Of a stretch of DNA of 64,000 nucleotides, positions 1 through 64,000 are shown one piece after another. The stretch spans positions 372,001 through 436,000 of the forward strand of contig NZ_CP022523.1 in assembly GCF_002850255.1 (NCBI RefSeq), read 5' to 3'. The translations under genes were made by a program, and so were the position numbers. Each line of letters opens with the position of its first letter. Position 1 is the first letter of the stretch. Below the pieces are notes generated by a model. It did no database searches, was not told the origin of the DNA, and saw only the letters and a program-made list of their open reading frames with translations. The stretch is from Pseudoalteromonas sp. NC201 (lineage in GTDB: Bacteria > Pseudomonadota > Gammaproteobacteria > Enterobacterales > Alteromonadaceae).

Positions 1-389
1 GAAACATCAAATGCGCCAGCTGCGCGTGATGCATCCATTACTTTAATTAGCGTGTCAGTAGTTGCCTTTTTATCAGCCTGAATAACCACACTACCCTGCG
101 GATTCTCCGCTTTAAGACGCTCAATATTTGCTTGAACTGCACGGATGTCTACTTGGCGTTTGTTAATCCAAATTTCACCAGTATCTGAAATTGCAACCAG
201 GATATTGGCTCTTTGCTTTTTAACTGCAGTGGCCGCTTCTGGGCGGTTAACATCAATACCCGCTTCTTTAACGAAAGAGGCCGTTACAATAAAGAAGATA
301 AGCATGATAAATACAACGTCCAGCATTGGCGTCATGTTGATTTCTTCTGCTTCTTCTTCTTGGAATACTTTTGCAAGTGGTGCTCTCAT
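1..389 (-). CDS. exbD: ExbD/TolR-family TonB energy-transducing protein (3' end cut by window edge)
   Basis: Inner-membrane partner of ExbB: uses the proton gradient to energise TonB. The reading frame starts at an ATG whose complement lies at 387-389 and runs off the left edge, giving 129 of the usual ~134 residues. Visible are a short acidic cytoplasmic N-terminus (MRAPLAKVFQEEEAEEINMT), a single membrane segment around residues 22-42 with the essential membrane Asp in PMLDVVFIMLIFF, and a periplasmic domain ending near VMDASRAAGAFDV. It lies 22 bp downstream of the small exbB in the same operon. A tonB gene is expected just outside the window. The only uncertainty is the missing terminus. 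Confidence 0.93.
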   Translation of the reverse strand, partial: MRAPLAKVFQEEEAEEINMTPMLDVVFIMLIFFIVTASFVKEAGIDVNRPEAATAVKKQRANILVAISDTGEIWINKRQVDIRAVQANIERLKAENPQGSVVIQADKKATTDTLIKVMDASRAAGAFDV

Positions 390-411
390 AATTCTTTCCT
401 CACACGACCGC

Positions 412-939
412 TTAATGGTCTAGTAGCATTTTATCTTCTAACAACTCAACTTCACGCTTGGCTTTACGCTGAAGGTAGGTCGATGCAAATACACCCGAAA
501 GCGCGCCAACCATGCCTGCCATTGTCGGGATAGTTGCTTTTGATACCCCAGATGCCATAGAGCGTGCACTGCCTGATCCGGTGATCGCCATTACATCAAA
601 TACTTCAATCATGCCAGTTACCGTGCCTAGGAGTCCTAGTAAAGGACACAGTGCCACCATGACATTGATATATGGTAAGTTGGCGTTGAGTTTGATCCCC
701 ACGCGAGAGATAGTTGCTTGTCTTATCTGCTCTGCGTTCCAACTGTTACGCTCATTTCGCGAGTTCCAAGCTTGTAGGACTTCGTTTTTGTAGCCTCTGT
801 ATTTACCGAACACAAACATGAAGCGCTCGAGAATAAGTAGCCACATGGCGAAGGTTACGAAGCCGATGACCAGGAGAACCTGGCCACCTGTATCAAGGAA
901 TTCACGTAAAGCGTTAATTGCATCAAGCAATAAAACCAC
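412..939 (-). CDS. exbB: MotA/TolQ/ExbB proton channel protein (small ExbB)
   Basis: Proton-channel subunit of a TonB2-type system, 175 aa. An N-terminal membrane segment (about residues 15-37) is followed by a cytoplasmic loop and two further membrane segments with the family pattern PYINVMVALCPLLGLLGTVTG and, later, ATIPTMAGMVGALSGVFAS. The start is a GTG at 939, supported by GGAG seven bases upstream; an ATG-only caller would miss it. It follows the large exbB after 2 bp and precedes exbD by 22 bp, so the genes are probably translated from one transcript. In Vibrio and Alteromonadales this pair of ExbB-like proteins acts with TtpC and TonB2. Confidence 0.93.
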   Translation of the reverse strand: MVLLLDAINALREFLDTGGQVLLVIGFVTFAMWLLILERFMFVFGKYRGYKNEVLQAWNSRNERNSWNAEQIRQATISRVGIKLNANLPYINVMVALCPLLGLLGTVTGMIEVFDVMAITGSGSARSMASGVSKATIPTMAGMVGALSGVFASTYLQRKAKREVELLEDKMLLDH

Positions 940-941
940 GA

Positions 942-2309
942 TTACGCTCCTTTCTCGCTACGCTCAGCAATGATCCCCGCGCTCTGCTCTTGAAGAATAA
1001 GGAGCAAGTTACGAGAACGTGTGTTTAGTAGTGTGTAAAGGAATACGGTTGGGATAGCGACAACCAGACCAAGTACGGTGGTTACGAGGGCCTGAGAAAT
1101 ACCACCAGCCATGAGTTTAGGGTCGCCCGTACCAAACAAGGTGATTGCTTGGAAGGTGTTGATCATACCGGTCACTGTACCGAGTAGACCAAGTAGAGGT
1201 GCTACGACTGAAATAATTTTGATTAAAGTCAGGTTACGAGTGATCTTTGGCATCTCACGAAGGATTGCTTCGCTTAGTTTGAGCTCTAGCGTGTCATAAG
1301 CCACATCTGGATATTGCTCTTTCACTTTCATCACACGACCTAATGGGTTGTCGTCACGGGCAACACTATCTTTAAGCTGACGGTTGATTTTAGAACCCAT
1401 CAACATGAGTGATACAAAACGCTCAATTGCAATAAGTAGTGCCAGTAAACCAACACCTAGGATCACATAACCTACCGCGCCACCTTGGTGTACTTGTTCT
1501 TCGGTATTTGGCGCTTGTACTAGTAGACCGAGAATTGAGCCGCCTGTTGGGTCAAGGGCAAAATCGACAGAACCGGTCTTCGCATTTTGTAATTCACCCG
1601 CTGTTGAGGTGAAACGAGACGCTGGCTGACGAGTCAGTTCAGAAAGCGTTTGTGTATCATTGTTGTAAGTCAGGTATTTACCATCAGCGATTAAGTTAAA
1701 CGCACCGACGCGAAGCACTTCTTTGTTTTGCTTGGTACCACCGGCTACGATAACTTCGGTATTAAAGCGCGACACTTTACCTTGTTCCGTCATTTCACGT
1801 TGCATCTCAAACCAGACTTTTTCAATGTCTTCGATTGATGCTAGACGCGATGTTGAGCCCATCTTTTTCGCAAGCTCAGTCATGTAATCATCACGACCTT
1901 TAATTTCAGCTGATACAACTGACGTTGCGAACTTATTTGAACTGTCGCCAGCTACTTGTTGAAGCACACCGAATAGCTCTTTTAATGTACCCATACGTTT
2001 GCTAAGCGTGTCACTTAGGTTGGCCAGTTTTATTTCGTTTTCTTCGAAATTGGTTTCTAGACGCTCTGATTTAGCCAACGCTTGGTTACGTTCACCCGTT
2101 AACGCATTCAACATTTGGATTTGGTTGTTTTGCTGCGCTTTGAACTCGGCTTCACGTTGTTTGTTTTGGGCTGTTTGTGCCGTTTGCCCTTGCTCTAAGG
2201 TTTTTAGTAGTGAATCTAAATCTAATGCTTGTTCAGCATGCGCAGATGCGGTTAACGCAAGTGTTGTTGCGAAAATAGCGTGTTTAGTGAATTTTTGTAC
2301 GAATTTCAT
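942..2309 (-). CDS. Large ExbB-like protein with periplasmic coiled-coil N-terminus (TtpC type)
   Basis: A 455-aa MotA/TolQ/ExbB protein with an extra N-terminal part. A signal peptide (about residues 1-25, ending AHA) is followed by a Gln/Glu/Lys-rich helical region (30-130) likely to form a periplasmic coiled coil, then a mixed domain to about 270. The ExbB core has membrane segments near 280-300, 365-390 (VAPLLGLLGTVTGMINTF) and 405-430. In vibrios the protein with this layout, TtpC, is required with TonB2-ExbB2-ExbD2 for siderophore uptake. It sits between the DUF3450 gene (14 bp) and small exbB (2 bp), the order seen in those clusters. The TtpC assignment is from architecture and context. 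Confidence 0.9.
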   Translation of the reverse strand: MKFVQKFTKHAIFATTLALTASAHAEQALDLDSLLKTLEQGQTAQTAQNKQREAEFKAQQNNQIQMLNALTGERNQALAKSERLETNFEENEIKLANLSDTLSKRMGTLKELFGVLQQVAGDSSNKFATSVVSAEIKGRDDYMTELAKKMGSTSRLASIEDIEKVWFEMQREMTEQGKVSRFNTEVIVAGGTKQNKEVLRVGAFNLIADGKYLTYNNDTQTLSELTRQPASRFTSTAGELQNAKTGSVDFALDPTGGSILGLLVQAPNTEEQVHQGGAVGYVILGVGLLALLIAIERFVSLMLMGSKINRQLKDSVARDDNPLGRVMKVKEQYPDVAYDTLELKLSEAILREMPKITRNLTLIKIISVVAPLLGLLGTVTGMINTFQAITLFGTGDPKLMAGGISQALVTTVLGLVVAIPTVFLYTLLNTRSRNLLLILQEQSAGIIAERSEKGA

Positions 2310-2323
2310 AGTGGTCTCACCTA

Positions 2324-3073
2324 TTACTCTGCAGCCTGAACTGGAAGCGTTAACATGTCAGGTGCTAACTGCTTACGTGCGATGCGAATGCCTTTATTGA
2401 TTTGGCTGATATTGGTATCTGGTAATGCGTCAAAAGTATTACTGTCTTTGTTCCAAAAACCAGCTTGGCTGCCATCTTTTGTGACATAAAGCAGCTCAAG
2501 ACGACCAATTCGTAGGAAATCTACTTCACGTTCTTGTCCATTCACGTCAAGTAATGAGGTGTAAGCTTCGATAGTACGTCCGTAGTCAACTTCGACTTGG
2601 TAAGCCTCAAGTACGCGGCGGAACTTTTCGCTTGATGAAATATCAGCACGCTCCATCAAGTTAGTTAACTGAGTAATACGCTCAGCACGCTCTTTAGGAA
2701 GGAAAGGCACATCTAATTCAACAAACTGTTTCAGACCTGTGATCATGCGCATCATGAGAGGTGTGATTTGACGCTCGATCACCGAAACCTGATCCATAGA
2801 GGTGTTAATGGCTGCCATTTCTTCAAGTTGGTTTTTGATTTGTTTTTCTAATTGAGCGTTGTAAACAGATAGGCCGTCGATTTCTTTGTTCAACGTCTTG
2901 AACTTTTGCAAACGAGACTGCATATCGTCTGCAATACCATCGATTTTCCCTTGAGACTTTAATGCAGATTCATTGATAGCTGCACTTTTGTCCATCGCTT
3001 GATTTAATTCTGTTGCTCCGGCAGAGGCCGTTGCTAGCATACCTGCTATAAGCAAGTGGTTAACGCACTTCAT
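2324..3073 (-). CDS. DUF3450 family periplasmic protein of the TonB2 operon
   Basis: First gene of the TonB2-type operon, 249 aa. The start used is the ATG at 3073, eight bases from an AAGG ribosome site; a GTG frame nine bases further upstream (3082) is in frame but has poorer spacing. The N-terminus is a signal peptide (about 1-20, ending ASAGA). Residues 25-110 are a long Lys/Glu/Gln-rich helix likely to form a coiled coil, followed by a conserved-looking domain with DVPFLPKERAERI. DUF3450 proteins are found with TtpC and TonB2 in Vibrio, Shewanella and Pseudoalteromonas; their molecular role is not known to me. Confidence 0.88.
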   Translation of the reverse strand: MKCVNHLLIAGMLATASAGATELNQAMDKSAAINESALKSQGKIDGIADDMQSRLQKFKTLNKEIDGLSVYNAQLEKQIKNQLEEMAAINTSMDQVSVIERQITPLMMRMITGLKQFVELDVPFLPKERAERITQLTNLMERADISSSEKFRRVLEAYQVEVDYGRTIEAYTSLLDVNGQEREVDFLRIGRLELLYVTKDGSQAGFWNKDSNTFDALPDTNISQINKGIRIARKQLAPDMLTLPVQAAE

Positions 3074-3274
3074 CGCATACACCTTATAAATTATTGCTAG
3101 TTGCTAAAAAACTGGGTGCAGTCTAATTACGAAAAATGACAACCATGTTGCGCAACTAATACATAAATGTGACAGCTGTCATTGAAATTACATTAATCAA
3201 TTAACTTATTGTTTTTAAGGAAATTTTGTTAGTTAATGAGATGTTGCAGGTGTTTTGTGTCATAAAAGGATCAC

Positions 3275-3303
3275 AAAAAAGCCGCTTTTGTTAAGCGGCT
3301 TTT
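3275..3303 (-). terminator. Rho-independent terminator downstream of the chemoreceptor gene
   Basis: A seven-base stem GCCGCTT/AAGCGGC (3281-3287 with 3293-3299) has A residues on the left flank and T residues on the right, so it can act in both directions. On the minus strand it lies 20 bp past the stop of the chemoreceptor gene. The rest of 3083-3322 (240 bp) is AT-rich and should hold the TonB2 operon promoter; no distinct operator was recognised. Confidence 0.8.
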
Positions 3304-3322
3304 AAGCTCTAGTGAGATGGCG

Positions 3323-5212
3323 TTAGACTCTAAACTTGAGCACCATTTGTTCTAATTCGTCGAACTGTAGTTTCAATGACTTACACTCTTCAAGGGTTGC
3401 GGTTAGGTTATTGCTGCCTTGCAGGCTGAGGTCACTAATATGATGAATGTCGCTATCTAATGTTTGGATAACGGTGTTTTGCTGGTGGGTGGCGCTGGCA
3501 ACTGCATGGTTAACGCCGTCTATGGCATCAATCGAATTGCTCACTTCTTGCATTTTAGTACCTGAAGCATTGGCTCTATCGGCGCTTCTTGCTGAGTCTT
3601 CTAAACTCGCTTTCATTACGGCCACAGCTGAAGCAGAACCTTGTTGTAGTTGTGCAATAGTGCTTTCGATTTCTTGCGTTGACTCTTGCGTGCGCTGTGC
3701 TAATTGCCTTACTTCATCGGCAACGACGGCGAATCCACGTCCGGCCTCACCTGCCCTAGCCGCTTCAATGGCAGCATTTAACGCCAGTAAATTGGTCTGC
3801 TCGCTAACACCTTTGATCACTTCAAGCACTTGCCCTATGCTGCCTGAGAGTTTATCCAATCCATCCAGCGTGTCTTGTGCCTGAGACATTTTTTGTGTCA
3901 GTGAAGCAATTTCTTCGATATTTTGAGTGAGTGAATGTTGGCTTTCAACAGAAAGCTTGTTGGCGTTACTGGCAAGTTCTGAAGCATGGGTTGCATTGTT
4001 TGAGATCTCTTGTGCACTTGAAGAAAGCTCGTTGATCGCTGTCGCGACGCTATCGGTGCGCTTTGACTGATCTGTATACATAGATAAGGTATCTTGCGTT
4101 TGCGCAACCAAACTATTTACGACGTTTTCAAGTGTTACTGTAGTATTTTTTACCTGCGTAATAGAAGCATGAATTTTATCGATAAATTGGTTGAAATAAT
4201 CGGATAACTCGCCAAATTCATCTTGATTTTCTACGATTAACCTACGAGTAAGGTCACCTTCACCTTGGGCGATGTCTTTGATGGCTGCATTGAGATTATA
4301 CATCGGGCGCATCAGATACTTGAGCAATAGTTGTAGCATCACCACAATCGCAATCACGCCAAGTAGCATATAGATAGCCGCCATATTTCTAAAAGAAGAT
4401 ACGGACGAATAGGCAATTTCTTTATTAATGACAACGCCAAGATACCAGTCGACATTTTTAATGCCTTTCATTTTTACAAATGAAACGAGCTTTTCTGTGC
4501 CATCAATTTCAAGCTCCGTGAAATCCCGATTTAATGACAGGCGTTTACCAAACAGCTCTGACATCGGCTTGTCATTCAGTTTAGTATCTGGATGACTGAG
4601 TATTTTACCGCTTTCATCAAGTAAGAAACCGTAACCAAACCCTAAGAAGTCAATTTCATTGATAATTTCTGTGATGGTTGACATGTCGATGTCCCCCCCT
4701 GCCACACCTGCGAAACGGCCTCCTTGTTTTACAGGTACAACGGCTGAGATAGTGAATTCGTTGGTGGTAACGTCGATATAAGGTGCGGTAAATGCGGTAT
4801 CTTGTTTTTGCTCAGCGAGCTTGTACCAAGGGCGGCTAGTCGCATCAAAATCAGCAGGAAGTTGGATACTTGGATCGTCCAACACAAATGTTCCATCTGG
4901 CGTGCCAATAAAAACGTTTTTGAAATCCCCCGCAGTGTCTGCGGTTTTTAACCGTCTTCTTATCTGTTCAGTGGAGTCATCAGCTCTATGTCCATCAGCA
5001 ATCGAGACCACGATTTCAAGTCTGTCATTGAGCCAATTGGCGATATTCTGTGAAACCGAGCTTGAAATCTCTTGTAAAACCAAGGTAAGTCGAGCTTGAG
5101 TTTGGTCTCGCATAACAAGAAAGTTGTTTACGGTAAATAAGCCGAGCACAATTACTAACACAAGGGAGGCTGCTACGGTTACTTTGGTGGTGAACTTTAG
5201 CGCTTTAAACAT
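3323..5212 (-). CDS. Methyl-accepting chemotaxis protein with dCache sensor domain
   Basis: Transmembrane chemoreceptor of about 629 aa. Order: membrane segment (about residues 8-30), double-Cache periplasmic sensor (about 35-280, with [15 protein letters not shown] and the second-lobe [15 protein letters not shown]), second membrane segment (about 283-303), HAMP linker, and a long methyl-accepting coiled coil with the highly conserved hairpin tip [19 protein letters not shown] and [16 protein letters not shown]. The frame extends 15 codons further (to 5257), but AGGA lies five bases before the ATG at 5212, so MFKALKF is preferred. dCache domains typically bind small ligands such as amino or organic acids; the ligand cannot be read from sequence. 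No che genes are nearby. Confidence 0.93.
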
Positions 5213-5384
5213 CATGATCCTGTTGAACTTGTTCTTTTCTTCAGCCAAACAATACACTTGTTGGCCGATTATTATTAATAGATTTAGGAATTGGATTCCT
5301 TTGTAACTATTTTTATCAAAAACTCAAAGGTTTGTCTTTGATTATCGGCAGGAAATGAGAGAGGTTTAGAGTGAATGTTAAATA

Positions 5385-5406
5385 AAGGTGAGACTTCGCT
5401 CACCTT
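5385..5406 (-). terminator. Terminator-like hairpin after the BSP metalloprotease gene
   Basis: An eight-base perfect stem AAGGTGAG/CTCACCTT with a six-base loop; on the minus strand it is followed by TATTTAA. It begins four bases beyond the stop of the 5410-6177 gene, so it fits as the end of the GH92-BSP operon. Confidence 0.7.
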
Positions 5407-5409
5407 GCG

Positions 5410-6177
5410 TTACAGTAACGACGCTTGATAATGTCGCCAAGCAGTATCTAATTTAACACCTGCTGATTGCTCAAAGTATTGCCAGTCCCACTTTATGTCG
5501 TCATGTGGGTCCAATTGAGCATTGATCTCCTGAAGTAGGTCTCGGTTACTTTGCTTCGATAACCAATCGATAAAGAATGCTGTATTTTTATAGCCGTCTT
5601 TATAGTTGCCACCAGGCTTTTGGGTATCATCAGGAATATACCCAGCTTTTAGTCTAACAACATCTGCTATTCCCTCAATGATTGGCCCTATTTCCTTGTA
5701 GTTATGATCATCTAGCTGATAAGCATGGGCAATTTCATGATAGAGAATACCGATAAGTTCGTCGACTGATTCTGTTTCACTGTGCGATGTAGAAAAGTTT
5801 TCCATGTAGTTTGCGCTGATATGGATTGTTGCGCCGTTAAAATCGCCCTCTTTATATGCAACCCCTTTTAGGTCTTCAAAGACGATATGGAGGGTTGGTA
5901 GCTTAGGCGCGCTAGTCATATCTTTATAAAGTAATCTAGCCACGTTATAACTTATTTGCTCTATTACTTTGTTATCAATTTCTTGCCATGCGAAATGGTT
6001 AATTTTAGTCGTTTTGCTGAGCGAGACGGCTGGTAGAGGAAATTGACGCCATGCTAAGTCTGACTGAAACGCGATCGGTTTTAATCGCGCTGCGGCATTA
6101 TCGATGTCATTTGCAAGTGCGAACGGCGCACTTGCAAATGTGGTCATAGCCGCAAGAAATATTCCTGCTTTAACCAT
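5410..6177 (-). CDS. Secreted basic secretory protein (BSP) family putative metallopeptidase
   Basis: A 255-aa exported protein of the plant/bacterial basic secretory protein type. A signal peptide covers residues 1-22 (ending FALA). The zincin motif HEIAH is at 147-151 followed by AYQLDD, and a further conserved stretch IEGIADVVRLKAGY follows, as in this family. It overlaps the last base of the GH92 mannosidase gene, so the two are translationally coupled. This suggests that protein cleavage and mannose removal act on the same glycoprotein substrates; that is inference. Substrate and activity of bacterial members are poorly known. Confidence 0.85.
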   Translation of the reverse strand: MVKAGIFLAAMTTFASAPFALANDIDNAAARLKPIAFQSDLAWRQFPLPAVSLSKTTKINHFAWQEIDNKVIEQISYNVARLLYKDMTSAPKLPTLHIVFEDLKGVAYKEGDFNGATIHISANYMENFSTSHSETESVDELIGILYHEIAHAYQLDDHNYKEIGPIIEGIADVVRLKAGYIPDDTQKPGGNYKDGYKNTAFFIDWLSKQSNRDLLQEINAQLDPHDDIKWDWQYFEQSAGVKLDTAWRHYQASLL

Positions 6178-8531
6178 TACTTATACTCCGACAATGAAGG
6201 CGGTCTCTGCGTCTTGGATTGACCCCATGCTTTATTCGGCTTGCTAGACATTTGATACTCCAATGTACCACCATTCATAATGTCGTTATGTGTGATGTAG
6301 CTGCGCTTAAGCGGTTTTCCATTTAATTTAATGGACTTGATATATTTGTTTTTGTCACTGAAACCTTTCGCAACGGTTCTAAATGCTTTGCCGTTTGCAA
6401 GTTTCAAGGTAACTTCTGGCACTTGAGGCGCACCAATCGCGTAGCTTAGGTCGCCTGGCGCAACAGGATAAAAGCCCATCGCTGAAAATATATACCAAGC
6501 AGACATCTGACCTACATCGTCATTTCCTGCAAGGCCATCCGGTTTGTCTGAGCTCAAGGTATCCATGATCTGACGAATACGCTCTTGGGTTCTCCACGGT
6601 TTACCCGCGTAGTTATATAGATAGGCAATATGATGGCTAGGCTCATTACCATGGGCATAGTTACCAATCAGGCCTGCAATATCTTCGTGCTCTTTGATCA
6701 TCTCTTCAGAAAGGTGGGTATCAAACAGTGCATCTAGACGCGCTTCAAATGCATCATCACCACCCATTAATTCAATCAGGCCAGCTACATCATGCGGTAC
6801 ATAGAAGCTATATTGCTTCGCGTTACCTTCGGTGTATGGGCCCATGTATTTTGCTTCAAAAGGGTCAAATTCGGGATCCCAGTTTCCTTTTGAATCTAAC
6901 CCTTGCATGTAACCGGTTTCTTTATTGAACACATTTTTATAGCTCATCGCACGTTGGTAATAGTCTTTCGCTTTACTGGTATTGCCCATCGCTTCATACA
7001 TTTTTGCGATGGCAAAATCATCGTAAGCATATTCAAGAGTGATAGAAATAGACTCAGGAAGTACGTCCATTGGTACATAGCCAAATTTCTTGTATTCAGG
7101 GATGGCATCGTACACTGGGTTGTTAGCCGTGTTTTCAATTGCTTCTACTGCTAAATCAATATCGTAATCTCTGATCCCTTTTAGATATGCATCAGCAATG
7201 ACTGAAACCGCATGATAACCAATCATGGTCCATGTCTCGTGGGCATGGAACGACCAAATAGGTAACATTTTTTCATAGCTTTGCTGATAATGTACCAGCA
7301 TAGATTGGATCATGCCGGATACGCGGTCTGGGTCGATATAAGTGAGCAATGGATGTAATGCACGATAGGTATCCCACAACGAGAATAAGGTATAGTGCTC
7401 GAAACCTTTGCCGTCATGAATTTCACCGTCAACGCCTCGATACTGTCCATTGACATCTTGGTAGATATTAGGCGCTTGTAGCGCATGGTAGAGCGCAGTG
7501 TAGAACTGACGTTTTTGCGCTTTGGTGCCTTCCACGTCGACTTTATCTAAATAATTTGCCCACTGAGACTTGGCATTTTCGCGAACGTTATCAAAATCCC
7601 AACTTGGTACTTCAGTTTTAAGATTCTCTAATGCGTTTTTGCGGCTAACTGCAGAAAGTCCGACTTTCACCAACAGTGGCGTTTCGTCTAAATTATCAAA
7701 GCTTGCAACAAACTTAACGGCTTTACCTGCTGTCATTTTTACTGCGGTATTCTCAATCGTAGAGTGTTTGCTGTCTTTTCCTAAGCAATTCATACAACGA
7801 TAACGGTTGTTGTCTAGATTATAAAACTGATAGTCAGCGATAGGTTTTGAGAACTCGATGGCAAAATACATTTGGCGGTTACGCGCCCAGCCATTAGTTG
7901 CGCGGTAAGCAACCAATGTGGTGTCGTTTATTTTGCGGATGTCGCTCCAAATCACTTTATTCTCAAAGTTATAGATTGCTGAGGTCAAATCAAGCAATAC
8001 ATGACCCTGTTTTGCTTTGTTGAAGCTGTATTTATGCATACCCACTCGCGTGGTTGCAGTGACTTCGGCTTTCACACCATAGTCGAGTAAGTCAACACCG
8101 TAATAGCCAGGTTCAGACCATTCTTGGTCGTGAGAAAAGCGCGAGCGATATCCTATGTCTGGATTTTCAGCGGTACCAGCATCGAGTTTTACTTCGCCTG
8201 TCATTGGCATGATCAGCAGGTCGCCAAGATCTGAGTGACCAGTACCAGAGAAATGCGTGTGGGAGAAACCAACAATAGTATGGTCGTCATAGTGATAACC
8301 AGCGCAGCGCTTGTAGATTTCTGGTTGAGGGGAAACACCGCGCATGGGGTTATCTGTATCTGGGCTTAATTGCACCATACCAAATGGCACGACTGCGCCA
8401 GGGAAGGTGTGGCCATCACCGCCAGTACCAATGAAGGTATCGACCCACTGTGTATTTGATTCAGTGGCGTGAACTGTTGCGCATAACAACACACTTTGTG
8501 TGATTGCCAACGCCCAAGTTTTAGCTCGCAT
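6177..8531 (-). CDS. GH92 family alpha-mannosidase, secreted
   Basis: A 784-aa exported glycoside hydrolase. A signal peptide covers residues 1-22, then the GH92 N-terminal beta-sandwich begins with VDTFIGTGGDGHTFPGAVV and PFGMVQLSPDT. The (alpha/alpha)6 domain contains HETWTMIGYHAV, YDDFAIAKMYEAMG and the signature GNDDVGQMSAWYIFSAMGFY. GH92 enzymes are calcium-dependent exo-acting alpha-mannosidases, mostly alpha-1,2 or alpha-1,3; linkage cannot be decided here. AGGAG four bases before the ATG supports the start. It heads a two-gene operon with the BSP protease and lies next to mannose transport and catabolism genes. A palindromic operator at 8556 lies 25 bp upstream. Confidence 0.93.
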   Translation of the reverse strand: MRAKTWALAITQSVLLCATVHATESNTQWVDTFIGTGGDGHTFPGAVVPFGMVQLSPDTDNPMRGVSPQPEIYKRCAGYHYDDHTIVGFSHTHFSGTGHSDLGDLLIMPMTGEVKLDAGTAENPDIGYRSRFSHDQEWSEPGYYGVDLLDYGVKAEVTATTRVGMHKYSFNKAKQGHVLLDLTSAIYNFENKVIWSDIRKINDTTLVAYRATNGWARNRQMYFAIEFSKPIADYQFYNLDNNRYRCMNCLGKDSKHSTIENTAVKMTAGKAVKFVASFDNLDETPLLVKVGLSAVSRKNALENLKTEVPSWDFDNVRENAKSQWANYLDKVDVEGTKAQKRQFYTALYHALQAPNIYQDVNGQYRGVDGEIHDGKGFEHYTLFSLWDTYRALHPLLTYIDPDRVSGMIQSMLVHYQQSYEKMLPIWSFHAHETWTMIGYHAVSVIADAYLKGIRDYDIDLAVEAIENTANNPVYDAIPEYKKFGYVPMDVLPESISITLEYAYDDFAIAKMYEAMGNTSKAKDYYQRAMSYKNVFNKETGYMQGLDSKGNWDPEFDPFEAKYMGPYTEGNAKQYSFYVPHDVAGLIELMGGDDAFEARLDALFDTHLSEEMIKEHEDIAGLIGNYAHGNEPSHHIAYLYNYAGKPWRTQERIRQIMDTLSSDKPDGLAGNDDVGQMSAWYIFSAMGFYPVAPGDLSYAIGAPQVPEVTLKLANGKAFRTVAKGFSDKNKYIKSIKLNGKPLKRSYITHNDIMNGGTLEYQMSSKPNKAWGQSKTQRPPSLSEYK

Positions 8532-8555
8532 TACTCTCTCCTAGTTTTTGTTTTG

Positions 8556-8573
8556 AATTGGAGCGTTCCAATT
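8556..8573. promoter_or_regulatory. Palindromic operator upstream of GH92 operon (LacI-like)
   Basis: AATTGGAGCGTTCCAATT has perfect seven-base arms (AATTGGA/TCCAATT) around GCGT. It lies 25 bp before the GH92 start, where it would overlap promoter or leader. Its core TTGGA-N-CGTTCCA recurs at 10019 before the mannose genes, pointing to one regulator. A central CG is typical of LacI-family operators. No LacI-type gene lies in the window. Confidence 0.75.
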
Positions 8574-8593
8574 TTGTTTTATAATACCCTTTA

Positions 8594-8607
8594 TGAATAC
8601 GTATTCA
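8594..8607. promoter_or_regulatory. Perfect 14-bp palindrome, second possible LacI-type operator
   Basis: TGAATACGTATTCA is a perfect palindrome with a central CG, flanked by A on the left and A on the right. It lies 21 bp from the 8556 operator and upstream of the GH92 gene. The different sequence suggests a second regulator of the operon, for example a global sugar repressor. Function is inferred from shape and position only. Confidence 0.55.
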
Positions 8608-8635
8608 ATACTCTGCGACGAAAAAATTATGCAAT

Positions 8636-8660
8636 AAAAAAGGCGAGCTATGCTCGCCTT
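8636..8660 (-). terminator. Rho-independent terminator of the MFS transporter gene
   Basis: A nine-base stem AAGGCGAGC/GCTCGCCTT with a three-base loop; on the minus strand it ends in a run of T (A at 8636-8640 on the plus strand). It lies 16 bp after the stop of the transporter gene. Confidence 0.88.
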
Positions 8661-8676
8661 GTAAACTTTCGTTAAC

Positions 8677-9951
8677 TTAATTCAGTTTTGCTTGCCACTT
8701 TTGCGACAGCTTAACCACGTTTAATCCGTACCATGCGATGTAGACATAACAAAGCAATGGCACAATAAAGCTGATCTGAATATGGAATTTATCCGCAACC
8801 ACACCTTGAATGAGCGGCACAATAGCACCACCGACAATGGCTAAACACAGCCAGCCAGAACCTTTACTGGTTAGTGAGCTCAGGCCTTCAATTGCCATTG
8901 AGAAGATTGTCGGAAACATAATGGAGTTAAACAAGCCAATCGCGAGTACGGCAATCATCGCAATGTTGCCACTGGTACTCATGGTCAATGCCAGTAATAA
9001 AATAATAACGACAGCGTTGAAAGCCACTGCTTTTGAAGGTGCAATAGTCTTTAAGGCAGCAGAGCCGATAAAGCGCCCTACCATAGCACCACCCCAGTAG
9101 TACCCGATAAGTTTTGCTGCAGCGTGCTCTTCAAGTCCTGCGATTTCAGGTTCTGCAAAGTAATTTACAAGGAAACTCCCAATCGCAACTTCTGCACCGA
9201 CATAGCAGAAAATAGCTACTACACCCATTACTAAGTGTGGGGCTTCAATTAGGTTATGGTGTTTCGCTTTACAATCGACGGCTTCAGTATGCTCAGCAAT
9301 AATGGGTAACTTTAAAAACGCGAATACAACGGCGATTGTTAGTAGCGCAGCTGCCAAAATAAGATAAGGTACCTTTACCCCCTCTGCGCTTGCCGCAGCT
9401 TCAACGGTTAGCGTACCGGCTGAACCAAACAATAAAAAGCCACCCACGATAGGACCAATAGTGGTACCCAGTGAATTAAGCGCTTGCGCAAGGTTTAAAC
9501 GACTTGACGCAGTGCGAGGATGCCCGAGTGCTGCTACATAAGGATTCGCTGATACTTGCAAAACAGTGATGCCAGATGCAAGCACAAAAAGCGCTGAGAG
9601 AAAAATCCAATATTCGTGAACAACAACGGCGGGATAAAACATGATGCAGCCAATGGATGCCACGATTAAGCCCGTTAGTACGCCATTTTTATAGCCAAAG
9701 CGTTTAACTAAATACCCAGCAGGTAAAGAAATAATAAAGTAGGCACTAAAAAAGCAAAACTGGATCAGCATTGCTTCGGTGTAGTTAAGGTCAAATACGC
9801 CTTTTAGACGTGGGATGAGGACATCGTTTAAAACGGTTATAAATCCCCAAAGGAAAAAAAGCGTTGTCATTGCAATAAGCGGAAGTCGATAATTATTATT
9901 CTCGGTATTCCCGCTTGTGACGAAGGTTTGATTTGTATTTATTTCGCTCAC
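8677..9951 (-). CDS. Sugar:H+ symporter of the FucP/GluP MFS family (probable mannose importer)
   Basis: A 424-aa permease with 12 predicted membrane segments. The N-terminal half carries the FHS-family patterns TTLFFLWGFITVLNDVLIPR and YFIISLPAGYLVKRFGYKNG, plus ANPYVAALGHPRTASSRLN. Members import fucose, glucose, galactose or mannose by proton or sodium symport. Divergent transcription from an AGE-family isomerase and a sugar kinase, with a shared operator at 10019, suggests mannose as the substrate; this is inference. It ends at its own terminator at 8636-8660. Confidence 0.9.
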   Translation of the reverse strand: MSEINTNQTFVTSGNTENNNYRLPLIAMTTLFFLWGFITVLNDVLIPRLKGVFDLNYTEAMLIQFCFFSAYFIISLPAGYLVKRFGYKNGVLTGLIVASIGCIMFYPAVVVHEYWIFLSALFVLASGITVLQVSANPYVAALGHPRTASSRLNLAQALNSLGTTIGPIVGGFLLFGSAGTLTVEAAASAEGVKVPYLILAAALLTIAVVFAFLKLPIIAEHTEAVDCKAKHHNLIEAPHLVMGVVAIFCYVGAEVAIGSFLVNYFAEPEIAGLEEHAAAKLIGYYWGGAMVGRFIGSAALKTIAPSKAVAFNAVVIILLLALTMSTSGNIAMIAVLAIGLFNSIMFPTIFSMAIEGLSSLTSKGSGWLCLAIVGGAIVPLIQGVVADKFHIQISFIVPLLCYVYIAWYGLNVVKLSQKWQAKLN

Positions 9952-10018
9952 AAGTGATACTCCAATCTGTTTTCACCTTGATTCTACACACTGTTACATG
10001 AAAATCACAAATGTTTTG

Positions 10019-10032
10019 TTGGATCGTTCCAT
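10019..10032. promoter_or_regulatory. Palindromic operator between MFS transporter and isomerase genes
   Basis: TTGGATCGTTCCAT is a near palindrome sharing TTGGA-N-CGTTCCA with the operator at 8556. It lies in the 131-bp divergent intergenic region, 68 bp from the transporter start and 51 bp from the isomerase start, so one bound repressor could control both directions. Confidence 0.75.
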
Positions 10033-10082
10033 GTTTTATCTGCTAAAGTAACGGAAATGTTCAGCAGTAGGTTAAAAGTTAG

Positions 10083-11264
10083 ATGAATTTTAGAACAACG
10101 CAATTTTTAGAAGCACACATTAAAAAGACGCTCAGCTTTTACGCACCAAATTGCGTGGATGAACGTGGTGGCTTTAATCACTTCTTCAAGGATAATGGCG
10201 AGATTTATGATGCGAACACGCGTCACTTAGTATCAAGTACCCGTTTTGTCTTTAACTATGCTATGGCTTATGACTATTTTAAAGAGCCAGCTGACTTAGA
10301 TAAGGTTAAGCATGGTATCGAATATTTAGAAACTGTCCATAGGCAGGAAAATGGCGGCTATGCGTGGTTGCTTGAAGGCGAAAATGTTGTAGATGGCACT
10401 AACCATTGTTACGGGCTCGCCTTTGTTTTATTGGCTCATGCCTGTGCGTTGAAGGTTGGGTTATCAGACAGCAAGTCTGCAATTGAGCGAGTATGGCAGC
10501 TGTTAGAAGAGAAATACTTTGAGCCTGATTTTGGACTCTATAAAGACGAATTCGATGCAGACTTTAATCAGGCAGATAAGTACCGAGGTCAAAATGCCAA
10601 TATGCATACCTGCGAAGCGCTAATAGCTTGCTTTGAAGCAACGCAGGATGAAAAGTTTTTACAGCGTGCATATATGCTTGCCGACAATATGGTAAATCGT
10701 CAAGCCGCTAAGGCAGAAGGGCTGATTTGGGAGCACTATGATAGTCAATGGCAAGTCGACCTTGAGTATAACAAAGGCGATCCCAAACACTTATTCAGGC
10801 CTTGGGGATTTCAGCCCGGTCATCAAACTGAGTGGTCAAAATTATTATTGTTGATTAACCGCTACATGCCAAAGTCATGGCTTGTGGAAAAAGCCGCGCA
10901 CTTGTTTGATGAGTCATTAAAAGCTGCTTGGGATAGTGAATTTGGCGGAATTTGCTACGGCTTTGCGCCGGATAAGTCGATTTGTGATGATGATAAGTAC
11001 TTTTGGGTTCAGGCTGAGTCATTCGCTGCGGCTGCGCTACTAGCACTTGAAACCGGTGATGAAAAATATTGGCAGTGGTACGACAGAATTTGGCAATATG
11101 CTTGGGATAACTTCGTCGACCATGAATACGGTGCTTGGTATCGTATTTTGAATAACAAGAACGAAAAGTACAGCGATGAAAAAAGCCCGGCGGGCAAGAC
11201 CGATTATCACACTATGGGCGCGTGTTACGAAGTCCTGCGTTCAATGAAGTTAAAAGGCGAATAA
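10083..11264 (+). CDS. AGE-family epimerase/isomerase (probable D-mannose isomerase)
   Basis: Cytoplasmic (alpha/alpha)6-barrel enzyme of the N-acylglucosamine 2-epimerase family, 393 aa, the usual length. Visible family patterns: HLVSSTRFVFNYAMAYDYF, GLAFVLLAHACALKVG, NANMHTCEALIACFEAT, WGFQPGHQTEWSKLLLLI and the C-terminal DYHTMGACYEVLRSM, the last two carrying the catalytic-type histidines. Members interconvert mannose and fructose, GlcNAc and ManNAc, or epimerise cellobiose. The next gene is a PfkB kinase of fructokinase type (1-bp gap), with GH92 and a sugar transporter nearby. Mannose to fructose, then fructose 6-phosphate, is therefore the likely route. No kinase-dependent amino-sugar genes adjoin it. 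Confidence 0.85.
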   Translation: MNFRTTQFLEAHIKKTLSFYAPNCVDERGGFNHFFKDNGEIYDANTRHLVSSTRFVFNYAMAYDYFKEPADLDKVKHGIEYLETVHRQENGGYAWLLEGENVVDGTNHCYGLAFVLLAHACALKVGLSDSKSAIERVWQLLEEKYFEPDFGLYKDEFDADFNQADKYRGQNANMHTCEALIACFEATQDEKFLQRAYMLADNMVNRQAAKAEGLIWEHYDSQWQVDLEYNKGDPKHLFRPWGFQPGHQTEWSKLLLLINRYMPKSWLVEKAAHLFDESLKAAWDSEFGGICYGFAPDKSICDDDKYFWVQAESFAAAALLALETGDEKYWQWYDRIWQYAWDNFVDHEYGAWYRILNNKNEKYSDEKSPAGKTDYHTMGACYEVLRSMKLKGE

Positions 11265-11265
11265 C

Positions 11266-12219
11266 ATGGCACTTGTTTGTTTTGGTGAGGCGTTGATTGA
11301 TTTTTTATCGGATGGCAAAACACCAGAATCATTTACTAAATATGCAGGCGGCGCGCCTGCAAACGTGGCAGTAGCTGCGGCAAAGCAAGGCGTTGATGCG
11401 TATTTTTGCGGCATGTTAGGCAATGACATGTTCGGCCAGTTTTTAGCTGAAGAGCTACAGGCTAATGGCGTAAATACCCGGTACCTTGAGTATACAGATA
11501 AAGCCAAAACGGCATTGGCATTTGTCTCTTTAGATAAACAAGGTGAAAGAAGCTTTAGTTTTTATCGGCCACCAGCGGCGGATTTGTTGTTCAGGCAAAC
11601 ACATTTTTCTGAGGATATGTTTACAGAGCATTCTGTATTACATATATGCAGTAACAGTCTTACTGAAGAGAATATCTATAAAACCACGGTTTATGCGCTT
11701 GAGCGTGCACGAGCAAACAACATGCTTGTTAGTTTTGATATGAACCTGAGGTTGAACCTATGGAGTTCGACAGCGCATATTCTTGATAGAATTTGGCATT
11801 GTATCGCGCTAAGTGATGTCGTTAAACTCTCACGCGAAGAATTGGAATACCTGAACGCGAATAGTCATGTGGGTAAAACCGAAGCGCAAACCATAGCCGC
11901 AATTATGGATAAGCAAACTCAATTGTTATTAATAACCGACGGCGCAAACCCCGTTGAGATTTATCTACAAAATGATAGTGCTAAAGTCGCTGCGCCAAAT
12001 GTTGTCGCGGTGGATACCACGGCTGCGGGAGATGCGTTTGTCGGGGGGTTACTTGCTGAGATCATTCGAAAGTTTAAACCTACCCGAGATACTGAGTTTG
12101 CCATCACACTAAATGAAGCAAAAGGCTTAGTCGCATATGCTGCAAAATGTGGTGCGTTCGCCGTTCAACACTACGGTGCATTTGCCGCTTTGCCGTCTAA
12201 AGGTGATATTGGCGAATAG
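11266..12219 (+). CDS. PfkB-family carbohydrate kinase (probable fructokinase)
   Basis: A 317-aa ribokinase-fold sugar kinase. The N-terminus has FGEALIDFLSDG and the GGAPANVAVAAAKQG glycine-rich motif; the C-terminal signature DTTAAGDAFVGG holds the catalytic Asp and anion hole. The start is one base after the stop of the isomerase, so the two are coupled. It probably phosphorylates the fructose made by the preceding isomerase. Mannokinase activity is an alternative that sequence cannot exclude. The convergent YcgN-like gene begins 62 bp downstream. Confidence 0.88.
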   Translation: MALVCFGEALIDFLSDGKTPESFTKYAGGAPANVAVAAAKQGVDAYFCGMLGNDMFGQFLAEELQANGVNTRYLEYTDKAKTALAFVSLDKQGERSFSFYRPPAADLLFRQTHFSEDMFTEHSVLHICSNSLTEENIYKTTVYALERARANNMLVSFDMNLRLNLWSSTAHILDRIWHCIALSDVVKLSREELEYLNANSHVGKTEAQTIAAIMDKQTQLLLITDGANPVEIYLQNDSAKVAAPNVVAVDTTAAGDAFVGGLLAEIIRKFKPTRDTEFAITLNEAKGLVAYAAKCGAFAVQHYGAFAALPSKGDIGE

Positions 12220-12281
12220 TAGTCTTTTTTCTAGGATATATGCATGCTCTACCGCAAAACATTTATCCTAGTCCCTGTTTT

Positions 12282-12776
12282 TTACTCGCAGTCTTTGTGG
12301 GGCCACTCTACTATATGCGCTTCAAAATCAGATTCTAAATCTACTTCCAGTTCTGAGGTCGCCTTACCAAAAATACTGATCCCCGCATCTATCATGGCTT
12401 GTTTGGAACCATTATTTCTAAGAGGATGCCAGCTTGCCAGTCCCCTGCCCTCATGAAGTCGTCGATAACTACAACTGTTTGGCATAAAAAAGATATCTTT
12501 GAGGTTTTCTTTGGTTAGCTGTACGCAAGACGGAACTAGAACTTGCCTTTCGCTGTAGCGGCTACAACCACAGCTATTTTTATCGTTATATTGGCAAACA
12601 ACATCAGTGTAGAGTAACTCTTCACCTTCGCGTAAAAAGTCGGTGCTTTCAAATGATTCATCTTCCTCATCGCTGTCGATAAAAGAGTGTAAACAGCATT
12701 TGCCACAGCCATCACAAATCGCTTCCCACTCATCTCTAGTCATTTCTTCGAGTGTTTTTTCTTGCCAAAAGCTCAT
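12282..12776 (-). CDS. YcgN family cysteine cluster protein
   Basis: A 164-aa protein of the YcgN/UPF0260 family (bacterial members about 150 aa). The N-terminal WEAICDGCGKCCLHSF carries the CxxCGxCC cluster typical of YkgJ-like zinc/iron-chelating proteins; further Cys residues occur in VCQYNDKNSCGCSRY, VPSCVQLT and PNSCSYR. An insertion rich in Asp/Glu (DSDEEDESFES) makes it slightly longer than usual. The function of the family is not established. It stands alone and converges on the fructokinase gene. Confidence 0.88.
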   Translation of the reverse strand: MSFWQEKTLEEMTRDEWEAICDGCGKCCLHSFIDSDEEDESFESTDFLREGEELLYTDVVCQYNDKNSCGCSRYSERQVLVPSCVQLTKENLKDIFFMPNSCSYRRLHEGRGLASWHPLRNNGSKQAMIDAGISIFGKATSELEVDLESDFEAHIVEWPHKDCE

Positions 12777-12910
12777 TACTTTGCCCCTTCATTACGCTTT
12801 TTTGCATCATATTTGATTTGTGATGTTGGAATCGATCACATCAAACAAGCGGCGCATTCTATAGGATAGTTGAACGTAATTCAAAATTGGCGAACTATTT
12901 ATGGCTGACT

Positions 12911-12994
12911 ATGATTAAAGTACTATTTTTATTTCATAATCTTTGGCGAGAGCGCTATTTGTCTGCGATTATGGAACGTAGCGAGGGTGGTTGA
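12911..12994 (+). CDS. Possible 27-codon leader ORF abutting the GGDEF gene
   Basis: ATG at 12911 opens a frame of 27 codons (beginning MIKVLFLFHNLW) whose TGA at 12992-12994 is followed immediately by the TTG start of the diguanylate cyclase at 12995. The arrangement would let translation of the short frame couple to the weak TTG start. No strong ribosome site precedes it, so it may be chance or part of an upstream-extended regulatory leader. Confidence 0.3.
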   Translation: MIKVLFLFHNLWRERYLSAIMERSEGG

Positions 12995-14755
12995 TTGAGG
13001 CAAAGGTACGTCTTTTTATTGTTTGTACTCCTGTTGTCTCTGTGTAGTCAAGTGGTAGCTGCTGGCAAAGAGACGTTGCAACTAGAGTACGTGGCTTCAA
13101 ATGCTAAAATTGTCGACGTCATAAATAACTCAAGTATCCATTGGCAAACTACCGATGATAAAGTGTTGAACTTAGGTTATTCCAACCTAAGTTACTGGGT
13201 ACGTACGTCGTTAAATATTGACGAAAAAGAAGGGCCTTATTTACTTGAGATTGCCTATCCGGTGCTGGATCAACTTGATGTTTACATGCTACAAGAAGGC
13301 AATATATTTGTTCATCAGCAATTAGGAGACAAACAACCTTTCGTTGACCGCCCTTTTGCGCATGAACATTTTATTATACCACTCCCAAACGGCACGCATG
13401 GTAAGGTAGCACTATACATTAAAGTACGCTCATCCAGTGCGCTGCAACTTCCCGTGGTACTTTGGACAAACCATGACTTTTTGATAAACGACCAAGTTTT
13501 TCGTATCGTGATGGGGATCTACTTTGGTTTGATGGGGATAATGGCAGCTTATAATGTGCTCCTCTATTTTACCATTCGCGAATCCACATTATTTTACTAT
13601 GTTTTATACGTTATTTGTTTAGCGCTATTTTCTGCTTGTTTGTCAGGTTTTGCCTTTCGATATCTTTGGCCAAATAGTCTTTGGTGGAACGATCAAGCAA
13701 TCTTGTTCTTTCTTATCAGTTCGGTGTTAACCGGCACTTACTTTGTTATGACATTGCTCGAGATTGGTATTTCGGACAAGTGGCTTTATCTAGGTTGTCG
13801 CTTAATTTTGGGATTAGGGCTGGTACTCTTATTTTCTTCTGTGTTTTTTGACTATGCAGTGATGATAAAACTTACCATAGCGTATGCCGTATCAGCTTGT
13901 ATCTGGGGCGTATTCTGCCGTATTTTACGTTTGGCTGGGAAAAGCCGCTTAGCGACATACTATTCGATTGCTTGGAGCTCAGTGCTCATTGGCGGGATCA
14001 TTCTTGCGCTAAATAAATTAGATTTAATCAGCCAAACTTGGTTTACCGAAAATGCGCTATTAATAGGTACTGCCATTGAGGTGGCCTGTTTATCGATAGC
14101 AATAGGTGAAAAACTCAATACCGAGAAAAACAAGCGTTTTCAAGCGCAATTAACGGCATTCAATGAAATCCAAAAAGTAAACTCTCAATTAGAGAAGACT
14201 GTCGCCATCCGAACTCAAGCGCTACAGGAAGCTAACGATAGACTGGAGCTTGCGAGTCGCACCGATGCGCTTACTGGTGTTGCCAATAGGCGAGCGCTAG
14301 ACGAAGCCTTGCATAGTGAATGCTTAAGAGCAAAGCGTTTTGAACACGCTCTTAGTGTTATTATGATCGATATCGATTTTTTTAAGCAGGTTAACGATAC
14401 CTATGGTCACGAAGCGGGAGACGATTGTCTGATTCACATCGGACGTATACTTTCCAATTGTGCTACGAGAGCGGGAGACTTTGTCGCACGGTATGGCGGC
14501 GAAGAGTTTTGTATTGTACTTGCACAAACCGATAGCTCGCAGGCTTTTGACCTTGCAGAGAAGATCAGAATGACATGTGAGACTAGCCCATTGATAAGCG
14601 AAAGCTATTGTATAGAGATGACATTAAGTGCAGGATTACATACTCAGACTAAGCCACCATACAGCGGTAAAGAATTGCTTGCCTCGGCAGATCAGGCACT
14701 TTATTTTGCTAAGCGTAATGGTCGTAATCAAGTGGCAATCTCAGGTGAGCTGTAA
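12995..14755 (+). CDS. Membrane diguanylate cyclase with 7TMR-DISM sensor
   Basis: A 586-aa c-di-GMP synthase. After a signal peptide (about 1-23) comes a periplasmic 7TMR-DISM extracellular domain (to about 180), seven membrane segments (about 185-385), a short coiled coil, and a GGDEF domain. The domain begins SRTDALTGVANRRALDEA, has the Mg-binding IMIDIDFFKQVNDTYGHEAGD and an intact active-site YGGEEFCIVL; no inhibitory RxxD is obvious. The start is a TTG preceded by GAGGGTGG, directly after a short upstream frame. A downstream histidine kinase shares the same sensor architecture. The signal sensed is unknown. Confidence 0.9.
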   Translation: MRQRYVFLLFVLLLSLCSQVVAAGKETLQLEYVASNAKIVDVINNSSIHWQTTDDKVLNLGYSNLSYWVRTSLNIDEKEGPYLLEIAYPVLDQLDVYMLQEGNIFVHQQLGDKQPFVDRPFAHEHFIIPLPNGTHGKVALYIKVRSSSALQLPVVLWTNHDFLINDQVFRIVMGIYFGLMGIMAAYNVLLYFTIRESTLFYYVLYVICLALFSACLSGFAFRYLWPNSLWWNDQAILFFLISSVLTGTYFVMTLLEIGISDKWLYLGCRLILGLGLVLLFSSVFFDYAVMIKLTIAYAVSACIWGVFCRILRLAGKSRLATYYSIAWSSVLIGGIILALNKLDLISQTWFTENALLIGTAIEVACLSIAIGEKLNTEKNKRFQAQLTAFNEIQKVNSQLEKTVAIRTQALQEANDRLELASRTDALTGVANRRALDEALHSECLRAKRFEHALSVIMIDIDFFKQVNDTYGHEAGDDCLIHIGRILSNCATRAGDFVARYGGEEFCIVLAQTDSSQAFDLAEKIRMTCETSPLISESYCIEMTLSAGLHTQTKPPYSGKELLASADQALYFAKRNGRNQVAISGEL

Positions 14756-14810
14756 ATTTGGTATTCGGCTGTAAATGAATTAGCTAAGTCACCATAGAAA
14801 AGGATATAAA

Positions 14811-14978
14811 ATGAAGACACTTTACAGAATCGCTATTTTATTGGCGCTCCTCATTGGGGCAATAGCTGCTTATAGCTATAGCAGCCACACTGGGATGTTC
14901 ATTTTTGTGATATTGGGTGTGGCACTTGAAATTGCATTTTGGCTTAAGTTAATACCGCGACGAAATAATAAAACGTGA
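14811..14978 (+). CDS. Small membrane protein, 55 aa
   Basis: ATG at 14811 is preceded by AAAAGGA, giving a 55-residue product with two hydrophobic segments (about 6-24 and 28-46) and a basic C-terminus (PRRNNKT). It follows the diguanylate cyclase after 55 bp on the same strand and may share its transcript. No family was recognised. Good ribosome site, hydrophobic pattern and a positive-inside tail favour a real gene. Confidence 0.65.
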   Translation: MKTLYRIAILLALLIGAIAAYSYSSHTGMFIFVILGVALEIAFWLKLIPRRNNKT

Positions 14979-15001
14979 GCGCGAAAACATACTGTTGTAT
15001 A

Positions 15002-16951
15002 TCAACTAAAAGCAGGCACTTTAGTTAACGGAAGCTTGATCTCCATGTTCAATCCGCCTAATAGACTATTAAAGGATTCAATTTGTCCACAGTGAGCTTC
15101 TACCACTTTTTTGCACATCGCAAGGCCCATCCCTTTGGATTTTCCCGAATTGGTCCTTGCAGATTGTGATTTGTAAAGCGGGTCAAATAGCTGTTGGTGT
15201 GCCTCATAGGATAGCGGAGTGCCTGAGTCTTCAATGCGAATGATTAGATTGCTGTCGACGCTAAAGAAACTCATCTTTACTTGGACCTTATCTCCTCCAT
15301 GCTTAATCGCATTACCTAAGATCTCAAGGACGCAGTTAGTTATCGCATCTAGATCGATGGTTATCTTTTCTGTACCAGATATTTGATAGTTAACTTCTAA
15401 TTGCTCCTTATTATCCTTAAATAAACCAGCGGCCTGAGTATGTACTTGATTTACCAGCTTGCAGATCGTGAAGTCTCTTAGATTAAGCATAGTTGCTAAC
15501 TTTTCATTGTCAGTGACCAGCATCAATTGATTAATAAAGTGATTTAACTCGTCAATTTTATCCATGAGCTTGCCGTAGCTTTCCTGAACATTCTCTACAA
15601 TATTGTATTGTAGAGATTCAACTTGTACCTTCATCACCGTTAGGGGGGTGCGCAGCTCATGGGAGAGATCGGTAAATAAACGTTGTTCTTTCTTTTCTAA
15701 CGCCTGCTGATTTTGACGGTTGAACTGCTTTTCTGTTTGTACTGTATTCGAGAGTGCATTCACCTGAGTTTGTAGCGTTGATAGCAGATTATTTTGGGCT
15801 GACTTATTTTGTTGCGCAAGTGCCAGCGTAAATAACATGACCTCAATTAAGTAGCCAAATTTAATCGCGCTTGATATATGATGAACGTTGATAAAACCCG
15901 CATACATTGTCCCACCGATAGCGATGAAATTTACAAAAATGACATGGTTTAGCAGGCTGAGGGAAAAAGTTACAGAACCAGGAGCACTCTGTTTCAAAGA
16001 CCAATAGCTGGTATAAAGAAATAGCGGGATGATACTCAAGCTTAATACTAGATTGTAGTGAACCGATTTTGAATAGATTGCCACTGGGATAAGTAGTAGG
16101 TAAGCCGCTAAAAATCCATTATATAAAAGATGTAAGGTTTCGTTTCGATGCTTTAATTGCAGAAATTGCTTGACGAAAAGAAGGTGAAACACTGGTACAA
16201 AAGTCATCAAACAAGCTGAAAATAAGGTGGCAAATTTGCCTTGTGAAGGCCAAAAATATTGAAATGTGAACCCTGACATATCCAACACAATAAGCAAAAA
16301 CAATAGCGTCCAAAGACAATAGTAAGCGTTGGTCGCATTGGCATTAAAGTAGAAGTTAACCAATACAATAACAAACACGGCTGCTATGATCCCGCTTAGT
16401 GCAGCATTGGTCACCGTACTGGTAAGAACATTACTGTTTAGCTCATTATCATTTATTAACCTAAGGTCAGCGGGGGCATTCGCAAAAGTCTGATAGCGGA
16501 CAATAAGACTTGCCCCTGCTAAGTGTTCTTTTGATATTGGTAGATATAATTGCGGTGCTTCTACTTCCCTAATATTAAACGCGGTATTCAGGGTGTGCTG
16601 CGTTAAAAATGAGACCTCGCCGTTGTTAATCAAAGCAACACTTAGCCAAGGCAATCTGGCAAAGCCAAATGCGATGTAATTTCTGTCCTCGGATATAAGC
16701 ATATTTGGGGTGATCAACGCCCACTGATAAGGCTCATTCTTTAGCTCAGGCACTTGGCTTGAAAGTACCTCTGCAATAGATTGGCTTTCGCGCTCATTTA
16801 TGCCAAGCGTTGAAGATAATTGCGTAGCATCGACTTCTCCAAAGTGGATTGTTAATGGTTCACTTACTCTATGCTCGGCACTAGGCGTAAAGTCAACTGC
16901 ACCAGCCGCCATAGAAAAAAGCATAAAAATTAACGAGAAAAGTCTTAACAT
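15002..16951 (-). CDS. Sensor histidine kinase with 7TMR-DISM input
   Basis: About 649 aa. A signal peptide, a 7TMR-DISM extracellular beta-domain (about 25-180), seven membrane helices (about 190-380), a coiled coil, then HisKA (FTDLSHELRTPLTVMKVQ, phosphoacceptor His) and HATPase_c (N box ILGNAIKHG, G boxes EDSGTPL and SKGMGLAMCKKVVEAH). The ATG at 16951 is used; a GTG five codons upstream (16966) is also possible, neither with a clear ribosome site. No response regulator is adjacent, so the partner is unknown. It converges on the 55-aa membrane protein gene. The adjoining 16952-17140 is AT-rich with nothing further recognised. Confidence 0.9.
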   Translation of the reverse strand: MLRLFSLIFMLFSMAAGAVDFTPSAEHRVSEPLTIHFGEVDATQLSSTLGINERESQSIAEVLSSQVPELKNEPYQWALITPNMLISEDRNYIAFGFARLPWLSVALINNGEVSFLTQHTLNTAFNIREVEAPQLYLPISKEHLAGASLIVRYQTFANAPADLRLINDNELNSNVLTSTVTNAALSGIIAAVFVIVLVNFYFNANATNAYYCLWTLLFLLIVLDMSGFTFQYFWPSQGKFATLFSACLMTFVPVFHLLFVKQFLQLKHRNETLHLLYNGFLAAYLLLIPVAIYSKSVHYNLVLSLSIIPLFLYTSYWSLKQSAPGSVTFSLSLLNHVIFVNFIAIGGTMYAGFINVHHISSAIKFGYLIEVMLFTLALAQQNKSAQNNLLSTLQTQVNALSNTVQTEKQFNRQNQQALEKKEQRLFTDLSHELRTPLTVMKVQVESLQYNIVENVQESYGKLMDKIDELNHFINQLMLVTDNEKLATMLNLRDFTICKLVNQVHTQAAGLFKDNKEQLEVNYQISGTEKITIDLDAITNCVLEILGNAIKHGGDKVQVKMSFFSVDSNLIIRIEDSGTPLSYEAHQQLFDPLYKSQSARTNSGKSKGMGLAMCKKVVEAHCGQIESFNSLLGGLNMEIKLPLTKVPAFS

Positions 16952-17140
16952 AGTGATATAAGGCACAATAATTATAGCTAAATCCTACTTTTAAATAGTG
17001 AAGCAAATGTGGATCAAATTTGGAGAAGTAAACAAATGTAAATGCAATCACATAACTAATAATCAGTAAAAACAGCATATTACTACTATTAGTTACCACT
17101 GTTTCAAAAAATGCGATGAGAAAATGAGCATACGTGTCGA

Positions 17141-17169
17141 GTTACATAAAACTGAAATATAACTGTAAC
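17141..17169 (+). promoter_or_regulatory. Pho-box-like direct repeats upstream of the Na/Pi transporter
   Basis: Three seven-base units at 11-bp spacing, GTTACAT, CTGAAAT and CTGTAAC (17141, 17152, 17163), are separated by AT-rich four-base spacers. They resemble the PhoB consensus CTGTCAT repeated every 11 bp. They lie 42 bp before the transporter start. Phosphate-starvation control of a phosphate importer would be expected; the match is imperfect. Confidence 0.6.
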
Positions 17170-17211
17170 AATTGGGTGGTTAAATGCGCGGCTGAAATAA
17201 AAGTGTAATGA

Positions 17212-18381
17212 ATGAACATTACTTACTCTAAGAGCGAAACTATGGTTAATCAATCTCAGACTTCAGCATCAGCTAAACTTTTTAACTGGCTGTCAATCGT
17301 ATTACTTGTTTACTTAGTCTTAGTCGCAGTTGGCACTGTGAGTGGCGGTTTTAAGTTGGCCTCAGGTGGAAGTGAAGGGGCGAAGGAAATCTTCGCATTC
17401 GCAACCAATCCAATCGTCGCCCTACTCTTAGGGGCTTTGGCAACTGCATTGGTGCAGTCCTCATCAACGGTGACTTCTGTTATTGTTGGCCTCGTTGCTG
17501 GTGGATTACCTATTAGTATCGCAATTCCTATGGTAATGGGCGCAAATATTGGTACTACTATTACCAACACGCTCGTTTCTATCGGCCACATTCGTAGTAA
17601 AGAAGAGTTTAGAAGAGCGTTTGCCGCATCCACCGTACATGACTTCTTTAATTTATTAGCCGTTGCTATTTTCCTGCCTTTGGAAATCATGTTTGGCATG
17701 TTAGAGAAACTTGCGTCAGGACTTGCCCATGTATTTGTTGGTGATGCTGACTTATCGTTAAAAAGTTACAACTTTATCAAACCACTAGTGAAACCAGCGG
17801 TTAGCGTGGTAAAAGATGGTGTTAGCTTTTTAGATTCTACAGCTGCAGGTATTGCCATGGTTGTTATCGGTATCATGATGATCCTGTTCGCTGTGACTTA
17901 CTTAGGTAAATTACTCAAAAAGGCGTTAGTAGGTAAAGCGAAAGAATTATTACACAGTGCGATAGGCAGAGGCCCTGTTGTAGGTATAAGCTCAGGCGCG
18001 GTAGTTACGGTGATGGTACAATCGTCGTCGACAACAACAAGCTTGATGATCCCACTCGCTGGCAGCGGCGTATTTACCACTCGTCAGATATATCCGTTCA
18101 CTCTAGGTGCAAATATCGGCACTACAATTACCGCTTTGTTAGCGGCAACATCTATCACTGGTCCTGCAGCAGAAGTCGCATTAACGATTGCACTTGTACA
18201 TGTAATGTTTAACGTTTTTGCGGTAGCACTTATTTACGGTTTACCACTACTGAGAGAAATCCCGCTTCGTCTAGCTGAGAAGTTAGCGGAGATTGGTGCG
18301 CAGAATAAACCAGCAGCTTTGGCTTACGTATTAGGTTCATTCTTTGTGTTTCCGGGAATCATTATGCTCGCAGTACGATAA
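17212..18381 (+). CDS. Na+/phosphate symporter family protein (NptA/SLC34 type)
   Basis: A 389-aa sodium-dependent phosphate transporter. The duplicated core is visible: first repeat LVQSSSTVTSVIVGLV with GANIGTTITNT (about 82-125), second repeat MVQSSSTTTSLMIPL with GANIGTTITALLAAT (about 267-315). QSSST motifs form the phosphate and sodium sites in this family. About eight or nine membrane segments are predicted. A start at 17242 (MVNQSQ) is an alternative. A Pho-box-like element lies just upstream and a strong terminator follows, so it is probably a single-gene, phosphate-regulated unit. Confidence 0.92.
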   Translation: MNITYSKSETMVNQSQTSASAKLFNWLSIVLLVYLVLVAVGTVSGGFKLASGGSEGAKEIFAFATNPIVALLLGALATALVQSSSTVTSVIVGLVAGGLPISIAIPMVMGANIGTTITNTLVSIGHIRSKEEFRRAFAASTVHDFFNLLAVAIFLPLEIMFGMLEKLASGLAHVFVGDADLSLKSYNFIKPLVKPAVSVVKDGVSFLDSTAAGIAMVVIGIMMILFAVTYLGKLLKKALVGKAKELLHSAIGRGPVVGISSGAVVTVMVQSSSTTTSLMIPLAGSGVFTTRQIYPFTLGANIGTTITALLAATSITGPAAEVALTIALVHVMFNVFAVALIYGLPLLREIPLRLAEKLAEIGAQNKPAALAYVLGSFFVFPGIIMLAVR

Positions 18382-18405
18382 ATAAAACGAACAAAGAATG
18401 CATTT

Positions 18406-18436
18406 AAAGCTCGGTATTGCCGAGCTTTGACTTTTT
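18406..18436 (+). terminator. Rho-independent terminator after the Na/Pi transporter
   Basis: A nine-base perfect stem AAAGCTCGG/CCGAGCTTT (18406-18414 with 18420-18428), a five-base loop, then GAC and a T run. It ends the transporter transcript 25 bp after the stop codon. Confidence 0.9.
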
Positions 18437-18517
18437 TAGCCTTTGGTTGATAAGTCATAATTCTGTAATCTAGCTTTGAGACAATTAACATTGTCTTGTA
18501 AATAACGAAAGAAAGTA

Positions 18518-18997
18518 ATGAGTAGCAAACCTGGTATTTTTAGTTTTAATGCAGCACAGATCACAAGTTCTATGAGGGGACAGTACCGTGCTGTTCAACC
18601 CTATGAGAAACTTAGTCTGCAACCAGGTGAGCAAGGACTTTCTTTGGTGATAGAGTTGCCAATGGATGCGCGTATTGATGACCGAGTTAACGTTGTACTA
18701 ACAAAGCACGGCGAGCGAAATGCGAAGTGCGAGGTCTCTTTGGTGGTTGATCCGGAGTCGTATCTCACTAAGATTGTCGAAATTAAAGTAAAGCAATCGC
18801 TTGATGCTGGTCCTTATTTTATGCAATTGAACTTGGTAGGACTCCACGACTACCTAAAAAACGCGGCTGAGTTTGATATCATTTTGAATGAGCGAATTAT
18901 CGTAAGCGAACCAGCATCTGAAGCGGTTACAACTCAGACTACTGGCTTCAAACGTATTTTTAACTCGGCTGTCAGCGCTGTATTATCCGTTTTTTAG
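18518..18997 (+). CDS. Hypothetical protein, 159 aa
   Basis: GAAAG lies upstream of the ATG. The product has no signal peptide or clear membrane segment; the last 20 residues are mildly hydrophobic (IFNSAVSAVLSVF). The middle alternates hydrophobic and charged residues in a beta-rich pattern (LSLVIELPMDARIDDRVNVV; KCEVSLVVD; KIVEIKVKQ), suggesting a beta-sandwich or PilZ-like fold, but no conserved motif was recognised. It converges on anmK with a three-base gap. Function unknown. Confidence 0.75.
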   Translation: MSSKPGIFSFNAAQITSSMRGQYRAVQPYEKLSLQPGEQGLSLVIELPMDARIDDRVNVVLTKHGERNAKCEVSLVVDPESYLTKIVEIKVKQSLDAGPYFMQLNLVGLHDYLKNAAEFDIILNERIIVSEPASEAVTTQTTGFKRIFNSAVSAVLSVF

Positions 18998-19000
18998 CGA

Positions 19001-20164
19001 CTATGTTGGTAATGAAATCTTACCCATAGAAAAAGGCAGCGCATCGCTACCACCTGATACGGTTTCATTCGCAAGTAGCGCAAATAAAGCGGCCTCTTTG
19101 GCATCAGGGTTGATACCCAGTTGTGAGAAATCCTTGATTAAAACACGGTTATTCAAATGGCTTTCAATTCGCGCCATTAAAAACACATTATGAATTCCAC
19201 CTCCGCTAACATATAGCTCTAATTCAGTTGTACCAAGCTCGTTCACCGCATTTGCGACAGCGATAGCTGTGAATTCGGTCAGTGTCGTGATGATATCTTC
19301 ATGATTATAATCTTTTCCATCCAGCGCATGATGCACGAAGGCTTGATTAAATAACTCTTGTCCAGTTGATTTTGGAAGTTGCTTATCAAAGAATTCGTGT
19401 GACAGTAATGCTTCGAGAAAAGGCAATTGAATTTTTCCACTTGACGCAATCTCACCATTTTCATCGAATGGTAGCCCTAATACGTGGCGACAATATTGGT
19501 CTACTAATGTGTTTCCTGGACCGATGTCACTACTCATACTCTGCGCTAGTGCACAATTTTTTGGTAAATAAGTAAGGTTTGAAATACCGCCAATATTGAG
19601 CAAAACCCTATCGAGACTTGTGTCCGAATATAACAAATAGTCACCATATTGCACGAGAGGGGCTCCTTCATATCCTTTGGCTATATGCTTTTGTCTAAAG
19701 TCTGCGATGGTGATGATGTTCGTTTTTGCCGCAATAATATCGCCGTCAACGATCTGCAATGTGCTATTTAATTTTTCAACGTCTGCAAAAGATTGTTTTG
19801 GACAATGGTAAAGTGTTTGTCCATGACTCGCTATTAAATCAACAGTGTCGGCTGCGACTTGCCATTCTTTCAAGGCATTATTGATTAGACTTGCGTACAA
19901 CTCGCCGAGCCACGCATTTAATTGACATAACGTTTTAAGATTTACTTGAGACTTAGACGCATGCTCACTGAGAAGCTGCTTTTGCGAAGGGTTGTATTCT
20001 ATTGTGGTAAATTGTTCGACCGTTAGCTCTGTACTTTTCCCTGCACCTTCAATTTTACATAACGCAATATCTAATCCATCCAATGACGTACCGCTCATTA
20101 GTCCGAGTATATATTTGGTCTTTTTTTCCGCGATCGTGGCGAGTTTAATAATATCTGTTTTCAT
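19001..20164 (-). CDS. anmK: Anhydro-N-acetylmuramic acid kinase
   Basis: A 387-aa cytosolic kinase that opens and phosphorylates 1,6-anhydro-MurNAc to MurNAc-6-phosphate in cell-wall recycling. The N-terminal LGLMSGTSLDGLDIALC is the family signature; also seen are IASHGQTLYHCPKQ, TIADFRQKHIAKGYEGAPLV, NIGGISNLTYLP and SDIGPGNTLVDQY, with the sugar-kinase ATPase core at the C-terminus (LYVSGGGIHN). The expected length is about 370. The start codon lies immediately after the recQ stop, so it is in an operon with the helicase. That pairing is positional only; no metabolic link is evident. No murQ or nagK adjoins it. Confidence 0.96.
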   Translation of the reverse strand: MKTDIIKLATIAEKKTKYILGLMSGTSLDGLDIALCKIEGAGKSTELTVEQFTTIEYNPSQKQLLSEHASKSQVNLKTLCQLNAWLGELYASLINNALKEWQVAADTVDLIASHGQTLYHCPKQSFADVEKLNSTLQIVDGDIIAAKTNIITIADFRQKHIAKGYEGAPLVQYGDYLLYSDTSLDRVLLNIGGISNLTYLPKNCALAQSMSSDIGPGNTLVDQYCRHVLGLPFDENGEIASSGKIQLPFLEALLSHEFFDKQLPKSTGQELFNQAFVHHALDGKDYNHEDIITTLTEFTAIAVANAVNELGTTELELYVSGGGIHNVFLMARIESHLNNRVLIKDFSQLGINPDAKEAALFALLANETVSGGSDALPFSMGKISLPT

Positions 20165-22099
20165 TTATAATGCGCGCTCCATAATCAATGCTTTTGCCTT
20201 TTCATACTTTACGCCGGATAAACTGCCAAATCCTTCAAGTTGTCTGAATTTATATTTAGTAAAATAGGGGCAATTTAAGCCTAGTAAAAACAACGCTTTG
20301 AGGTGAGTAGAAAAAATAACGCCGCGTTGCGATGCAAATTGCGAAGCGTCTCTTAAAGTATTTCGTGTTGTTTCAATATCTAGTTCGTGGCTCTCTTGTG
20401 CGTTGACGATCAGTTGCTTACCGCAGCAGACTCCGCAATGGCCACATTGCTCTGGTGCGTGCATATCGCCGAAGTAGCTGGCGAGCGCTTTGTGATAGCA
20501 TGAAGTCAGTTGGAAAAATTTGAGTAAATGCCTTAGCCGTGCAAGTTCGCCTTGCTCTTTAATTTGTGATTGCTGGTAGAAAGACTCAACCAGTTCATTA
20601 ATGTTAACTTGTTGGATAGGCTTTGAATAAACCGACGTATATTTAGCGACTTTTACGTCAATCAGTTGTTGGTTTTGCAAATACTCAACGACTTCTTGGG
20701 CTTTAGCCTGTGGGATGTTTTGCTCGCTTAATGCTTGATGTGAAAGTAATCCCCATTTCTTTTTGAATTCAAAACACGAGAATAGCTGAGTCAAAAACAG
20801 TTGCCGCTCAGGCGAGTACTTGGCTAATATTTTATCTTTGTCTTGGGTGAATGCGATGCTTAGCTCCGCAAAATAGCTGTAGTTTACTTGTAAGTATCCT
20901 TGCAGTTCGAGCTGGACAATAAGTGTTTTTAGCACCAATTGATTAATATTGGTTTTATAGGCAAGATCGTATTCATTGAGGTGATAATCTGTAGCTGGAT
21001 CACCGAAAAGTTCATCAAAAAGCAGCGTTAATGACTCTCGCTCTAATGCACTGGCGTAAACGAAGTTCTCTAATGTCGCAATTTTTTCATTATTAATTAA
21101 AGCAACGCAATGTGCATTCTCGCCATCTCTGCCTGCCCTACCTACTTCTTGGCTATATCCCTCAATAGATTTTGGCATATCATAATGTAGTACCCAGCGA
21201 ACATCGGGTTTGTCTACACCCATACCAAATGCAATGGTAGCTACAACGATAAGATTAGCTTTCGCTAGAAAGTCAGCTTGAATTTGGGCCTTTTTCTCGC
21301 TCTGCAATGATGCATGAAAAGCTTCTGCAGGAAAGCCGCAAGCCGTTATCATTTTTGCTACTTCTTCTGCTTGCTTTTGCTGCGTGACATAAACGATACC
21401 AGCGCCTTTTGCCTTTTTTAAAAAGGCGAGTAAATATTCGTCTTTTTGAGATTCGCTAATATGCGCCGCACTTAAGAATAGATTCTTCCGGTAAAAGCCC
21501 GTTCTAATGATATTTTGATCGGATACATCGAATTTACCCGCCATATCGCGTGCAACTTTATTTGTTGCTGTCGCGGTGAGTAATAGCACTTGGTTGATAC
21601 CAAGTTCATGGCGATATTTGGCCACTTTTAGGTAATCTGGCCTGAAATTATGTCCCCACTCAGAAATACAATGCGCCTCATCAATGACAAGAAAAGAGAT
21701 ATTGCTTTGTGATAACAAGGTACGTGCTTTTTGGCTATTAAGCCGCTCTACTGATATAAAGAGGACTTTAAGTGCATTGTCTCGCACCGCATTTTCTATG
21801 CGCAACGTTTCCTCTTTGCTTTGAGTACTGTCAAGACAAGCAGTCGCAACTCCTTTACTTTGTAGGTAATCTCGTTGCTCGTGCATTAGTGCTAATAGTG
21901 GTGAAACGACTAAGCACATCCCTTGCTTCAATATTGCTGGTAACTGATAACACAACGACTTGCCTGCACCAGTTGCAAAAATAGCGATTGCACTTTGGCC
22001 TTGAAGTATAGATTCAATGACTTCCGATTGCCCCGGGCGAAGTGTCGTATGTCCAAATGTACTTTGTAGTGTTTGAAAGAGTTGCTGCTGTTGAGTCAT
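20165..22099 (-). CDS. RecQ-like ATP-dependent DNA helicase
   Basis: A 644-aa superfamily 2 helicase. Motif I FATGAGKSLCYQLPA (about 40-54), motif II VIDEAHCISEWGH (about 135-148), LLLTATATNKVARDM (III), motif V AFGMGVDKPDVRWVLHYD and VI EVGRAGRDGENAHC are intact. The RecQ zinc site is present (CYHKALASYFGD, EQCGHCGVCC). After it, a short C-terminal region shows no clear HRDC domain, so this is probably a secondary RecQ rather than the housekeeping one. It overlaps the upstream binding-protein gene by four bases and abuts anmK. Confidence 0.92.
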   Translation of the reverse strand: MTQQQQLFQTLQSTFGHTTLRPGQSEVIESILQGQSAIAIFATGAGKSLCYQLPAILKQGMCLVVSPLLALMHEQRDYLQSKGVATACLDSTQSKEETLRIENAVRDNALKVLFISVERLNSQKARTLLSQSNISFLVIDEAHCISEWGHNFRPDYLKVAKYRHELGINQVLLLTATATNKVARDMAGKFDVSDQNIIRTGFYRKNLFLSAAHISESQKDEYLLAFLKKAKGAGIVYVTQQKQAEEVAKMITACGFPAEAFHASLQSEKKAQIQADFLAKANLIVVATIAFGMGVDKPDVRWVLHYDMPKSIEGYSQEVGRAGRDGENAHCVALINNEKIATLENFVYASALERESLTLLFDELFGDPATDYHLNEYDLAYKTNINQLVLKTLIVQLELQGYLQVNYSYFAELSIAFTQDKDKILAKYSPERQLFLTQLFSCFEFKKKWGLLSHQALSEQNIPQAKAQEVVEYLQNQQLIDVKVAKYTSVYSKPIQQVNINELVESFYQQSQIKEQGELARLRHLLKFFQLTSCYHKALASYFGDMHAPEQCGHCGVCCGKQLIVNAQESHELDIETTRNTLRDASQFASQRGVIFSTHLKALFLLGLNCPYFTKYKFRQLEGFGSLSGVKYEKAKALIMERAL

Positions 22100-22857
22100 C
22101 CTGAATCTTTTCTATATTTTTCTGAGATATTCGCTATTGTGCCATTTAAATTGGTGATTGCTTCATTAACGCGCTCAATGTCACTACGCTTAAATGCATG
22201 ACGTCCAAGCATAAAATGTATAGCGTTATCGTTAACTACATAAGGGTGTAGCTGAATGCTTTGGTAGCCTAGCTTGTTGATATAGTAGTAGCCTGCGTCC
22301 TCATCTTCAATCAGAAAATCGACGCGGTTTTTAGCCACCATTTCTATTCGCCGGTCTAAGCTCGCGATTTCAAACAAACGCCTGTCGTACCAATCGATTT
22401 TTTTTATTTGTTTCACTTCCTCACCGTAGTAGGCTCCAGGATTGGCCGTGAATGTATAGCCTGCAGAAAACAACTCGATTAAGTTGCTATCGAGATCTAT
22501 TTCCTTGTTAGCGAACAAGCGCATTTTTTCACGCCGATATGGCGAGGAGAAGTAAGCGATTTTTGCTCTATCGACGCTAAAACTTGCGGATGGCAGGACA
22601 TCAATTAAGCCCTTTTCAAGCTCAGTGATCCCACGAGCCGATGAAGGAAGCTGAATGAACTCGATACAAAACCCGGCGCGTTCAAAAACTGCTCTCGTGA
22701 TATCTACGTCTATGCCGTAAGGACGAGTGCCATACATAACAAAAGGCGGCCAGCTAGAGCCAATGCCGATTTTTAGGGATGACTTATTCGCGCAGTCGGA
22801 CGCGTAGCTTTTTGGAAAAACTAAAACGAATAATAAAACGGATAGACGAATAAGCAC
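22096..22857 (-). CDS. Periplasmic solute-binding protein, SBP_bac_3 type
   Basis: A 253-aa exported protein with a signal peptide (about 1-19, ending SYA). The pattern LKIGIGSSWPPFVMYGTRPYGIDVDI opens the polar amino-acid binding-protein fold, followed by two lobes (IDVLPSASFSVDRAKIAYFS; RVDFLIEDEDAGYYY). No ABC permease or ATPase genes adjoin it, and such solitary proteins in Alteromonadales often act alone or as sensors. The four-base overlap with recQ suggests cotranscription. Ligand unknown. Confidence 0.85.
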   Translation of the reverse strand: MLIRLSVLLFVLVFPKSYASDCANKSSLKIGIGSSWPPFVMYGTRPYGIDVDITRAVFERAGFCIEFIQLPSSARGITELEKGLIDVLPSASFSVDRAKIAYFSSPYRREKMRLFANKEIDLDSNLIELFSAGYTFTANPGAYYGEEVKQIKKIDWYDRRLFEIASLDRRIEMVAKNRVDFLIEDEDAGYYYINKLGYQSIQLHPYVVNDNAIHFMLGRHAFKRSDIERVNEAITNLNGTIANISEKYRKDSG

Positions 22858-22981
22858 TGCCAGAACTTATGACTCTTTTATGAAGTTCATTATGTCATTA
22901 TGAAAGACCAAGCAGAAAAAGAAAGAAGAAATTGGTGATAAAAGTCAGATAATGGGTAACTTTATGTTTATGTGAATAAAA

Positions 22982-23006
22982 AATGAGCTTGACTGGCAAG
23001 CTCATT
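22982..23006 (-). terminator. Terminator of the chitinase operon
   Basis: A ten-base perfect stem AATGAGCTTG/CAAGCTCATT with a five-base loop; on the minus strand it is followed by TTTTTATT. It lies 17 bp past the stop of the last chitinase gene. Confidence 0.88.
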
Positions 23007-23023
23007 AATTGGGGATGGTTAGA

Positions 23024-25492
23024 TTAGTTAGTTACTGCCTTCCATACATCAGCGGTTCCAGGTTCTTCACCTTGAGTCCACCATTTTGCTTCAAAGACAT
23101 TGCCGTTATGAATTACTCGGTCGCCACCGACATATACTGTAGAGCGATCCCAAGTCGGGTATTGGGCGCCACCGTCTTTAATCGTAACATTAAATGTTGT
23201 ATCAACAGCGTTCACCCCGTCTGATACGGTAACAGTTACTGGGACGGTTGTGTCGGCAGTGACATTTGCAGCAGTAATAGTCGCTGAGCTACCATTTGCT
23301 ACTACGCTCAGCTCGGCTGGTGCACTCCAGCTATAGCTAAGCGCTGCGCCTTCAGGGTCAGTTGCTGACACATTGACAGTAGCCGAGGCCCCTTCATTAA
23401 CCGAAATATCTGAAACCGGTGTAACGACAGGCGCTGCATTTGCACCTTCTGGGTTTACAACAACAACGATTGTTTTGGTTGTTGATAACGCGCCGTCATC
23501 GACCGTTACAGTCAAGTCGTAGCTTGTCTGTTGATTGACTGAAGGAGCGGTTACAGCGACAGCTGCGGTGTTGTTAGCAGATAAAGCCAAACCAGGCGCA
23601 GCAACCCATGAATAGGTTAATGGATCATTGTCTAAATCGCTTGCTTGCGCATCGACATTCACAACCTGACCTGAGGTCACATTGATTGGTCCAGAAACTC
23701 CGATAGAAGGGGCACGATTAGGGATCTCACCTGCTGTAAGGCCATCATACATTGCATTTAGAATGTCGCCATTATCAGCGTCAATTTCCCAACCAAATAA
23801 ACCAGCCAGTTGATGAGTGTTTGCATACTGACCTTTTGCGATAACGCTGCGTGGGCTATCATAAGTGATGAGTTTACCGTTACTTCTGTTCCAAACATAT
23901 GCTGCTTGTGCTTGCTCATCGTAGCCTACTTCATAACCATTAACACCTGAGCCACCTTGGCCTACAGCGTTTGCTGCAATAGCCTTGTAATCCATAATGC
24001 CAGGCTCCCAAACGCCTTCACTTGTAGAACCAGTCAACGGGCCATTGCCCGGCGCCGTCATCGGATTACCTGGGATTGTGGCATTTGCATCTAGCACTCC
24101 TTCCCAGCCGCGGCCGTACATTGCAACGCCCATAACGAGCTTAGAGGGCTGCACACCTTGTTGAAGTAACAATTGAATTGCATGGTCGCCAGTATATGCC
24201 GGGCCTTTACGTGGCACTCCATTGTCGTCAACGCCTGTACCGTTACATTCGTCTGTGCTGAGATGAGAGCCACAGTAGATACCGGTTTGATGACCCGTTT
24301 CATTGTTCCAAGCGCCATAGAAGTCATAGGTCATCGCAAAGATATAATCCATATACTGCTGAGCAGCTTGGTAATCTACATCTTCAATCTTGTCATAACC
24401 TGCACCTATTGCAGAAGTGAGTTCATATTGGCGTCCGGTTTCAGCTTCTAACTCATCTAGCATTGCACGCAGCTCTTGCATTAGCGCCACATAGGCTGGA
24501 CCGTCGTTAATTGGGTCGCCTAAGTCTGGGTTTGGACCATCACCACCCGGGAATTCCCAGTCGATATCTACACCGTCATAAAACTTCCACGTTTTAAGGA
24601 ATTGTTTTACAGACGCGACGAAAGTGTCGCGGTTTGCTTTATTTGTAAAGCCATGGAATGGATCAGATAGCGTCCAACCACCCACTGAAGGCAGAATTTT
24701 AAGGTCTGGATAACGTTGTTTTAGCGCCATTAATTGAGAATATACACCGCGAATAGGATCTTTTGCATCCACCCCTGGCATAGACTTTTGCACTGCAGCC
24801 CAAGGGTCGTGAATGACGACTTCATAATCTTGAGAGTCAGCACATGCAGTTTGAAGCGCTCTCCAACTATTGCCATTTTCGATGGATTTTAGCGACTCGT
24901 TAGGTCCGCAAATCGGAATAAAGCCATATAAAATGTGCGATAGGTTATGAGCGGGGATCTTAGTTACGTCGTAATTACGGCCATATATGCCCCATTCAAC
25001 GAAATATGCACCCGTCACACGGCCTGGTATTGTACCGTTATTACGGTTGTTCGGATCTACATTCATAGGAAGTGGCGCTAGATGTGCACCGTCAGTGTCG
25101 GCAATGACGATTTCTTTCCCTGCGCTTCTTGCACATACAGTACCTTCACACAGTTCTAAATAAAGCTGATGGCGACCCGATTTAGTGTAGGGGAATTGTA
25201 CTACTCCGCTTTTAGTACCAGCTGCAAGCGTACCTTGGTTTACGAGTAGATCATCAAAATATACTTTATAGTTATCACCGCCAGAGCCACTCCAAGCATT
25301 CCATTTGATGCTAATATCGACAACATCTTTGGCTTTTACCAATTGCTTGTAAGAGCCAAGCCCATCGACGTTAACTTCAACGAACGAATACTGTTGTGGC
25401 TGCCAATCTAATGTTGGTGTAGAAGGGGCTGCAAGTGCCCCGCCACTCAGTAAGGCAAGTCCTATATAGCTGGTTATTTTATTAAGTTTCAT
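23024..25492 (-). CDS. Secreted GH18 chitinase with ChiA-type N-domain, two Ig-like repeats and CBM5
   Basis: About 822 aa. The ATG at 25492 is preferred over the upstream frame because AAGG lies eight bases before it and a signal peptide follows (about 1-21, ending ALA). Then: a ChiA N-terminal fibronectin-like domain (about 22-135), a GH18 barrel (about 150-575) with the catalytic DGVDIDWEFPGGDG (Glu acid) and MTYDFYGAWN, two cadherin/PKD-like repeats (APSIGVSGPINV and APVVTPVSDISV, about 590-760), and a C-terminal CBM5/12 chitin-binding module (YPTWDRSTVYVGGDRVIH, AKWWTQGEEPG). It hydrolyses chitin outside the cell. Last gene of the operon chitinase-LPMO-chitinase. Confidence 0.95.
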   Translation of the reverse strand: MKLNKITSYIGLALLSGGALAAPSTPTLDWQPQQYSFVEVNVDGLGSYKQLVKAKDVVDISIKWNAWSGSGGDNYKVYFDDLLVNQGTLAAGTKSGVVQFPYTKSGRHQLYLELCEGTVCARSAGKEIVIADTDGAHLAPLPMNVDPNNRNNGTIPGRVTGAYFVEWGIYGRNYDVTKIPAHNLSHILYGFIPICGPNESLKSIENGNSWRALQTACADSQDYEVVIHDPWAAVQKSMPGVDAKDPIRGVYSQLMALKQRYPDLKILPSVGGWTLSDPFHGFTNKANRDTFVASVKQFLKTWKFYDGVDIDWEFPGGDGPNPDLGDPINDGPAYVALMQELRAMLDELEAETGRQYELTSAIGAGYDKIEDVDYQAAQQYMDYIFAMTYDFYGAWNNETGHQTGIYCGSHLSTDECNGTGVDDNGVPRKGPAYTGDHAIQLLLQQGVQPSKLVMGVAMYGRGWEGVLDANATIPGNPMTAPGNGPLTGSTSEGVWEPGIMDYKAIAANAVGQGGSGVNGYEVGYDEQAQAAYVWNRSNGKLITYDSPRSVIAKGQYANTHQLAGLFGWEIDADNGDILNAMYDGLTAGEIPNRAPSIGVSGPINVTSGQVVNVDAQASDLDNDPLTYSWVAAPGLALSANNTAAVAVTAPSVNQQTSYDLTVTVDDGALSTTKTIVVVVNPEGANAAPVVTPVSDISVNEGASATVNVSATDPEGAALSYSWSAPAELSVVANGSSATITAANVTADTTVPVTVTVSDGVNAVDTTFNVTIKDGGAQYPTWDRSTVYVGGDRVIHNGNVFEAKWWTQGEEPGTADVWKAVTN

Positions 25493-25544
25493 ATCTTCAA
25501 CCTTATTGTAGTTACATGTTGTACCCAATTAATTTGGGTTTTCT

Positions 25545-26972
25545 TTAAATTGCTTTCCAAACATCGGATGCGCCGGGCTCTTCTCCCTGCGTCCACCACT
25601 TGGCTTCATACACTTTCTGTTGATGCGTTACTCTGTCGCCTGCGACATAGGTAGTTGTACTATTCCAAGCTGGGTATTGGTTATTGGTGCTATCTTGAAC
25701 GGTAATTGAGAAACTTACGGTCGTGCTTGCTTTGCCATCGGTGACATTAAGTTCAGCCTGAAAGGTTTGATCAGCCGTCACTTCAGGTGTTGAGATGGAA
25801 ATCGTGTCACCTTCGCCACTAAAGCTAAGCGGTGCAGGAATACTCCAAATGAATGTCAGTGGGTCATTTTGGTCGTCAAACGCATGAGCATGCACTGTCG
25901 CTTGGCTATTTTCTGCGATGCTTTGGTTAGAAATTGGATTCACCGTAGGAGCGGTGTTGTCACCCCCTTTTACAACGCTAAGATTGCTGGTGTAAGCGGC
26001 ATGTGGCAAAAATACTTCGTTTGCTAATAAGGCGTTTGCATCAAACGCAATTGAACCATCCGGTTGCTTAACACCAATGTTGACCTTATTTCCGTAATTG
26101 CTATTAAGATAAAGAGCCAACTCAGCTTGCCATGTTGATGCATTAGTGGAGGTTACATTCAAGTTATGGCTAATTAATTCATTCCCAGATTGGTCAAACG
26201 TCCTAAACCACACGCTATCACCGGCTTTAGCATCTTGCCCTTGCTTTAAGAAATAGCCGCTGCTCACCCATTCTGGTGGCGTGCCTGTTGAGGTTATTGT
26301 GATATCAGAGCAATTGTAAAATCCCTCTCCTGCGACATCAAACCGCTGCCAACGGGTATATAAAACTGCATCGCCCTCACGGCCTTGCGGTATATCTATT
26401 TCCATTTTATAGAAGCGTTTACCTTCTGGATCCACAACGAAATCAATATTGCCAAATTCATTAATAAGCTCTAAATCATTCCAAGTCAGAGGAGATGTAT
26501 CGCCATCGTAGTTTGGCTTTGACAGGAAAAACTGCCAAAAACTGGGATTATGAGGTGTTGTCGCCCTAAAGCTAATGGCAAGTTTATTTTGAGCGTTTGG
26601 CTCTACAACTGTACGCTGCCAGTGTGGTGAGACAACACTCATGCCACTTTTGTTTGGGTCACCAGCTGAGCAAAGCGTACCATTGGGGATATTCGCTTTT
26701 ACTGCCTCTAGGTTATTGTAGTCAGCGGTATTGGTCGAAAATTCATGCTCTTGCACAAACTGAAAATGGCCTGAGTCTAGAAAAGCTGCTCGACACGCTA
26801 AATTTGGGATATTTGAGCCATCATCCGGCCACCAATAACCTCCTTGCGCTTGGCAGATCGCTTGTCTTGCTTTGGGAAAGTCCATAAAACCATGAGCTGA
26901 AACTGCGCTTGAAAGCAAAACTGAGGTTGCGCCCAAAAGACCAAGCGCATATTTACGGTGTAAACTATTCAT
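25545..26972 (-). CDS. AA10 lytic polysaccharide monooxygenase with CBM5 (chitin-active)
   Basis: About 475 aa; start at 26972 with AAGG nine bases upstream. Cleavage after VSA (residue 26) exposes the N-terminal copper-ligand histidine (HGFMDFPKARQ); the second histidine is H141 in RATTPHNPSFWQFFLSKP, matching the CBP21/GbpA pattern, so the histidine brace is complete. A GbpA-like middle domain (about 200-310), an Ig-like repeat (APTVNPISNQSIAENS, about 320-410) and a C-terminal CBM5 follow. It oxidatively cuts crystalline chitin and helps the flanking chitinases. The CBM5 is nearly identical to that of the next chitinase. Confidence 0.95.
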   Translation of the reverse strand: MNSLHRKYALGLLGATSVLLSSAVSAHGFMDFPKARQAICQAQGGYWWPDDGSNIPNLACRAAFLDSGHFQFVQEHEFSTNTADYNNLEAVKANIPNGTLCSAGDPNKSGMSVVSPHWQRTVVEPNAQNKLAISFRATTPHNPSFWQFFLSKPNYDGDTSPLTWNDLELINEFGNIDFVVDPEGKRFYKMEIDIPQGREGDAVLYTRWQRFDVAGEGFYNCSDITITSTGTPPEWVSSGYFLKQGQDAKAGDSVWFRTFDQSGNELISHNLNVTSTNASTWQAELALYLNSNYGNKVNIGVKQPDGSIAFDANALLANEVFLPHAAYTSNLSVVKGGDNTAPTVNPISNQSIAENSQATVHAHAFDDQNDPLTFIWSIPAPLSFSGEGDTISISTPEVTADQTFQAELNVTDGKASTTVSFSITVQDSTNNQYPAWNSTTTYVAGDRVTHQQKVYEAKWWTQGEEPGASDVWKAI

Positions 26973-27018
26973 GCTTATTCGCCTTTTATAAAGGGGAGCA
27001 AAGCTCCCCATTTATTAT

Positions 27019-30000
27019 TTACAAGTTGCAAACCTTGGTATAGTCGCTGCTGACTGATGGTTGCTTATTGCTCCACCATTTCGCTTCATATACCGCGTTT
27101 CCTTCAACAATTAAATCACCTTGAGCTGCATGTGTGCCCTGTGGCAAGTTCGGGTAAACCACAATTTGACTGATAGGTGTACCTTTACAGCTAGTTACCG
27201 GATCTGTAGGCCCTGTACCAGGTGTTGCGATTGGTAGGTCGGTATATTCGCTGGTAAATGCATAGCGATTACCGTCTTTCTCAACCACAAAGTTAACAGG
27301 ACCAGAAATCGGCATGTAGTACATGACTTGGGCATTGATGGTTTCGCCAGGAGCAAAAGACTTAGGCGTTCCACCCCACTCGTTCACAAGCGTGATTGAG
27401 AATCGATGGAATTCGTTTTCGAAGCCGCCAATATTATTTCCAGCAGCATTTGAGCCATTTACGTCAACTGCCATGCCAAGTTTTTCTTGCGCATTCCAGT
27501 TAGATTTGAAAATGGCCGAAGTCGCAACAGGAACATCAAATGAAATTTTCGCGCCACTCAAATCTATCGCTGAGTTATTGGTAAAGGCAAAAGTTGGTGC
27601 TATTGGATAGTTAGCATCTCCAGCTGGAAAATCTTTGGCAACAAACGTAACATCAACTGCTGAAGCTGGTTTTACGAAGGTTTTATTTCCTTGTTTAACC
27701 GAGTATGGTGTGCCACTTTGGTTAAACTTGTTGTAGGCTAAGCTTGTTAGCGATGAACCCATGAAATATTCATTCTTGCTCACATCATAATCGAAATCGC
27801 CTGCAAGCTCCCAGAACATGATACCGCCTAGTTCTTGGTTGATGACATAGTCGACTTTGGCGGCCATTGACTCTTCATCTTCTATGGATAGGAACACATT
27901 CTTAGTGGCATTCCAAAGCCAAGGAGCAACCGCTACCGAATCATAATGGCGGGCATAGGTACCGCTGATCTGATGCGCTGGGTTGTTAACTGGGTCTAGT
28001 CCATAATCACCTAGGTAACTACCTAATACGCCATTTTGAAGGTTTTTAACATGCCAAAGCGGGTTAGAACCTGCTGGTACTTCTAGGCCAACATCGTTCT
28101 TGTCATGCCATAAGTTATCTATGCCTACGGCACCATTACCGCATTTATTCTTTTCACCGCTGCCAGTTCCTGGAGGACAATCTGCCTGGTTAGGTAATGC
28201 AGCCTGCCCCCAAAGGCCATTTGTACCGCCTGTTACATCTCTAAAACCGCGAGTATAATAAGGAATACCAATGTTGATGCGTCCTGCGGAGACCGAGCCT
28301 CTGAAGTATTTGACCGCCCAATCGGTATTGAGGTAACCAATTCCTTCAAACTCTTTGGTGCCATATACATTCCATTGTTTAAGCTCTGAATCTTCGCCAG
28401 TGTCGAATAGCGATGCGTTATGACCAACGTGCTGGTTCCACGCTCCGTGTAAGTCATAAGACATGATATTGACGTAATCTAGATACTTGGTGACCTGGAA
28501 TGTCTCCATACCACGTAGAAGGTAACCAGAAGATGGTGATGCAATCGTCAATAGATAGTGTGTATTGTCTTGTTGGCCAGCTTGGTCTAATGCTTCTCTT
28601 AGCTTTTTCATCAACACTTGATAAGAAGCATTCAATGCTGCTCGACGCGGGTTTGATATCGCAAAATCATCCGGGTGACCAGAGTCATTCATAGAAGATG
28701 GATATTCATAGTCGATATCGACACCATCAAAGTTGTATTTACGGATAAATTCAACTGAACTTGCTACAAACGCATCAATACCAGCGTGATTCACGCTGCC
28801 ATCTGCATTGGTCGTCATCGTATAGAAGCCACCGCTGGCAACTCGCTTACCTGTTTCGTCAAAGTAGCCACCAGTTTCTGCCCAACCGCCGACTGAGATC
28901 AAGGTTTTAACATCAGGATGCTGTTTCTTAAATTTGTTCAGCAAGTTAAAGTGACCGGTATAAGGAAGAGACGGATCCATCTCTGCACCAGCAACCCCAG
29001 GCCAAGTCATGTTCGTCGCTGCATTGTTAGGAGCTGTTGGATTGCCTATTGACACCTTGTTATTGGCATCAACGTGCGCGAAAGCGTAATTGATGTGGGT
29101 GATCTTATCCCAAGGAATATCATCAACTAGATAGCTCGGTTGACCATTCTTACCCGTTCTCCAACTAGTAAAGTAACCGATGACGCGTCTAGGGTGATCA
29201 GTGCCCATTTTCTCGCGGCCATTCTCGTCGTAAATATCACAGTAGTTAGGCGATGTGTTAGGGGTCTGATATAGGCCATGTGGAACACAGTTGTTTACAA
29301 CTGGTGGTGTTTCAACCACATTTGCGTTGAGTATGCTCTCTGCTGTCGCACCGGTATTGTCTTCAACAATAAGTTTTAAAGTTACGGCGCCCAGTTGCGT
29401 TGGTGTCCAAGTATGCTGAGCTGGTGCTGTTGCACTTTCAAATGCGACTTGGTCGTTAATAAGCAGTGTTAGTTTTGCTATTGAGCCGTCGGGATCTGAA
29501 CCATCAAGAACGATGTCTACAGGCTGATTAATAACCAGATTATTACCTCCGCCTAACGAAAGGTTTGCTGTAGGTAACTGATTTCCAGCCGTATTAACGA
29601 TGATATTTGTTGTTAACGTGTTGGACTCTGCTTGCTTGTCATCTGTCGCAACTACTGAAATTGCGTGTGTTCCAGCGGTTGCTGACCAGTTAAATGAAAA
29701 ATTATCACCTGTCGCTGTGGTATCAATACCAACTGACGTGCCATCTACAAAAAACTCTACCTGCGCTACTTGGCCATCACTATCTGTTGCATTTACAGAA
29801 ATGGCAACGCTGTCATTTTCTTTAAAAGCGCTGCCATCAGCTGGCAGTAAGCTCTGTACTGTGGGTGGTGTGTTTGTGACAACGCTGTCACAGTCCCCCA
29901 ATTTTTTCCAATCATCCCACTGACCCGAATGGGTAACCGGATCAGCCTGAGTCCACCATTTCGCTTCAAAAGCTTGTTGCGATTTTTGTACTTGAGCACC

Positions 30001-30132
30001 ACCATTGTATGCCGAATTTTGTGACCATTCAGGTAAGCCATCACAATTATAAGCATATGAGTTAGCGCAGAAAATGGCTCCGAGGATCGAAGCCATTTGC
30101 GATAATTTAAGGGTCTTTACATGTTGTTTCAT
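27019..30132 (-). CDS. chiA: Large secreted multidomain GH18 chitinase
   Basis: About 1037 aa; the ATG at 30132 has GGAGA eight bases upstream and is followed by a signal peptide (about 1-26). Order: CBM5/12 (YNCDGLPEWSQNSAY, FEAKWWTQAD), two Ig-like repeats (TPPTVQSLLPADGSAF; LPTANLSLGGG, about 85-275), GH18 catalytic domain with VIGYFTSWRTG, DGVDIDYEYPS (catalytic Glu) and MSYDLHGAWN, a beta-rich linker domain (about 835-960), and a C-terminal CBM5-like module (YEAKWWSNKQP). It is the first gene of the chitin operon. The symbol chiA follows Pseudoalteromonas usage and is tentative. Confidence 0.94.
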   Translation of the reverse strand: MKQHVKTLKLSQMASILGAIFCANSYAYNCDGLPEWSQNSAYNGGAQVQKSQQAFEAKWWTQADPVTHSGQWDDWKKLGDCDSVVTNTPPTVQSLLPADGSAFKENDSVAISVNATDSDGQVAQVEFFVDGTSVGIDTTATGDNFSFNWSATAGTHAISVVATDDKQAESNTLTTNIIVNTAGNQLPTANLSLGGGNNLVINQPVDIVLDGSDPDGSIAKLTLLINDQVAFESATAPAQHTWTPTQLGAVTLKLIVEDNTGATAESILNANVVETPPVVNNCVPHGLYQTPNTSPNYCDIYDENGREKMGTDHPRRVIGYFTSWRTGKNGQPSYLVDDIPWDKITHINYAFAHVDANNKVSIGNPTAPNNAATNMTWPGVAGAEMDPSLPYTGHFNLLNKFKKQHPDVKTLISVGGWAETGGYFDETGKRVASGGFYTMTTNADGSVNHAGIDAFVASSVEFIRKYNFDGVDIDYEYPSSMNDSGHPDDFAISNPRRAALNASYQVLMKKLREALDQAGQQDNTHYLLTIASPSSGYLLRGMETFQVTKYLDYVNIMSYDLHGAWNQHVGHNASLFDTGEDSELKQWNVYGTKEFEGIGYLNTDWAVKYFRGSVSAGRINIGIPYYTRGFRDVTGGTNGLWGQAALPNQADCPPGTGSGEKNKCGNGAVGIDNLWHDKNDVGLEVPAGSNPLWHVKNLQNGVLGSYLGDYGLDPVNNPAHQISGTYARHYDSVAVAPWLWNATKNVFLSIEDEESMAAKVDYVINQELGGIMFWELAGDFDYDVSKNEYFMGSSLTSLAYNKFNQSGTPYSVKQGNKTFVKPASAVDVTFVAKDFPAGDANYPIAPTFAFTNNSAIDLSGAKISFDVPVATSAIFKSNWNAQEKLGMAVDVNGSNAAGNNIGGFENEFHRFSITLVNEWGGTPKSFAPGETINAQVMYYMPISGPVNFVVEKDGNRYAFTSEYTDLPIATPGTGPTDPVTSCKGTPISQIVVYPNLPQGTHAAQGDLIVEGNAVYEAKWWSNKQPSVSSDYTKVCNL

Positions 30133-30536
30133 AGTTTGGTTCTCCAACCATTTATTGTATTTGGTTAACAATAACAACATAAACCTAACACATAAATTCA
30201 ATATGGCAACAACATTTTTCTCTAGCTGATGACGTTAACGTAAGCGTAAATTGGAGCTTGCTTTTCATCAAAATGTAACACTAAACAATTGATTAATATG
30301 CTTAGTTTTAGTTTGTGGATACATATAAATAAAACTGTAATTATTTAATATTAAGCGATAGTTGCTAGCCACATCTCTAAATTTATTACAGTTACCAGTT
30401 TGTTTCTTATGCATATATTAAAAAGTTATTAATCAGGTTTAAGGGTAATATTAGACTTAAGGCGTATTTTAACGGTTTCTTGTCGTGGCTTCCTTTTTGA
30501 ACTAAGTTTAAATTAATTCATTTAGGAGATTGAACT
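30133..30536. promoter_or_regulatory. Divergent intergenic region between chitin operon and response regulator
   Basis: About 400 bp of AT-rich DNA with both promoters. A perfect ten-base palindrome ACGTTAACGT occurs at 30232-30241, followed by AAGCGTAA, about 100 bp before the chitinase start; it could be a regulator site. AGGAG at 30524-30528 is the ribosome site for the TTG start at 30537. No coding frame was seen. Confidence 0.5.
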
Positions 30537-31859
30537 TTGGAATTTGCTGAGCTATCAACGACTTCAAATGAAGCGATACGAGTGCTTTGTCTCGATGATG
30601 AGACGAATGTGATACGGTCATTAAATCGCTTATTTCGTCAAAATGGAATACACGCAGAGCTCTGTAGTGATCCACAGTCGGCCTTGGCGCTTGTCCGAGA
30701 CTCCTCCTTTGAAGTTGTTATTAGTGATATGCGGATGCCTGAAATGGATGGCGCCACATTTTTGCATGAAGTAAAGCGTATTTGCCCAGATACACAACGG
30801 ATATTACTCACAGGATACTCTGATCTTGCTTCAACAATTAAAGCCATTAATGAAAGTGGGATCCATGCATATATTCAAAAGCCTTGGGATAACGATATAC
30901 TCGTACATACTGTGAGAGAATGTTCAGAGAAATACAGGTTAAAAAGCGTCAATAAGAGACTAAATGAAGAGATAGTACAAAAAAATGCGCAACTCACAGA
31001 GTTAAATGAAAACCTTGAAGGACTTGTACAAAAACGCACTGTGCAGATCCGCAAAGTGTTAAGTCAACTAGAGCAAGCTAATCAAAAAGAACGTAAAGAA
31101 CATCGGGCTACCGTCGAGTTACTTTATAATTTTCTGAATGCAAATCCATTTATCGATGGTAAAAAAGCGAAGAGCATAGCCAAATTATGTAAAATTATAG
31201 CTAAGAAACTAGAACTCTCTAGTGAATTAGCTGAAACGGCTATGATGTCAGGGTATTTAGCAGAAGTAGGTTTACTTGCTATGGACCCAGAAATTTATAA
31301 ATCGCCACCCAGAAAACTAAGCGAAGCCCAAAAGAAAATTTATTATACGCATCCTTCCATTGCACAGCTTATGTTGATGCCAGCGCAGCACTTATCTGAC
31401 GTATCCGAGGCGATTTATCATCAGTTTGAAAAATTTAATGGCCAAGGGATCCCAAAAGGTCTTAAAGGTAAAGAAATTCCTTTAGGCTCACAGATACTTG
31501 CAGTCGCCCGAGATTATTATGACAATTTATACTGCGCTAACGGTTCTGATAAAGAGAAAGCCGATTTAGCGTTAGATCTTATCCGAACCTATAGAGGGAA
31601 TTTCTACTCCCCAGAAGTCGTTGATATTTTAGAGACAGCAGTGAGTAACAACGAGCTAGGCCAAGAGCAAGTCGGTTCGGTTGATATATTGACAACTGAA
31701 AAACTCAAGCCAGGCATGACATTAGGTTTAGCGCTTCACAGTAATCAAGGTATTTTATTGCTACCAAAAGGTCATACCTTTTCTGATAAGTCGATAGATA
31801 AACTTAAACAGCTGGAAACACAACGGCCAATCCCCTTTCGAATTATGGTCAAGCGATAA
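30537..31859 (+). CDS. Response regulator with degenerate HD-GYP output domain
   Basis: A 440-aa protein starting at TTG with AGGAG eight bases upstream. The receiver domain (about 15-130) has LCLDDE, the phosphoacceptor Asp in VVISDMRMPEMDG, LLTGYSD and IQKPW. A coiled coil (about 140-195) leads to an HD-GYP fold (about 200-370). The catalytic residues have been lost: the HD pair position reads SGYLAEVG, the distal motif reads YHQFEKFNGQGIPKGL, with GIP instead of GYP. It is therefore unlikely to hydrolyse c-di-GMP and may bind it or signal by protein contact. The domain after it (about 375-440) resembles an extra C-terminal module. No kinase adjoins it. Confidence 0.85.
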   Translation: MEFAELSTTSNEAIRVLCLDDETNVIRSLNRLFRQNGIHAELCSDPQSALALVRDSSFEVVISDMRMPEMDGATFLHEVKRICPDTQRILLTGYSDLASTIKAINESGIHAYIQKPWDNDILVHTVRECSEKYRLKSVNKRLNEEIVQKNAQLTELNENLEGLVQKRTVQIRKVLSQLEQANQKERKEHRATVELLYNFLNANPFIDGKKAKSIAKLCKIIAKKLELSSELAETAMMSGYLAEVGLLAMDPEIYKSPPRKLSEAQKKIYYTHPSIAQLMLMPAQHLSDVSEAIYHQFEKFNGQGIPKGLKGKEIPLGSQILAVARDYYDNLYCANGSDKEKADLALDLIRTYRGNFYSPEVVDILETAVSNNELGQEQVGSVDILTTEKLKPGMTLGLALHSNQGILLLPKGHTFSDKSIDKLKQLETQRPIPFRIMVKR

Positions 31860-32029
31860 TAATAGCTTACCGACTTATCGGCGACGGCACTATCGAATAC
31901 TCGTTTGCTGGTGTTGTGTAGATGATAGTAAATATAGCTTTTAAGCCTTTAATTGGATCAATGTTATTGAGCGGTCAAATTATACTGGCTCGAGAATAAC
32001 TGACTTGTATTCGCGCAACACACCACAAG

Positions 32030-32042
32030 GAACACATCATAC
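32030..32042 (-). promoter_or_regulatory. Ter-like site 1 (distal copy)
   Basis: GAACACATCATAC on the plus strand, i.e. GTATGATGTGTTC on the minus strand. It is identical over 13 bp to the five sites near tus and lies in the convergent gap between the HD-GYP regulator and ydiJ, 8.3 kb from the next copy. By analogy with E. coli Ter (GTATGTTGTAACTA), forks moving right to left meet the non-permissive end. Confidence 0.8.
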
Positions 32043-32086
32043 TATAAAGTCAATTAGCTTAGTTTATCTTCAGCTAAAACTATTAA

Positions 32087-32111
32087 TAAAAAAAGCCCAG
32101 CAAACTGGGCT
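32087..32111 (-). terminator. Rho-independent terminator of ydiJ
   Basis: A seven-base stem AGCCCAG/CTGGGCT with a CAAA loop, followed on the minus strand by a run of seven T. It is 16 bp beyond the ydiJ stop. The remaining gap 31860-32086 holds the distal Ter site and nothing else recognised. Confidence 0.88.
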
Positions 32112-32126
32112 CGTTCAACTACTAAA

Positions 32127-35100
32127 CTAATCTAGTAGTTTATTAAGTGCTTGAAGCGGGTGTTTTGGTTTTTCTCCACTAAAGCGTTTAACCTGACACC
32201 GACAAGAGAAGCCAGTCACTAATATTTCATCTTGAGCTGCGTTATCAATATGATGCTGCCATGAGGATTCGTAGAGCGCTTTTGAGTTTTCTTGATTTTG
32301 CGCTTCGTGGCCATAAGTTCCCGCCATGCCACAACATCCTGTATTAACCGCTTCTAAATTAGAGTTCAACTTATTAAAAATACCTTGCCAAACATTTTTA
32401 GATTCAGGCATCGCTGTTGTTTCTGTACAGTGACTTATCAATGTAAATTTTGATGGACTGATTGTCGCAGCCGTTGGGATATCGACTGTTGCAAGCCATT
32501 CATGTGCTAATTGTACCTTAAAGTCTCCCCTGCTCTCTTTGAGAATATCATTATATTCATCGCGATAGCACATCACCAAAGAGGCATCGAGCCCAACTAA
32601 AGGTCTGTTATACTCACTGACAGTATTTAAAAACTCTGCGGCAGTCTTCGCGGTCGATTTAAATTCCTTTAAAAAGCCTTTAACGTGTTGTGGCTTACCG
32701 TTCGGTTTGAATGGTAACACGAGCGGATAAAACCCAAGCTTTGATATAACTTGCACAAAGTCCGATACTAGTTCTGCTTCATAGAAACTAGTAAACGGGT
32801 CTTGAACAACAAATACCACGCTTTGTTGTTCTTCATCGCTTAACATTTCAAAACTGTGTTCTGAATAAAAGTGTTTGCTTGAAACTAATTTGCTAAGTTG
32901 CACCTTACTTAGCGATGGGGAGTCAATATACCCAATCAGCCGTTCAACAAAAAAGTTGGATATGCGATTACTTTGTAGAGCGTTAACTAAATTTGGAAAC
33001 TTAGCCATGGTAGGCAGTGCTCGCTCAATATTCGCAACTAAGTAGTCTTTAAATGGACGATTGTAACGGCTGTAGTAAAAGTTTAAAAACTTAGCTCGAA
33101 ACGTAGGAACATCCACTTTTATTGGGCAAGCCGTTGTGCATGCTTTACAGGCTAAACATTCATCCATTGATGCTTTAACTTCATGGGAAAAGTCATATTC
33201 GTTTTTCTTTCGGGTATTGAGAAAGCGCTCCCACCAAGTAGTATCATTTTCATGATTGATTAATTGCTTTTCTGCAGCAATCAAATCTACTCCTTTATTG
33301 TTTTGGAGTCTTAACCACTCTTTAAATAACCCAGCGCGTCCTTTTGGAGAGTTTCTACGATCTTTGGTTACCTTGTACGATGGACACATTGGTGAGTTGT
33401 CATCATAGTTAAAGCAAAGTCCGTTACCATTACAATTGATTGGCGCTTCGTAGTTTACTTTTACTTCAGTTGGTATTGTACGGTCAAACCAAGCTCTTTT
33501 CTGTGCATCGACTGACACTAATTGATCGCTTGAATCCAGTGGTGTACAAATTTTTCCAGGATTTAGGCGATTGTTTTTATCAAACAAACTTTTAATTTTA
33601 CGAAGTTCATTAAATAGTTGCTCACCGAAAAACTCTGGTCCATATTCACTTCGGTAACCTTTTCCATGCTCACCCCACATTAGTCCTCGGTATTTTGCAG
33701 TTAACGCTACTACTTTATCGGAGATCACACGTAGTAATTTTTCCTGTTCGGGGTCGCACATATCAAGCGCAGGGCGCACGTGTAAAACACCGGCGTCAAC
33801 ATGACCAAACATGCCATAATCTAATTGGTAGCTATCAAGCAACTCTCTAAACTCAATGATAAAATCAGCAAGATTTTCAGGTGGAACGGCTGTATCTTCA
33901 GCAAAAGCAAGTGGCTTTTTATTACCCTTTGCGTTACCCAACAAGCCAACTGATTTTTTACGCATCGCATAGATCTTAAGGATATCCGCTTTATCATTAG
34001 TAAGTTGATAACCAATAACCCCCGCTTCTTTGTTCGCAATAAGCTGATCTAATCGTTGACATAAACTATCGACTTTAGACGAAATTTCATCTTCGGATTC
34101 ACCATTAAACTCAACCATGTTAAGACCTTGCATCTCAACACCTTGTACATCTTGAATTAAGTCCGATACTGAATGCCAAATGATGTCCTCTTTGGCAAGA
34201 CCTAGAACTTTACTATCTACAGTTTCGACCGATGTAGCATTAGCGGAAACCAAGAAAGGGCTGTTTCTAAGCGCTGATTCAAATGAGTCATATTTGATAT
34301 TGATTAGGGTTTTATATGGCTGAATTGGCGTTAAATTAAGTTTTGCTTCGGTTACAACACCAAGCGAACCTTCAGAACCCGTAATAATTCGAGACAAATC
34401 AAAAGTAGTTAGTGAATCGTCGAATACATTTTCGAGGTCATAACCGGTTAAAAAGCGGTTTAGTCTTGGAAATTTTTCAAGTATAAGTGCTCGATTGTTT
34501 CGACAGATCTCGATGACATTCGCATAAATGTGAGAAGTCTTTGAGTTTTGCTCAGCTAGTAGCTCCGCTTTATCGATCGCTAACTTCGAGGTATTTAACT
34601 CTGTTCCATCCACTAAAAAGGTTTTAAGCCCAAGAACATGATCGCTTGTTTTGCCATAAACGAGTGAACCTTGGCCCGACGCATCAGTATTTACCATACC
34701 ACCTATTGTTGCTCGGTTACTGGTGGAGAGATCTGGCGAAAAGAAATAGCCGTAAGGTCTTAGAAAGTCATTAAGCTGATCTTTGATCACACCCGACTGA
34801 ACTCGAACCCAGCCTTCTTGTTCATTGATCTCAAGAATTTCTCTCATGTGTCTCGATAGATCAATCACAATACCGGGTGTAAGTGATTGACCATTCGTAC
34901 CAGTTCCCCCGCCTCTAGGGCCAAAAGTGAGAGACAAAAATGGGTCTTGTTGGGCGATTTCAAGTGCAAGTTGTACGTCTCGATTTGTTCTAGGAAATAA
35001 TACTGCTTGAGGGATTTCCTGATAGATACTATTGTCGGTTGACGTAACAAGACGAGTTGCATAACTCGTATCAATGTCCCCACTAAAACCTGCATCAGTT

Positions 35101-35165
35101 AGTTTACTTTGATAGAGGTTGATAAGTTCGTTTGCAGAATCCTGCTGACTAATATTTGCGATCAT
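32127..35165 (-). CDS. ydiJ: YdiJ-type FAD/Fe-S dehydrogenase (D-2-hydroxyglutarate dehydrogenase-like)
   Basis: A 1012-aa membrane-associated oxidoreductase closely resembling E. coli YdiJ along its whole length. N-terminal FAD-binding domain with FGPRGGGTGTNGQSL and TIGGMVNTDASGQGSL; FAD-oxidase C domain with FGHVDAGVLHVRPALD and WGEHGKGYRSEYGP; a cysteine site CNGNGLCFNYDD; Fe-S cluster motif CLACKACTTACPIKVDVP; and a C-terminal CCG domain (TGCCGMAGTYGHEA). YdiJ oxidises D-2-hydroxyglutarate and related D-2-hydroxyacids, passing electrons to the respiratory chain. It has its own terminator. Confidence 0.94.
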   Translation of the reverse strand: MIANISQQDSANELINLYQSKLTDAGFSGDIDTSYATRLVTSTDNSIYQEIPQAVLFPRTNRDVQLALEIAQQDPFLSLTFGPRGGGTGTNGQSLTPGIVIDLSRHMREILEINEQEGWVRVQSGVIKDQLNDFLRPYGYFFSPDLSTSNRATIGGMVNTDASGQGSLVYGKTSDHVLGLKTFLVDGTELNTSKLAIDKAELLAEQNSKTSHIYANVIEICRNNRALILEKFPRLNRFLTGYDLENVFDDSLTTFDLSRIITGSEGSLGVVTEAKLNLTPIQPYKTLINIKYDSFESALRNSPFLVSANATSVETVDSKVLGLAKEDIIWHSVSDLIQDVQGVEMQGLNMVEFNGESEDEISSKVDSLCQRLDQLIANKEAGVIGYQLTNDKADILKIYAMRKKSVGLLGNAKGNKKPLAFAEDTAVPPENLADFIIEFRELLDSYQLDYGMFGHVDAGVLHVRPALDMCDPEQEKLLRVISDKVVALTAKYRGLMWGEHGKGYRSEYGPEFFGEQLFNELRKIKSLFDKNNRLNPGKICTPLDSSDQLVSVDAQKRAWFDRTIPTEVKVNYEAPINCNGNGLCFNYDDNSPMCPSYKVTKDRRNSPKGRAGLFKEWLRLQNNKGVDLIAAEKQLINHENDTTWWERFLNTRKKNEYDFSHEVKASMDECLACKACTTACPIKVDVPTFRAKFLNFYYSRYNRPFKDYLVANIERALPTMAKFPNLVNALQSNRISNFFVERLIGYIDSPSLSKVQLSKLVSSKHFYSEHSFEMLSDEEQQSVVFVVQDPFTSFYEAELVSDFVQVISKLGFYPLVLPFKPNGKPQHVKGFLKEFKSTAKTAAEFLNTVSEYNRPLVGLDASLVMCYRDEYNDILKESRGDFKVQLAHEWLATVDIPTAATISPSKFTLISHCTETTAMPESKNVWQGIFNKLNSNLEAVNTGCCGMAGTYGHEAQNQENSKALYESSWQHHIDNAAQDEILVTGFSCRCQVKRFSGEKPKHPLQALNKLLD

Positions 35166-35304
35166 GACGGTATATTTTACTTGCTTTGAATTAATTGTAT
35201 CACGAAGGATTAATGATCAACTTGAGAATTTTATGGTTTGTTACAATTGGAAATAGTTTATTTCACCACACACCTTATACTCATATTGTATAGGAGGAAA
35301 TAAC

Positions 35305-35511
35305 ATGAAAATTATTTACGACCTTGCTGGTATTGTGTTTTGTATTCTAGCATTGATCTTCTTTGTTGTGCCCGGTCCATCGGTTATCTTTTTACTTGCG
35401 GCCTTGGTGTGTTTCTCGATGAATCATGAAGGCGCAAAGAAGCACCTAAAAAATATGCAGCGTCTGTTTAAGCTTGGCTGCGAAAAGTTAGATAGGACAT
35501 TTCAGAAATGA
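35305..35511 (+). CDS. Small membrane protein, 68 aa
   Basis: ATG preceded by GGAGGAAATAAC, a strong ribosome site. The first 45 residues form two hydrophobic segments with a PGPSVIFL turn between them, resembling PGPGxx hairpins of small YbaN/DUF454-like or PGPGW transmembrane proteins; the tail is basic (HEGAKKHLKNMQRLFK). Function unknown. It ends at a terminator shared with the convergent ppsA gene. Confidence 0.75.
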   Translation: MKIIYDLAGIVFCILALIFFVVPGPSVIFLLAALVCFSMNHEGAKKHLKNMQRLFKLGCEKLDRTFQK

Positions 35512-35515
35512 AATA

Positions 35516-35538
35516 GCCCCAATGTGTTGCATTGGGGC
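35516..35538. terminator. Bidirectional terminator between the 68-aa membrane protein and ppsA
   Basis: A nine-base perfect stem GCCCCAATG/CATTGGGGC with a five-base loop in the 34-bp convergent gap. Flanks are A-rich to the left and moderately T-rich to the right. Confidence 0.75.
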
Positions 35539-35545
35539 CATTAAA

Positions 35546-37921
35546 TTATTTGGTAAACTTTTCAGCTAGATAAAGCCAAGTTTCAAGTACTGTATCTGGG
35601 TTAAGTGAAACCGAGTCAATCCCCTCTTCAACTAACCAAGCAGCAAAATCTTCATGATCCGATGGACCTTGACCACAAATACCTACATATTTGCCTTTCG
35701 CTTTAGCAGTTTGAATTGCCATTGAAAGTAGTTTCTTGATAGCTGGGTTTCGCTCATCAAACAGATGCGCAATCAGACCAGAATCGCGGTCCAGACCAAG
35801 TGTTAACTGGGTAAGGTCATTTGAACCTATCGAGAAGCCGTCGAAATATTCTAAAAACTCTTCGGCAAGCAGGCAGTTTGATGGAAGTTCACACATCATA
35901 ATGACTTTTAGACCGTTCTCGCCACGTTTTAGACCATGAGCTTCAAGAATTTCAATAACTTGAGCTGCTTCTTCTAGGGTACGAACGAATGGGATCATGA
36001 TTTCAACGTTGGTTAAATCCATCTCGTTGCGAACACGTTTAATGGCTTCACACTCTAATGCAAAGCACTCTCTAAAGTCTTCAGAAATGTAACGAGATGC
36101 GCCGCGGAAACCAATCATTGGGTTTTCTTCTTCGGGCTCATACTGCTGACCGCCAACCAAGTTTGCATACTCATTTGACTTAAAGTCAGACATACGAACG
36201 ATTACACGCTCTGGAGCAAATGCCGCACCTAGCGTTGAAATACCTTCAACTAACTTGCTGATATAGAACTCTACTGGTGATTCATATCCTGCGATTAGCT
36301 CTTTAATTTCAGCCTGTAGCTCTGCATCTTGCTTATCAAAATGAAGTAGTGCTTTAGGGTGAATACCAATCATACGGTTGATGATAAATTCAAGACGCGC
36401 AAGACCGATACCTGCATGTGGTAACTTCGCAAAATCAAACGCGCGATCTGGGTTACCTACGTTCATCATTATCTTCATCGGAATAGCTGGCATTGCATCG
36501 ATGCGAGAAGAAATAACATCGAATTCAAGTTCACCTTTGTAGATATAACCTGTGTCGCCTTCAGCACATGAAACTGTTACCGTGTCGCCATTGGTGATCA
36601 AATCGGTTGCATTACCACATCCAACCACTGCTGGGATCCCCAGCTCACGTGCAATGATTGCAGCGTGACAAGTACGTCCACCACGATTCGTTACGATAGC
36701 AGAGGCACGCTTCATGATAGGTTCCCAATCAGGATCCGTCATATCAGTAACAAGTACATCGCCTTGCTTTACCGAGTCCATTTGATCAATTGAAGACAAG
36801 ACTTTAACTACGCCTGAGCCAATCTTATGACCGATTGCACGACCTTCAACAATAACTTCAGACTTTGATTTTAGCTGGAAGCGTTCCATTACGTTCGCAT
36901 CTTCATTTGAACGGACGGTTTCTGGACGAGCTTGAACGATATAAAGCTTGCCGTCGTTACCATCTTTTGCCCATTCGATATCCATTGGACGACCGTAGTG
37001 CTTTTCGATAATAACAGCCTGTTTTGCTAATTCTTCTACTTCTGCGTCTGTAATCGAGAATTGGTTAGATAGTGCTGAGTCTACATCAACAATCTCAACT
37101 TGCTTGCCGTGAGACTCATCACTTGAGTAGATCATTTGGATTGCTTTTGAGCCAATATTTCTCTTAAGAACAGCAGGCTTTGCTTTTGCAAGCGTTTGCT
37201 TATGAACATAAAATTCATCTGGGTTTACTGCGCCCTGAACTACCATCTCGCCCAAACCATAGCTAGAAGTAACGAAGACAACGTCTTCGAAGCCTGATTC
37301 GGTATCGATTGAGAACATAACACCAGACGACGCTTTGTCTGAACGCACCATACGCTGAATACCAGCAGAAAGCGCCACGCCTCTGTGATCATAGCCTTGG
37401 TGTACACGATAAGAAATTGCACGGTCATTGAATAGCGAAGCAAAAACATGCTTGATAGCGACCATTACGGCATCAATGCCACGAACATTTAGGAAAGTTT
37501 CTTGTTGGCCAGCGAAGGAGGCGTCTGGCATATCTTCTGCTGTTGCTGATGAACGAACAGCAAAGGAGACATCTTGGCTTGCGTCACCGTGTAACTGGCT
37601 ATACGCCTCACGGATTGCTTTATCTAATTCTGGTTGGAATGGTGTATCGATAACCCATTGTCTAATCTGGGCGCCGACTTTGGCTAATTCGTTGACATCG
37701 TCAACATCGAGAGTATCTAGGATTGAGTGGATTTTTTCGTTGAGGCCTGATTGCTCAAGAAATTCATTAAACGCATCGGCTGTTGTTGCGAATCCACCAG
37801 GTACTTGTACACCAGCGTTAGCAAGGTTAGATATCATTTCACCTAGAGAAGCGTTTTTACCACCAACTCGAGGTACATCTTGCATACCCAACTCTTGATA
37901 CCAGAGAACGTAGTCTTGCAC
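35546..37921 (-). CDS. ppsA: Phosphoenolpyruvate synthase
   Basis: A 791-aa enzyme making PEP from pyruvate and ATP for gluconeogenesis, the usual length. N-terminal ATP-grasp region ([35 protein letters not shown]), central swivelling domain with the phosphoacceptor His in [15 protein letters not shown], and C-terminal TIM barrel ([40 protein letters not shown]). The start is a GTG at 37921 with GGAGA upstream. The divergent neighbour encodes its regulatory kinase/pyrophosphorylase, and a DAHP synthase that consumes PEP lies beyond it, the same trio as in E. coli. Confidence 0.97.
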
Positions 37922-38049
37922 GGAACTGTCTCCAAAACAAATTGTATTAAATGTGAGAGATTAATTGACCTTTCCACTTGGTCAAGGGCATTCTACAACG
38001 GTAAGGCAGTCTTCGTAAACCGCGATGGCTTATTTTCAACAATTTCTGA

Positions 38050-38874
38050 ATGAATAATAGCAAAATGAGAACAGCATTCTATATTTCCGATGGTACCGCT
38101 ATCACCTCTGAAGTGTTTGGTCACGCAACGCTTTCAATGTTCCCTGTAGAATTTAATCACCAAACGATACCATTTGTAGAAACAGTAAAAAAAGCACATG
38201 AAATCAAAATATTAATAGACTCGGTTGCTGAGAATTCAGGTGAAAAACCATTGGTGTTTTTTACATTCGTTAATCCAGAATTGTCCGATATTATTTTATC
38301 GTCGCAAGGGGTTTGTTACGACTTTTTATCTTATGCGAGCGAAATAGTAAAAAGAGAGCTAAAAGTTCAGCCGGTGCCAAAAATGCACCGCACGCATAGC
38401 ATTCACGAATCTTCTTATGATTTTAGAATAGATGCAGTTAACTACGCACTTGCAAATGATGACGGCGCAAATATTAAAGATTATGACGAAGCAGACATCA
38501 TATTGGTAGGTGTCAGCCGCAGCGGTAAAACGCCGACAAGCTTATATTTAGCATTACAATATGGGATAAAAGCCGCGAATTATCCGATGACAGAGGATGA
38601 TTTAGAAAGTGGAAGACTGCCTAAATGTCTAGATAAATACAAAGGTAAGCTCTTTGGCTTAACCATAGATCCCGAAAGACTAGCCGCAATAAGGCAAGAG
38701 AGAATGGCAAACTCCAAGTACGCATCAATCAGACAATGCCGTATCGAAGTCAAAGAAGTAGAGATGCTATTTAAAAAGAATAGAACGCCTTACTTAAACA
38801 GTACACGTTATTCCGTTGAGGAAATATCAGCAAAGATTATTTCTGAAACTGGGTTAAAGCGCCATAAATACTAA
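38050..38874 (+). CDS. ppsR: PEP synthase regulatory kinase/pyrophosphorylase
   Basis: A 274-aa DUF299 protein that inactivates PpsA by ADP-dependent threonine phosphorylation and reactivates it by phosphate-dependent pyrophosphate release. The P-loop-like ILVGVSRSGKTPTSLYLALQ (about 150-169), the opening FYISDGTAITSEVFGHA, and LTIDPERLAAIR with YASIRQC are all shared with E. coli YdiA. The first ATG (38050) agrees with the E. coli N-terminus. It is divergent from ppsA with a 128-bp gap containing both promoters. Confidence 0.96.
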   Translation: MNNSKMRTAFYISDGTAITSEVFGHATLSMFPVEFNHQTIPFVETVKKAHEIKILIDSVAENSGEKPLVFFTFVNPELSDIILSSQGVCYDFLSYASEIVKRELKVQPVPKMHRTHSIHESSYDFRIDAVNYALANDDGANIKDYDEADIILVGVSRSGKTPTSLYLALQYGIKAANYPMTEDDLESGRLPKCLDKYKGKLFGLTIDPERLAAIRQERMANSKYASIRQCRIEVKEVEMLFKKNRTPYLNSTRYSVEEISAKIISETGLKRHKY

Positions 38875-38896
38875 AAAGGCCGCAATGCGGCCCTTT
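38873..38896. terminator. Bidirectional terminator between ppsR and DAHP synthase
   Basis: A GC-rich stem GGCCGC/GCGGCC around AAT, with five A on the left and CTTTGTTT on the right, in the 31-bp convergent gap. Confidence 0.88.
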
Positions 38897-38905
38897 GTTT
38901 GTTGT

Positions 38906-40261
38906 TTATACTGTTTTACGAGCGTCTTTTAGTAGATCAGCAACTAAAAATCCTAGCTCTAAAACTTGGTCTGCGTTTAGACGCGGATCACACTGGGTGC
39001 GGTAACGCTGAGATAAGTCTTCGTCTGATAGACCGTAGGCACCACCAACACACTCAGTGACGTGCTGCCCTGTCATTTCTAAATGCACACCACCAGGATA
39101 GCTCCCCTCAGCTTTATGCACTGCGAAGAACTGACTGATTTCTCTCAAGATATTGTTAAAACTACGTGTCTTATATCCAGTCGTCGCTTTTTCTGTGTTT
39201 CCGTGCATCGGATCCGAAGTCCAAATAACTTTGCGGCCTTCTTCTTGAATTCTACGAACTAATTTAGGCAGTTTTTCCGGCAGCACATCTGCACCCATGC
39301 GTGTGATAAGTGTTAGACGACCAGGAATATTATCAGGGTTAAGCGCATCGACAAGTTTAATTAACTCATCTTCTTGCATCCCTGGGCCAACCTTTACGCC
39401 AATAGGGTTTTTAATACCACGGAAAAATTCGATATGAGCGTGATCTAGCTGACGCGTACGTTCACCAATCCAAACAAAGTGAGCAGAACAATCGTACCAG
39501 TCCCCCGATAAGTGGTCTCGTCTAGTTAACGCTTCTTCATAACCTAACAATAGCGCTTCGTGTGAGGTATAAAGCGGAGTTTCCTTCAGGCTTGGTGCTA
39601 CTGTTGAATCAATGCCACAAACTTCCATAAACTCAAGTGCTTCTTGAATACGCTCTGCGAGTTGTTGAAATTTATCTTTTAACGGATTTGCAGCTACGAA
39701 ACTCATATTCCAGCGATTTACCTGATGCAGATCTGCAAGACCACCCTGCGCAAATGCGCGAAGTAGGTTAAGTGTTGCTGCAGACTGATGATACGCTTTC
39801 ATCAACCTATCAGGATCTGGGATACGCGCTTCTTCCGTAAACTCAAAACTATTAACGATATCACCACGGTATGAAGGTAAAGAAACACCATCAATAGTCT
39901 CAAAATCTGAAGAACGTGGCTTAGCATACTGCCCTGCCATTCGAGCGATTTTGACTACCGGGCATTTACCACCATATGTTAATACGACAGCCATTTGCAA
40001 AAGCGTCTTGAACGTATCACGAATATTAGCGGCACTAAAATCTGAAAACGATTCTGCGCAATCACCACCTTGCAATATAAAAGCTTTACCTTCGCAAACA
40101 TCTGCAAGGCTTTTATACAAGCTTCGCGTCTCTTCTGCAAAAACGAGCGGCGGTGCTGAATTTAGTTCTTTTTCAACTGATTTTAACTTCTCTGAATTTG
40201 GGTATTCAGGTTGCTGCAAGATAGGTTTATCTCTCCAGCTATTTGGGCTCCAATTAGCCAT
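38906..40261 (-). CDS. Class II 3-deoxy-7-phosphoheptulonate synthase
   Basis: A 451-aa plant-type (AroA-II) DAHP synthase that joins PEP and erythrose 4-phosphate as the first step of aromatic amino-acid synthesis. Seen: [15 protein letters not shown] (metal-site Cys), [57 protein letters not shown] and [30 protein letters not shown] precedes the ATG. E. coli has a class I AroH at the equivalent place beside ppsA/ydiA, so the position is conserved but the enzyme class differs. No trp-leader-like attenuator was recognised. Confidence 0.95.
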
Positions 40262-40356
40262 TGTATTTTCCTCATTCCAATATGTGTTACCACCATTGAA
40301 CAGTACCCCAAGCCCCCTTATTCATCAAGGAAAAACTTTAGTTTGTTTTTAACGAA

Positions 40357-40369
40357 GAACACATCATAC
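40357..40369 (-). promoter_or_regulatory. Ter-like site 2
   Basis: GAACACATCATAC on the plus strand, 13/13 identical to the other copies. It lies 96 bp upstream of the DAHP synthase start. Predicted to block forks moving right to left. Confidence 0.82.
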
Positions 40370-40513
40370 ATCTTTAGCTTTTAATAACCTGATACTTTAG
40401 CTAAACTGTTCTAGAACTTAATCAAGATATTAGACTTCTTAAGATATGGTGGTTTTTAATACATCTTTCCAGCTAGCAAAAAAGCAGACCTAAAGTTGGC
40501 GACTATCAGACTT

Positions 40514-40527
40514 GGAAGATCTGATCT
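40514..40527 (-). repeat. Possible degenerate iteron
   Basis: AGATCTGATCT at 40517-40527 equals the 11-base arm of the origin inverted repeat at 45658. Read on the minus strand with its flank, TAAAGATCAGATCT matches 13 of 14 bases of the origin iteron at 45651. A single short hit in AT-rich DNA, so chance is possible. Confidence 0.3.
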
Positions 40528-41615
40528 TTAAATCGCTATAATGAGTATCATCACCCATTTTGAGTGAATTGAAGACCTTGGAACCTATACCAGTATCAAA
40601 CATAATCTTGTCGAAGTCTTGTTTTTCACTTTGAGTGCCTTGATTAGAAGTCAATTCAAGAATTTGTGATCAAGCAGGACCCCACCTACCTCTTCAGAAA
40701 ATCATCTTACAGAGCATTTATATACAAAGATGACACACTGACTTTAGCCTATTATTATGTTAAATTGATGTTTATTTAAGTTCAGACTAGTAATTGCTGT
40801 AGTGACTCGTCGTATTTTATGAGTAGGAAGGAAGCAAGAAAAAATGAGTCTATAGTGATTGCTATGAGTACTAATCACATGTGCTATATAGTATTTGGAA
40901 GTATTAACACGTATAGGTACTTCCAACAGCTAACTCCTCCAATGAGAACTCAATGCTGAAAAATTGGGGAGATTTCTCTTCAGTGATCTGGGTTATTAAA
41001 ATAAATTTTCCTGATTAAGCTATCTTATTGAAACGGCGAGAACGCCGAACAATCTATCACTAGATAAAAATAAAACTCTACTGTCAAAAAGGTGATATTG
41101 ATTACGTAGTACTACTGAGTTTACTCTTGCCCCTCATTCTTTTCTTGATATCTAACACAACGACTTTTATTCTTACAGTATCAAGGGGTAGTCACTTTGC
41201 CTAATATAATTGGGCATAAGGTTACTCGCTTAATAGCTATTTTCATTTCCAAAACTCTCGCTAGTTTCTGGCCAGTTAGTTTCAGAGATATTTTTCCATG
41301 AACAGTTAGCTAATCTAGCTTGACTCGTTCGCAAACAAGCTGTTCAGACGCTTGAAAAGATCTCTGTCTACTTTGCTCTTTGACGATCAGACCATGAATT
41401 CAGGTGTAAAAACTATATGATATTTAAATAATAAAAGCACAGGAGACGTGTCTTCTATCTACTCGTTTTTTCCGTTATTTTAACTTCGCTACAAATCGAG
41501 TACGGCATTGACATTAGTATTTATTCCGGTGAAGTTTGAATAATAGTAAGCAATCACTGAAGTAGCTGGTTTAGTTATTATAAAGTTAGTACTAGCATTG
41601 CAACTCCGAACTGTA

Positions 41616-41644
41616 CATGTGCATGTGCATGTGCATGTGCATGT
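41616..41644. repeat. CATGTG hexanucleotide tandem repeat
   Basis: Nearly five perfect copies of CATGTG in non-coding DNA left of tus. Such short arrays can vary in number by slippage. No function is evident. Confidence 0.9.
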
Positions 41645-41844
41645 AGCAAAAGAAACTTGTGCTATAACCGTCTTCGTGTTTTAGTCAGGTACGACTACAA
41701 AAGTGCGGATGTTACTCGAAGATTCATAGCCAAGAAAAAGAAGTGGTACGATTGTTCTCTTTGAAAGTGCAAAATTAAACTCAGTGTTCTACTCTACAAT
41801 TTAGCCAATCCCTTTAAAGGATCCCAAATGATGCTTATTGCAAA

Positions 41845-41960
41845 GTGAGTACACACTTACTAACCATCTATCACCTTCCCTTTTCGGCCTAACTAGAATT
41901 TATTGAACCTTCATGCCTACGGAAAAGTGCTCGGTCGAAACAAGGTAAGTGAACACTTAC
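41845..41960. repeat. Pair of related palindromes 100 bp apart
   Basis: GTGAGTACACACTTAC (41845-41860) and GTAAGTGAACACTTAC (41945-41960; perfect seven-base arms around AA) share 12 of 16 bases and are exactly 100 bp apart. They could bind a dimeric protein. No function assigned. Confidence 0.5.
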
Positions 41961-42060
41961 TATTGTTTTTCAACACTAAAATCTTGAACCAGAAGAAGAC
42001 TCTGTCAGTATCAAAAGTTGACTTTAATTTATAAAAAAGAGTATTATCGCGAGGATAAAG

Positions 42061-42073
42061 GAACACATCATAC
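42061..42073 (-). promoter_or_regulatory. Ter-like site 3
   Basis: GAACACATCATAC on the plus strand, identical to the other copies; 201 bp from site 4. Predicted to block forks moving right to left. Confidence 0.85.
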
Positions 42074-42274
42074 AAAGTGAGATAAAACAATTTCAACTCT
42101 ACAAAACTAATTAGCAATTTCATCAAGACGACATAGAATCACTTTTCCTATTTTAAAATTCACTAGCAGATATTTTATTTCTCTAAAACCTAGACGCTCC
42201 AAATAAAAGCTTAATAAGTGAAGATAAATATGAGCTAACAGAATATTTCTGATATAATTTACATATATCTCAGG

Positions 42275-42287
42275 GAACACATCATAC
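42275..42287 (-). promoter_or_regulatory. Ter-like site 4
   Basis: GAACACATCATAC on the plus strand, identical to the other copies; 211 bp from site 5. Predicted to block forks moving right to left. Confidence 0.85.
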
Positions 42288-42498
42288 TTACAATATCAAT
42301 AAAAGTATGCATCATCACAAAATACCCACAGCTAATTGATCAAATAACTAAGTTCTCAACAACGATCGACTAAAACGATACTTAGCTTAATTTAGCAAAC
42401 GGCAAGTGATATGGTTAGTTTTTGTTCCATTAGATACTCATAATAAAATCGCTTAGCGAGATTTCATTATTTTTGATATAATTCGAGAGAGATAACAA

Positions 42499-42511
42499 GA
42501 ACACATCATAC
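42499..42511 (-). promoter_or_regulatory. Ter-like site 5, overlapping the tus translation start
   Basis: GAACACATCATAC ends one base before the tus ATG, filling the ribosome-site position (-14 to -2). In E. coli TerB overlaps the tus promoter and Tus represses itself; here the site is even closer to the start codon. It should be the first block met by a fork leaving the origin leftward. Confidence 0.88.
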
Positions 42512-42512
42512 A

Positions 42513-43379
42513 ATGAATAAATTTAATATACGTTCAACTTTCGATATTCTTAATGAACACATTAACCAGCTATGCCATGAACTGACAGAAGCCGATATAA
42601 AAAAGGCAACATTTTATGAACTGCCTGATATCAAAAAACAAGATGAAGAAACCGCTCCAACAAATATAACTGTTAAAAAAATAGAAGGTGAAAAAGCACT
42701 CTCTAAATGTTTAGATGCTTATCGCGACCTCTACTTAAACGACCGAGAAAGCGGAAAGTTGTTGCAAAGGTTTCCTGGTCTTTTGTTAGTTAATGACCCT
42801 AAAGAAGTTATCAACTCTAGGGTGAATGCAGTGAATCTTGCCAAAGAAAATTTTAAAAATGCTATTCTGGAAATTTCTAACAATGATGCCAGATTCGAAG
42901 CTGTTCATAGTGCAGTTCCTAACTTAATGACTTTGGCTGCCTATCGAAAAATACATAGCGAATCCGAAGCTCCCTATTCCGTTCGATTTACCTGGATGAA
43001 AAAACATGCAACCAGAGTTTTGAGTAAAGAACTTGCTATGGAGATGTTGAATCGCTCTTCACTATATTCAAATCCGAGGATGATAGATCAGGAAAAGTGG
43101 CAACAGCTAGTAGAACAAGAAAAATATAGAGTTTCTAGTCTATCAGAAAATGCAAAGCTCAGAATTAGAAGGCCAACCAGAGTAACACCTGAGGTGAATG
43201 TGAGATATACAGCTCAAAATCGCTATCATGTAAGTGCCGCACTTCCATTTATACTCTTTAACCCGCATCCAGACACTAAACTTGGAGAGTTAAGTCATTT
43301 TACACAAAAAGATGATCATCCAAGAAAGCGAGAGTACAACTTTCTAGTCGATAGAATTTATTTAGAAAGATTTGAGTAA
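42513..43379 (+). CDS. tus: Tus family replication terminus site-binding protein
   Basis: A 288-aa protein resembling E. coli Tus (309 aa) end to end. It binds Ter DNA and stops replication forks from one side only. Matching blocks: FYELPDIKKQDEE (E. coli FSLPEVKKEDE), RFPGLL (RLPGVL), ARFEAVHSAVPNL (ARFEWVHRHLPGL), LAAYRK (LNAYRT), RFTWMKKHATRVL (RFGWANKHIIKNL) and NAKLRIRRPTRVTP (NAKLKIKRPVKVQP). Residues of the C6 lock pocket are conserved at Phe140 and His144 (here F128, H132); Gly149 is Asn (N137) and Ile79 is Leu (L75). Arg198 aligns with R189. A Ter-like site ends one base before the ATG, suggesting autorepression. It lies between oppositely facing Ter sites, 2.1 kb from the nearest iteron. 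Confidence 0.93.
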   Translation: MNKFNIRSTFDILNEHINQLCHELTEADIKKATFYELPDIKKQDEETAPTNITVKKIEGEKALSKCLDAYRDLYLNDRESGKLLQRFPGLLLVNDPKEVINSRVNAVNLAKENFKNAILEISNNDARFEAVHSAVPNLMTLAAYRKIHSESEAPYSVRFTWMKKHATRVLSKELAMEMLNRSSLYSNPRMIDQEKWQQLVEQEKYRVSSLSENAKLRIRRPTRVTPEVNVRYTAQNRYHVSAALPFILFNPHPDTKLGELSHFTQKDDHPRKREYNFLVDRIYLERFE

Positions 43380-43485
43380 TAGTAAGGTATAATTCATACG
43401 GAATCTAACGATAGCACGCAATTTAACATAATCTTGTTGAGTTAGTATAGTCCATACAAGTGCTAACTGACTTGTCCTCATTATA

Positions 43486-43498
43486 GTATGATGTGTTC
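43486..43498 (+). promoter_or_regulatory. Ter-like site 6, opposite orientation
   Basis: GTATGATGTGTTC on the plus strand, the only copy in this orientation. It lies 106 bp past the tus stop and about 2 kb before the nearest iteron. By E. coli polarity it stops forks moving left to right, i.e. a fork that has circled the replicon, just before it re-enters rep and the origin. Confidence 0.87.
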
Positions 43499-43512
43499 TA
43501 TCCATTTTAAAA

Positions 43513-43729
43513 CTTATACCAATTAGCTTAATTAAGTGATCTCTTCTGAGGCGAAGAAAATCTTGTCGATAACACCATTACCGCATCCAGCTATCGCCAA
43601 GTTACATCCATATAGGCAAGGCGAAAATTTTTGCTATTTAGTTGTTCTAAATGAGAAATTTTTAACGCAGTTAGCATCAGATTTGCTCCTTCAAATTGAA
43701 CAAGTATCAAGGCTAATTGGTATTATAAG
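43513..43729. mobile_element. MITE-like element between tus and rep
   Basis: Inverted ends share ATACCAATTAGC (43516-43527) and GCTAATTGGTAT (43712-43723); outward both continue into CTTAT-like sequence. The interior has no transposase; the open frame inside (from 43536) has no ribosome site and is taken as non-coding. Repeats with this end and a GTTGTTCTAAATGAGAAATTTTTAACG-type core are, to my memory, common in Alteromonadales. Confidence 0.65.
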
Positions 43730-43789
43730 ACTATGATGAAATCGTTATCTTCACAGATTAAGTACTAAATTTCTTCAGGTTAAATTTTG

Positions 43790-43960
43790 ATTTATCATTA
43801 AATTTTAAGCTCTGAAATAGCTTATCGACCACGGACTCTTATCTAGAAATCACTAATAAATCATCTACTGTTGGATAACAAATTTTTTCTATTTGATTGT
43901 TCTAAATAGGAAGATTTGAATTATTGATATACTTCTCCCCTCTTCCAAGGATTAGAGAAT
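43790..43960. mobile_element. Decayed second copy of the MITE-like sequence
   Basis: TTGATTGTTCTAAATAGGAA (43886-43912 area) and CTTATCGACCACGGACTC match, with many differences, the interior of the element at 43513-43729 in the same order and orientation. It looks like an older, eroded copy. Ends are approximate. The rest of 43961-44135 shows nothing recognised. Confidence 0.4.
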
Positions 43961-44135
43961 TAATTTGATCCGCTGATGTAGTTTCAAGATTTATTTATGT
44001 CAGTATTTTCCACCACAGAAAATTTTTAAGAAGGCTTTTAGCTCTTTAGACTGCATCGTTTTTAAGAATTAGGTAGTAATATATTTCGGTCAGAAGTACC
44101 TTCAGTAGCAATAGAAATCAGCTTTGATGCTAAAG

Positions 44136-44179
44136 TTCTTTGTCTTGGCTAGAAATACTATTCTAGCCAAGACAAAGAA
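44136..44179 (-). terminator. Perfect 19-bp hairpin after rep
   Basis: The arms at 44136-44154 and 44161-44179 (TTCTTTGTCTTGGCTAGAA and its complement) pair without mismatch around a six-base loop, starting three bases past the rep stop. On the minus strand no T run follows, so it is an atypical terminator. Messenger protection or a single-strand structure used in replication are alternatives. Confidence 0.65.
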
Positions 44180-44182
44180 ATT

Positions 44183-45397
44183 TTATTTTTTAACGATTTC
44201 TTCTAATGTATCTTCATCAATTACTTCAACATTTTCAACGATCCGTTTTCCGCCTTGAATTTCGATACGTTTATGGTGTTTATTGAGAGCCAATATTTCA
44301 TCACAGAACTGAGCTGATGGGTGCATTTCGTACACATAATCAACGATTTTCCCGGACTTTTCATCCTTAACATTTGAAATATTGTATTCGGATATCGCCC
44401 CTTTCTCGATCAAATCTTTCATTGTTGTGGTCATATCACGACGAAGTGCCTTCAATTTATTCTCTGTTATTTCATCATCAGAATAAATTGAACCATACTT
44501 TTCCATAATTGAAATTAGGCGAAAATGATAAGTTTTACCTGGAGCTGCGTAACGCCATAGATGATACAAACGTAGCATCATCCAACGAGACAAACCGCGT
44601 TTTAACTCTTGAGCACTGTTGAAATAATAGCCTTTATACTCCAAGTTATCGATCATGTTATGAACAAATGCATTTAAACATGCAACACATTTGATGTTCC
44701 CACCCTGCCCTTTTTTACCACTAAAGTGTAGCGACGACAGAAAGTTCATGTTTGATTCGTAAAATGAATCATCAATACTTGGGTTTTTAGTATCTGTAGC
44801 CGTATATTTGAACGAAAGTTTAGAACCTTGAAGAGCTTCCAAAGATTCCTTAATTTGCGGATAAGGCATTGATTGACCAACAGCTTTTAATTCTTGAGCA
44901 AGCTCGTTCATCGAAAAAATAACCGCGTATTGAATACCGGACTTAAAATTTATTTTAACAATCTTACCTTTAGAAGCTAGGCGGATCAGTGCGCGCTCAA
45001 CTTTTTCTTCTCGGTCAGATGGCCAAACTAAAAACTCTTCGTCATCACCATCTCTTTTAGTACTAACAACAGCAGGGGTAATTTTTATCTCACCTTCGTA
45101 TAGAATACCATCTACTTTTTCTGATATTTTTCTCGTTACGATTGTTTTTTTGGGCGCTTCTTCTAATGGTAATTTTTTATGTCCAGAACGAACAAAGCGT
45201 CCCCATAAATCGTAATGATTAAAGGTGTTAGAATAAGCTCTTAACCCATGGGCTGCATTTTCTAAAGATACTCGAACATCTTTATTGTCCGTAAACAACG
45301 CCAAACTTTCGTTATCGATTGCACTTTCTACACCATGGATCTGTCCACGAAGTGAATCGGGCAAATTGTCAACAGAGATGTTCACCTTCCGGCTCAT
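44183..45397 (-). CDS. Chromid replication initiator protein (Rep)
   Basis: A 404-aa basic protein transcribed away from the iteron array. The middle and C-terminal parts (about 120-370) look like the tandem winged-helix layout of iteron-binding plasmid initiators: REEKVERALIRLASKGKIVK, GLSRWMMLRLYHLWRYAAPG and KALRRDMTTTMKDLIEKGAI are helix-rich DNA-binding candidates. I do not recognise it as a standard RepA/RctB. The assignment rests on position: iterons within 70 bp upstream, DnaA boxes and parAB beyond. Iterons at 45466-45553 overlap its likely promoter, so it probably represses itself. A perfect hairpin follows the stop. Confidence 0.85.
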   Translation of the reverse strand: MSRKVNISVDNLPDSLRGQIHGVESAIDNESLALFTDNKDVRVSLENAAHGLRAYSNTFNHYDLWGRFVRSGHKKLPLEEAPKKTIVTRKISEKVDGILYEGEIKITPAVVSTKRDGDDEEFLVWPSDREEKVERALIRLASKGKIVKINFKSGIQYAVIFSMNELAQELKAVGQSMPYPQIKESLEALQGSKLSFKYTATDTKNPSIDDSFYESNMNFLSSLHFSGKKGQGGNIKCVACLNAFVHNMIDNLEYKGYYFNSAQELKRGLSRWMMLRLYHLWRYAAPGKTYHFRLISIMEKYGSIYSDDEITENKLKALRRDMTTTMKDLIEKGAISEYNISNVKDEKSGKIVDYVYEMHPSAQFCDEILALNKHHKRIEIQGGKRIVENVEVIDEDTLEEIVKK

Positions 45398-45657
45398 TGT
45401 TTTACTTCCAAATTTTCATGACGTCTAATAACAACATATTCGACAGAAAAAGTTAATGATTAAAGTTAGTAAAAAAGTGATCCGAAGTAACTTTTTTTGT
45501 TGGGATCATTGTTTTACTAAGTATGGCTCATTTTCAGATCAAGTTTTTACTAACAAAGGTAAAATGAACGCTGAAAAACCTTTGTTTAAGGCATATTTAG
45601 CGGATTTACAACGGCAAATCCGACGCCCTTGTGGAAAACTAGGTCCTTAATTAGTAA

Positions 45658-45690
45658 AGATCTGATCTATGCTAGGTAGAGATCAGATCT
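45658..45690. repeat. Perfect inverted repeat in the origin
   Basis: AGATCTGATCT (45658-45668) and AGATCAGATCT (45680-45690) are perfect complements with an 11-base spacer. The left arm is the tail of an iteron. A further AGATCAGATCT is at 45861-45871. Dimeric Rep binding is a reasonable guess. The arms are rich in GATC, so Dam-type methylation could matter if the host has Dam. Confidence 0.75.
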
Positions 45691-45724
45691 ATACATACCT
45701 TAAAGCACTTGATCTTATATCACC

Positions 45725-45733
45725 TGTGCATAA
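45725..45733 (-). promoter_or_regulatory. DnaA box
   Basis: TGTGCATAA, i.e. TTATGCACA on the minus strand, fits the TTATNCACA consensus. It lies between iterons. Confidence 0.7.
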
Positions 45734-45790
45734 CTGTTTGATCTTACTTGGTAAAAAATCGATCCCAACCACCACAACTGTGAGTAATTC

Positions 45791-45799
45791 TGTGTATAA
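45791..45799 (-). promoter_or_regulatory. DnaA box
   Basis: TGTGTATAA, i.e. TTATACACA on the minus strand, a full-consensus DnaA box 66 bp from the first and in the same orientation, next to an AT-rich tract. Confidence 0.75.
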
Positions 45800-46042
45800 G
45801 CTGTTTATATATAACTTTTTGAAATAGTAGTTAGTAAAATTTCGATCTGGGAGTTATAAGAGATCAGATCTTAACCTAGTAAAAAGTAGATCTATGAAAA
45901 TTAAAAAAAGTCATGTAAAACAGTTGGATAGAATATAATTTCTTTGCCTTAGCCTTTAATACCTATATATCTAACCATATCTAAACTTTCTTATTTATAC
46001 TTAGATGTAAATCAAAATTACAAATGTCTTTGTTTTTTTGTG

Positions 46043-46071
46043 TTTACAGCAAAATATATGGACATTATAAT
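46043..46071 (+). promoter_or_regulatory. Sigma-70 type promoter of parAB
   Basis: TTTACA (46043-46048) and TATAAT (46066-46071) are separated by 17 bp, close to consensus. The parA start at 46100 is 28 bp beyond the -10 box. Confidence 0.75.
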
Positions 46072-46099
46072 AATCGTTATCAAATAAAGGATAATGTGT

Positions 46100-47332
46100 A
46101 TGTCTATAAATAACAATGCGCTATCAACGTACCGGCTGTTGAAAGCTACAGCAGAAGTAGCAGAACAATCACTTGCTGGTCGTATTCAACATTATAGAGC
46201 TCATCTTAAAACTGAAGAAAAAGAGCTTAGAACTTACACTCAAAAAGCTGCTGCAGATCTACTTGGTGTGAATAATAGAACACTCAAAAGACGTCATGAC
46301 CAAGGTGACTTTGATACCATCAATATAAAGAAAGGCGCAAACGGTCATTATGCATACACATTAGCAAATATCTTTGCGATGGCAGATGTTCTGGGTGTAA
46401 ATGCTGATCAACGAAAGCCTAGCGATAAATTACAAGTCATTGTGATTAATAGTTTGAAAGGCGGTTGTGGTAAAACAACAAGTTTGGTGAATATCGCAGC
46501 AGCTCTAGCTACAACTAATATTAAGCGCTATCGCATCGGGATCATTGATCTTGATCCGCAAGGATCATCATCAAGCTTTTTTCCATCTAATGATCATGAA
46601 CCGATCACAGTTGGTGATCTGATGAGAGATTGCATCGAATTAGATGAAGGTGAAACATGGAAAGATCTTGTCTCTAATTCATTCCAAGAAACCCACATTC
46701 CAAATATTCGCGTATTACCTTCTGGTATGGATGACTTTTACTTTGAACACGAAACAGCAACAGAGTTAAAAGAAAGTTCCAGCTACGAAAAGACACGTCA
46801 TTACCATAAGCTTAAAGAGAAGGTTATAGAGCCCGTACAAGACGAGTTTGATATTATCCTAGTAGATACCGCGCCTTCACTTAATTTTATGTTCTATAAC
46901 GCATTGATGGCGTCTACGGCTATGTTAATACCTGTACATCCAGAGGCCGTAGACTTCGACGCTAATAATAAATATCTGAAACGTCTTGGTGAGATATACC
47001 ATACCGTTGCTGCTCTTGGTCACGAAGGCTGGGACTTTATGCAATTTTTAGTCACTAACTATGTTAAAGGCAATCATTCTCAGCGCGATATCGTTAAAGA
47101 TGTACGTAGTGCTTTTGGCCGTCAAGTAATGAGTTATCCAATCAATCACAGCTCTGCAATTACGGCGAGCTCTTCATCGTTTAACACTATTTTTGATCAA
47201 AAGACTTCTGATAGTTTAGCAAGTCGCGAAGCATTGCTAAAAGCGCAAGAAAATATCAAAGACGTGGTTGATGAATTAGAAATGCTGATCCGTTCAAATT
47301 GGCCTTCAACACAGTCTTCGCTAGCAGAATAA
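46100..47332 (+). CDS. parA: ParA partition ATPase (type Ia, with N-terminal HTH)
   Basis: A 410-aa Walker-type ATPase that positions the replicon before division. The N-terminal part (about 1-105) holds a helix-turn-helix for autoregulation (AADLLGVNNRTLKRRHDQGD), followed by the deviant Walker A KGGCGKTTS, LDPQGSSSSFF (A'), and IILVDTAPSLNFM (Walker B). The frame opens at 46094, but AAGGA (46087-46091) is eight bases from the ATG at 46100 and only two from 46094, so 46100 is used. Large type Ia ParA proteins are typical of low-copy plasmids and chromids. parB follows after 13 bp. Confidence 0.94.
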   Translation: MSINNNALSTYRLLKATAEVAEQSLAGRIQHYRAHLKTEEKELRTYTQKAAADLLGVNNRTLKRRHDQGDFDTINIKKGANGHYAYTLANIFAMADVLGVNADQRKPSDKLQVIVINSLKGGCGKTTSLVNIAAALATTNIKRYRIGIIDLDPQGSSSSFFPSNDHEPITVGDLMRDCIELDEGETWKDLVSNSFQETHIPNIRVLPSGMDDFYFEHETATELKESSSYEKTRHYHKLKEKVIEPVQDEFDIILVDTAPSLNFMFYNALMASTAMLIPVHPEAVDFDANNKYLKRLGEIYHTVAALGHEGWDFMQFLVTNYVKGNHSQRDIVKDVRSAFGRQVMSYPINHSSAITASSSSFNTIFDQKTSDSLASREALLKAQENIKDVVDELEMLIRSNWPSTQSSLAE

Positions 47333-47345
47333 AAGGGTATTAATA

Positions 47346-48308
47346 ATGGCTAGAAAACGTAAAAATGACACTCGAATAGATCCTTTTGCTACTGCGGTTG
47401 AAGGCAGTAGCCTCGACGATCTTTTAGATCAGGCGAAAGTAGGTGATGTGGTTACTATGCCTGCGCCAAGCGATCCGACAAAAACCATAGTACTGACCTG
47501 TGAAGTGGTACCGTTTAGCGAAATTGAGAGTAAAACCACAGTTTATGGGCAGAATCGCCGTGAGCAATCCCTATTAAGCGAAAAAGCGGTCGCAGATATA
47601 TTACCTGCCATTAAAAAAGATAAACGTAATCTCCACCCTGCCCTATGTTGGCAGCACAATGGCAAACTTCACGTTTTATCGGGTTCTAGACGCCGTAAAG
47701 CCTGTATGCTGGCCGAAGCGGATTATGTGGTGTTGAGCTCGAAAGACTTTAGTGATGAAGATGCAAAAACATTAGCGGTATCTTCCGATCAATACATCGC
47801 CCCGAGCCTTTGGGAATTGGGTAAAGCCTATTTTGATACTAAGCATAACTTGATCAAACAAGGCCAAAAAGGATCGTATCGAGAAATCGCTGCCGTGGAA
47901 GGTGTTTCTCACACAGCTATCGCAGACGCGTTGAAAGCTTATGAAAGTATTCCGGTCGAAGTATTGCAGTTGTATCCAACGGCAAATCATTTAGGCCGTG
48001 AAGCAGCTAAAAAGCTCATCACAGCAAAACAAGAACAGCCTGAGCAGTTTTCAGAGCAAATTGCCGCACTAAAAGCGCAAGACTTTATGACAGAAGAGAT
48101 GTCGGACGAGAAACGTGCTGTTCAGATCACTAAATTCTTGACCACATTCGGAAGTAGCGATTCACGTGTCGAATCCATGCTAGAGAACGACTACATTCGA
48201 GTACAGAGAAATCTAAAGAGTGGTGATGTTACCGTGAAAATAGATAATCGAGTATTGACTGATAAGCGTCTGGAACAATTGCAAAAGCTGCTAAGTAGTT
48301 ATAATTAA
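47346..48308 (+). CDS. parB: ParB-family partition protein
   Basis: A 320-aa centromere-binding protein acting with ParA. The N-terminal region carries the ParB nuclease-like CTP-binding domain (YGQNRREQSLLSEKA, KLHVLSGSRRRKACMLAEAD), then a helix-turn-helix around YREIAAVEGVSHTAIADALK (about 177-198) and a C-terminal dimerisation part. It is cotranscribed with parA and ended by a terminator. The cognate parS could not be identified by eye. Confidence 0.93.
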   Translation: MARKRKNDTRIDPFATAVEGSSLDDLLDQAKVGDVVTMPAPSDPTKTIVLTCEVVPFSEIESKTTVYGQNRREQSLLSEKAVADILPAIKKDKRNLHPALCWQHNGKLHVLSGSRRRKACMLAEADYVVLSSKDFSDEDAKTLAVSSDQYIAPSLWELGKAYFDTKHNLIKQGQKGSYREIAAVEGVSHTAIADALKAYESIPVEVLQLYPTANHLGREAAKKLITAKQEQPEQFSEQIAALKAQDFMTEEMSDEKRAVQITKFLTTFGSSDSRVESMLENDYIRVQRNLKSGDVTVKIDNRVLTDKRLEQLQKLLSSYN

Positions 48309-48324
48309 GGTTCGTTCAAAAATT

Positions 48325-48364
48325 GCCGCGTTGGTTGAATTATCAAGCAACTCGGCGCTTTTTC
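48325..48364 (+). terminator. Terminator of the parAB operon
   Basis: A 14-base imperfect stem (48325-48338 with 48343-48356, two mismatches) has a GCCG/CGGC base and is followed by GCTTTTTC. It starts 17 bp after the parB stop. Confidence 0.85.
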
Positions 48365-48478
48365 TAGTCAGTTGACCTCCAACCAGTCCTTTTTTAGCGA
48401 ATTTCTTACATTTCTCTCTTTAGCTCAAATCACTAATTTCATATACTGGCTTTTTATTTTAATTTTGACGTGCACTTA

Positions 48479-51400
48479 ATGTCTTCGCAGTTATCTAAAG
48501 AGCAACTTTTCGCCTTATTTGAAGAAATCAAACAGGAGCAGGCTAATCAATTTCCTTTGTCTGAACGTTTTCTTCGTCAATACTTCAATTCAGCTTTACT
48601 TGCGAAAGCTAAGGAGTATTTGAAAGACGAGCAAGTCTGTTACCTTCAACACAGCGAAAACTTCGCGCAAATTGATGCACAGGTATTGGGAAATTACGGC
48701 AATACCTTCACCCAGCACATCAAAATAAACCAAACGCAAAGTAGCGTTTCGGTCGAAGCAAACTGCTCGTGTTCAAATAACCCTAAATGTCGGCACATTG
48801 CTGCGGTATTACTCAAACTTAAAATTGAACATTCTGGCGGCTTTGGTGAGGCTTATTTAGTTAATGACTGGTTTAACGAACTAGGGCAGTTGCAGCAAGT
48901 TGATAAAGCAGACGCAGAAAACGTCTTACTCTTCGTGTTAGAGCCTCGAGCAAACGAAATCCTTGTAAGTCCAAAGGTCTCGCCAAATAGGCCCGACGGT
49001 GTTTACCCCTTAGGCCGAGTGTTAACTGAGCAACAGCTCAATAGTCAGGTCGCTCCAGCTGGTCTATTAGAAAACGATTTTCGCTTATTTAGCTGGATCC
49101 GCTCGCAAAATACACCGGGTCATTTTGAGTTATTTGGCGTCTGGGGCTTTAATGCACTCACACAACTTGTGCATACCCATCGCTGTTTTTATCGTAACCA
49201 GCGCCAACCTTTGGAGCTAGGGCATAAGCAAACGCTTGATTTTTACTGGCATCAAGAAGGCAATGAATACCAACTTAAAAGCCGTCTAGCGAATGTTGAA
49301 CACTGGCGCTTGATTAAAACCGAACCTCCGGTGTATCTAGATACTGAAAACTTGGTCGTTGGCAGAATTGAGTCAGAGCTTACCGCGCAGGAAATCGCCC
49401 ATCTTCATACTATGCCTACCATCACGGCTGAAAAGCTAGAGCAGGTGATGGCGCGTTTCCAAGATATCTTTACGGATGATGTCATTGCGCCTCCTGCTGG
49501 GTTTTCGCAGTTAGCGAGTAAGCAATCTAATGTTGCTAAGCTTATAAAACTAGATAGGCCAAATAAAATTCGCTTTGCAATTGAGCCGCTTGGAAAAGGC
49601 GCGACGAAAAAGCAATTAGCAAGGCTGGAGCAGGTACTCACTGGTCTCGGCTTTATCCATGAGGGCGACGAATTTTTATTACCAACTGAGGATGGCGTTG
49701 AAGTCCATTGGTTTAACAGGGAGATCAGGCCGCTTTTGCAGGGTAAACGTTGGATTGTTGACGAGCTGCCAAGCAATGGCCTCGTTGTTACACCAAAAGT
49801 GCTGTTAAGCCTTAAGAGAGATAAGCAACATCATGTGCTTGGAAAGGTGATGTTAGATGACAAGCCCGTTACGCTCAACTGGGATAAACATCCGGTTCAT
49901 GAGCTTAACAACCTCGCCCATGAATATCGCTACGTCGAAATTGGCGAGCAGTTCTATGCCATTAGCAAATCCATATTTGATGAATTGCTGGAGCTGAAAT
50001 CTCGTTTTAGTTATTACCTTTCGAGCTCACAATTTAAATTTCCGTTGTCGTATGCCAAAAAGCTGTTTGAACTGACGCATATTCATGCTGACTCAGACGA
50101 TCAAAAGCTACTTGAGTATCTCGCTGAGCTAGATAAACCGATAGAAAATCTTGACGTGATCCCTGCCAGCGAGGGACAGAGCTTCACCCTACGAGATTAT
50201 CAAGCGCAAGGTGTTAACTGGCTTAAGTTCCTTAATCGTCACCAGTTAGGTGGCATTCTTGCCGATGATATGGGCCTTGGAAAAACGCTTCAGGTTATTG
50301 CTTACTTTATTTCTCAGCACAATACGCTAGTGACACAACCAAGTTTAATTGTCTGTCCGACGAGTTTAGTGGGGAACTGGCGTGACGAATTTAAACGTTT
50401 CGCACCGCATCTACCTCTCACTATTATTCATGGTTCCAATAGAGATGAAGCACTCACTAACTTGTCAGGTGCACGATTTATTCTAACGACGTATCCGCTA
50501 CTTAAGCGCGATGTGGCGTATTATAAAGGACTAGATTTTGATTCCATCGTGTTGGATGAGGCGCAATATATTAAAAACGAAAGCGCACAAATCTCTAAAT
50601 GCGTAAAGAGTCTATCCGCGCGTTTCAAACTTTGTTTAAGTGGCACACCAGTAGAGAATAATTTACTCGAACTTAAATCGCTGCTCGATTTTGTCATGCC
50701 TGATGTGTTGGGCACTAAGCAGCAGTTTAAGCAACACTTCCAGATCCCAATTGAAAAAGAACAAGATCGCCCTAGAGCTCGAGAACTCAGATCGCTGATC
50801 GCACCTTTTATTCTTCGTCGTACCAAAGCTGAGGTAGTGAAAGAGCTACCCAATAAGACAGAACTCATCAAAGAATTAGAGTTCTCTGATGAACAACATA
50901 AGCTATATCAAGGTGTTCAGCACCAAGTAGAAAGCAAATTGCTCAATCTATTTCAGGAGCAAGGCGTTGAAAGAAGCAAGCTGGCATTTCTTGATGCCTT
51001 GTTAAAGTTACGTCAGATCTGCTGTCACCCACAATTGGTTGATAAATCACTGACCGACCAACATGGCGCTAAATTTGAGTGGCTTGCACAACACCTGCCT
51101 GTGCTACTCAGTGAGGGCCGTAAGATAATTATCTTCAGCCAGTTTACCAGCGTGTTAGATCTCATTGCTGAGCAGTGTCAACAGCAACAGTTGAAATACA
51201 CTATGCTGACAGGGCAGACCAGACAACGGGATAAAGCCATTGAGGCGTTTACTCAAGGCAAGTGCAATGTCTTTTTGATAAGCCTAAAAGCAGGGGGAAC
51301 TGGTTTGAATTTGACTCAAGCAGATACGGTTATCCATTTCGACCCTTGGTGGAATCCTGCGGTAGAAAATCAAGCAACAGATCGCGCCTATCGTATCGGA

Positions 51401-51571
51401 CAAGATAAGCCGGTGTTCGTGTACAAGTTGATTATGGCGAATTCTATCGAAGAGAAAGTGTTTAAGATGCAGCGCGATAAGCAAGCCCTTGTTGACGCCC
51501 TATTTGCAGACTCTGGAGTCAATCTTGGTCAGTTTGATGAGTCGCAAATGCTAGCGCTGATAAAAAATTAA
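48479..51571 (+). CDS. SWIM-domain SNF2-family DEAD/DEAH helicase
   Basis: About 1030 aa. A SWIM zinc finger (CSCSNNPKCRHIAAV, about 95-110) is followed by a beta-rich middle region and a SNF2 motor from about 570: LRDYQAQGVNWLKFL, motif I LADDMGLGKTLQVI, II LDEAQYIKN, III LSGTPVENNL, then helicase C with FSQFTSVLDLI, LKAGGTGLNLTQAD and DRAYRIGQDKPV. It translocates on DNA and may remodel protein-DNA complexes; the bacterial role is unclear. A GTG at 48470 is in frame; the ATG at 48479 is used. Its place beside the origin is shared with related replicons to my memory, but no replication role is shown. Confidence 0.92.
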   Translation: MSSQLSKEQLFALFEEIKQEQANQFPLSERFLRQYFNSALLAKAKEYLKDEQVCYLQHSENFAQIDAQVLGNYGNTFTQHIKINQTQSSVSVEANCSCSNNPKCRHIAAVLLKLKIEHSGGFGEAYLVNDWFNELGQLQQVDKADAENVLLFVLEPRANEILVSPKVSPNRPDGVYPLGRVLTEQQLNSQVAPAGLLENDFRLFSWIRSQNTPGHFELFGVWGFNALTQLVHTHRCFYRNQRQPLELGHKQTLDFYWHQEGNEYQLKSRLANVEHWRLIKTEPPVYLDTENLVVGRIESELTAQEIAHLHTMPTITAEKLEQVMARFQDIFTDDVIAPPAGFSQLASKQSNVAKLIKLDRPNKIRFAIEPLGKGATKKQLARLEQVLTGLGFIHEGDEFLLPTEDGVEVHWFNREIRPLLQGKRWIVDELPSNGLVVTPKVLLSLKRDKQHHVLGKVMLDDKPVTLNWDKHPVHELNNLAHEYRYVEIGEQFYAISKSIFDELLELKSRFSYYLSSSQFKFPLSYAKKLFELTHIHADSDDQKLLEYLAELDKPIENLDVIPASEGQSFTLRDYQAQGVNWLKFLNRHQLGGILADDMGLGKTLQVIAYFISQHNTLVTQPSLIVCPTSLVGNWRDEFKRFAPHLPLTIIHGSNRDEALTNLSGARFILTTYPLLKRDVAYYKGLDFDSIVLDEAQYIKNESAQISKCVKSLSARFKLCLSGTPVENNLLELKSLLDFVMPDVLGTKQQFKQHFQIPIEKEQDRPRARELRSLIAPFILRRTKAEVVKELPNKTELIKELEFSDEQHKLYQGVQHQVESKLLNLFQEQGVERSKLAFLDALLKLRQICCHPQLVDKSLTDQHGAKFEWLAQHLPVLLSEGRKIIIFSQFTSVLDLIAEQCQQQQLKYTMLTGQTRQRDKAIEAFTQGKCNVFLISLKAGGTGLNLTQADTVIHFDPWWNPAVENQATDRAYRIGQDKPVFVYKLIMANSIEEKVFKMQRDKQALVDALFADSGVNLGQFDESQMLALIKN

Positions 51572-51681
51572 AAATAATTTGGAACTAATCAACAAAGGTG
51601 AAGGTCTATGATAGTGCTTGTTGTGACATTGTTGAAACAGTAGGCATATGTTGATTTTCCCCCTTTGTTACTGATTGTAAT

Positions 51682-51713
51682 AAGCCAGCTTAATTAAGTT
51701 GGCTTTTCTTTTT
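51682..51713 (+). terminator. Terminator after the SNF2 helicase
   Basis: AAGCCAGCTTAA pairs with TTAAGTTGGCTT (one mismatch) and is followed by TTCTTTTTT. It lies 110 bp past the stop codon. Confidence 0.85.
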
Positions 51714-51721
51714 TCTGGCTC

Positions 51722-51988
51722 TAGGGCCTGTTTATCTTTCAAGTTTGTTTTTACAGCAGTTTGACTGGTATTTATACAAGGCAGAGCCTGCGTAGCATAG
51801 TCATTCTATGTAAGTCTGGCGATAACATAGTAGAAATGCCAATCAAGCGCTGCCCTTTGGGTTCACCTGAGTGCGCTTTGGTCATTGTTGCTCAACTTTT
51901 GCCTAGATTACTAGGCGGCAAGTCGAGCGTCGCGATCAAAACACACTCAGAAGAACAAAAATCAAACAGCAAAGGTCAACAGGCCCTA
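51722..51988. mobile_element. MITE-like element, 267 bp
   Basis: Perfect 11-base terminal inverted repeats TAGGGCCTGTT (51722-51732) and AACAGGCCCTA (51978-51988), with similarity continuing inward (CTTT). The inner sequence has no transposase; the open frame inside crosses the right end and is not considered a gene. I remember closely similar GGGCCTGTT-ended repeats in many Pseudoalteromonas genomes. Target-site duplication is unclear. Confidence 0.82.
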
Positions 51989-52075
51989 AAACATCTTTCA
52001 CTCCATTTTTATTCCATAATCTCGCGCTTTAATAACTACAACGGAGAAACGCCATAGACCAATTAGGATAACGTT

Positions 52076-52279
52076 ATGCTTTGCTACGACGCGACAATTT
52101 CACAATTAAACTTTATTGAGACGCAATCAGAATCTGACTATGATCTACTTAATGAAGTTGCGAGTTCAGAAGACTTGTCTAGTATACTTACCATGTTACT
52201 GTTCGATGACACGCTTTCAGATAAGTTAAAGCGCCAAGTTAGACAACAATTGAAGAAGTTAAAAGCAAAGAGTAAATAA
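52076..52279 (+). CDS. Hypothetical acidic/basic small protein, 67 aa
   Basis: AGGA seven bases before the ATG supports the start. The product has an acidic N-terminal half (ETQSESDYDLLNEVASSEDL) and a strongly basic tail (DKLKRQVRQQLKKLKAKSK). It ends five bases before the response-regulator gene, so the two are cotranscribed. No family recognised; a small modulator of the regulator is one possibility. Confidence 0.72.
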   Translation: MLCYDATISQLNFIETQSESDYDLLNEVASSEDLSSILTMLLFDDTLSDKLKRQVRQQLKKLKAKSK

Positions 52280-52284
52280 ATCCT

Positions 52285-52971
52285 ATGTCTACCTCATCAA
52301 GAATTTTGCTTGTCGAAGACGACCAAGATATTGCAGAGCAGGTGCTGTTGTTTTTTAGAGCATCCGGTTTTGAAATGTTTCATATTGCAGACGGTGCCGA
52401 AGTTGTACCTTGGGTAAAGTTAAATCAACCAGATGCAATCTTGATGGATATAATGTTGCCGAACCAAGATGGCGTAGAGTGTATGCGTCAAATTCGAGCA
52501 TTTTCTGAAGTACCAATTGTGATGCTGACTGCCAAAGTGGCAGAAGCGGATCGTTTACAGGGCTTAGAAGTCGGCGCAGATGATTATGTATGTAAACCTT
52601 TTAGCGCCGCTGAGTTAGTGATGCGCATGAAAGCGATCTTACGTCGTTGTGTGAACACCAATGCGTATCAAAAGCCTATCGAAGTAAATCGGGAAGAATT
52701 AACGGTTAAACTGAATGGCAGTACATTAGGCTTAACCAAAGTTGAGTTTGACGTCTTTGCGCTTTTATATGACGCACCAAACCGTGTCTTTTCAAGACAG
52801 CAAATTCTTGATTATATTCAGCCTGATAACTTTGATATTTCGGATCGCGTAATCGACAGCCACATTAAAAATATCAGAAAGAAAATCAAAGGATTAGATT
52901 TATCTCCGAAAATTGTAGAGTCGGTATATGGCGCCGGATATCGCTACAATGGTCAACAGATCACTGAATGA
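52285..52971 (+). CDS. OmpR/PhoB-family response regulator
   Basis: A 228-aa two-component regulator. Receiver domain (about 6-118): acidic pair VEDDQD, phosphoacceptor Asp in ILMDIMLPNQDG, VMLTAK and VCKPFSAAEL. The C-terminal winged helix (about 130-225) has LGLTKVEFDVFALL and DRVIDSHIKNIRKKIK with SVYGAGYRY. No kinase adjoins it; the histidine kinases at 15 kb and 58 kb are candidates but unproven. Target genes cannot be read from the window. Confidence 0.94.
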   Translation: MSTSSRILLVEDDQDIAEQVLLFFRASGFEMFHIADGAEVVPWVKLNQPDAILMDIMLPNQDGVECMRQIRAFSEVPIVMLTAKVAEADRLQGLEVGADDYVCKPFSAAELVMRMKAILRRCVNTNAYQKPIEVNREELTVKLNGSTLGLTKVEFDVFALLYDAPNRVFSRQQILDYIQPDNFDISDRVIDSHIKNIRKKIKGLDLSPKIVESVYGAGYRYNGQQITE

Positions 52972-53033
52972 CTAAGTGATTGAAATTTATATCTAAGGTA
53001 TTATCAAAGCAGAAGAACCGATGAGATCTCAAT

Positions 53034-54515
53034 ATGCTTTGGTCAATGCTCTCCAATACGCCTGCATGGTATAGTCTTGCGCTATTTGCAGGCGGTGCGG
53101 CTACCCTACTCCCCGTCGTTTGGGTTATGCGCAGCACTTTCAAGAATCAACTCAATAATCAACTCGCCTCCGAGCAAGCACTTAGGTCGCAACTAAGCCA
53201 AGCTGAGCAACTCGCTGAGCAATTAAGAGCGCAGCAACTACAAAGTCATGGCCAACAGCAGCAATTGCAAGCGAGATTAGCTGAGCGTCAACGGCAAGCC
53301 GCTGAATATCAGCAGCTGTGGCAGCGAGAGCTCGATGCCAAGGAAGAAATTCAAGTGCATGCTCATGGGCTAGAAGTTGAAATGGCCAATCTGCAAACCT
53401 TGCTGGAGCAAAAGCAACTGAGCTTTGAGCAGCAGCTCGCGCAGCTTGAGCAAGCGAAGGGCCAGCTGAAAGAAGAGTTTCACAATCTCGCGAATCAAAT
53501 ATTTGATGAGAAAAGCGAGCGCTTTAGTCATCAAAGCAAAGAAAAAATCCAGCAGTTGCTGCAGCCAGTACAAGGTGAATTAAAGGGCTTTAGAGATAAA
53601 ATGGAAGCCATTCATAGTGAAGAGCTGAAGCAACGGGCGTCATTAAAAACCGAATTGCTGCACTTACAAGCCAACAATAAAGCCATGACCGAGCAAGCAG
53701 ATCGTTTGACCACGGCGTTACAAGGGCAAAAGAAAGCACAAGGCAACTGGGGCGAACTCATGCTCGAAAATGTGCTAGATAGCGCTGGGCTACGTCCGGG
53801 TTACGACTATCAGCGAGAAGTCAACTTTAATACCGACGAAGGCAAGTTTCGCCCTGACGTCGTGGTTTACTTACCGCAATCTCGTCACCTGGTAATTGAC
53901 GCTAAAACCTCATTGAATGCCTATACAAGGTATATTAATGCCACAACCGATAGTGAAGCGAATCAAGCCATTGTGGCACACACCGAAGCCATCACTGCAC
54001 GGATCAAAGAGTTGGGTAGTAAATCTTATGAGCGCTTACCAGGTCTTAACTCCCCAGAGGTGGTCATCATGTTTATCCCTGTGGAATCTGCATTTGTTGA
54101 GGCGGTTAAGCATAAGCCAACGCTTTATCAGGACGCTTTACAAAACAATGTATTGGTGGCAACGCCAACAACGCTTTTAACCAGTCTTAATATCGTTAAA
54201 CAGTTATGGCGTTTTGAAGAGCAAAGCAAGCATACCAGAGAGCTGGCGCTTCGAGCTGAGAAGTTTTATAACAAGCTCAATAGCTTCTTACATAGTATGG
54301 AAGGGGTGGGTAAGCAGCTTGATAAAGCAAAAGAGAGCTACGAGCGAGCATTTTCTCAGTTATATATGGGTAAAGGCAACTTAATTAAGCAAGCTTCTGA
54401 ATTTAAAGAACTAGGCGTTGCCGTAGTCAAGGAGCTACCCGAAGAACTCGAAGAAAAAGCTAAACTTGAGCTCGAGCCGGTAAGTCAGCTTGGCAACCAC
54501 GATAGCTCGAAATAA
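53034..54515 (+). CDS. rmuC: DNA recombination protein RmuC
   Basis: A 493-aa protein with an N-terminal membrane segment (about 10-30), a long Gln-rich coiled coil (35-205) and the RmuC nuclease-like domain (about 215-440) with QGNWGELMLENVLDSAGLR-type sequence, FRPDVVVYLPQSRHLVIDAKTS and SPEVVIMFIPVESAF. E. coli RmuC limits inversion of short inverted repeats. The length and motifs are normal. It converges on a hypothetical membrane protein gene across a terminator. Confidence 0.95.
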   Translation: MLWSMLSNTPAWYSLALFAGGAATLLPVVWVMRSTFKNQLNNQLASEQALRSQLSQAEQLAEQLRAQQLQSHGQQQQLQARLAERQRQAAEYQQLWQRELDAKEEIQVHAHGLEVEMANLQTLLEQKQLSFEQQLAQLEQAKGQLKEEFHNLANQIFDEKSERFSHQSKEKIQQLLQPVQGELKGFRDKMEAIHSEELKQRASLKTELLHLQANNKAMTEQADRLTTALQGQKKAQGNWGELMLENVLDSAGLRPGYDYQREVNFNTDEGKFRPDVVVYLPQSRHLVIDAKTSLNAYTRYINATTDSEANQAIVAHTEAITARIKELGSKSYERLPGLNSPEVVIMFIPVESAFVEAVKHKPTLYQDALQNNVLVATPTTLLTSLNIVKQLWRFEEQSKHTRELALRAEKFYNKLNSFLHSMEGVGKQLDKAKESYERAFSQLYMGKGNLIKQASEFKELGVAVVKELPEELEEKAKLELEPVSQLGNHDSSK

Positions 54516-54538
54516 CGCTTGAAATCCAAAAAAACAAA

Positions 54539-54560
54539 AAAGGCCCATTGGGCCTTTGAA
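54539..54560. terminator. Bidirectional terminator between rmuC and the 54591 gene
   Basis: Perfect eight-base stem AAAGGCCC/GGGCCTTT around ATT, with A-rich left flank, in the 75-bp convergent gap. Confidence 0.88.
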
Positions 54561-54590
54561 CGAAAGATAAAAGAATTTAACCTGAAATGA

Positions 54591-55076
54591 TTAAGGTGTC
54601 TTGCACTTGGCATAGTCACTGTGGCGTGGCGTATCCGAATACAAGTGCATATAAAGCGCAAACTGGCTGACATCACGCCAAACATTGCTATTGGCCGGTG
54701 GGCATAGTGACTGCTCGATATAACCCTTCAGTGCCTGTCCCGTTAATGCTAATTTAGTCGGGATACGGATAAACACATTGATGTCATCTTTACTGGTTTT
54801 TAAATGTGAGAACTGCCAGCTTCCAACCATATACTGTTTGGTAAAGTAGCGGTTGATACGCATTTGGGATTCTTTACTAAGCTGCTGAGTGGGTGCCTCA
54901 GGCGTTTCGGTAACAAATGCCCATGCACTTATCAGTGAAATAATAGTGGCTAGTACAAAAGTCCAAATCACAGCTGGTGATAGTTTATTTTTTGGCTTTA
55001 TTTGAAGTTGCTGCTGGTTCGCTCTAGATTCAACAATTTTCAACCATTCAGCATGTTTTAGCGTCCGTTGTGTCAT
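54591..55076 (-). CDS. Hypothetical single-pass membrane protein
   Basis: About 161 aa from the ATG at 55076, chosen because GGAG lies seven bases upstream (the frame extends to 55118). A cytoplasmic N-terminus of about 35 residues, a membrane segment (AVIWTFVLATIISLISAWAF, about 36-55) and an outside domain with two Cys (SLCPPANS, DYAKCKTP). The layout resembles small anti-sigma or sensor-like proteins, but no motif supports that. Function unknown. Confidence 0.75.
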   Translation of the reverse strand: MTQRTLKHAEWLKIVESRANQQQLQIKPKNKLSPAVIWTFVLATIISLISAWAFVTETPEAPTQQLSKESQMRINRYFTKQYMVGSWQFSHLKTSKDDINVFIRIPTKLALTGQALKGYIEQSLCPPANSNVWRDVSQFALYMHLYSDTPRHSDYAKCKTP

Positions 55077-55432
55077 TGGTACTCTCCGTTTCTGCATATT
55101 GGTATTTAAGCGCTTCAATGTGGAGTAAAGATGGAGTGAGTAAACATCAGACCAGTGCCCTTATGAGGTATAAGTTAGATCTAAAAATTCTTTATTGTCG
55201 ATGAAAGAATAATTCTAAAATTCGCATCTTTTCTGATGAGATTTGCTTAATCTTAGGGTGGTATTGAATTAGTAAGTACCAACATTTTAGTCTTAAGTCT
55301 AATGGGGGTCGTACCGAATTTGTGTTATTTACTTGGGTACCTATTCAGTCTTGATTTATCTTCATATCGACTAAATTAAGTAATAATCGGTCTTTTACAG
55401 ACTCTGCGTTCAACATATTCACGGGACAAACT
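55077..55432. other. Intergenic region upstream of the TonB-dependent receptor
   Basis: About 355 bp holding the divergent promoters of the hypothetical membrane protein and the receptor. AT-rich; no Fur box or other known operator could be recognised with confidence, and no RNA gene was seen. Confidence 0.5.
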
Positions 55433-57976
55433 ATGCAATTTATTAATAACAAGCTGGAAAACGCTGTTCGCAAGCCAATCTCGTTGGCTGTCGGTGCTGC
55501 GCTTCTTTCAACTATTTCAATCCATGCGCAAGCAGAAAGTAACAACACTGAAGCCAAAGAAAGTGTTGAAGTCATCGAAATCACGGGTACACGAAGAAGT
55601 CTTCGTAGTATTGCCGAGAGCACGGTGCCGGTAGATGTGATTTCTTTAGAAGATATGCAAAGTACCGGTCAGCTGGAGCTGAGCCAAGTACTCACTACGC
55701 TCGTGCCAAGTTTTAACTTCCCAAATTCAACGCTGGCGGATGGTACGGATCACGCCCGTCCGGCAGTGCTTAGAGGTTTAGCACCGGATCACACCTTAGT
55801 GCTGGTTAATGGTAAGCGTCGTCATGCTGGCGCATTATTGAATTTAAATGGTACCGTTGGTCGTGGTTCAACGGCGGTTGATTTAAATACTATCCCAGCT
55901 GCCGCGATTAAGCGTATAGAAGTACTGCGTGATGGCGCTGCTGCTCAATACGGCTCAGATGCCATTGCTGGCGTTATTAATATTGTGCTTAAAGATGCCG
56001 AAGAAGGCGGCAGTATTAGTGTGACCTATGGTGAGCACGATACGCAGATGGCAGGTGTCCCTGACTTATTACAAACCCGTGCAAACGCTGCGGGCGATTT
56101 AGACTTTGTGCTTGGAGATGACCGCAAGCGTAATGATGGCGGTACTACAACAATTGGTGCCAACGTTGGTTTTGCTTTAGGTAATGAAGGTTTTATTAAT
56201 CTGTCTGCCGAATATAGAGATAAAAAACCGACTAATCGTTCAGGCTTTGATCCAAGAGAGCAGTATGCTCGTGATGAAAATGGTCAACTTGACTCAAGAG
56301 AGTTTTCATTTGATCGCTACAACCACCGTTTTGGTAAAGCTGAAGTGGAAGACTTTGCACTATTTTATAATGCGGGTTACAACCTAGATGCGGAAACCGA
56401 ACTTTATTCATTTGGTAGCTACTCAACACGTGAAGGTAACTCCGGTGGTTTCTATCGTCGCGCAAATGACAGCCGCAACTTAACTGCGGTATACCCAGAT
56501 GGTTTCTTGCCTCAAATCGTCAGCGATGTAGATGATTACTCTTTTGCGGTTGGTGTAAAAGGCACTCAAGGTGAGTGGGATTACGATATCAGTACAAACT
56601 ATGGTGTGAATGACTTCGCTTTGGGTGTCGTAAATAGTTTGAATACTTCGATGGGGGTAACAAGTCCGACTGAGTTTAATAACGGCGCTTTAGTCTATTC
56701 ACAGTGGCTTGTGAATGCTGATGCTAAAACGGCATTGGATTTGGGCTTACCGGATGACGTATTTTTCACGATTGGTGCAGAATATCGCCGCGAAACCTAT
56801 GAAATTGAAGTCGGTGAAGAAGCGTCTTACCTCACCGTGCTTGATGCAGAAGGCAATCCCGTTGCAGCTGGTGGTGCGCAGGTGCTCGCTGGTTTCTCAC
56901 CAGCAAGTGCTGTCGATGAATCTCGTCATAACATCGCTTTATTCGCAGAGTTTGATACCTACTTAACGCAGGACTGGAATGTCGTCTTGGCGGGTCGTTT
57001 TGAAGATTACAGTGATTTTGGCAGCACTTTCACCAGTAAACTGGCATCGCGCTATGTGGTGTCGGATAACTTTTCACTACGTGGTGCAGTAAGCACAGGC
57101 TTTAGAGCGCCTTCATTGGCTCAAACGTCCTATAAATCAATTGCTACGGTATTTGAAAATGGCGTACCGAGTGAAGTTGGCCACTTCCCTGTTGATACGC
57201 CAGCTGCAAAAGCGCTGGGTGCTCGAGAGCTTGAACCGGAAGAGTCGGTCAATATGACGGCGGGCTTTGTCTACACACTAGACGCGTTCTCATTTACTGT
57301 GGATGCCTATCGAATTGACATCGACGATCGCATCGTCCTTTCTGAGAACTTGGGCGGTCCTGAGGTCATTAATATTTTGCAGCAAGCGGGTGAGCTTAAT
57401 ACGCAAAGTGTAAGGTACTTCACTAATGCTATCGACTCGCGCACTCAAGGTGTGGATATCGTAGCAACGTACAGTTTTGATCTTGCCGACTACGGTAATC
57501 TGCGTTTAAGTGCCGCGGTAAACATCAATGACACTGAAGTGACGCATGTAAAAGCAAACCCTGCTGAGCTTGAAGCCCTTGGTGACAGCTATGAGTACTT
57601 TGCTCGTCGTGAAATTGCACGATTTGAAGATGGGACACCAAAAGACAAATGGAACCTAGCTGCAATTTGGCAATTTGGCGATTGGCAGACGACATTACGT
57701 GCCACACGCTATGGTGAAACGGTAGATTCTTCGAGCGCAGTAGAGGGCGATGAAGTATTAGATGCTAAATGGATCACTGATTTAGAAGTGGCTTATAACC
57801 TAGGTGACAACTGGAAGGTTGCTGTAGGCGCTAACAATCTATTTGATCAATATCCTCAAGATACTGTTAGTAATATTGGTTATACAACGTTTAACCAGAT
57901 CTTCCCTTACTCTGCGTTCTCGGCATATAACACCGATGGTCGTTTTGTGTATGGCAATATCAGCTACCGTTTCTAA
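55433..57976 (+). CDS. TonB-dependent outer-membrane receptor
   Basis: An 847-aa outer-membrane importer. A signal peptide (about 1-34, ending AQA) precedes a TonB-box-like SVEVIEITGTRRS, the plug domain (about 55-180; LRGLAPDHTLVLVNGKR, RIEVLRDGAAAQYGSDAIAG) and a 22-strand barrel ending NISYRF with terminal Phe. GFRAPSLAQTSYKS is the family barrel motif. The substrate is not evident: the gene stands alone, without siderophore or carbohydrate genes beside it, though its energising ExbB/ExbD operon lies at the left end of the window. It is closed by a terminator. Confidence 0.94.
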   Translation: MQFINNKLENAVRKPISLAVGAALLSTISIHAQAESNNTEAKESVEVIEITGTRRSLRSIAESTVPVDVISLEDMQSTGQLELSQVLTTLVPSFNFPNSTLADGTDHARPAVLRGLAPDHTLVLVNGKRRHAGALLNLNGTVGRGSTAVDLNTIPAAAIKRIEVLRDGAAAQYGSDAIAGVINIVLKDAEEGGSISVTYGEHDTQMAGVPDLLQTRANAAGDLDFVLGDDRKRNDGGTTTIGANVGFALGNEGFINLSAEYRDKKPTNRSGFDPREQYARDENGQLDSREFSFDRYNHRFGKAEVEDFALFYNAGYNLDAETELYSFGSYSTREGNSGGFYRRANDSRNLTAVYPDGFLPQIVSDVDDYSFAVGVKGTQGEWDYDISTNYGVNDFALGVVNSLNTSMGVTSPTEFNNGALVYSQWLVNADAKTALDLGLPDDVFFTIGAEYRRETYEIEVGEEASYLTVLDAEGNPVAAGGAQVLAGFSPASAVDESRHNIALFAEFDTYLTQDWNVVLAGRFEDYSDFGSTFTSKLASRYVVSDNFSLRGAVSTGFRAPSLAQTSYKSIATVFENGVPSEVGHFPVDTPAAKALGARELEPEESVNMTAGFVYTLDAFSFTVDAYRIDIDDRIVLSENLGGPEVINILQQAGELNTQSVRYFTNAIDSRTQGVDIVATYSFDLADYGNLRLSAAVNINDTEVTHVKANPAELEALGDSYEYFARREIARFEDGTPKDKWNLAAIWQFGDWQTTLRATRYGETVDSSSAVEGDEVLDAKWITDLEVAYNLGDNWKVAVGANNLFDQYPQDTVSNIGYTTFNQIFPYSAFSAYNTDGRFVYGNISYRF

Positions 57977-57992
57977 GCAAGCTCAGAAAGAC

Positions 57993-58020
57993 AAAAGGCC
58001 AAGCATCTGCTTAGCCTTTT
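57993..58020. terminator. Bidirectional terminator after the TonB receptor
   Basis: AAAAGGC-C-AAGC pairs with GCTT-A-GCCTTTT around ATCT, giving T and A runs on the two sides, in the 49-bp convergent gap before the histidine kinase stop. Confidence 0.85.
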
Positions 58021-58025
58021 GTACT

Positions 58026-60074
58026 TTATGCTGGTACATCTACCGCGTGAGGTAAGTTTATCTGAATACACAAACCGCCATACTTCCCGGACTTCACTGT
58101 GATTTTTCCATTCATCGCTTCAATTAAGCTCTTACAAATAGATAAACCAAGACCTGAGCCTCCTGTTGCACGACTTCTCGATGCCTCGACACGGTACAAG
58201 CGTTCAAACAGTTTGTTTTGCTCGGCTTCAGATACGCCTGGTGAGCTATCATCTACTTGTAGGAATAGTCCTTGTTTATTGACCACGGCTTTAAACCTTA
58301 CCTTGCCGGGTTTATCTGTGTATAAACATGCATTCTTAGCAAGATTATCGATAACCCTATCCAGCTTTGGTTTATCAATGTAAATACTCATATCATCGAC
58401 GTGAATGTCGGCGATAAATTGCAGCTGATTACTAGTTACTAATCTTTCAATATCGTACACATAGCTTTGGATAACCGTTTTCGCGCCATGCTGTTGGGGG
58501 TGGATCACAAGCGCGTCATGATCAGCTTGAGACAATTGATATACGTTCGAGATCAATTCATTTAGCTGATTTATCTTGTTGTTGATCTTGGCATATGCAA
58601 GTGTGCTGTCATCAATAAGATTGTGTTCCATCGCTTCGATATGGAGTTTTAAGACACTAAGTGGCGTACGTAACTCGTGGGAAATATCGGCCAGCATTTT
58701 ATCTTTATGCTCAATATTCAATTGATACATTTTTGCTTTTAGCGCCGCATTTCTATGCTTGACGACAAAAAATCCGACTAGAAATAATCCAGCTAAAAAG
58801 GTCGAGATTGCAGTGATCACCCACATTTGTGTGGATAGCTTGGCGTTTTGTAAGTTAACCTCGGTTATGGCTTGTGCAGAGCGTGCTTGCTCCAGTTGTT
58901 GAGATTGAATAAGCGCGTCAATACTGGCTTTATAGGTACTTACTTGTTTTTCTAGTAATGTTTCATGAAGTTGAGTCTGTAGCTTTGAAGTCGACTTCAT
59001 AAATTGAAAAGCTTGGGCGTATTCATGATGTGCAGCAAGCGTTATCGCTTTAAGGCGATGATATTTTTCGAGCAGCACCTCTGCCGTTTCTATTTCGGTT
59101 AGGGCGTCCAGCTTGGTGAGTAGTGTTTTTGCTTTGGCTAATTCTTTACGTTTTAGCCTAACTTCTAACTCCGTCAAGTAGGCGTAAAATTGTTGCAGTG
59201 TTGAACTGGTTTGAGTGGCATATTCAATGCCTGCAAGTGCATCCGACAGGGCATTGTCTAAGTCTGCCTTGGCTATATGGATCAATGCGGAGTTTCGATA
59301 TGCCCTAGCGAGTGAAACCCTAGCATTGAGTTCTTTTAGAAATTCAATGGCCTCTTTTGTTTGCGCTAATGCTTCGTCCGTTTTACCGTTCTTAAACTTC
59401 AGCTCTCCCAAGCGAAGGGCCGTGCCTGCGACGTTGCGTAATTCTTTTGAAGCTTTATCTGCAACGAGAGCTTGTTGAAAGAAATACTCTGCATTTTCCT
59501 CATCCCCCATACGCACAGAAATATCACCGAGATTATAAAAGTTAGCCCCTTGCTTTTCGTACTGATCAGTTCCTTTTAGTAATTCATAGGCTTTTAAGTG
59601 ATATTGCATAGATTGCGCAAGCAGATTTCTATGGTCGGCAACAACACCTAGATTATTATAGGTTTGCGCCACTAAATTTGATTTATCCATTGCCTCGGCT
59701 GAAGCGAGCGCTTTTAAGTAAAAAGACTCGGCCTGCTCAAGCTGGCTTAAGTTACGATAGTTAATGCCTATCTCTCTGTATAAATCATACTTGCGCGCTT
59801 CGGTAAGGAAAAACTGCTTTTCGATATAGCTAAGAGTAGATATTGATTTCTCATATAAGTCTTGCTTTCGATAAATCATGGCCTGCAAATAAATCGCTTG
59901 ATATCGCGTTTCTTCTTCTTCACTGACGCTGGCCGTTTCAATTTTAACTAAGGCTTCGGTGTATTTCCCTGCCTTTTCTAAATCTTCTATTTCCTTGATA
60001 ACTGTATTCCCTGCCAGGCAATGCATCGCTGTAAGCAGTGCTACTGCTTTTATTAAGTTCTTAATGGGGGTCAT
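58026..60074 (-). CDS. TPR-containing sensor histidine kinase
   Basis: A 682-aa kinase. A signal peptide (about 1-22) is followed by a periplasmic array of about seven tetratricopeptide repeats (30-375; e.g. AQTYNNLGVVADHRNLLAQS, ANFYNLGDISVRMGDEENAE), a coiled coil, one membrane segment (about 405-427), HisKA (LADISHELRTPLSVLKLHIE) and HATPase_c (DRVIDNLAKNACLY, DDSSPGVS, GGSGLGLSICKSLIEAM). Sensors of this design in Alteromonadales may detect peptides or proteins through the repeats; that is inference. No response regulator adjoins it. Upstream lies the second iteron array. Confidence 0.92.
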   Translation of the reverse strand: MTPIKNLIKAVALLTAMHCLAGNTVIKEIEDLEKAGKYTEALVKIETASVSEEEETRYQAIYLQAMIYRKQDLYEKSISTLSYIEKQFFLTEARKYDLYREIGINYRNLSQLEQAESFYLKALASAEAMDKSNLVAQTYNNLGVVADHRNLLAQSMQYHLKAYELLKGTDQYEKQGANFYNLGDISVRMGDEENAEYFFQQALVADKASKELRNVAGTALRLGELKFKNGKTDEALAQTKEAIEFLKELNARVSLARAYRNSALIHIAKADLDNALSDALAGIEYATQTSSTLQQFYAYLTELEVRLKRKELAKAKTLLTKLDALTEIETAEVLLEKYHRLKAITLAAHHEYAQAFQFMKSTSKLQTQLHETLLEKQVSTYKASIDALIQSQQLEQARSAQAITEVNLQNAKLSTQMWVITAISTFLAGLFLVGFFVVKHRNAALKAKMYQLNIEHKDKMLADISHELRTPLSVLKLHIEAMEHNLIDDSTLAYAKINNKINQLNELISNVYQLSQADHDALVIHPQQHGAKTVIQSYVYDIERLVTSNQLQFIADIHVDDMSIYIDKPKLDRVIDNLAKNACLYTDKPGKVRFKAVVNKQGLFLQVDDSSPGVSEAEQNKLFERLYRVEASRSRATGGSGLGLSICKSLIEAMNGKITVKSGKYGGLCIQINLPHAVDVPA

Positions 60075-60222
60075 GTATCAACTTCAATGTACTGTAATCA
60101 GTTTTATAGTTTTACATGGAAAAGTGGGGTAAATATGGAAAGTGTAAAGGGGGTTTACAGCAGAATGAAGTGCTTATAAATCTGAGGTTAGTCATATTTT
60201 GATTTTTAGTCAAAATAAACTC

Positions 60223-60491
60223 AGAACAAAATTTTACTAAGTAAGTTAGTAAAAATGTGACCTGTCGCTGGTTTAGTTAGTAAAATTTTGGTTTGTGAAA
60301 GTGAAAAAAGTCACAAATGCGCTCTTTTTTGTCTGGATCTTAGATCTTTACTGTAAAGATCGGGATCGTTAGGTATTGAGTTAATAAAATTCTGATCTCA
60401 AATAGGTCTAGGTTAGTAAAAATATGATCTGAATAACTGGCGTTGGTAAATACGTGATCTCAGTTACCAGTGGCTAGTAAAAATCTGATCC
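60223..60491. repeat. Second iteron array, seven origin-type repeats far from rep
   Basis: Copies matching the origin iteron: 60223-60240 (minus), 60246-60263, 60277-60294, 60381-60398, 60413-60430, 60443-60460, 60474-60491 (plus). The best is TTAGTAAAAATATGATCT at 60413; the first three have weakened GATCT ends. The four right-hand copies sit at 30-32 bp intervals, about three helical turns. One left-hand iteron is followed by TGAAAGTGAAAAAAGTCA, matching the sequence after the last origin iteron. It lies between the TPR kinase and aceA with no rep gene, no DnaA box and no coding frame. Candidate titration, copy-number or timing locus. Confidence 0.85.
60342..60361. repeat. Palindrome inside the second iteron array
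   Basis: GATCTTTAC and GTAAAGATC (60343-60351, 60353-60361) pair perfectly around one base. The halves equal the iteron-type TAAAGATC, so it may be two head-to-head half sites for Rep. Confidence 0.65.
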
Positions 60492-60502
60492 ACAATAGAT
60501 AA

Positions 60503-60520
60503 AAGGGCCTGACGGCCCTT
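60503..60520 (-). terminator. Terminator-like hairpin after aceA
   Basis: Perfect seven-base stem AAGGGCC/GGCCCTT with TGAC loop; the minus-strand 3' flank begins TTATC. It is 42 bp past the aceA stop. Confidence 0.7.
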
Positions 60521-60562
60521 GCTGATTAAGGAACTATATAAGTCGTTATCTAAATCCAGTGT

Positions 60563-62167
60563 TTAGAACTGGTTCATGGTGTTGGCTTCACCGCCTGCTT
60601 TGAGTGCGTTCTCACCAGAGAAATACTCTTTGTGCGTGTCACCGATATTAGAGCCTGCCAAGTCTTGGTGTTTAACTGATGCTTGTTCGCGACGGATTTC
60701 TTGTCGTTGCACATCGCGCACATAGGCAAGCATACCCGCGTCACCAAAATAGCCTTCAGCCAGAATATCAGTGCTGAGCGCTGCTGTATGGTAAGTTGGC
60801 AGTGTAATAAGGTGATGGAAAATTCCCGCTTCTCTTGCCGAGTCACGCTGGAAGTTTTGCACCAGTAAATCGGCTTCGGTTGCCAACTCGGTTGCGTCTA
60901 ACTCTGGCGCCATCAATACTTTTGCATCCGCGCTTGGATTTGGGTATACCGATAAGTCTTTACCTTGCTCTTGCCATTGTTGGTATACCTGTTCACGGAA
61001 TTTTAATGTCCAGTTGAACGATGGCGAGTTGTTGTACACAAGCTTAGCGTTAGGCACTTGTTCGCGAACTCGGTTAACTAGCTCGGCAATTTGCTCGATA
61101 TTTGGCTTTTCGGTTTCAATCCACAATAGATCTGCGCCTGATTGAAGACTGGTTACACAGTCTAGTACCACACGATCTTTTTCTGTGCCTGCTCTGAACT
61201 GGTATAAACCGTTGTCTAAGCGAACTGGCTTTTGCAGTTCGCCACTCAATTTAATTGCCATCTCACCTTCTTGTAAGTCAGCGGCCGAGGTAACTGGCGT
61301 AGTGTCTAAATAGCTAGTGTATTGACTCGCAAGGTCGCCCTGCGCTTTTGATACTGGCACTTTTTGCGTCAAACTTGCACCCAATGAGTCAGTGCGTGCG
61401 ACGATAACGCCATCTTCAACACCAAGCTCAAGGAAAGCATATCGTACAGCGTTAATCTTGGCTAAAAAGTCTTCATGAGGAACCGTTACTTTACCTGCTT
61501 GGTGGCCACACTGTTTTGCGTCCGATACTTGGTTTTCGATTTGAATTGCACAAGCACCCGCTTCAATCATTTGTTTAGCTAATAGGTAGGTTGCTTCTTC
61601 GTTACCAAAACCGGCATCAATATCAGCAATGATAGGCACGACATGGGTTTCGAAGTTATCGATTTTGCTAAGGATCTCTGTTGTATCTTGGCCTTTTGCT
61701 CTCGTTGCATCAAGATCTTTGTAGAGATGATCTAGCTCTCGCGCATCGGCTTGCTTGAGGAAAGTGTAGATCTCTTCAATCAAAGCTGGAACCGCTGTTT
61801 TTTCATGCATACTTTGGTCTGGTAGTGGGCCAAACTCTGAGCGCAGCGCAGCAACCATCCAGCCACTTAGGTAGACGTAAGAGCGTTTTGTGGTTTTATT
61901 GTGACGCTTTACTGCCATCATCATTTGTTGCGCGGTAAAACCGTGCCAACAACCAAGCGATTGCGTGTATTGGCTGCTATCTGCGTCGTACGCTGCCATG
62001 TCTTCACGCATCACTTTTGCCGTGTATTTTGCAATGTCCAAACCGGTTTTAAAACGGTTTTGTAGGTGCATACGGCTGGCATACTCAGGACTGATAGACT
62101 GCCAAGTTTTTCCTTGGCTTTGGCATAGACTAGAGAAATGATCTAACTGAGTTTGATACTGAGACAT
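60563..62167 (-). CDS. aceA: Isocitrate lyase
   Basis: A 534-aa enzyme, matching the longer ~530-aa isocitrate lyase subfamily. It splits isocitrate into glyoxylate and succinate. Seen: PIIADIDAGFGNEEATYLL (metal site), the catalytic-loop cysteine in KQCGHQAGKVTVPHEDFLAK, VIVARTDSLGA, NNSPSFNWTLKF and a C-terminal SNIGDTHKEYFSGENALKAG. AAGGAAG precedes the ATG. It is divergent from glcB across 247 bp, so the whole glyoxylate shunt is encoded on this replicon. Confidence 0.96.
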   Translation of the reverse strand: MSQYQTQLDHFSSLCQSQGKTWQSISPEYASRMHLQNRFKTGLDIAKYTAKVMREDMAAYDADSSQYTQSLGCWHGFTAQQMMMAVKRHNKTTKRSYVYLSGWMVAALRSEFGPLPDQSMHEKTAVPALIEEIYTFLKQADARELDHLYKDLDATRAKGQDTTEILSKIDNFETHVVPIIADIDAGFGNEEATYLLAKQMIEAGACAIQIENQVSDAKQCGHQAGKVTVPHEDFLAKINAVRYAFLELGVEDGVIVARTDSLGASLTQKVPVSKAQGDLASQYTSYLDTTPVTSAADLQEGEMAIKLSGELQKPVRLDNGLYQFRAGTEKDRVVLDCVTSLQSGADLLWIETEKPNIEQIAELVNRVREQVPNAKLVYNNSPSFNWTLKFREQVYQQWQEQGKDLSVYPNPSADAKVLMAPELDATELATEADLLVQNFQRDSAREAGIFHHLITLPTYHTAALSTDILAEGYFGDAGMLAYVRDVQRQEIRREQASVKHQDLAGSNIGDTHKEYFSGENALKAGGEANTMNQF

Positions 62168-62414
62168 AATTAGCTTCCTTTGAACGGGTACTATAAATCA
62201 AATTAAATTCTGGTTGTTTGTTACACGAAACCAACTGGTGTGAGAGTGGTTGGCTGCGGGCTTAATTAAACACTAGGCCGATAAATTAGATTTTTTAAAT
62301 TTATAGTTATTATTACGAGTATATTTTTTGTGAATGGGAAAAGGGGTTCGTTTTTCCAAAAATTGTTTTATGTTTGACCTATCCCGTTCAAAAAATGTTA
62401 ATCAAGGACTCTCC
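62168..62414. promoter_or_regulatory. Divergent promoter region aceA/glcB
   Basis: About 250 bp. Inverted arms CCAAC and GTTGG near 62228-62252 and an AT-rich tract (62280-62330) are visible; no specific operator is recognised. AAGGA at 62404-62408 is the glcB ribosome site. Confidence 0.5.
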
Positions 62415-64000
62415 ATGAGCAAGTATGTCACTCATTCAGGCTTCCAAATTGCGATTCCACTGGCGCAGTTTGTTGAGCAATCTCTACTTCCCGGTACGGG
62501 GATCGCGGTCAATCAATTTTGGCAAGGCGTAGCGGATATTTTTTCGGAACTTGGGAAGCAAAACCAAGCGTTACTCAACAAACGCGATACCCTGCAACAG
62601 CAAATTGACGATTACCATCTCTCTCATCCTGATTGGCAGTCGGCAGAATATCGGACATTTCTTGAATCTATCGGTTATTTGCAGCCTGAGCCTGAAGATT
62701 TTGCCATCGAAACCGAGCATGTGGAGCCTGAAATTGCGAGCGCAGCCGGTCCTCAGTTAGTGGTGCCTGTCAGTAACGCTAGGTTTGCGCTCAATGCGGC
62801 GAATGCGCGCTGGGGCTCTTTGTATGATGCGCTCTATGGAACGGATGTTCTTGGCGAAGAGGATGGTGCTGAGCGTACTCAAGCCTATAATCCGAACCGT
62901 GGGTTTAAAGTAATGGCTTATGCTAGGCAGTTTCTCGATAAAGCACTGCCGTTGGCTGAAGGTTCTCACATAGAAAGTACGAACTACGCGATTCTAGACG
63001 GCAATTTGGTGATTACACTCAACGACAGCACCCAAGTTGCACTGCAAAAGCCTGAGCAGCTAGTGGGTTATCAGGGGGAGGCACAAAATCCAAGCGCGGT
63101 ATTGTTGCGCCACCATGATCTGCATATTGAGATCCAAATTGATCCACACCATCCGATAGGACAGGCAGACAAAGCCGGGATCAAAGATGTCGTCCTTGAG
63201 GCTGCACTTACGACAATCATGGATTGTGAAGACTCAGTTGCGGCGGTGGATGCACAAGACAAAGTATTGGTATACCAAAATTGGTTAGGCTTGATGAAAG
63301 GGAGCTTGAGTGAGACCTTTGAAAAGTCAGGCCAATCGCTGACTCGGACGCTAAATGCCGACCGAAGTTACGTAGATACACAAGGCCAGCGTATGACACT
63401 AAAAGGTCGCTCTATGATGTTTGTGCGCAATGTTGGCCACCTAATGACAACGCCAGCGATACTGGATGCAGAAGGAAACGAGCAGTTCGAAGGGATCTTA
63501 GATGCCATCATGACAAGCACGGCTGCGCTGCATGATTTACAAGGCAATAGTCCGTTTAAAAACTCGACGGCAGCAAGTATCAATATCGTGAAGCCAAAGA
63601 TGCACGGGCCTGAAGAAGTCGCTTTCACTGATACCCTATTTAGCCGAGTTGAAGCGCTGCTCTCGCTACCCAAAAATACCATTAAAATGGGGATTATGGA
63701 TGAAGAGCGCCGTACTTCGGTAAACTTAAAAGCGTGTATTGCTGCCGCTAAGCAGCGTGTAGTATTTATCAATACTGGCTTTTTGGATAGAACAGGCGAT
63801 GAAATTCATACCTCAATGCTGGCGGGCCCTGTATTGCCCAAAGTGGCAATTAAAGGACAGTCTTGGATAGCGGCCTATGAAGATCAAAATGTGGATATTG
63901 GCCTTAAAACCGGTTTTAGGAAAAAGGCACAAATAGGCAAAGGAATGTGGCCAATGCCAGATAAAATGGCGCTGATGATGGAGCAAAAGCAAGGCCATCC
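62415..64000 (+). CDS. glcB: Malate synthase G (3' end cut by window edge)
   Basis: The frame starts at an ATG six bases after AAGGA and runs off the right edge with 528 of an expected ~725 residues. It condenses glyoxylate and acetyl-CoA to malate. Visible: [76 protein letters not shown] (catalytic Arg region), [19 protein letters not shown] and [17 protein letters not shown]. It forms the glyoxylate shunt with the divergent aceA. Incomplete only because of the window. Confidence 0.96.

Follow-up and report, generated by a model that had tools for sequence, protein, structure and literature searches.

E. coli Ter sites stop replication forks arriving at their G(6) end (PMC8707476; PMC10331603). 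The type I fork traps of Edwardsiella and Dickeya are chromosomal termini opposite the origin, with the tus-vicinal Ter innermost (PMC8707476), and in plasmid R1 the sites terRL and terRR lie beside the origin, one stopping the early fork almost at once and the other the long fork, in a one-way mode of replication (PMC10331603). Pseudoalteromonas chromids also replicate one-way according to Xie et al. 2021 (PMC7858055), and a one-way marker-frequency slope is given for Chr2 of P. translucida in PMC13342612, the available text of which makes no mention of Tus. As far as the accessible portions of the papers go, tus has been reported beside the chromid origin (PMC6549158) and a cluster tus-repA-parA2B2 beside ori2 has been described for the genus (PMC7858055). 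A search for ter with the E. coli consensus failed in P. tunicata (PMC7858055), the ter site in the scheme of a 2023 review carries a question mark (PMC10331603), and PMC8347550 speculates on an R1-like mode and on a ter in the tus promoter. No ter site for the genus is given in the accessible portions of PMC12053903, PMC12809603, PMC8707476 and PMC8496264; the literature covered is mostly open access, and priority is not certain.

Here we put forward a 13-mer, GTATGATGTGTTC, as a strong candidate for the ter site that has been missing from Pseudoalteromonas. Judged from sequence comparison, it is very probably the Ter of Pseudoalteromonas, with a single chromid-borne Tus serving both an R1-like barrier at ori2 and a trap on the main chromosome (C1). 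The finding links plasmid R1-type barriers to chromosomal fork traps.

A Tus homologue and six identical 13-mers on the chromid

The window, the whole stretch of 64,000 nucleotides analysed, is C2:372001-436000 of Pseudoalteromonas sp. NC201 and lies within a 1.24 Mb chromid; the genome consists of two contigs (C1, 4,134,317 bases; C2, 1,244,003 bases), 5.38 Mb in all. The original prediction was of a Tus homologue with six identical 13-mers, five facing one way and one the other, and tus between the two innermost. Each element was confirmed: the six copies of GTATGATGTGTTC are exact, while 0/100 dinucleotide-preserving shuffles of the window contained even one, and strands and coordinates place the tus ORF between the innermost copies (Table 1). 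The protein matches the Pfam Ter/Tus family PF05472 at E 1.1e-77 and E. coli Tus (1ECR) at E 8.1e-27. Its gene is the one tus match of the genome, on C2, and its closest record in a plasmid collection is a P. piscicida replicon (99.3%).

Clustering here in consistent orientation had been anticipated, as opposed to many randomly oriented copies genome-wide. At ≤1 mismatch the whole 5.38 Mb genome contains eight, all exact and none with one mismatch, of which six are in the window. The remaining two are on C1, at 2032664 (-) and 2072542 (+), 40 kb apart near the middle of the contig, and a dif-like site (dif1) lies between them at 2058478. In this context the idea of a complete fork trap on a secondary replicon takes on another meaning. 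A Tus-Ter trap on the 1.24 Mb chromid is supported, but it is not the whole system, as two more sites flank dif1 on C1, and it adjoins ori2, unlike a terminus, which would face the origin from the far side. The prediction had not included the presumed ori2, which lies 1.9-2.6 kb right of the trap in the gap from rep to parA.

Table 1. Coordinates of the Ter-like sites, tus and the presumed ori2 region in the window
Feature	Position	Strand	Basis
Ter-like 13-mer, outermost of five facing ori2	32030..32042	-	exact match to GTATGATGTGTTC
Ter-like 13-mer	40357..40369	-	exact match
Ter-like 13-mer	42061..42073	-	exact match
Ter-like 13-mer	42275..42287	-	exact match
Ter-like 13-mer, one base before tus start codon	42499..42511	-	exact match
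tus, replication terminator protein, 288 aa	42513..43379	+	PF05472; 1ECR; single genome match
Ter-like 13-mer, opposite orientation	43486..43498	+	exact match
Putative chromid initiator gene repA	44183..45397	-	no Pfam match; position and described cluster
Probable ori2, intergenic, repeats around TTAGTAAA and GATC	45398..46093	.	function inferred from position
parA2	46094..47332	+	AAA_31 and ParA-type matches
parB2	47346..48308	+	by position after parA; no Pfam match

The putative names repA and ori2 are used in the window because the tus-repA-parA2B2 cluster has been described beside ori2 (PMC7858055). The gene order around tus is the same in NZ_CP013139, the chromid of Pseudoalteromonas sp. 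Bsw20308, where a gene annotated as 'hypothetical protein' beside tus and parA occupies the repA position and a 'transcriptional regulator' is annotated at the place of parB2. The 42499 site is likely both an autoregulatory site and the first barrier to a fork leaving ori2 leftward, and the plus site at 43486 would stop the long fork arriving from the left. A hairpin of 19 pairs with a T-rich tail (window 44136-44179) lies between the trap and the end of repA; no RNA family reached its gathering score in window 40000-47000.

The genus core as a putative Ter with its own sequence

Compared with E. coli Ter, taken in the letters given in the original prediction, 8/14 positions of the genus core are identical, a level that 1% of random 14-mers reach. 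The lock-end G is retained, and the first 9 bases agree in 8 places (GTATG-TGT); the differences fall at positions 11 and 15-19, so that over the E. coli core (positions 6 and 8-18) the genus has its own version, in line with what had been foreseen. This modest likeness would explain the failed consensus search in PMC7858055.

In the protein, F128, H132 and L138 align with Phe140, His144 and Leu150 of E. coli Tus and are invariant in 11 aligned genus members, and Asn137 aligns with Gly149 of E. coli Tus. We take these positions to be the cytosine(6) pocket of E. coli Tus. The system shares with E. coli Tus-Ter the protein family, few short non-palindromic sites that converge around dif, a site beside the tus start and the lock-end bases. 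It differs in its core, in having tus on another replicon than the chromosomal trap (own genome) and in having mostly one exact site on each side of dif.

The 13-mer is conserved throughout the genus and oriented at tus

The exact 13-mer is present in 108/108 Pseudoalteromonas genomes, and the reversed string matches in 3/108. Outside the genus but within the order, a single copy was found in 11/293 genomes versus 7/293 for the reversed string. PF05472 is present in 107/108 genus genomes and in 15/147 sampled family genomes, five of those 15 being genus members. Flanks were compared at 71 distinct sites (own genome plus 30 more), whose 13 core bases were fixed by the search itself; they have A/T before the core and pyrimidines at the two next places and are otherwise not conserved.

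Sites occur near tus, on the same contig and within about 13 kb, in 103/107 tus-bearing genomes; this tally left out sites far from tus on its contig (G044, G099 and G073:C1:2973). Every one of the ori2-facing sites near tus (257/257) is upstream of the gene, with one to six per chromid in rows pointing all one way. Sites of the opposite orientation number 33, one each in 33 genomes, and always stand on the ori2 side of at least one ori2-facing site, whereas 70/103 genomes have ori2-facing sites alone, lacking a plus site in the vicinity of tus. Stopping the long fork at a plus site is thus not a general feature of these chromids. The number of sites showed no link with chromid length over 11 chromids (Spearman 0.24, P 0.47).

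The position of ori2 downstream of tus in the other genus genomes is assumed from 61 named tus loci, which overlap in species with the 107-genome set and in which a rep gene lies downstream of tus on the minus strand in 60/61. All 61 carry at least one site upstream, with copies up to 10 kb away. In total, 139 ori2-facing and 13 opposite-kind sites are upstream of tus and four of the opposite kind downstream. In 56/61 loci no more than about 155 bp separate the nearest site from the beginning of the Tus match, and by position a putative Ter stands beside the tus start.

This closeness, down to one base in the window, is what would be expected if the sites at tus were simply an operator through which Tus represses its own gene, with no fork arrest on the chromid. 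Such an operator needs neither a fixed orientation nor copies up to 10 kb off, yet the rows reach six sites and all point one way. We therefore regard a purely regulatory role as very unlikely, and the copies on C1 bear on it further (see below).

The putative barrier at ori2 has a close counterpart in R1. By geometry the two share a trap close to the origin, here about 2-3 kb from the presumed ori2, and one orientation that faces the early fork. Plasmid R1 uses the Tus of its host and has one site each way, whereas here tus is on the replicon itself, one to six sites face ori2, and a counterpart of terRR is near tus in 33/103 chromids and absent in 70/103. With type I fork traps the locus shares a tus-vicinal innermost Ter, a narrow extent and few sites. 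It differs from them in that the tus-vicinal trap is beside an origin and the own C1 trap is without tus: the gene is on C2 and not at the C1 pair, where the innermost terminus sites are.

Convergent sites around dif point to E. coli-like polarity

An E. coli-like dif pattern gave one match, with three mismatches, and was abandoned. A second pattern, derived from the own genome's two dif-like sites, matches in 101/108 genus genomes. Contigs with a site and a dif match and without the chromid tus were tallied, the dif matches listed reaching G104. Among the dif matches listed, 151/151 entered sites from 88 genomes obey the order (-)dif(+), although one contig in this tally, from G096, may be a chromid. 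Both sides of dif are occupied in 60 genomes, with the innermost sites 20.9-231 kb apart (median 45.8 kb). Together with the eight copies of the own genome, this is the picture of few, non-palindromic, convergent sites around a terminus.

The tally omits 20/108 genomes, for which the listings gave no suitable contig or which were not entered, and contigs lacking both tus and a listed dif contributed no sites to it. Among the omitted genomes, G029:C55, G030:C48 and G038:C34 would fit (-)dif(+). Five omitted contigs have the opposite arrangement (G029:C3, G030:C2, G038:C1, G039:C28 and G092:C1; 9 sites). We read these as chromid pieces, since dif2 beyond the tus-side row is the chromid arrangement; any chromosomal one among them would break the (-)dif(+) rule. 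Of the chromids worked out from the listings, five (G007, G041, G052, G055 and G062) have dif2 9.7-11.5 kb past the last site of the row, counting outward from ori2; the distance is about 80 kb in G032 and 90-138 kb in G000, G018, G045, G046 and G098. In the own genome, dif2 (G000:C2:279955) is 124 kb beyond the row of sites, a distance that counts against the reading proposed here.

The chromosomal order also argues against sites that serve as an operator alone, as the C1 copies have no adjacent tus and the (-)dif(+) arrangement holds in all tallied cases. It bears equally on polarity. With E. coli-like polarity, the chromosomal pairs are ordinary traps around dif1, and the row upstream of tus would block the leftward fork from ori2 and let the long fork pass. 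Were the polarity the reverse, the sites would bar forks from whatever lies between them, so that neither fork could enter the dif1 region in the 60 genomes where both sides are occupied, or window 32.0-43.5 kb. The departures from the E. coli core at positions 11 and 15-19 might be taken to allow such a reversal, but the lock-end G is kept, as are the Phe and His that align with E. coli Tus Phe140 and His144, and this is the least probable of the alternatives considered here. The argument from geometry by which E. coli-like polarity was originally proposed for the window holds, and the chromosomal pairs agree with it independently, so that the comparative evidence as a whole supports this polarity.

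The places of the sites, flanking dif1 and in five chromids 9.7-11.5 kb from dif2, could also suit a different ligand of the 13-mer, such as a segregation or dimer-resolution factor, with tus nearby only by chance. The 13-mer resembles the lock half of E. coli Ter, however, its copies are few and convergent, and one stands beside the tus start as does E. coli TerB (PMC8707476). In addition, G003, a genome in one contig and without tus, keeps an exact site to the right of dif and a core-mismatch site to the left, as if a chromosomal trap were decaying after loss of the chromid-borne tus. A different binding protein is thus very unlikely indeed, and Tus is the preferred ligand in what follows.

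One clade lacks sites at tus, and its two complete chromids have bidirectional skew

Four genomes with tus have no exact site near it (G044, G063, G096 and G099), and the fetched surroundings of their tus genes contain no 13-mer at ≤2 mismatches. In a tree of 31/107 Tus proteins the four form one clade with support 100/100. The two complete members, G044 and G099, have chromids of 1,618,489 and 1,598,238 bases, both with bidirectional GC skew (20 and 19 samples, respectively). In G044, the pair 825066(-)/926045(+) is across the chromid from tus (75930) and has a dif-like site within it, at 862565 with 3 mismatches; the outgoing fork would be let through at a third site, 304188(-). In G099, 737392(-) and a one-mismatch copy at 849849(+) lie around the skew switch; no dif was seen in the G099 samples.

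Xie et al. 2021 (PMC7858055) give sizes of 1.60-1.67 Mb for bidirectional chromids and 0.64-1.39 Mb for one-way ones, and report that the bidirectional mode arose once. By size, skew and single origin only, we equate the clade with these bidirectional chromids, the P. spongiae group. The shift of sites in this one clade accompanies the change to bidirectional skew. On comparative evidence, we take the 13-mer and Tus to be a real Tus-Ter system with its own core and a new arrangement that includes, in one clade, a trap opposite the origin. The main chromosomes G044 C1, G099 C1 and G061 C1 contain no exact 13-mer, and the clade that lacks Ter at tus may have lost its chromosomal trap.

GC skew and the proposed mode of replication

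On C1, GC skew is positive in 11 samples to 2.01 Mb, about zero between the two sites, negative in the next seven samples and slightly positive in the last (4.11 Mb); on C2, it is positive in 19/20 samples round the circle. Judged by these patterns, replication of C1, the origin of which was placed by skew and not by gene, seems to be bidirectional and to end at the pair, and that of C2 seems to be one-way, clockwise. At finer scale, within the window, the skew is mostly negative at about 392-417 kb of C2 and positive in 8/9 2-kb bins to the right of that.

Raw GC skew was considered as a marker of the place where a leftward fork stops and was rejected, since it stays negative past all sites. 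In the own chromid it is negative to about 25 kb left of ori2, which counts against the model proposed here, and in the named loci taken together most distances within 9 kb to the left of tus still show a slightly negative value. At fourfold sites, the plus-strand skew is positive left of the sites, in 49/49 loci for ppsA, 36/49 for the next gene and 31/51 for the DAHP synthase gene. It is positive in just 10/61 loci at tus, 15/60 at rep, 9/59 at parA and 11/59 at parB, and in 33/58 at the helicase gene. This switch on the left fits a barrier at tus. The values of parA and parB, genes to the right of the presumed ori2, are in most loci those of leftward-copied genes, which is at odds with an origin in the rep-parA gap. 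Both comparisons are confounded by codon usage, and ppsA and other highly expressed genes are probably confounded; for these reasons fourfold skew is used as a hint only. In the window itself, fourfold skew is -0.379 at tus, -0.15 at rep, +0.067 at parA and 0.0 at parB. Its DAHP synthase gene (-0.309) goes against the pooled trend, and its parA departs from the leftward-copied skew seen in most of the 59 loci.

The sites, with their genus-wide conservation, orientation and places, are consistent with the following scheme, as are the homology of Tus and the skew of the two contigs. Tus from the chromid would bind GTATGATGTGTTC, usually with A/T before and two pyrimidines after, and stop a replisome arriving at the G (5') end. 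RepA would open ori2, from which two forks would start. The minus sites upstream of tus would halt the leftward fork within about 3 kb and keep it waiting, and the rightward fork would copy the whole circle, return from the left through the permissive faces and fuse with the waiting fork. A plus site, where present, would keep the returning fork from re-entering ori2, and the site adjoining the tus start codon would probably also repress tus. In trans, the same Tus would act on C1 at one minus and one plus site enclosing dif1. Because the trap adjoins ori2, its main job on the chromid is probably to halt the leftward fork at once and so make replication one-way.

The orientation of the 13-mers thus predicts two forks, one held beside the origin, which is one of the two possibilities of Xie et al. 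The other is that ori2 fires a single rightward fork by the nature of its initiator, with the sites at tus catching the returning fork or acting as a backup. PMC7858055 leaves the choice between one and two forks open, and the fourfold skew of parA and parB is not what two forks leaving a simple origin in the rep-parA gap would be expected to give. To catch a returning fork, however, plus sites are needed, and 257/290 of the sites near tus face the other way and 70/103 genomes have no plus site there. Moreover, the ori2-facing sites are absent in just the clade whose two complete members show bidirectional skew. We consider a one-fork ori2 unlikely.

Two forks with an early barrier remain the preferred reading, and it is reasonably probable that Ter placement sets whether a chromid replicates one-way or two-way. 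The row beside ori2 would hold one of the two forks for the whole round, loss of the row and a pair opposite ori2 would have made the bidirectional chromids, and a single Tus of plasmid origin would run both the barrier and the C1 trap, a state between R1 and the E. coli chromosome.

The row of sites and further tus genes

Tandem duplication of a promoter-Ter unit was tried as a source of the row. Among the units at 42061, 42275 and 42499, 2/3 pairs outscore every one of 200 shuffles, as do 5/15 of the pairs that the six units allow, some of them far apart. Nothing firm follows on duplication, because distant pairs score too and the shared 13-mer adds to the scores. In window 41890-42530, the stretches before the 42061 and 42275 sites are slightly more similar to the stretch upstream of tus than shuffles are. 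To judge from these likenesses, the row of sites at tus may perhaps have grown by duplication.

A second, distant tus (E 7e-29 to 5e-47) is present on another contig in G005, G007, G013, G020, G030, G037, G038, G063, G070, G074, G087 and G103. Genes similar to this second tus occur on plasmids, for example NZ_MN400773 of TAC125.
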